This document shows positions 1-64,000 of a stretch of DNA of 64,000 bases, piece by piece. Within the stretch, counting starts at the first letter, position 1; the number at the start of each line of letters is the position of its first letter. Below the pieces are notes generated by a model, which saw only the letters and a list, made by a program, of their open reading frames with translations, made no database searches and was not told the DNA's origin. The stretch is from Apteryx mantelli (taxonomy: Eukaryota > Chordata > Aves > Apterygiformes > Apterygidae). The DNA is taken from NCBI RefSeq assembly GCF_036417845.1, contig NC_089978.1:134658288-134722287 (forward strand). The letters run 5' to 3'. The translations under genes and the position numbers were made by a program.

Positions 1-1384
<1,384 letters not shown>

Positions 1385-1620
1385 GCCAAATACACAAGAC
1401 CCCCTGCTGCCTAGGGAAGCAGGACTCTCCTTTGCTAGAGACCCTGCCCTTTTCACCACCACCTAGCTCTGCAGCCTGCAGTGAGAGGCCAGTTCTGTTC
1501 CCTTCTGCCTCCCCCACTCCTCCAACTTGCCCCTGAGCCTGGGGGAGATGGTGAGGCTGATAGAAACTGATCTGTTTCTATACCACCTTGCATCAATAAA
1601 GTGATCACCATCTGAAATAC
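1385..1620 (+). other. GAPDH: GAPDH 3' untranslated region
   Basis: Runs from the TGA to a canonical AATAAA at 1595-1600. Cleavage is expected about 15-25 bases later, before the GT-rich stretch at 1622-1637. The text resembles the chicken GAPDH 3'UTR as I recall it. Confidence 0.85.
1595..1600 (+). terminator. GAPDH: GAPDH polyadenylation signal AATAAA
   Basis: Canonical hexamer followed about 20 bases later by a TGTCTGTCTGTC downstream element. Confidence 0.85.
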
Positions 1621-1629
1621 CTTGTCTGT

Positions 1630-4600
1630 CTGTCAGTGGGAAAATAGGGGAAGGTGGGGGAAAATCAGCAAATGGGTGCCTGCTTTAAGATGGGACCCTA
1701 CCAGCCTGGCTGTGACTGTTGGGCCAGCTATTCCATGCACTAAGCAATGTTCTGTGCCCAGTGCTATACTGATAGCGTGTTAAGACTGAAAATCCAGGCA
1801 GCACAGGCATGGGGAATGCCACAAGAGATGTTTGGACAACTTTAGTCATGCATAGGCATGGAGCAGTCCTGGGATACAAGATCTGATGATGGTAAGTGCC
1901 CAGCTCCACTGAGTGCAGGGCTGCAGTAAGTGGAGCTGTGGTATGTAGACTAGTGAGTTACCTGTGCTTGCTGCGAGTTGAGACTCCTGCCCTTGAGCCA
2001 AAGTAAGGTGTGGTGCAGGGCTGCTGAGTGGAAGGCAGCTCTGCTCCTCTATGCACCTTCTGGCTCTGCAGGCTTGCTTGTTGTCTGACTGGTGTGTGGA
2101 GAATAAAGTGCTGAGCAGTTAACTACTTTGCATTTGATTTGGCAAAGTGGCACAAAAACTAGGAACTGCTTCTCTTTTTCTTCCCATATTACTAGAAATG
2201 CCTTACAGCTGAAGAGGTGGATTTTTCATTTGTTTTTACATTGTTTAAATTGTCCTAGAAGAAATGGCTGCTTAGGGACGTGTCTGAGGCCTCTGTTACC
2301 AAGCAGTAGTTAATGTTCCTTGCCTGTGCAGGAAGAGAGGGGCAGTTGCAGTCCAGCTGCTGAGCTGCAAATCTCTTGCAAGCAAGTGCCAGTCTTCCAC
2401 CAGTGAGTGCATTACCTCCTGCTGCAAGCAGTCAACAGGGGTGGACAGGAGCCTAGCCTTTCCTGACCCATATACAATATGGTGCATAGGCAAATGCGCT
2501 ACCACCACAATTGTGCTGGTCTCTGTTTTGAGTTCAATTTCCAAGGGCTGTGAGCTATATTGGAGGCAGTGTACTGCTCTCCCCACCCTGGGAGGTGTTT
2601 AGACCCCCAACTGGTACAGTCCCTGATCTGGAGCAAGGACTTGGAGTCTCTTCCAGGATCAAGATGAATGTTAAAATTATTCAAGTGTGTCCAGGAGCAG
2701 CTTATCTGATATGGTATGACACTGTAAAAATTATGTTTGCTGGGCCAGAGGGCAATATTGTTTTGCTCAGAGCATGCCCTTGGGCGGGGGGGAAAAGTAG
2801 GTTGAATAACCTGCCTCAGGAGGTATGCTGTGAGCTGGGACTCTAAGCAGCCTCTAGGTAAAACACAAGTTATTTTGAACTGTATATCCTGGTTTTAAAG
2901 TAGGACTATTTCAAAGATTCACTTTTTTCATCTAAGCAGCCTTACTTTTTTCTGAGCAAGATGAGGCTCCCTGAAAATTCACCTAGAGCAAAGAACTCAT
3001 GTTGCTTAGCAGGAATGGTTCCAATCTGACCTGAACCCAGATTGCTGAGGCAGTAAGTGCAAATCAGTAAGACTCTGGTTTCAGGGGTTGGGGAAACACT
3101 AGTGCCACCTTGTAGAACAGCAATTGCTGTGAATGTCTCAAACAGAATGGTTTACTGTGTTTTCATTAAAATACTGTTTTACCCAGTTTACATCCCTGTC
3201 TGATGTTCCTGGAAAAAAGATACAGGCAGCTAGGCGGAGCAAGCTGGTAATCCTAGAATTTAAAACATGGTTGCTCTTGTATGGAAATAGTGAGCTAGAA
3301 ATTGGCCCTGGAGGGCTCGATTTGTGCAGCTTTTCCCCTAAATCCTGATTTTGCTGCCAGGCAGACATTGTGCCTGCAAATGGCACCACAGCAAGGCCCT
3401 GCTGGCCAGATGGAAAGCTAGCTCAGGTCCCCAGTCGCTATTCCTGTCAACCTCTCCAGGAACAGCACATCTGGCCTAAAAAAGAAGCAATGACTGTAGA
3501 TGACATGGGGTTAAAGATGGGATCTCTGCTGCTGAGGCTGCACCTCCATCTGGGGAAGAGTTTTCACCTAAGCAGAGGAACTCTAAGTTTGTTCTTAGAA
3601 ATATTTCCAAAGAAAACTCCCTGAAAGGATTAGTCAGAGAAGGCAGAAGCTTGGATAGACATAAAGGGGATCTCACTCAGCAAAGATGCTAAAAGCGATT
3701 GTGCTGCTCTGCTGGGGCAACCCAGCTTTAAGAACAGCTACAGTAAGCTGGAAACCATCTCAGTTTAACTCCTTGCTGAACAACAGCAAAGGGAAGTTAG
3801 AGAAAGAAACAGCCCCTGGCCAAAGGGGTGACGTATCTGACAGGCAGCCAAGCATTTCAAGGAGTGGTAAATTGCCCCTTTTGCTTTCTTTTTTTAAAAC
3901 AGAGGAAATTCAAATGAAGGCATGGTATGGTAATTAGCAGTGGTGTTACAGGACAATTTCCTTTTATGGCAACTTTGACTGTTTAGAAAAATAAGTTTGT
4001 TCTTCACTGGCATTTGCACTACCACTATCACAGCTACCTTTGTCTCCAAGAAACAGCCACAGCGTTGTCCCCGGACCACCACCTTCTCAAAATGTCAGTA
4101 TGAAACGTCAGCCTTCAGCAAAACATTTTGTAGTGAAGATCAATCCGAGCAGATGTAGAAACTAATTAAGGTTGCTCAAAAAAATCACACCAAAATGTAA
4201 TGAGATGGTGAACACCTAAGCACAGCCACCAAATTCTTGGCCTCTCAAACATATGCCATTCATTTCTAAAGTGAATTAGTCTCTGAGCAAATCAATCAAC
4301 AAGCCCTGCTCAAGGAAGAGGAGATGAGGTCTCGGACAGAAGAGACTATGAGGCAATGCATATATTGGGCATTCATATAGGGGGCACAGCCTCAGTGCCA
4401 GCTTTCAGCACTCTTCCTTGCAGTAGATGTCATTCACAAAACACAGCCTCATCACTTGCAGTCGGCGTATGCAAATGCTGCTATGCACGTGATCAGTACT
4501 CACAGAAAGTAGGCATTTCATCAAAAACAAGCTGGGCACATGTTAGCAGTGTTACTTTACACACACTCCAAAAACCAGTAATTTGTTACTTACCCTTGTG

Positions 4601-6500
4601 AGCCGAATATAATTTCTTGCTATAGTACCACTAACTTACCTCCAGATATTATCTTACTATATAAGTAGCATCTTACCTTTCTATAGCACATGAAGGAATT
4701 ATTTGCAATTAAATGTATGAGGTTGCATCTCCTAGAAGAAACAATAGTAATGTGTTATATTTTACTGCATAAGATTTGAAAAGATAGCCTTCAAAGAGAA
4801 GTTGTAGCCAAATGAAAATAGTGGAAAAACACATAAATTCTAAAAATTAAATTTAACATCCTAAAAAGGTAGATGGTTAAAAAACTATGTGACAAATAAA
4901 TAAAGGTAGTATTAAAACTTGTTTTTCAAATGCATCTAGGACAGGAAAGCTGCCAGTGTCCAAAGAGCCTTAAGAGTGGAAGTTATGAGAGAAGCTAAGG
5001 CCATGGTAGAAAAGTGCATGTTTTGTGGTCAGAGGAGCTTAGGGGTGTTCCCAGACAAGCATCTTTCTTTGGAGAAGATGTGACTAAGGTGCCATTGCAA
5101 ACTGAAGTGTCAGGACTTTAGACCAAATCAATAAAATGAAGAGCAGCAAACTGTCAGTACTGCGTGCCATTTGCTCAGTTATCTCAGGTATGAAACCAAT
5201 GAACAGTTAACTGTGTTGCAAGCAATTTATCACTTAAATCAGCCCTGACATGGTGGGAGTGGAAAATTACAAGCGTGGTGACTATTTTAAAAAGATCATT
5301 GAGGAGTCCAGAAACCACAGAACAATATGATCTCTGCATCTGGCAATGTAGTTGAAATGAAGAATCAAGAAAAACATTAGCCAGCACCTGGTTAACCATG
5401 AATCAGTGGGGAAGTATCAGTAGTCAATATAGGAGGAAATCTGTCCTGCTTGAAGTGATCATTTCCATTCAATACCTTCAGAGCAGTTTGGAGAGTCGGG
5501 TGGCAAGGTTTGTGATTAAGCAAAATAAGGCAGGACAGTCAACGCTGAATCAGCCTGTGAAAAGCTGCAGAAGGCTCTTGTGACCAAGTGACTGGATTAT
5601 TAAAATGGCAGGTGAAATTCAAGGTTGCTAAATGAAAAGTAATATGTGTAGGGGGAACAACTCTGACCCTGTAAGTCCCAAAGCCCTCCTGTAACTCTCT
5701 GCCCAGCTCGCTATCAAACTATATCAGGCAACCTTTACTGGCCTGCTCCAATTCTTAGAACAGGGAAAAAAAATAGTTTGTAATCTCCAGTTTCTTGGTT
5801 ACTGGGTTGTTTCCTGGTGTAGGCACTGGACCTACAGCACATACTAAAATCTCATTGCACGCACACGGCCTCCAGGCTCCCCATTTCCTCAGGCTTGCCC
5901 TTTCCCAGACTGACTAAATAGCCATTTAGACAGTCCTTATGGAGTGACCTTAGGCATTGAGCAAGACTTCTCGCTTTCCTTTTTGGCAGGGGGAGGAAGG
6001 AAGGGGGGGGGGAGCAAAAGAGAATAAACTCTTCACTTTCAAGGCATTTTTCTTTAGCCTGGAATCAGGTTTAGGATTCTTCACTCCATCTACTCCAAAA
6101 TAGGAAGCAAAGTGAGACAAATCTCACCAGCATCACATGGGAATAAAATATGTTTAATGCTATCACAGGCTTCAGTGTCCAGCTGAGAACTCACACAAAG
6201 CTGCTTGCAAGCCCTGCTCCCTAAGCCTTTCCAGAGTTCCTGGTATTGTCCCAGATATGGCGAGCCACTGTAGTGGAAGGCTTGACATTTCTTGTTCTTA
6301 GATGTATCTATGTATAGCTTAAATATGGGCTATACATTTCTATAGCTATTGAGCCTATGTTTTGGCTGTTTAAAAATGTATTATATTTTAAAGCCTCTTG
6401 GGATGTTGACTATGACATTTACCCCTTTTGAGACTGTCGCTTCTCAAAAATGGTATCAGGTTCGTCTGTCAGCTCTCATCTCTCCATAAATTCATGCAGA
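1630..6500. other. Intergenic DNA downstream of GAPDH
   Basis: About 4.9 kb with only short, unconvincing open frames and no splice-site or protein pattern I recognise. Composition is near 45% GC at the left, falling rightwards. The stretch at about 4.9-5.7 kb has the look of an old interspersed repeat, but I could not match it to a family. Confidence 0.5.
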
Positions 6501-6530
6501 CTTTCCATTTTTTTCTGATTTCTAGTCCCT

Positions 6531-6538
6531 ACACACAC

Positions 6539-6584
<46 letters not shown>
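6531..6584. repeat. (CA)n microsatellite with internal (CG) interruption
   Basis: About 54 bases of alternating CA, interrupted near the left third by GCGCGC. Such purine-pyrimidine alternation can adopt Z-DNA and is expected to vary in length between individuals. Confidence 0.95.
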
Positions 6585-6587
<3 letters not shown>

Positions 6588-6589
6588 GG

Positions 6590-8630
6590 TTTCTCATTGG
6601 TTTTCGTACATGTGCTGTCAGGCTAATCCCTTAGGTCACTTGGTTCACCTATTCACCCAGTCTTCTTTAAATGAGTCTTTCCCCGATTCATTTAAAAATT
6701 GACATCAGCAAACCAGGGATTTCAGCACCACTAAGGTTGGAGTGCTTTGCAAAATACTGTTTGCAAGAACGCAGCTGCAACACTCTGCTTTTTCCAGAAT
6801 CACTTACTCCATCTCCCCCAAGCAGTCTGAGGTTTTGCATGATGCCTTCTTTATAGCTATGGCCTCCTATGCAACCTCTGTGGATTCGACTGTTCTAGAC
6901 TTCTGTGTGCCAGTCAGCTGTGCCTGGAAATGTAAAAATGTTTATCCTGAATGGATCTTGTCAAAGAGCCTCTTTAATTACTAATGGCCTGGAAAGTGCT
7001 TCATCATTCTCCTGTGACCACATTCTGCTCTTTTCAAATACAGAACAAACATGTCTGGTGAACACTTCTCCTTTTTGCCTCATTTAGATCTTTTTTTTTT
7101 TAAATCTCAGTCAAGATAAAGGCTTATATTACTGCTAGGATTGATTTTTCTTTAACAGAATTAAAACAACTTGTTAGGGTCCTTAGACATCCAACTACGG
7201 GTATTTTTTTCTTGAGGTCTTCAGCTACTCATATCATCTTTTTATACACCTCAATTATTTTGTTGTGCCTCTATTCTTCTGCCCTCCCTCCCCATATTCC
7301 TTGTAGTTATTATAGTATCAAGGTTTAATATTATTATTAATTATTCCTAAGTACTTTTGTAACATGGCCACTAACCCAAGAAGTGTTTTATCTTCTCCTG
7401 AGTCTTAAATCAGAGCTTTTTGGATAACTGAAAAAACTCTCTTTTCCAAGGATCTCCCCTTAATCACACTTTTCTATTATTTCTTATAATCAATTTCCCT
7501 GTAAGAAAGGACTGTATAATATCATCCAGTCCTCTATTATGATATTTTTGTCCTGAGTGATGTCTGATTTGTTTTTAAACTAATCACTTTGAAGAATCAA
7601 GAGTATAAACTATCAGGCTGGATTTTATTCATCTGGAATATTATCTCAGTTCATCCCTCATCTTTAAGCAACCATCAATTCTAACTCAATCTTTGCCTGT
7701 CATAAGGACATCTAAAATCATTGCTTTACCTGAGCATGCCATCCTTTCTACCAGCTCTCTGAGAAACTCCATTGCATAGCATCTCCTTCAGGCTCCCCAG
7801 CCGGAGTCTTCCATGACAACATAATTTCCTTTTTTACACAAAGCAGAGAGGTACTTAAGAAATAAATGACTGTTTTTTTGTTGGCTGATTCAGGAGTATA
7901 TAAGAGACCCTTAAAGGCTTTGATCAACACATGTATGAGATCCTCTTGTTCTGCTGTTAGTTGTAAAGGGAATGTGATTTTTAGCATATCTTGCAACCCC
8001 CAATCCACAACTGCTCTTGCCTATTCTACCTTTATAAATGGATTAGACCAGTGAGCTAGCCATTTTATGATGTGGCTGGAGAATTTTTAAAATGTCAGTT
8101 CACCAAATTTCTTCCTATCCTGAAAATTTCTATTATTTCATTTCGCATGTTGTCCAGATGGATAGCTTTCTCTGGATGCTGAAAATGTTGTCTCTTCCCA
8201 TATGGCGTGACATTGGTTCAATCTGATCATGACATCACTTATTGGCTTCTTGAGCTCCTTTTCCATAGTGTTAACTTATTATCTTACCAGCTCTTCTAGT
8301 TGCTTTCCAAGCTCTGAAATCTATCCACTCACAATCAGAATATCTACAGCATCTTCTCCTTGTTCACCTGTCTCAAGAGAAAGTGGCCCGATCATTTATA
8401 AAATCCCAATCTATCTAAAACAGTTCTTACAATCTCTTACATCCTTTGGAAGACTTTCAAGAGTGACTAGACTTCCATAAAATTGTCTATAGCCCATGCA
8501 GTTCTCCATGCTGTCTTACCATTGCTCCCAGCATTAATCACCACCAGGGACTTGTCGGTGACTTCATGAGCCTGTCCATGCCTCATTCACATTTATCTCC
8601 AAGGAGACAGCACTCCACTGTATTCTGTGT
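6590..8630. other. AT-rich intergenic DNA, possibly a very old LINE relic
   Basis: Two kilobases of AT-rich sequence with scattered short open frames on both strands. The texture, with long T-rich runs and no CpG, resembles a decayed interspersed element read antisense. I could not assign a family and see no gene. Confidence 0.3.
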
Positions 8631-8639
8631 AATTTCTGA

Positions 8640-11600
8640 CCTCTGTTCTTAAAAGGAGGTTCTTACCGGTAACCTGAGTATTTGACATAGTTGACATCAT
8701 AGTTGATTATCATGTGCAGGTTCGGGAGGTTCTGTGCCACAGGTACCTAAGACTGGGGTCTGTTTTAGCCTGAGAAGTACCTGTACAGGGCACTCTGGCC
8801 CCGCCCTATGTGCCAAACCAATGCACAGTTGTACTGGGCCCAGCAGACCTTCATGAGCTCTGCTCATTTTAGCTTACTCTGCAAAGGAAAGAGATGGAAT
8901 TACTGAAGCAAAGAGGAGGTGGCCCTGAAACAAGTGCATGCTTGTACCATAGGTCCCAAGCAGCTCTGGTGACTAAGTAGCATCTTCTTCCATCTCCTGT
9001 TCTGATTTAGAGGGCTTCCAAGAGATGCCCTCCCAGTCACCCATCCCACCACAATCCTGAAGTCAGTGGTGAAGTTCTTTTTGCAGACAACCTCAGCATA
9101 GTCTGCACCATTCCCTGGCTGCTCTTACGTTCATGCTTGATGAAGGCATGAGTGACATTCCAGGCGGTGACTCTGCAGCTGAAGATTAAAAAGCTGGAGA
9201 TATTAAAAACACAACTAGGGCTCCAAGGGAGGGGGTCTCACCATCCAGTGCTCCACCTTGGCTGATTCATAGCAGACTTTAAACATGGCCTGTCATCTGT
9301 TCTCAGCCCCTTTTGCAGAGCTGGTCCATGTCTCTCTCTTTAGAAGATACCAATGACCACCTAAGCCACACCTAAGCATATAAAGTCTAAGACCTTCTTG
9401 AGAACAAATGAAGCTTTTGTGGCAGAGCTATGAGGCTTATTAATCTTCTAGCTGAAATCCAGAAACAAGACCAAACTTCTATGCAGCTTAGATCTCTCCC
9501 ACCCTCCTGGTTAAGAGACAAGATAAATGGAATAATGAACAGGTTACTGAGGGCTCAAAAGTTGTTCCAATAAGGCTGTCAGCACCACATTTAGGTCCAT
9601 CTAAGGAATCCTGAAACAGGGAAAAGCTAACTCACACAAAGCTGAGTACTGTGGGACTGACGACAAAGAGCCCTCGGCAGAAGGGTGCTGGGTGGAAACT
9701 ACTGGTAAGTGGACCTTAACTGAACAGAGAGACAAGTCAGACTTTTTCAGTTCTGAGATATGATCTAAAATAGACAGAATCAAGGGTGAAGTGAAGGGAG
9801 GGAGAGGGTTCACATCTGCCTGAACACAAGGAGGAAGATCTTGGCTATTTAGTGGTTAGATAGCTGAACCCATTCTGGAGCCAGTAAGAACATTCCACAG
9901 CCATGTGGTGAGGTGCAAGGAGGGTAGGTGCTCCCTGACCTCTCTATGGAAAGAGCTGTGAGTCTTCATGAGGAAACTCATGTGCCTTACAGCACAATTC
10001 CTAGCACCTTCTGTTGAAGTCCCTTGCCAAGAGGCTGATCTCAGCACAACTTGCATGTAGTATAGCAGCCAAGACAGAGAACTGTGTCTTTCACCCCAAC
10101 TCAAAGGCTGATAGGGTCCCTTGGTGCCTCACAGAGGTACGATAATGACAAGTGGGTCTGTTCCAGTTGGGGGACAGCCCTTGCCTCAAAGGAACGAACG
10201 TTTTTATGCCACTCCCATTGCTGATATAGACGTCAAGCATGTTCTCACCTACACACAATAGCCCAAATGTTGGGGAGGGAGAAGACAGAGCAATCACTAG
10301 CAGGTTGGTTTGCCATGTTCCTAGGCTGCCTAAGTGAATCTCCACCAGCAGGTACTTGTGTAGGGTGGGGAAGCTGAACCAGCCTGCCTAAATATTCAGT
10401 GGGAGGACCTCACCGCCAATCCAGAGAGATATGATCCTAAAAGGATGGTCTTGGACAGCTATTCACAGAGGTGACCAGACAGCACCCACATCTGAAGACT
10501 CCTGAGATGGAAGCTGAGAGAGGGACTGCCTGGATGGGTAGTCCCAGAAGCTCACTCCATGGGACACCATTCAGCAAGACACATCCTTACTTGACCTATA
10601 CCTGGGCAATAAACCTGTTCACATTAATGCATGGACACTGAGCAGGACAAGCCTTTGTCCCCTGCGTGCCAAGGTCTGTGCTGGTGTGCTAGGTACCACA
10701 CTAGGTTCAGCTGAGACATGTTCACCAGTGAGCACAATCAGCTGGAGACAGTGAGTGACCCCCTCCTCTAAAGTTCATTTCATCACCTCATCCGCTGGGT
10801 CAAGGATAAGAAAAGGCCCCCTCCACCCACTCAAGCTGCCCCTGCAACTGAGACCTTGAGAAAGTTCAGGCCAAATGCAAAGATTTTGAATGGGTTGTGG
10901 TCCAGGGGTAAAGGTGACACATGATTATTCCTTGTGAGATGAATACAGACCAGAAGATGTTCAGAAAGATCGAGCAGCAAGACCTGGGTCTCCTCTAAAC
11001 AGTTTCTTCCAATATTGCTTCTTAAGCAAGTGCTGGTGAGAGCAGTCCTGGACAAGGGGATGAGGTGAGGGAGATGAGATGCAGCATAGTGCTGTACAGT
11101 TCCTAGTTATTACAGCACCTGGCAGAGTTCATGCTGGAGAAAAGCAGGCTAGATACTCCCCAAAGAAAGGAGAGGAGCCCTCAGGGAAGAGTTAAATAAA
11201 TGGAAGATCCACTTCTCCTCATATCCAGCATCAAAGATGTAGAATTATCACTGAGGGATAGACAGACACGCAGAAGAGATGGTCTGGCTAACACTGAAGG
11301 CCTGGGGCTGTGCTTCCCACACTGAAGCTAAGAATCAGTGTTGCAAGTCCTGCCAGTGGGATCTCATGGGCTTTCACACTGGTAGAGGGAAGAGCCTATT
11401 GCTGGCAATACAATTCACCAGTAAATAGCATCTTGCACACCTGTGTAGGGAAGATCTCTGTTTCATTGAAGATAAAAGTCTGACAGTAGTGTGGCACTCA
11501 GATCCTCATGTGTTCTGGTACACAGGGGTCTGACAGCAACAGATGCTTCTCTAGGCAAAAATTTCTAGAGGCAGAAAAGTTGGTCCTTCTGTACTTGATG
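8640..11600 (-). mobile_element. Decayed DIRS-like tyrosine-recombinase retrotransposon (fossil)
   Basis: Minus-strand conceptual peptides between about 9.6 and 9.8 kb contain LKKSDLSLCSVKVHLPVV. This resembles the core-binding part of the tyrosine recombinases carried by DIRS elements in reptiles and fish. A further stretch at about 9.5-9.6 kb reads MDLNVVLTAL, resembling the WDLNLVL-type motif those proteins have a little later. The low-coordinate edge near 8655-8680 has GGTTCTTACCGGTAACC, similar to a terminal sequence I remember from turtle and crocodilian repeats. The recombinase normally lies near the 3' end, consistent with a minus-strand element ending near 8.64 kb. The upper boundary is uncertain (10.4-11.6 kb). 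It is broken many times over and old. A Crypton or another recombinase-bearing element is an alternative. Confidence 0.42.
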
Positions 11601-11609
11601 TTTGAAATC

Positions 11610-13210
11610 TATTAGAGTACATCCTCGACAGTCCTGTGGGTTTCTTCAAGGACAGGTCATAGGCCAAGACATGTGTGTCATGGATTATGCACAGAGGAAG
11701 CTAGACTTAGTCAGCCAGACAATCACAGAGATCTCTGCATCAGAAAAAGGGCAGGAAAAGCTGCAAAGAAAGGTATGGGAAAGGAAATTTGCAAGCACCA
11801 GAGAGCCTCTGGGCAGGATGTAAAATGATCGGACAGCTACTGTGTGTGAGGGATCCTCTCTCAAAAGAAAAAGCTTGGGCACAGATTAATGTACTTCCTC
11901 TGTTTTTTTGTTCTTTTAGGAAGGAAAAAAAATTAGAAGGGAAGAGAGAAAGTAACCAAAAACAATCAGGCAAGGTGAAATGGAAGAGAGGCTGCAGTTA
12001 GAGCAAATGCCCTGTCTCATGACAGGCAGCTGAGGGGAGCCAGGGCCCAAGGCACATACCTCCTATCTGTCTGTGCAACAGCATGTTATGAGGGCAGAAT
12101 GGGAGCACACTTCTGCTGCTATTAAACACTCTTCCAGCTTCCTGATGAAAGCTAAATGCAGCACCCAAAAGCTGGATCCCAGCAAGAGCAGACTATCACC
12201 TAAAGAATGGCAATATCCCAATACCATAAGCAGTGCCCCAGCTGTATCCTGGCCTGGAGGTTTACCCAGCTACTAACTTGTCTTGTAATTTGCACAGGTT
12301 CACTTACCCACGCCCATTAGCCAATCTACCCAGATAGTTTAAGCTAAGCTGAAATGCTAACACATGCCTTAACATACCTTGCAGGCACATGCAAAGGACC
12401 TCACCCTGCTTAAATGCTGACCCTCTGCATTGTGTTGTGCAGATGTGCAAGCGCTCACAGCCCAAGTGCATGGGAGCATTAGTTACACAAGCCAAAGCTG
12501 TGGAGCTATCTATGGAGATAAACTGTTGTATTCCCTCCACCCCCCTCATTTTATCATCTACCTTACCTAATCTTATAGAGGATCCAAACTCCCAGATTTA
12601 CTTCCAGAGACCCTGCAAAATTATACCACAATCTACTTTATCTTCCCTTCCTGGCCTTTTCTAAGGAGCATTTCTCTCTGGAGCTTCACCTGCCTGTGCT
12701 ATGCAGCCTGACTCCACTGATCTGCAGATGATCTGGCAAAACACTATCTCACAGCATGTCACCAATCCCCCCCTCCCACCCTAGAGGATTCAAATGTCAC
12801 ATCACTGGAGGAAGAGGTGTAAGGTCTAGGCAGGTAAATGCCACAAGGGGTGGTAGGACAGGGGAAAACCCATCTGTGATTATGCCTGGGTTAGACATGG
12901 GACTGAGGAAAGGTGAGAAGACGCTCATCCGCAGAAGAGCTGATGCAGCAGAAAAGACCAAGCTATTAGACAGGAAGGTTCACAAGGCACAAGCCAGCTT
13001 CAGTTTTGTTTCCTCAGTAGAACTGTGGTCAGAATTGCTCAGTCATTCCTTCCCTCTGCCCTCAGCATCAGCCCCCTGCTAACCATTGATATTGTGCAAA
13101 AGCAAGTGTTTTTTAAAAAACAGGAATTGGGAGAAAGTTGAGTGAGGACGCACACATTACCTTGTGGCAAAGAGGCACAGATGCATCAGAAGCAGGTGCC
13201 ATCAGTGTTG
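11610..13210. other. Intergenic DNA between GAPDH and IFFO1 3' ends
   Basis: Nothing gene-like seen. It lies just past the inferred IFFO1 cleavage site, so the right edge would be read-through sequence of that transcript. Confidence 0.5.
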
Positions 13211-13214
13211 GTTC

Positions 13215-14193
13215 TGACAGAACAACTTTGTTCAGTTTTATTTTTAACATGGAGTTCGGTCCATGCAGTATTAATGTTACACATGGTCCTTGGAGGGTTT
13301 GTGACTCCAGAAACAGGGATCTCTTTGCCAACATTCTCCTGCTGGTGAGACCAGGCATATCTGAGGGACAGAAGCATCCCTGAGGGAGGTCCCAGCTGAA
13401 GTAAGCTTGGAACAGGATCTGGCAGAGAAAGCCCACAGGGAATTTCTCTGCCTTCAAGTAGCACATTCCAGCACCTGCTGCAGCACAGTGAGAGGTCACA
13501 CCCAGAGAAGCTGTAGAAAAGGTAACTGTCCCATTTAATGATCCCTCATTTCCATAACAAACACATACATGTGCGTCACACACGCACCACAAACGCGGCA
13601 AAGCAAAGTGCATGGTGAGCAGGACTCAGTCTCTGCCCTGGAGGAGGAGAGGCTCTTGGTACCTGGTGTGGCGTGGTGCAGGGACCACACACATGCTCAG
13701 TGAGCAGTAAGGATAGAGAGAATCCAGGCCTCGGTCCAGTTGGCACCAGTATCAGGTCCAGTTTGCAGAGAGGTACAGCTCTGGTTCTGCTTCTGTGCGG
13801 CACAAGGTGGGCAGGAGGGAGGGGGCAGGTCAAGTACACCAGGACAGAGGCTGGAGGAGGTGGGCTTGGGAGGACCTGGGGACAATTCCTGGAGAACAGT
13901 GCTGTGGTAAATGTGGAGCCTCCCTGTCTGAACCGCAGTTAAACCAAAGCAGGGAAAGGGAATAGAGAGGGGGGTTGAAGGATGAGGAGACCAGATAAGG
14001 GCCCTCAGGTCTATCTAGCTATTCCCATTTACAGGCCATCCTGTGTGCGGAGATTTGCCAACCACTCCCAAATGGGGATGGCATGGATGACAGAAGTTTA
14101 CCAGAGGCTCCATGTCCCTCTTAGTCTCTCCCAGGCATGGCTCAGACAACCCTTTGCCAGGAAAGGGAGCTGAAGGAACAGGGCCTCCCCTAA
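13215..14193 (-). other. IFFO1: IFFO1 3' untranslated region (inferred extent)
   Basis: From the stop codon at 14196-14194 down to just past a minus-strand AATAAA at 13242-13237. Length of about 0.98 kb is inferred; no other canonical signal was noticed nearer the stop. Confidence 0.6.
13237..13242 (-). terminator. IFFO1: Candidate IFFO1 polyadenylation signal AATAAA
   Basis: Reads TTTATT on the plus strand, in the right orientation downstream of the IFFO1 stop. Confidence 0.6.
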
Positions 14194-25321
<11,128 letters not shown>

Positions 25322-25407
25322 TCAGGGGCGGGCTGCGCCCGGGGGCCTGCGCCCGGCCGGCCCCACGGCGGGGCTGCGGCTTCCGCTGCGGCGGGCAGGG
25401 CCGCGCC

Positions 25408-25438
25408 GGGGAGGGGAGGGGAGGGGAGGGGAGGGGGC
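25408..25438. repeat. (GGGGA)n tract in the IFFO1 upstream region
   Basis: Six consecutive GGGGA-type units ending in a G5 run, about 160 bases upstream of the IFFO1 start codon. The plus strand satisfies the usual four-G-run rule for a G-quadruplex; the IFFO1 sense strand is the C-rich one. Confidence 0.85.
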
Positions 25439-25551
25439 GGGCTGAGGCCCCGCGGCGACCGCTCGGCCGCGGCCCGCCCCGCTCCGGCTCGGCAGCGGCC
25501 GCGGTGGGTCCCCCCTTACATCGGCTCCGAGAGGAGGGGACGCGGCGGAGG

Positions 25552-25567
25552 CCCCCCCCCCCCCCCC
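25552..25567. repeat. Poly-C run
   Basis: About 16 C in a row at the edge of the IFFO1 CpG island, followed 280 bases later by a run of about 22 T (25844-25865). Both are simple homopolymers whose exact lengths are unreliable in assemblies. Confidence 0.8.
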
Positions 25568-25869
25568 AGCGGCTCCCGGCTCTGCGCCCCCCCGGAGCAG
25601 ATCTCCGGGCCGTGAGGGAGCAGCATCTCCAGGCAGCGGCCCGTCCCTCAGACCCGGCCCGCACCCAGCCCCGGACAGCACCCGGCGGCGGCACTTCGGG
25701 CGCCGGCATGCGGAGCCCTGCCAGGAGCAGGACTGGGCCCCTCTCCAACAGCGCAAGCTCTCCTTGGCTTGAGTCCCGTCAGACACCCATTCCCGTCATC
25801 GCATCAGCCCGGCACTGACTGATAGGCTTGTTTGCCTCGGTGGGTTTTTTTTTTTTTTTTTTTTTGCAT

Positions 25870-27490
25870 CAACCTTTAATGCTTTCTCCAGGGTTGCCCC
25901 GCTCAGCAATGCCATAATCTTCACTCCATTTCCCCGTAGCCCTGCATTAACCTCACCTGACTACCCCCTCAAGAGCAGCCCTTCCCCTCGCCCCTAACAA
26001 GCCCGCCTGCAGAAAGCCACCACCGGGCAGCAGCGGTTTCGTGGAGGCATCCAGCCTCTGAAACACCATGCTTGGGACTGGCTTTCTCCTCATTGTTCGC
26101 CATGTGGCCTCAGGTCTTATTTCCTACCCAATGTGTTAGCCTTCATTAGGTCTTTTTCTACAGCCTGCCCCCCCCCCCCAATTAATGCTACCAAAGTACT
26201 TGAATGGCATCTTATCCCCGTTGTTCACCTGGAGGGGACTGAGCACAAATTGATCAATAGATAAAGCACTCACCAATCTGAGGTTTCCAGCATGAGCACC
26301 TAGGAGCTGTGTTACCTTGCTCTTTGTATGTTCGTGGTCCAGTCCCACAGCACATCCATTTTGAAGCTGAGTGTGGCACTTGGGCAAAGCAGCCTCTAAG
26401 ATCTTGGCTAGGCAGTCGGGAACAGATGGGCATGCAAGAGGTTTGAATTAAAGGGCATGCCCAGTGTTGCGTTACATCGAACGCTGCGGCAGGAGGAGAG
26501 CAGACTCCAGTTTGATTGTGTGCGGCAGCCCTTCCCTTGGGATTTGGGGTATGGCCCCATCCACCCTTCCAGGAATTTCCGTGGCCTGCTGAGGCTGACC
26601 AACTTCCCAATTCTCGACTGGGGGGGGGGGGGTCTACCTATTGCGTTTTCCCTACTGCTTCTCCTCCAGGCCTAGAGGCCTCCTCAGTTACACTCTTGCC
26701 TTCCTGGCCTGTGAGGAGACCAAATCTGTCCAAGCCCTCAAAATTGTTCCTCTCTGCTGCCTTGCTGTGCAGCATCCCTGCAGCAGCCCATATTTCCATT
26801 TATGACACTGCCCTTTTCTGCTCCATCTGTGGTTTGGCTGCATCAGCCCTGACACACCCAGGATAGCTAGAAGTCATAACTGGATTTCAGTCCCTTCGAC
26901 AAACACTTAGGGTGGGAAATGTAGTGAGTTTTCCTTCTCCTTCTGTCACTTCTATTTTATTGTTTTCCCTCTTCTCAAATAGCCATTCCCTTGCGCTGCC
27001 TTTGAAAACAGACTCCTAATCATGCAAAACAGTGGTATGGTCAAGGGAGAGGACAGGAAGACTTTCCTCAAGGACACAAGAGATCCCTCTCATGGCTCCT
27101 TTCCCATCTCTCATTTGCATTCACAACATCTGTTAGTGTAACAGCAGGAGACCCGTGAGCCCACTAACACCACCACTGAATACACCCCATGCCCTGCCTG
27201 CGTATAGGTCTTCTGCCAGCTTTCTCCTTCTCTCAAATACTCCAAATTTTACTCCCCTTGGGTAAAACTACCTGTCAGCCCATATGCAGTTTGCTCCTTT
27301 CACACACCACCAAACTGTGCCAGGCAGGACGATCTGCTGCTACATGCAGCCAGCCAGTGAGTAAAGGCAAGAGTGGCAACACAAACTGTGGAGCAAGCAC
27401 TTTCATAAGCTCTGTCTGGCCTTCTTCTGCACTGCTGGGGAAATGTGTCAAGTGGAGCTGATTAATGAAATGCCAGCAGAGAAAGGCATT
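25870..27490. other. Intergenic DNA between IFFO1 promoter and CR1 fragment
   Basis: No gene seen. Contains short C and G homopolymers at about 26168-26180 and 26612-26622. Confidence 0.5.
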
Positions 27491-27497
27491 GCCACCT

Positions 27498-27703
27498 ATC
27501 AGGAAAAGCTTTTTCACCAAGAGGATGGTGAAGCACTGGAATGGGTGTCCAGGGAGGTGGCAGGATTTCCATCCCTGGAGACTCTCAGAGCTCAGCTAGA
27601 CATAGCCACAGTGATATGATCTAGTGCTGGAATAGTCCTACTTAGAGCAGGAAGCTGGACAAGAGACCTTCAAAGGCCTCTTCCCCTTAATACCCCTAAC
27701 ATC
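27498..27703 (+). mobile_element. LINE/CR1 fragment, 3' end
   Basis: Plus-strand text follows the well-known end of CR1 elements: AGGAAAAGCTTTTTCACCAA, then gaggatggtgaagcactgg, then the CATCCCTGGAGA and GCTAGACA blocks, and finally an equivalent of the gacctccaaggcc segment. It is moderately diverged and 5'-truncated, as most CR1 copies are. It supports a bird, crocodilian or turtle host. Confidence 0.85.
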
Positions 27704-27704
27704 T

Positions 27705-29800
27705 CCTGGAAAAGACAGGGGCAGTATGGAGCCTCCTTTTTTCTAGCTTTCTTTTCCTCAGTTGCTGGGATAAAGGATTCCTCCTTACACAGATGATGAC
27801 TGGGGCAATGGGACAACCTCTTCTAGTTAATCCGGAGGAAGCCAAGAGCCTAGAGATAACCCTGCTGCCCCAGGGGAAGGCAGTGCTCCTCCATGAGGCC
27901 CTGGCCTCAGCCTCACCCCAGCACAACAGCTCTTCCTCCTCACCTTCCCTTCATGATTCACCAAAACCTATGACACTGCTCCAGACCCTGCAATAGCTCC
28001 TGCCATGAGTTTATTAGGTTCAGCAATGGCACTGCTGGGCCCCACCTGGTTACATGCAGAGTTATTCAGTATGCCTCACTGCATCTCCACAGTGCTTCTT
28101 GTTCCCAAAGAGGTACAAGTCCAAACCCAGGCCAGCACTGCACAGGCAAAGGGATGTGTCTGACCCAGTAAGTCTGCCTACCCAATGTGGAACAGACATT
28201 ACTGTATATGACATCACGGGAATTAGTGATGGACCTAAACTACTGCTAGATTCTCTTCTGTTTCCATTATGTTTCCATTACTGCCTCTAGCCTCTTCCCC
28301 AGAAGTCTCCGGTTTCTTCTCTCTGTCAAGTCAAGGATGTGGTAATGCAGTGCGTTCTCTCTCCTTCCTAGATGCGAGCTGGCAGCATCCCAGCGTCTGG
28401 AAGGTAGGAGCTACCAACTAGCAATCTTAATTCTACCCTTATAAGGCTTCTCTGGTTGACTAATTCCCCTGCATTTAGAGGAAAGGGTTTGGAGAATCCC
28501 CATTTAATTTAATTTAGTGTTAATTTAGTTACAAAATGCATGATACATCAACTGTTTCTCCCACCATACTGGCAGTTATCAACACAGAAGCTCCTCTCTT
28601 CCATCTACCAAATTTGTTTCATGCCTTTCTGGTCTTGTTTAGTCTAAATAACTTGACAGCATGTGGCAATTTATTACAAAACTGCTTACCCCTTACATTT
28701 ATGCATATTGAATAGATATCATGACACATTACTTCTATTTCTCTCAACTAGCTTTTAATCTATGACAACAATTTTACTCCTCAACTCTGTTTTCAACTCT
28801 TGCTTTTGCAAGTCATGTGATCAGCAGCATTCAGATATTAAAGGAAGGTACTAAAAGATTATCTGGTAGTCATGCTTTCCAAAAATCTCAGCTTTCAATT
28901 AACAAAAGATTCCCAGTATAACAAGTCACCTACAAACACAAGTCTAGTGTGACCAGTTATGGCACTGCCTACAGACAGCCTCAAACCAGAATTCAAAGAC
29001 AAATGCACACCCTTCATGCCTAGTTGCTGAATCCAAAGTACTCCTCTGAAGTCCAATAACAGTATTTCAACACTGTGCTCAGCATTATCTATTTGAGCAG
29101 TGGTAACCGTAATGGCTGAAATAAAGATCAAAATGGGAATGGACCACCTGAGAAAGCTGAAAGTTTCCTGTCTTTCCCTACCTATAATGAAAGGCTTGAA
29201 AGCAAGGAAGGTAAGAGGAATGACGCCTGATAGGAGGGAGAAGTCTTAATTACATGGTAATGGTACATGGTCTAAGCAGCATTTGTTCCCACCTTTCAGA
29301 AGGGATTGACATAATTTGGAGACCCTCTAGAAGTCAAACTATTACATTGGGATCCTGACCAAGATCTTTCCATTCCTGTCATGGGGGTTATCAAGATAAA
29401 CCAGTTATCAAGCCAAGAGACTACTACTAGTGCAGGAACCTCAAAACACAGCAGCAGCAAAGTGTGACAGGATAGCATCACTCCTGAAAGGACAGAGGCA
29501 AACGTCCTTCTAGACACAAGTCACCCTGTAGCCTGAAGGTTGCAATGTAACTCTAACTTTGAGGTTTAAGCTAAAATCGTATAATTCACTACCTCTGGGG
29601 ACACCTGATACAACTGGAAAAGAAATGGCACTTGATGAGCGGAGGCAGGGCTTAGTCTACCTGGAACCTGTTGTTGCCACACACACACATACCACGTGCA
29701 GCTAGGACCCCGCTGGGGGAAATGAGATACTAAGTAGAGCTCAGGAATCACCTGCAAGTATTAAGAGGCAGACACTGCCGTAGGATCATCTCCTCAGGGA
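27705..29800. other. Intergenic DNA
   Basis: Nothing gene-like recognised; AT content rises rightwards. Confidence 0.45.
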
Positions 29801-29802
29801 CA

Positions 29803-30341
29803 CAAGAGCTGCTATACTGGGTCAGATCAAAAGTCTAGCTAAGTCCAATAATCTTTTTCCAATACAGGATGAGGAAATGAGGGGTATACAAACAGGGCAA
29901 GTGAGTAGCAATATCTCCTCAGAACACTCTTCCAATCTCTAGCAATTCATGGCTTATTTCCTGAGCCAACAGTGTTTACTAGTCCGACTCCTAGTTTTTG
30001 TATGAGACAACAATAAGCAATTGTTCCCAGTTCATCTTTTCCATGTCACTCAGAGTTTTACAGACCACTATATCACTTCTCCTTTCTCCATGGTCTCTTT
30101 TCCAAACTTAAAGAGGCTTAGACTCTTGTTCCTCTCACAGAAACCATTCCATAACTTAGGACATACCTGTCCTCCTCTGAATATTTTACAGTTTTACAGT
30201 CCTTTTTCAGATGAATGACACTACAACTGCAGTACCAAATATGTGCATGCACTATTATTTTATATAGGGATGTAATAATTCTCTCCATTTTTTGCTCAAT
30301 AATTCCCTTTCCTTGTAGTGCCTAGCATTTCTTCTTCTTTT
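29803..30341 (-). mobile_element. LINE/CR1-family fragment, antisense
   Basis: The plus strand reads as the reverse complement of a CR1-type 3' region common in reptile genomes. Examples are GAGCTGCTATACTGGGTCAG at the left, then TTTTACAGACCACTATATCA and CTCTTTTCCAAACTTAAAGA, and at the right an ACTGCAGTACCAAATATGTG and ATTTTATATAGGGATG block. Considerable divergence and internal gaps suggest an old insertion. A T-run (30341-30355) follows. Confidence 0.7.
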
Positions 30342-30499
30342 TTTTTTTTTTTTTAAAGACCCTGGAAAAACCTCTCTCAGGCCCTATATATGAGGCACTC
30401 CAGAGAAATTGCCACACAAGCCTGAAGTGAGACAGATTGATTCAAAGGGTCCTTCCTGTGCTAATTCTCTGTGAAGCATGAGGAAAAGTAATTTCTAAC

Positions 30500-31120
30500 T
30501 GTAAGGATATCTGGTTAACAGCTGTTCAACATAAAAAGACAAAGACGAGAAACAGAGAGGTAATAAGTTAAACATACAGACACACAAACCCTAACAAACA
30601 GAAGACAACAGAGAAAGTAACAGAGACCAGAACTCCTAAGACACTGATAGATGGGCCGCTACAGGAACCACTCAAGTGTAACCCTGAAGAGGGTCAACCA
30701 AAAACCTTGTAACTGATAAAGATTACCATGGGTCTTACAAGCTTCTTATGGGATGGCTGAGGTGAATTGTGGGACTGTGCAAAGCTTATTACGCAATGTT
30801 TTAAGAAGGATCATAGGAGCAAAACTTATTATGGGATGTTTAGGGGAAGGTTCAAAGGTGGGGAAAGGGAAGCATCAAGTTAGATAGGGAGGAATGAACA
30901 TGGGAAAACAAAGCAGGAAGAAATAAGGGCCCAACACCTTTAAGCTGGCTGCTGCTTAGTATGCCTGTCTGGCTGAGCCCTGCACCTGATCACCAGTCTG
31001 TCCCATCTTCTTATTAAACTCTATTTCTAACCATTTTCTCTGGATTTTTATGTGCATTTGTAATCTGCTGGCAGACTTCAAACTGGGCCACCAGTAAGTA
31101 GGACAAGAGGTTTGAGAGGC
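30500..31120 (+). mobile_element. Probable solo LTR of an endogenous retrovirus (fossil)
   Basis: A TG-starting block of about 0.6 kb with no coding capacity. It ends in a promoter- and polyadenylation-like module, with ATTAAA at 31013-31018 in a TTCTTATTAAACTCTATTTC context typical of retroviral R/U5 regions. The upstream part has three imperfect copies of a roughly 41-bp unit starting near 30742, 30785 and 30825, resembling U3 enhancer repeats. No internal gag, pol or env sequence flanks it. The boundaries and family (ERVL-like or other) are uncertain; it looks old. Confidence 0.5.
30742..30865 (+). repeat. Three-copy ~41-bp tandem repeat in the LTR U3 region
   Basis: Unit starts CTTNTTA..G..ATG recur at 30742, 30785 and 30825 (spacings 43 and 40). 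The third contains TATTATGGGATG at 30827-30838, the exact reverse complement of the CHD4-upstream 12-mer; the first contains TTATGGGATG at 30746-30755. Confidence 0.6.
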
Positions 31121-31129
31121 AGATACCAA

Positions 31130-32345
31130 ACAGACCACAGGTCTGATGACCAGCTACCAGAGAGATCTGTGAAAGTATATGTACACACATGTATGGGCTC
31201 ATACACAAGATCCACTAGTAATCTTTAAGTGCGATAAAAGAGTGAGTAGAACACAATTATGCCATTTTTGCCATTCATGTTTTGAGTGCTGTTTGTGTTT
31301 CCATGGGCCCCTATTGACACTTGTTTCTTGTTTGTTAGTTTGCCTGTGGCTGGCTGTGTATATACTATGTGCGTGCAGGTTTGTGTGTATCATTGAAATT
31401 CACTCAGTCTCACTCCTTGCTGAACTTGGTAACAGGGAAAAGCAGCAGCTTCACATCTAGCAGTGCAGGACAGGAAGAATCCCCTAGATCCTATATTCCA
31501 CTGCATTCAGTTACCCTTTATACCAATCACAGAAGATTGTTCTAGCACATAAAGTTTTCCCATGAACCCAAAGCTTGGCAAGGGGAGGGCGGGCAGGGGG
31601 GTGGGGGAAATCAAGGCACTACATCACATGAAGTGAGATAGCAAGACAATTACAAGAAACAAGAATTAGGCCTCAGGTCTGTTACACATCTAACTCCACG
31701 CATACTGTGGTAGAATGGAGGCTGGAGAGCATTCGTGGTAGAAAGTTTATTAGTAAAGTGTCTCTCAGAAAAGAGTTATTCATTGCACAGACAACAGAAC
31801 TCCCCCCCCCCAAAAAACACCACCAACTTACACTGACAAGGGAAAGGGACCTGGGCTGACGTTTAAATAGCAACAAGCCATGCCACTGCTTGTTATGTCT
31901 CAAGGAGAAGCAACCACATCTAGAAGGTGGACAAAAAGGCAAAGACACAGAACCTGACTGTGTAGCACCAGGACCAGCATCGATCCCTACTGCAGTCCAG
32001 AAGGCCAAGAACCAAGAGACTGCTAGAGATAAGCACAAGGATGAACTGGAACAGGACACAGTGATGACAGAATTAGGGATGACCACAGGAGCACTGGCCT
32101 AGGAGTAGGAGCTCCAGTCCTGCCTGAAGCCCTCTGCTGACACAGGCACCACGTGCCACCACCATCTTCCAAGCAGCTAGGATTTCAGCTCCCACTGCTT
32201 CCTCACACACCTCCATGTTGCAGAACAACAGCAGTGAGAACAGACGCTGAAAATGCGAGAACATTAGAGGAGAGTGGAAGGGATTTCTGTGGCACAGAAG
32301 TTAAGTGGACATGGCAGAATCCTGTCTTCAACACTCAAAGGAAAA
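31130..32345. other. Intergenic DNA just beyond the NOP2 3' end
   Basis: No gene assigned. A 134-residue minus-strand open frame at 31682-32086 has no recognisable domain. It could be chance or part of a longer alternative NOP2 3'UTR, since a minus-strand AATAAA-type hexamer also lies near 31745. Confidence 0.4.
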
Positions 32346-32349
32346 GGAC

Positions 32350-32557
32350 AAGATTTGAGTAAGACTTTTAATAGGTCAGTGCCAGTCCTTGTTGCAGAGG
32401 AAGGAAAGGAGTACACTGAGCAGTAGCTGTCCTATGCGCTCACTACTGCGGTGATTATCTGCACAGAGCAGGAAAGACAAGATGGTATGCGCATAGCAGG
32501 GCAGCTCCCCACCTTTACGCTCCAAGGAGGGGACCACACCTGGAAAAGCATTTCCTC
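32350..32557 (-). other. NOP2: NOP2 3' untranslated region
   Basis: About 0.2 kb from the TGA (32560-32558) to just past a minus-strand ATTAAA at 32372-32367. Confidence 0.65.
32367..32372 (-). terminator. NOP2: Candidate NOP2 polyadenylation signal ATTAAA
   Basis: Plus strand TTTAAT, in correct orientation 186 bases below the stop codon; second most common signal variant. Confidence 0.65.
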
Positions 32558-35500
32558 TCACTGTTCATTCTGGTTCACTCTACGCTTCTTCCTGGTAGGG
32601 ACTCGAGCACGCAACACCTGGGGAGAAGGCTGGCCAGCCTTCACAGGTCTGCGCTGTGCCTGCAAAGAATGTCTCTTTTTCAAAGCAGACTGTGGCTTCT
32701 TCTGCCCTTTGGCAACTTTTGATCCCTCAAGTTTCTTCTTTTTTGACTGAAGCTCCATGATGGTATCAGGGACAGGCAATGGACTTGCTGCTTCCACAGC
32801 AGGTTCTTCACCTGAAAGAAGAGAGAAAGGTGCCATAGGAGGAACCGATATGGCTTCCGCAGGGGAAGCAGCCTGTGACAGCAGGCCCAGGCAGCTCAGC
32901 AACGCTAGTATTATGTCACCTTTTTGTGCCTTGGGAATGGCATTGGAGAATTTCTTGAACTTGGCAATGAAGAACCCATCCATATTGTGAGTGTGGGGAT
33001 AGAAACGCCGTGTAGACTTGAGAGAGGGGTGGAAGTGACATTCCTTGAATCTGGAGGAAGAAATGGGGTGAGAAATACTATAATACCTCTGCTGAAACCT
33101 GGCCACCAAGGAATAGAGTTGCCCATGCAGCTTGTGGCCTGGCACACACCTGGTGAAACCTTCCTTGCCAAAGTCCAGGCCTGTGGCCACCAAACGAACA
33201 TTGCGTTTCTTCAGGGCATAATCCACAACCCACTCATTCTCCTCCACCTGCCAGAGATTAAGCATTAGGATCCAAGGCTTGCTGGTACCCTGAGCAGGAG
33301 ATGTTCATAGCAGAGCGTGGAGGGGACTTACTGTGATGGAGCAAGTACAGTAGACGATGTAGCCCCCTGTCTCTGAGGCAGCGTTGACTGAATCAATAGC
33401 ACTGAGAATCAGCTCCTTCTGCAGGTGAGCACAGCGCAGGATATCTTTCTCATCCTGAAACAAACAGAGAGGTTAAGATGACAGAGGCACAAGGAAGCAC
33501 CCCAGGCTTCGTACCCTATAGCGGATGAAGGGATGACAAGAGAGCAAGTACATACGATACAACATCAAGATTTCGGGGTCTTCTGCAGAACTAACCCCAG
33601 AAAAGCAAGCTCCAGTGCAACACACAAAATAAAGAGTTGGAAAATCAGTTTTGCCATTACAGAAAGTCTCTCAAGAGTGAAACTGCCCAGAAAATCTTTC
33701 CTCTCATGAACCACATATGAGGCCTCATCTTATGTCCCCATACTCACTCACCTTATTGGTTTTGACAGCAGGATCTTTGGAAATAACACCTGTTCCACTA
33801 CAAGGAGCATCAAGCAAGACACGGTCAAACCCTCCCAGCACCTGCAGGCAAACACACATTGGAGTTATGTTCACGGGTAGGAACTGAGACCAAGACTGAG
33901 ACTAGAAGTGGAACCAGAAGACGGGGAAGGCAAGAAAGATCTCTCACTCCCCTCTCCACACCAAACAACAAGCACACTCCCTTACAACTTGGCTCACCAT
34001 CCTGTGACAAATGACTTCATGGAACACAACTTTACTACAGGTACAGCACAGCTCTAGGTAAGCATAGTAAGACCACCCCAGAGCAGGGAGGAACTTACCT
34101 TAGGGAACTGGCGTCCGTCGCAGTTACTCACTACAGCATTGGTGACTCCCAGCCGATGCAAGTTCCCCACCACGCTACGTAACCGCTCAGCACTGCTGTC
34201 ATTAGCCAAGATCATACCTGTGTTCTTCATAAGCTGAGCTGCCAAAGGGCCAAATACATCAGCAAGGGGCTGAAAACCTCCTGCACTTTTGTCCATAGGG
34301 ACTGTGATGCCCCTCCTTTCCCTGAATTCAGTCCCATTCTGTTCCCCTCTTCTAGAGGGACCAGTGGAAATGCATCACTTTGCAGAGCATCCCTCCCAAG
34401 TCACCCCACAAAGGCTCCAGTGATGTACCTATGTAGCTGGTCTTGCCTCCTGGGGCACAGCACATATCCAGGATGCATTCATTCTCCTGTGGAGCCAGAG
34501 CCATGACAGGGAGAAGACTGGAAGCTCCTTGCAGCATGTAGTGGCCAGCCAGATACTCAGGGGTCGCACCTGGGCAGGGAAGGCAGAACAAAAGAAGACG
34601 ACATGTGAAAGAATGGGAGTTGAGCGAGGGTCAGCTCAGCCCTGTGACAAAAAGGGTGATCTCACCAATAGGTACAGAGGAGTCATAAATAACAAGTCCG
34701 GTTTTTGACCACTTCCCCAAGGGGTCAAGATTCACACCACGGTTAATTAAAGCCTGTAAGACAAAGAGAAGAGACTAAGGCCTCCGAGACACCCTGCATG
34801 ACAAGCAGGGCAGGAGACAGCCAGGAGTTTCTGCTCACCTGTGCCAGATCCCGTCGCCGTGTCTTGAGTGTGTTGGTGCGAATGGTCACAGGGCGGGGAA
34901 CCTCATTGGCTTCCAGAAAGTTTATCAGCTGCAGGAAGGAAGGACCAGAGAACCTGAGGTAAAAATGAAGTTCTGGGGAGGCAGCCAAATTCTCACCAGT
35001 CAGCAAAGATATGGGTTGAGCAGGATCCTACCTCAGGGAGTGGGAAGACATCCATGAGCTTCTTCAGCAAGAAGTCACTGTAGGAATAGTAGGCAGCCAT
35101 GTCCCGGCGCAGTAATGCAAGGTACTCCTGTCGTGTGCGTCCTTCCTCCCGCTTCACCCCAAAATCCTGCAGCACCTCCATGTTGCCCTTGATGCGCTGG
35201 TGAATGATGTGCAGGTCAGGTGGCTCAGCAGGTAGAAGGACCGTTAAGGAATTGTGAACAACCAAGCAATTCACACGCAAGCTCTTCACAAGCACAGCCA
35301 GTCATGCAAGAGTCCTGAATCACCACATACAGCAGCTGCACAAGAAAGGCCTTGTTGGAGTATGCACATCTACTAGCCTTTGCTCTACGCTTTCACTGGT
35401 GCTGGGCAGAAGGGGGATTCAAAGGATGGCAACCAGACAAGGAAGTTCACAAATCATGGAAAATAACCAAACTCAATTCTTTCAAACACCTCAGTCTAGA

Positions 35501-37816
35501 AAAGCAGAAAAAGGGGGGGAAGAAGAGACATGAAAAAAGCCTTTCAATACTGAAAACTTTACTTGTAACAGAAAAAAGACTAAAAGTTCTCTAAAGGCAA
35601 CTAGTGAGAGTAAAGAAGACAGATAAGAAGCAATTAGATTAGGGGAGGGGAGAGAGAGATGAAAAATCACTAAAGCCCAAGAACAAGCACTCCGGATGCT
35701 GGTATTGCTGTGGTCAGAGGCTCCAAGAATGCATTAGACAAACACATAACAGGGAATAACAGGTTCCCTGACTGTGCTGTACAGAAGCACAGAACCACAG
35801 AACTACCACTATCTGTTAGGGCAATTCAACTAAAAACAGCTTGTAAGGCACAAATATTGCTAAACAACGTTCATAATAAAGTGCAAATGAAGCTCTATAG
35901 TCTTACTCAAGCTCTGTAGTGCCATAGCCACAATAGCTTATAGATACCACAGATGAAAAGGATATTCTCCCTCTCAATCTGTTCATCAGTTGGCAATTTG
36001 AATTGCTCATCTACATCCATGTTGAGCTGCAGATCTGCTCCCTCTTCTTCCTTCTGCCCCTTTTTCTGCCTGCTTGCCTCTTCTGCCACCTCTTCCTCTT
36101 CACTGTCGTCTTCACTAAAGCCTCCCCTAGGTGTAAAGAAAAAGACAGCTTTTTACACAAGAGCAGGATTCTCAGATACTTCTTCTATCATCCAAGAAAT
36201 GGTAGTTATGAATGAACACCCAGGCTCCTTGCTTCAACCAGGAAAGACGCTGCTGACCCGTGATGTTCTCAAATCCTCACCTGTCAGATTTCTGCTTCAG
36301 GGCAGCTTTTTCAATGGGCAGCAACTAAACAGAGAGACAGAAGATTAATGAAACAGTATCAACGGGTGCCCCCTTAATCCCTGCCATCTCTGTGAAATAT
36401 ACCTGCTCTGTTTAAAAAGGACAACAGATGAAGGCATTAAGTGTTCTGCTGGGACTAGTTGCTAAACTTGAAGTTGTTCTTGTAAAGGGAAGAATGATAA
36501 AGCTCTTCTCCACCTCCCCATCCAGCCTTCCAGCAAGGTTACCCTTTCCCCACCAAGCCTGCTGAGTCCTTACAGCCAGCAAAGTCAATTTTTTTCCTGC
36601 AAAATCAAGGGCAAAAAGCTCCTACCTCTTCTTCGTCAGAGGATGAGGCACCATAATCATCGACCATCTCCTCGCTGCTCCCATCTTCCTCCTCCTCCTC
36701 CATCTCCCAGATGCCCTCTTCCTCCTCACCATCGCTGGACAACTCCACATTGTTGTCTTCAGACTGGATTTTCTTAGCTTTGGCTGGAGTCAGCCATTTT
36801 GAATTACCATCACTGAAGCCAGACTGACAATGAGGAGGTTGTGCTACTACCTTTTTGGGTAGTATCTCCTTCGATGGGGATACCTGCTTTTTAACTGCAG
36901 GCAAAACAAGTGGTTAAGTTAAGCATTATTCTCTACAACGGCTGTTCTGTTTTTTGACTTGTTATGCAAAACGGACTCTTCCACCCTAGCCCCAAACTGC
37001 TTGTCTAAGAGCAGGGATTGCTCTCCACATCGGTTTTCTCAAGCAAAAATAAAGATGTATTCTTCCCTCTCCCCCAACCAAACTTGAAAAAGATCTGACT
37101 AGAACTACCGAAGAAAGACACAGCTACTAAATCCTTACAGCACCTGCCCCAACATGCGGCAGCACCCTTATTTCTCAGATCTGTGTTTATCCCTTCTTCC
37201 CACCGCGAGGGCTTACTCAGATACACGTGATTTAATGCAGCATGGTTAAAAGCCTCAGCATCCCAACGCGCTTACAGTAACCTCGATGCGAGCAGAATAA
37301 AAGGCAGAGAGAGACCAACACATGGAAAAGGGAGGCTTTTTAATGATTTACCCTTTACTACAAGCTCTCCCCGCTATCTCGGGCAGCAGGCAGCGGAAGT
37401 CAGGAAAAAGATCCGCTTGAAGCAACGAAGCGCGGCCCGGCCCCGCACTCACCTCCGGGCTGCCGCCCCCCGCGCGGTTCCTCGCCCGCCGCCCGCCGCC
37501 TCTTCGCAGACCTGCAGTGGGAGGGGAAGAGGCGGTCAGCGGTGCCCGCCCGGCTGGCCCCGCGCCCCCCGCCGCCACTCTCACCTCCTGCGCGCGTGGC
37601 TGGACAGCTTCCTCTGGCCGGGGTCCGCCTCTGCAGGAGGGAAAGACGCAATCAGGCCGGCGGCCCCGGGACGGCGCTGCCCGGGCGCCGCAGGGCCGGG
37701 CCGGGCTCACCTGGCGGCAGGAAGCGAGCCAGCTCCACCTCGGCCCCGCGCTGCTTGCGGGCCTTGCGCCCGGGGCCGCGCTTCTCCTTCCGCGCAGGGT
37801 CCAGCTTCCGCCCCAT
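32558..37816 (-). CDS. NOP2: 28S rRNA (cytosine-C5)-methyltransferase NOP2 (p120/NSUN1), complete
   Basis: Nucleolar SAM-dependent RNA m5C methyltransferase needed for large-subunit ribosome assembly. Coding exons: 37816-37711, 37630-37585, 37511-37453, 36894-36626, 36324-36281, 36126-35966, 35231-35032, 34928-34839, 34753-34666, 34569-34429, 34238-34099, 33841-33752, 33454-33332, 33247-33150, 33050-32920, 32811-32558; 2040 nt, 679 aa. N-terminus [20 protein letters not shown] is basic and nucleolar in type, then an acidic stretch (exon 4). The fold runs from about residue 230: SAM motif [11 protein letters not shown] near 389-399, motif IV APCSGTG with Cys462 (product release), motif VI YCTCSIT with nucleophile Cys516, and [18 protein letters not shown]. 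The C-terminal tail is short and basic, and lacks the long repeated tail of the human protein. Exons 6 and 7 are joined by a minor-class AT-AC intron. Confidence 0.97.
35232..35965 (-). other. NOP2: Minor-class (U12-type) AT-AC intron of NOP2
   Basis: No GT donor keeps the frame here, but the minus strand reads GAGA then ATATCCTTTT, the exact U12 AT-AC donor consensus. The other end has TTCCTTAAC (35251-35243), a perfect U12 branch site, with its branch A about 12 bases before a terminal AC (35233-35232). Splicing at these sites gives an ACT codon and the protein IEREN-free junction [17 protein letters not shown], aligning with the human protein. Human P120 (NOP2) intron F is a classic AT-AC intron, so this is the conserved counterpart. 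Confidence 0.95.
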
Positions 37817-38110
37817 GACGGCGCGGGCGGCGCAGCCGGCTCCGCACTCCCCTGCCGCCGCAGCACGTGCGGCCCTGCCCCCACCCGGCCCCGGCCGCGC
37901 ACGCGCCGAGCCGCCGCTCCGCCCTCCCACTGGGCGGGCTACCCACCCACCAGCTGGCCACCGCTTCCACTGCTCGCCGAGTGGCTGAGCGCCGGCCGCG
38001 CCTGTGACGGCGGCGCACCTGGCCCCGCCCCCTCGTCGCGGGGCCTGGGCTCGGCGGGGCCTGGCAGCTCCCTGCGGGCACCCACGGCCGGAGGGAGGCG
38101 AGGGGGGGGT
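37380..38110. promoter_or_regulatory. NOP2: CpG island over the NOP2 promoter
   Basis: CpG-dense block covering the first three small coding exons and about 300 bases upstream. Bounds by eye. Confidence 0.85.
37864..37869. promoter_or_regulatory. NOP2: E-box CACGTG upstream of NOP2
   Basis: Palindromic CACGTG 48 bases before the NOP2 start codon, in the expected core-promoter zone. This is the preferred MYC/MAX and USF site, and ribosome-biogenesis genes including NOP2 are commonly MYC targets. Occupancy is inferred. Confidence 0.55.
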
Positions 38111-38114
38111 GCTA

Positions 38115-38500
38115 CGGACATCAGGGAACGTCACCCTGCCCCCTCTCCTTTCCTGTAAGGTCCAACTTCGCCGTAGGCTTTACCCAAGACTGTAGCCTTA
38201 AGGTTGTAAGACAAAGACCATCTAAGTGAAATTCTAGGAAACAAAACCTGTCAAACCAGTGATCAGGCAACAGCAAAAGGGCTTAATGTATATGCAAGAA
38301 AGAAGCTGCAGGATACTAGAGACCCTGCTTTTACAGGGCAACAGGACAGTACCATTGATAGTATGGCTCTCTCTTACTCCTTATCATAGTATAGGCATTA
38401 TGAGTTAGCCAAATGGTCGCTCTTGGCCCAGAGAAAGCTGAGATAGATCACCCAGGTAGAGCTATGATGGTGACATTTTCTGACAAAGCTAAATCAAGAC
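38115..38500. other. Short intergenic gap between CHD4 3' end and NOP2 promoter
   Basis: Only about 0.4 kb separates the inferred CHD4 cleavage site from the NOP2 CpG island. No feature seen. Confidence 0.6.
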
Positions 38501-38504
38501 AATA

Positions 38505-39030
38505 AAATAAAATACAAGGAAATTTTATTTTTCAATTTTATCAAGATTTTCCTGTGGTTTTTTTTGTTTGTTTTTTTTTTTTTGTCTTCAAGCTGCTTAT
38601 TAGTGGACAAGTCTGGTCAGTTTTTGTATTAAAAAGGATCTTGATGGAGGTAGCTTTGTCTCTGTCCTGGCTTTTGCTTGGTTTTGCCTGTGCACTCATC
38701 TCAGTAAACAAACTCAAAATAAAATTAAAAACAAAAACTGGAATTCCAGGCCGAGGCAGTGAGCAACACAGCCAGATTCTCTGTGTAACAGAGGTGGCGC
38801 TGCGGCCTCCAGTCACTATATACAGAGTCCATCATACATCCCCCTCACTCCTAAGCACACTCCTTGCTCCAATGGCTGGCTGCAGAAGGAGTTTCTTCTC
38901 CCAGAGACCTGTACAGCAGCTTCCATGGAGGGAAACAGCACCCAGTCAGGAATGTCAGGCAGAGGGGTAGAGTGTGAAGGGGTGGGTCACTTCAGCTTGG
39001 CCAAAAGGTCAACAGCACTGGGCCAAGGAC
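38505..39030 (-). other. CHD4: CHD4 3' untranslated region
   Basis: About 0.53 kb from TGA (39033-39031) to a minus-strand AATAAA at 38529-38524, with U-rich sequence beyond. Includes an A-rich tract (plus strand T-runs at 38559-38583). Confidence 0.8.
38524..38529 (-). terminator. CHD4: CHD4 polyadenylation signal AATAAA
   Basis: Canonical hexamer followed in the sense direction by TTGTATTTTATTTTATTGTC, a good U-rich downstream element. Confidence 0.75.
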
Positions 39031-60400
<21,370 letters not shown>

Positions 60401-60460
60401 CCCAGCACCGCCTCTTAAAGGGGAAAAAAACCCGGCCAGGACCCGCCCCGCTCCCGCCTC

Positions 60461-60956
60461 CATCCCATAATATGCCCCAGGACCCCGGCAACAGGCCCCG
60501 CCCCATCTCCCTGGCAACCCCCCCAACTGAAACATCCCATAATATTCGCCCTCCCCTCAGAACTTCCCACTCACTGCCCGGCCCGGCATCCCATAATAAC
60601 AACCCCTCCCAGCAAGAACATCCCATAATACAACCCTCCCTCCGAGAAACATCCCATAATACTCCCCACACCCTAACCCCTTCACTCAGGCATCCCATAA
60701 TACTCGCCCCCTACCAGCCCCCCGCGCGCGCCCTAGCGCCCCGCGCCTCCGCTGCCCGGCCTGCCATCCCATAATAGGCACGTCCCCTAGCCGGCCCCCC
60801 CGGCCCGCCGCAATAACCCCCAGCACATCCCATAATAGTCATACCCCAGGCGCACATCCCATAATAGTCACTCCCTCCACACACACACCCCCCCGTTCAG
60901 GCAGGCATCCCATAATAGTCGCCGGCAGCCACCGTCCAGCCAGACATCCCATAATA
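60461..60956 (-). repeat. Homotypic array: 11 perfect copies of CATCCCATAATA upstream of CHD4
   Basis: Exact 12-mer copies (plus strand) start at 60461, 60533, 60587, 60619, 60650, 60691, 60765, 60826, 60855, 60906 and 60945. All share one orientation, reading TATTATGGGATG in the CHD4 sense. Start-to-start distances are 72, 54, 32, 31, 41, 74, 61, 29, 51 and 39. The spacers are GC-rich and unrelated to each other, so this is not an ordinary tandem repeat. Only the core is invariant, with a preceding purine-C preference such as ACATCCC. The array begins about 60-120 bases above the inferred CHD4 start site, where factor-binding sites would be expected. The binding protein is unknown. TCCCATAAT resembles half of the ZNF143/THAP11 promoter element, and CCATAATA resembles a half CArG box. 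Confidence 0.95.
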
Positions 60957-61164
60957 CTTCCAGCCACCCTCCCCACCGCCCGCAGGGCTCCGCCGCGCCG
61001 CCGCCGCCGCCGCCCCCAGCCCACCCTCGGCCCGCGCGGCGCCCCTGCCCCGCCGCCGCCCTCGGGGGCCTTTCCTGCCGCGGGGCACCGTCCCCCCCGC
61101 GCAGCCCCTAACGGTCCCGGGGCAGCCGGCCAGCTGCGCCGCCGTAGTGCTCAGGCACTGCCGC

Positions 61165-64000
61165 CCGGCTCCTGCGTGTCTCCCGGTGACACAGACTCTA
61201 GGGCCCCACGGCGGGCACCATCCTCCCCCTCAGAGGCAGCCGCTGGGGCAGCCGCTGGCCCCTGGCACTGGCTGAGACCGCCCCGGTGGGCACCCCGCGG
61301 CCTTCACTGGTGCTGGGCAGCAGCCAAAGCCAGGCATTGCTGTCCACGGGAGCCGTGGCCACACTCACACTTCCCGCACAACCCTTGATCGCACAATGAC
61401 CACACCACTGAGCTTGCCCCTCGCTGCGCACCCGCACCTGTGTCACGCTGCTCCCTCTGCCTCTCCTCGCACTGCCAGCCTCCCTGCAGCAGGGTTTGCC
61501 TGTCTGATGCCCCGCTCCGCAGTGCCCCGGAGGTCCTTCCCATGCCCACGCCTGGGTGCCCTGCTCGTCCCCTCTTTCTATATACTGAGGCAGGTAATCT
61601 GAGAGACACATATGGTGTTTATACCACGTTTTTGCCACTTCCTTCACACACATGCCAGAATCAGGCCCACGGTGCCCCATGCCAGGCTGGCACTCTGCTC
61701 TGTCACAGATACCCACAACACTGTGGTCCGTTCACGGTACCCATTGGTAGTCTGCAGCACTCTACAGCACAATCACCAGCCACCATCAGCAGCATGCATG
61801 TCAATCCCATAGTGACTCCTGTCACCTCCTGACCACACATACAGGCCTCTAGCACAGTGCATCTGCCTGTCATAAACGGCAGTACCTATAAAACTATTCC
61901 TACCCCAGGGATATGGAGAAAACCTCCAATATATTCTGTTCCTCCCTCCTGCTCTAGACATAGCCATTTTATAGCACCATACACTGCTCCCTGCTATTGC
62001 CCTCCACCAGCAAACTAATCATCACATTATATTGACATGAACAGTCCATAAAAATAAATATACCCCAATTATATACATGCAACATTATCATTAATTTCTC
62101 ATTATACAAAATCACATCCCATAATATTACCTATCCCCAATTTAGTATCTTTATAACACTATTAATCTCAATTAAGGCAGATGCACTGTACTGTCCATCT
62201 CACCCAATAAATACACAGGTGTCAAAGATTATACTCATCCCTCTTTAGATAAAAACATTCTGCATTGCCATCCCACTTCTTCTGGCACACATGCACATTT
62301 CACACAGTAGCACTGGCCCACTGCTGTAAAACACAGATTCCTGAAATACTAGTGGAGGCCTTACTGCTAACAGCCATCCTGTAATGTGATTTATACTTTG
62401 TCATGCAAATCATACCAAAAATCTGTCTCTACATGCACTGTATACATAGATACTCCATAACACTATCCATTTGCTTCTGCTGTGTGCCTTGATTTTCCAT
62501 AATGTTAGCAAACTCTTCACTATATACGTGTAGAGCCACCAGACTGCCCTCCTCCCCACCATAAGCACCTATGTGCCGAAATACTGTCAAGCTCGACCAT
62601 TTCATTCTTATGCCCCTCAACAATGTGTACTTCAATACAGTCCCGTAATGCTATCTATATATGCAGGCATTCCATAATATGACCCACCCCTCCTATGCAT
62701 ATCCTTCCTAGATTATTAGCAAAAACCAGACTGTATACTCCAAAATACTATTGCATTTTTAATCTTCTTATATGTACAGAAAATCCCACCACCCTTCCAA
62801 CCATCTGTGTTATACACACATGCAGTACATACCTGTACTCATACCTTTGCTTAAATTGCAATGACGCTGTCATTTATTTCAGATCTACAGAGGAAAAGTG
62901 GCATGAAAGAGCTATACTACAGATACTATCTATCTTCTATATGGATATGGCATAACAGTATATTCTGTGTAATAGAAATGTACGTATAATAATGCTATCC
63001 GCTCTGTACCGCCAAACTCACACAGACCACCATAGGACTTTTCATTCCCTCTTTTGCACACTGACAGCCATAATCCTCTCTAATAGAAGCTATGTGGACA
63101 GCCATGCCAAATTCCCATGCTAAGCAGACAAGCCCTAAATAGTTACTACAGAATTCTAAGTATCCCTCTTAAAATCTCACTCCTAGTGGTTTGATCACAT
63201 ATTAAAAGGCACTACACAGGCAAAGACACCATAAAGGGAGTTACTAGAGTTATCTCTACGCATACTCTGTAACACTCTTGCTGGTAGGGTTACCATCTTG
63301 AGAGGGCTGTTTACTACCAGTTATGCAATGTGTATAGCATCTCAGCCACAAAAGTGCCAAGTTTCCCAATTAGCCACCGCTTTGCTGAAATCTTTCTATA
63401 AACCACACTTGAACATATTTTTATCATTAATACTGTGCCTTTCCCACCTCACCTCCAACTCATTTTTCCTCATAACTCAGTTTATCAGTCAGCAGAAACC
63501 TTAATTTTCACTGTAAAAATTCCATGCTGAATATAAATTACAAATGAGGTGTTTTTAGCATTTGTGAGGATCAAGTAGATGGATTAAAAAAGAAAGAAAG
63601 AGACTTCTAAATGTTTTCCATTGATAACACTACAAGATAGAGTTCCAGCTGTTTGGCTGCTTTAAACTGCAAAGTTGCCCTACCTCACTGTTTCTTGATT
63701 ACTTACCAAGTTTAACTGAATCTTCTGAGTTTATAGCACTTAGCCTGGAAATAATCACAACACCATCTCTTCAATAAAATCTTCTGTACCTGCTGATCTG
63801 TGTTAACGCCCTGAAAAACATAGTACAGTTTTTTGAGGGGGAAATCCCTGCAACATTCCTCCACTTCAATGCTGTGCCTATGTTAGGGAAATCCTGATCA
63901 CCCCAAGCATTCTCTGTACACCTCTGTACAGCTCCACATCTAAGGATAGTTGGATGAAATGGGCTGTATATCCCCATGGTAACATGATGGCATGGCCTCT
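61165..64000. other. CHD4 upstream DNA without a recognised gene
   Basis: The left 0.45 kb is GC-rich. The remainder is AT-rich and contains many CCATAAT-like words. No exon of the expected next gene (LPAR5 in human) is visible. Confidence 0.5.
62115..62126 (-). repeat. Outlying perfect copy of CATCCCATAATA
   Basis: Same orientation as the array, 1.16 kb further upstream, now in AT-rich sequence. Near matches surround it: CATTCCATAATA at 62668-62679, CATCCTGTAATG near 62374, TTTTCCATAATG near 62495 and AATCCCATAGTG near 61803. Confidence 0.85.

Follow-up and report, generated by a model that had tools for sequence, protein, structure and literature searches.

What is an array of eleven identical 12-mers doing upstream of a gene start, and does it belong to a type that has been described before? 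The array lies within the 64,000-nucleotide window (the whole stretch of DNA analyzed here), and its features are as follows.

60461..60956, plus strand, array of 11 perfect CATCCCATAATA sites in one orientation, start-to-start spacing 29-74 bp
60461..60472, plus strand, site 1, closest to the CHD4 start, exact match
60533..60544, plus strand, site 2, exact match
60587..60598, plus strand, site 3, exact match
60619..60630, plus strand, site 4, exact match
60650..60661, plus strand, site 5, exact match
60691..60702, plus strand, site 6, exact match
60765..60776, plus strand, site 7, exact match
60826..60837, plus strand, site 8, exact match
60855..60866, plus strand, site 9, exact match
60906..60917, plus strand, site 10, exact match
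60945..60956, plus strand, site 11, exact match

On the sense strand of CHD4 the motif reads TATTATGGGATG. An earlier, sequence-only reading had reported eleven identical 12-mers in one orientation, without a mismatch, in 496 bp, and an exact search recovers precisely these eleven plus-strand copies. Across both strands of the window, CATCCCATAATA has 13 exact matches: the 11 in the array, one at 62115 (plus strand), and one at 30827 (minus strand). Chance is ruled out as their origin. Not a single match appears in 100 dinucleotide-preserving shuffles of the window, and the base composition of the array predicts 6.5e-5 matches over 485 positions on one strand, a generous figure because the cores themselves are counted in that composition. 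The earlier estimate that such a 12-mer is expected far less than once is thus borne out. When all 12-mers of the window are ranked by their count per 500 bp, only runs of the AC and CA dinucleotides score higher (13 and 12, respectively). The mismatch histogram within the array contains 11 sites at zero mismatches and one at four, with none at one, two, or three, indicating that the array cores are all or nothing. A TC pair follows at +13/+14 in 6 of the 11 copies and may extend the footprint of the motif; its nominal P value of 6e-5 applies to a pair picked for testing once the alignment columns had been viewed.

The gene beside the array is CHD4. Its start codon (ATG) lies at 59191 on the minus strand, and minus-strand stop-to-stop frames between ~39 and 59.2 kb encode pieces that we recognized as CHD4. 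Structure comparison was tried with two CHD4 exons, and for both the best match among solved structures (PDB) is the CHD4 chain of 6ryr: the PHD piece at 54396-54686 with an E value of 1.5e-51 and the helicase piece at 51084-51443 with an E value of 5.3e-37. SCARNA11 lies inside the gene on the minus strand (42637-42776), scoring 73.2 bits where the gathering score is 37. These observations uphold the earlier naming of the gene. Reading the sequence upstream of the start codon by eye reveals several candidate promoter elements.

39147..59191, minus strand, CHD4 gene, putative extent, running from the start codon at 59191 as far as 39147-39401, the last piece that looks coding
60336..60420, minus strand, putative CHD4 core promoter and first non-coding exon, sequence read by eye
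from 60420, minus strand, CTTTAAG, a TATA-like TTTAAG box, by eye
~60390, minus strand, GCCATTTT element, presumably YY1-like, by eye
~60340, minus strand, possible splice donor GGGTGAGG, by eye

From the TTTAAG box, the GCCATTTT element, and the possible splice donor, we infer that CHD4 transcription probably starts near 60390. The array lies 1.3-1.8 kb from the CHD4 ATG and would cover approximately -70 to -570 relative to that putative start. By either measure, its earlier placement at the CHD4 promoter is well founded.

Perfect copies would also be seen if the array were a young, functionless minisatellite-like repeat whose units match because they arose recently. Tandem Repeats Finder lends this some substance: it resolves 60587-60662 into a 31-bp unit present 2.4 times (86% match, cores counted in) and 60705-60746, inside one spacer, into a 22-bp unit present 2.0 times. 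The 15-bp flanks are also slightly more alike than composition predicts, with a mean pairwise identity of 0.40 on the right and 0.42 on the left versus an expected 0.35. Recent copying should, however, leave the spacers alike too, and among the best 12 of the 45 spacer pairs none keeps its significance once 45 tests are corrected for; without correction, four of the 45 fall below P = 0.05 (0.006, 0.034, 0.046, and 0.048) versus 2.25 expected. The sites are moreover unevenly spaced, and copies with one to three mismatches, as noted above, are absent from the array. We consider a minisatellite-like origin of this kind extremely improbable. The variable spacing and the lack of significant likeness between spacers, which are C-rich (53% C), likewise rule out plain tandem duplication as the source of the entire array, while the 31-bp unit and the slight excess of flank identity make some contribution from local duplication probable, with 60587-60662 a likely case. 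The sequence-only reading had gone further, holding that the spacers are unrelated and that simple tandem duplication offers no explanation. Its first statement stands in that no pair is significant after correction, but it passes over the four nominally similar pairs, the slightly similar flanks, and the 31-bp unit; its second applies to the array as a whole and is too strong for copies 3-5, which fall in the 60587-60662 repeat. The general picture that it drew, of a binding-site array with cores kept and spacers diverged, is right as far as one sequence goes.

Which protein would bind such sites? CHD4 is a chromatin remodeler and the motor of NuRD, and ZNF410 is a C2H2 zinc-finger protein. 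Clusters of ZNF410 motifs at CHD4 were reportedly described by Lan et al. (Mol Cell, 2021) and Vinjamur et al. (Nat Genet, 2021). Passages of three further papers place such clusters at the CHD4 promoter and at a distal element (PMC9181152, PMC9426921, PMC13398628); Lan et al. 2021 is cited in all three and Vinjamur et al. 2021 in two. According to passages of PMC9181152, the CHD4 clusters are highly conserved, and no other part of the genome holds over 10 perfect ZNF410 motifs; ZNF410 occupies just eight loci, among which high enrichment and functional occupancy are seen at CHD4 alone; and suppression of ZNF410 lowers CHD4 by ~70%. Passages of PMC9426921 present two clusters of conserved sites as the route by which ZNF410 activates CHD4 and assign to CHD4 23 of 2,894 predicted conserved ZNF410 sites, the strongest concentration. 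Unlike PMC9181152, they put all eight ZNF410 peaks in the CHD4 promoter region. For a separate data set they mention ZNF410 ChIP peaks numbering in the thousands, and they suggest broader roles, which fits poorly with a strict single-target view. Passages of PMC13398628 describe regulatory elements that cluster in the CHD4 locus and, like passages of PMC12452803, call CHD4 a highly selective ZNF410 target. In the relevant passages of PMC9181152 and PMC9426921, binding and activation refer to erythroid cells of human origin; mouse work is mentioned as support. ZNF410 finger contacts are discussed in PMC12264921, in passages that print no site, and a turtle paper (PMC13419201) names ZNF410 in a main text from which CHD4 is absent.

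The array displays the signature published for these clusters, a long motif repeated without error at the promoter of CHD4: 11 copies stand in 496 bp, where the published wording speaks of more than 10. On this ground we conclude with high confidence that it is the promoter-proximal ZNF410 binding-site cluster of CHD4. The type is already known, and the array is almost certainly the counterpart, in the present genome, of the described ZNF410-CHD4 promoter cluster. The earlier statement that no description of such an array was known is wrong, since clusters of this kind are described in PMC9181152, PMC9426921, and PMC13398628.

The sites could instead be bound by a factor other than ZNF410. We take the ZNF410 consensus to contain CATCCCATAATA; in favor of another factor, searches of main texts with partial letters in both orientations found no paper in which the letters of the motif appear alongside ZNF410. 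Searches with the motif letters by themselves or with their reverse complement returned titles unrelated to ZNF410. The location at CHD4, a count of perfect motifs above 10, and the rarity of the motif nonetheless all fit the wording used for the ZNF410 clusters in passages of PMC9181152. We judge a different factor to be very improbable.

In comparing the array with the ZNF410-CHD4 clusters, the points of likeness are the gene, the promoter position, and a single motif present in over 10 perfect copies. The array differs in coming from another genome and in being known from one sequence, whereas conservation has been reported for the published cluster. The likeness to the human cluster is one of description. 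The published distal element, which we assume to lie ~6 kb away, would fall past the right end of the window, which ends ~3.6 kb upstream of the putative transcription start. More generally, the array resembles homotypic clusters of transcription factor sites, in which many sites for the same factor sit close together in a promoter. Ordinary homotypic clusters have shorter, degenerate motifs, whereas here a 12-bp motif occurs in 11 copies without mismatch.

The array probably works in the manner published for the ZNF410 clusters. ZNF410 would recognize a long and rare motif, and many perfect neighboring copies would produce high occupancy at one place. ZNF410 bound there would raise CHD4 transcription, an effect that in print concerns human erythroid cells and that we extend provisionally to the species of the array. 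Selection for high occupancy would then maintain the cores without a mismatch and leave the spacers free to diverge, with some copies possibly having been contributed by local duplication.

Reviews single out ZNF410 as a transcription factor that, strikingly, has essentially just one gene as its functional target, and as a possible handle for increasing fetal haemoglobin. Coming from another species, a clean array would be of use in dating the ZNF410-CHD4 wiring and in showing how the sites of such a factor are kept up. The array thus serves as a supporting data point and is no new discovery.

The placement of the sites on the DNA helix offers only a hint of order. At 10.5 bp per turn, sites 1-7 (60461-60776) lie on the same helical face with R = 0.93 (P = 0.033 from 1000 simulations, corrected for the choice of run and for six periods), the subset having been picked after inspection. 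All 11 sites together give R = 0.52 and P = 0.07 at the same period.

Copies of the motif also occur outside the array. Beyond 60301-61100, the remainder of the window is expected to contain 0.005 exact and 0.22 one-mismatch copies; we find two exact (62115 and 30827) and two one-mismatch copies (62668 and 30744), along with three carrying two mismatches (2180, 51816, and 62020). One copy of each of the first two kinds lies near the array.

62115..62126, plus strand, outlying perfect copy, exact match, ~1.7 kb upstream of the putative CHD4 start in DNA of 32% GC
62668..62679, plus strand, outlying one-mismatch copy, CATTCCATAATA, from the mismatch scan

Both are located in AT-richer DNA farther upstream of CHD4, in the orientation of the array.

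A further group occupies 30744-30838 on the minus strand, between NOP2 and IFFO1. NOP2 lies downstream of CHD4; the match for its N-terminal piece is the 28S rRNA cytosine methyltransferase in the structure 8fkt. Pfam was run on five neighboring frames, giving two matches to RsmB/F methyltransferase, one to Filament, and none for the other two. The RsmB/F matches, both above cut-off, fall on two of three further NOP2 pieces. The Filament match belongs to the gene beyond NOP2 and is below cut-off (23.6 bits against a 40-bit cut-off); this gene is presumably IFFO1, the name being taken from its N-terminus. The group itself comprises one perfect copy, another with one mismatch, and a middle copy with three mismatches, counted by eye. 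Its letters give it the look of a cluster of the array motif that is weak or in decay. A joint reading, in which the genome is non-mammalian, as the sequence-only reading implies, an old ZNF410-CHD4 wiring keeps perfect sites, motif clusters come and go around the locus, and part of the array is set on one helical face, is conceivable but on the whole unlikely.

A search for a pair of motifs 10-40 bp apart in genome contigs and viral contigs returned one stretch from each, and we attribute both to coincidence. The genome-contig stretch, from a Lachnospiraceae MAG, appears by eye to consist of a short repeated unit (1,200 of 8,000 bases inspected), and the viral-contig stretch, also by eye, looks coding (501 of 10,932 bases inspected).
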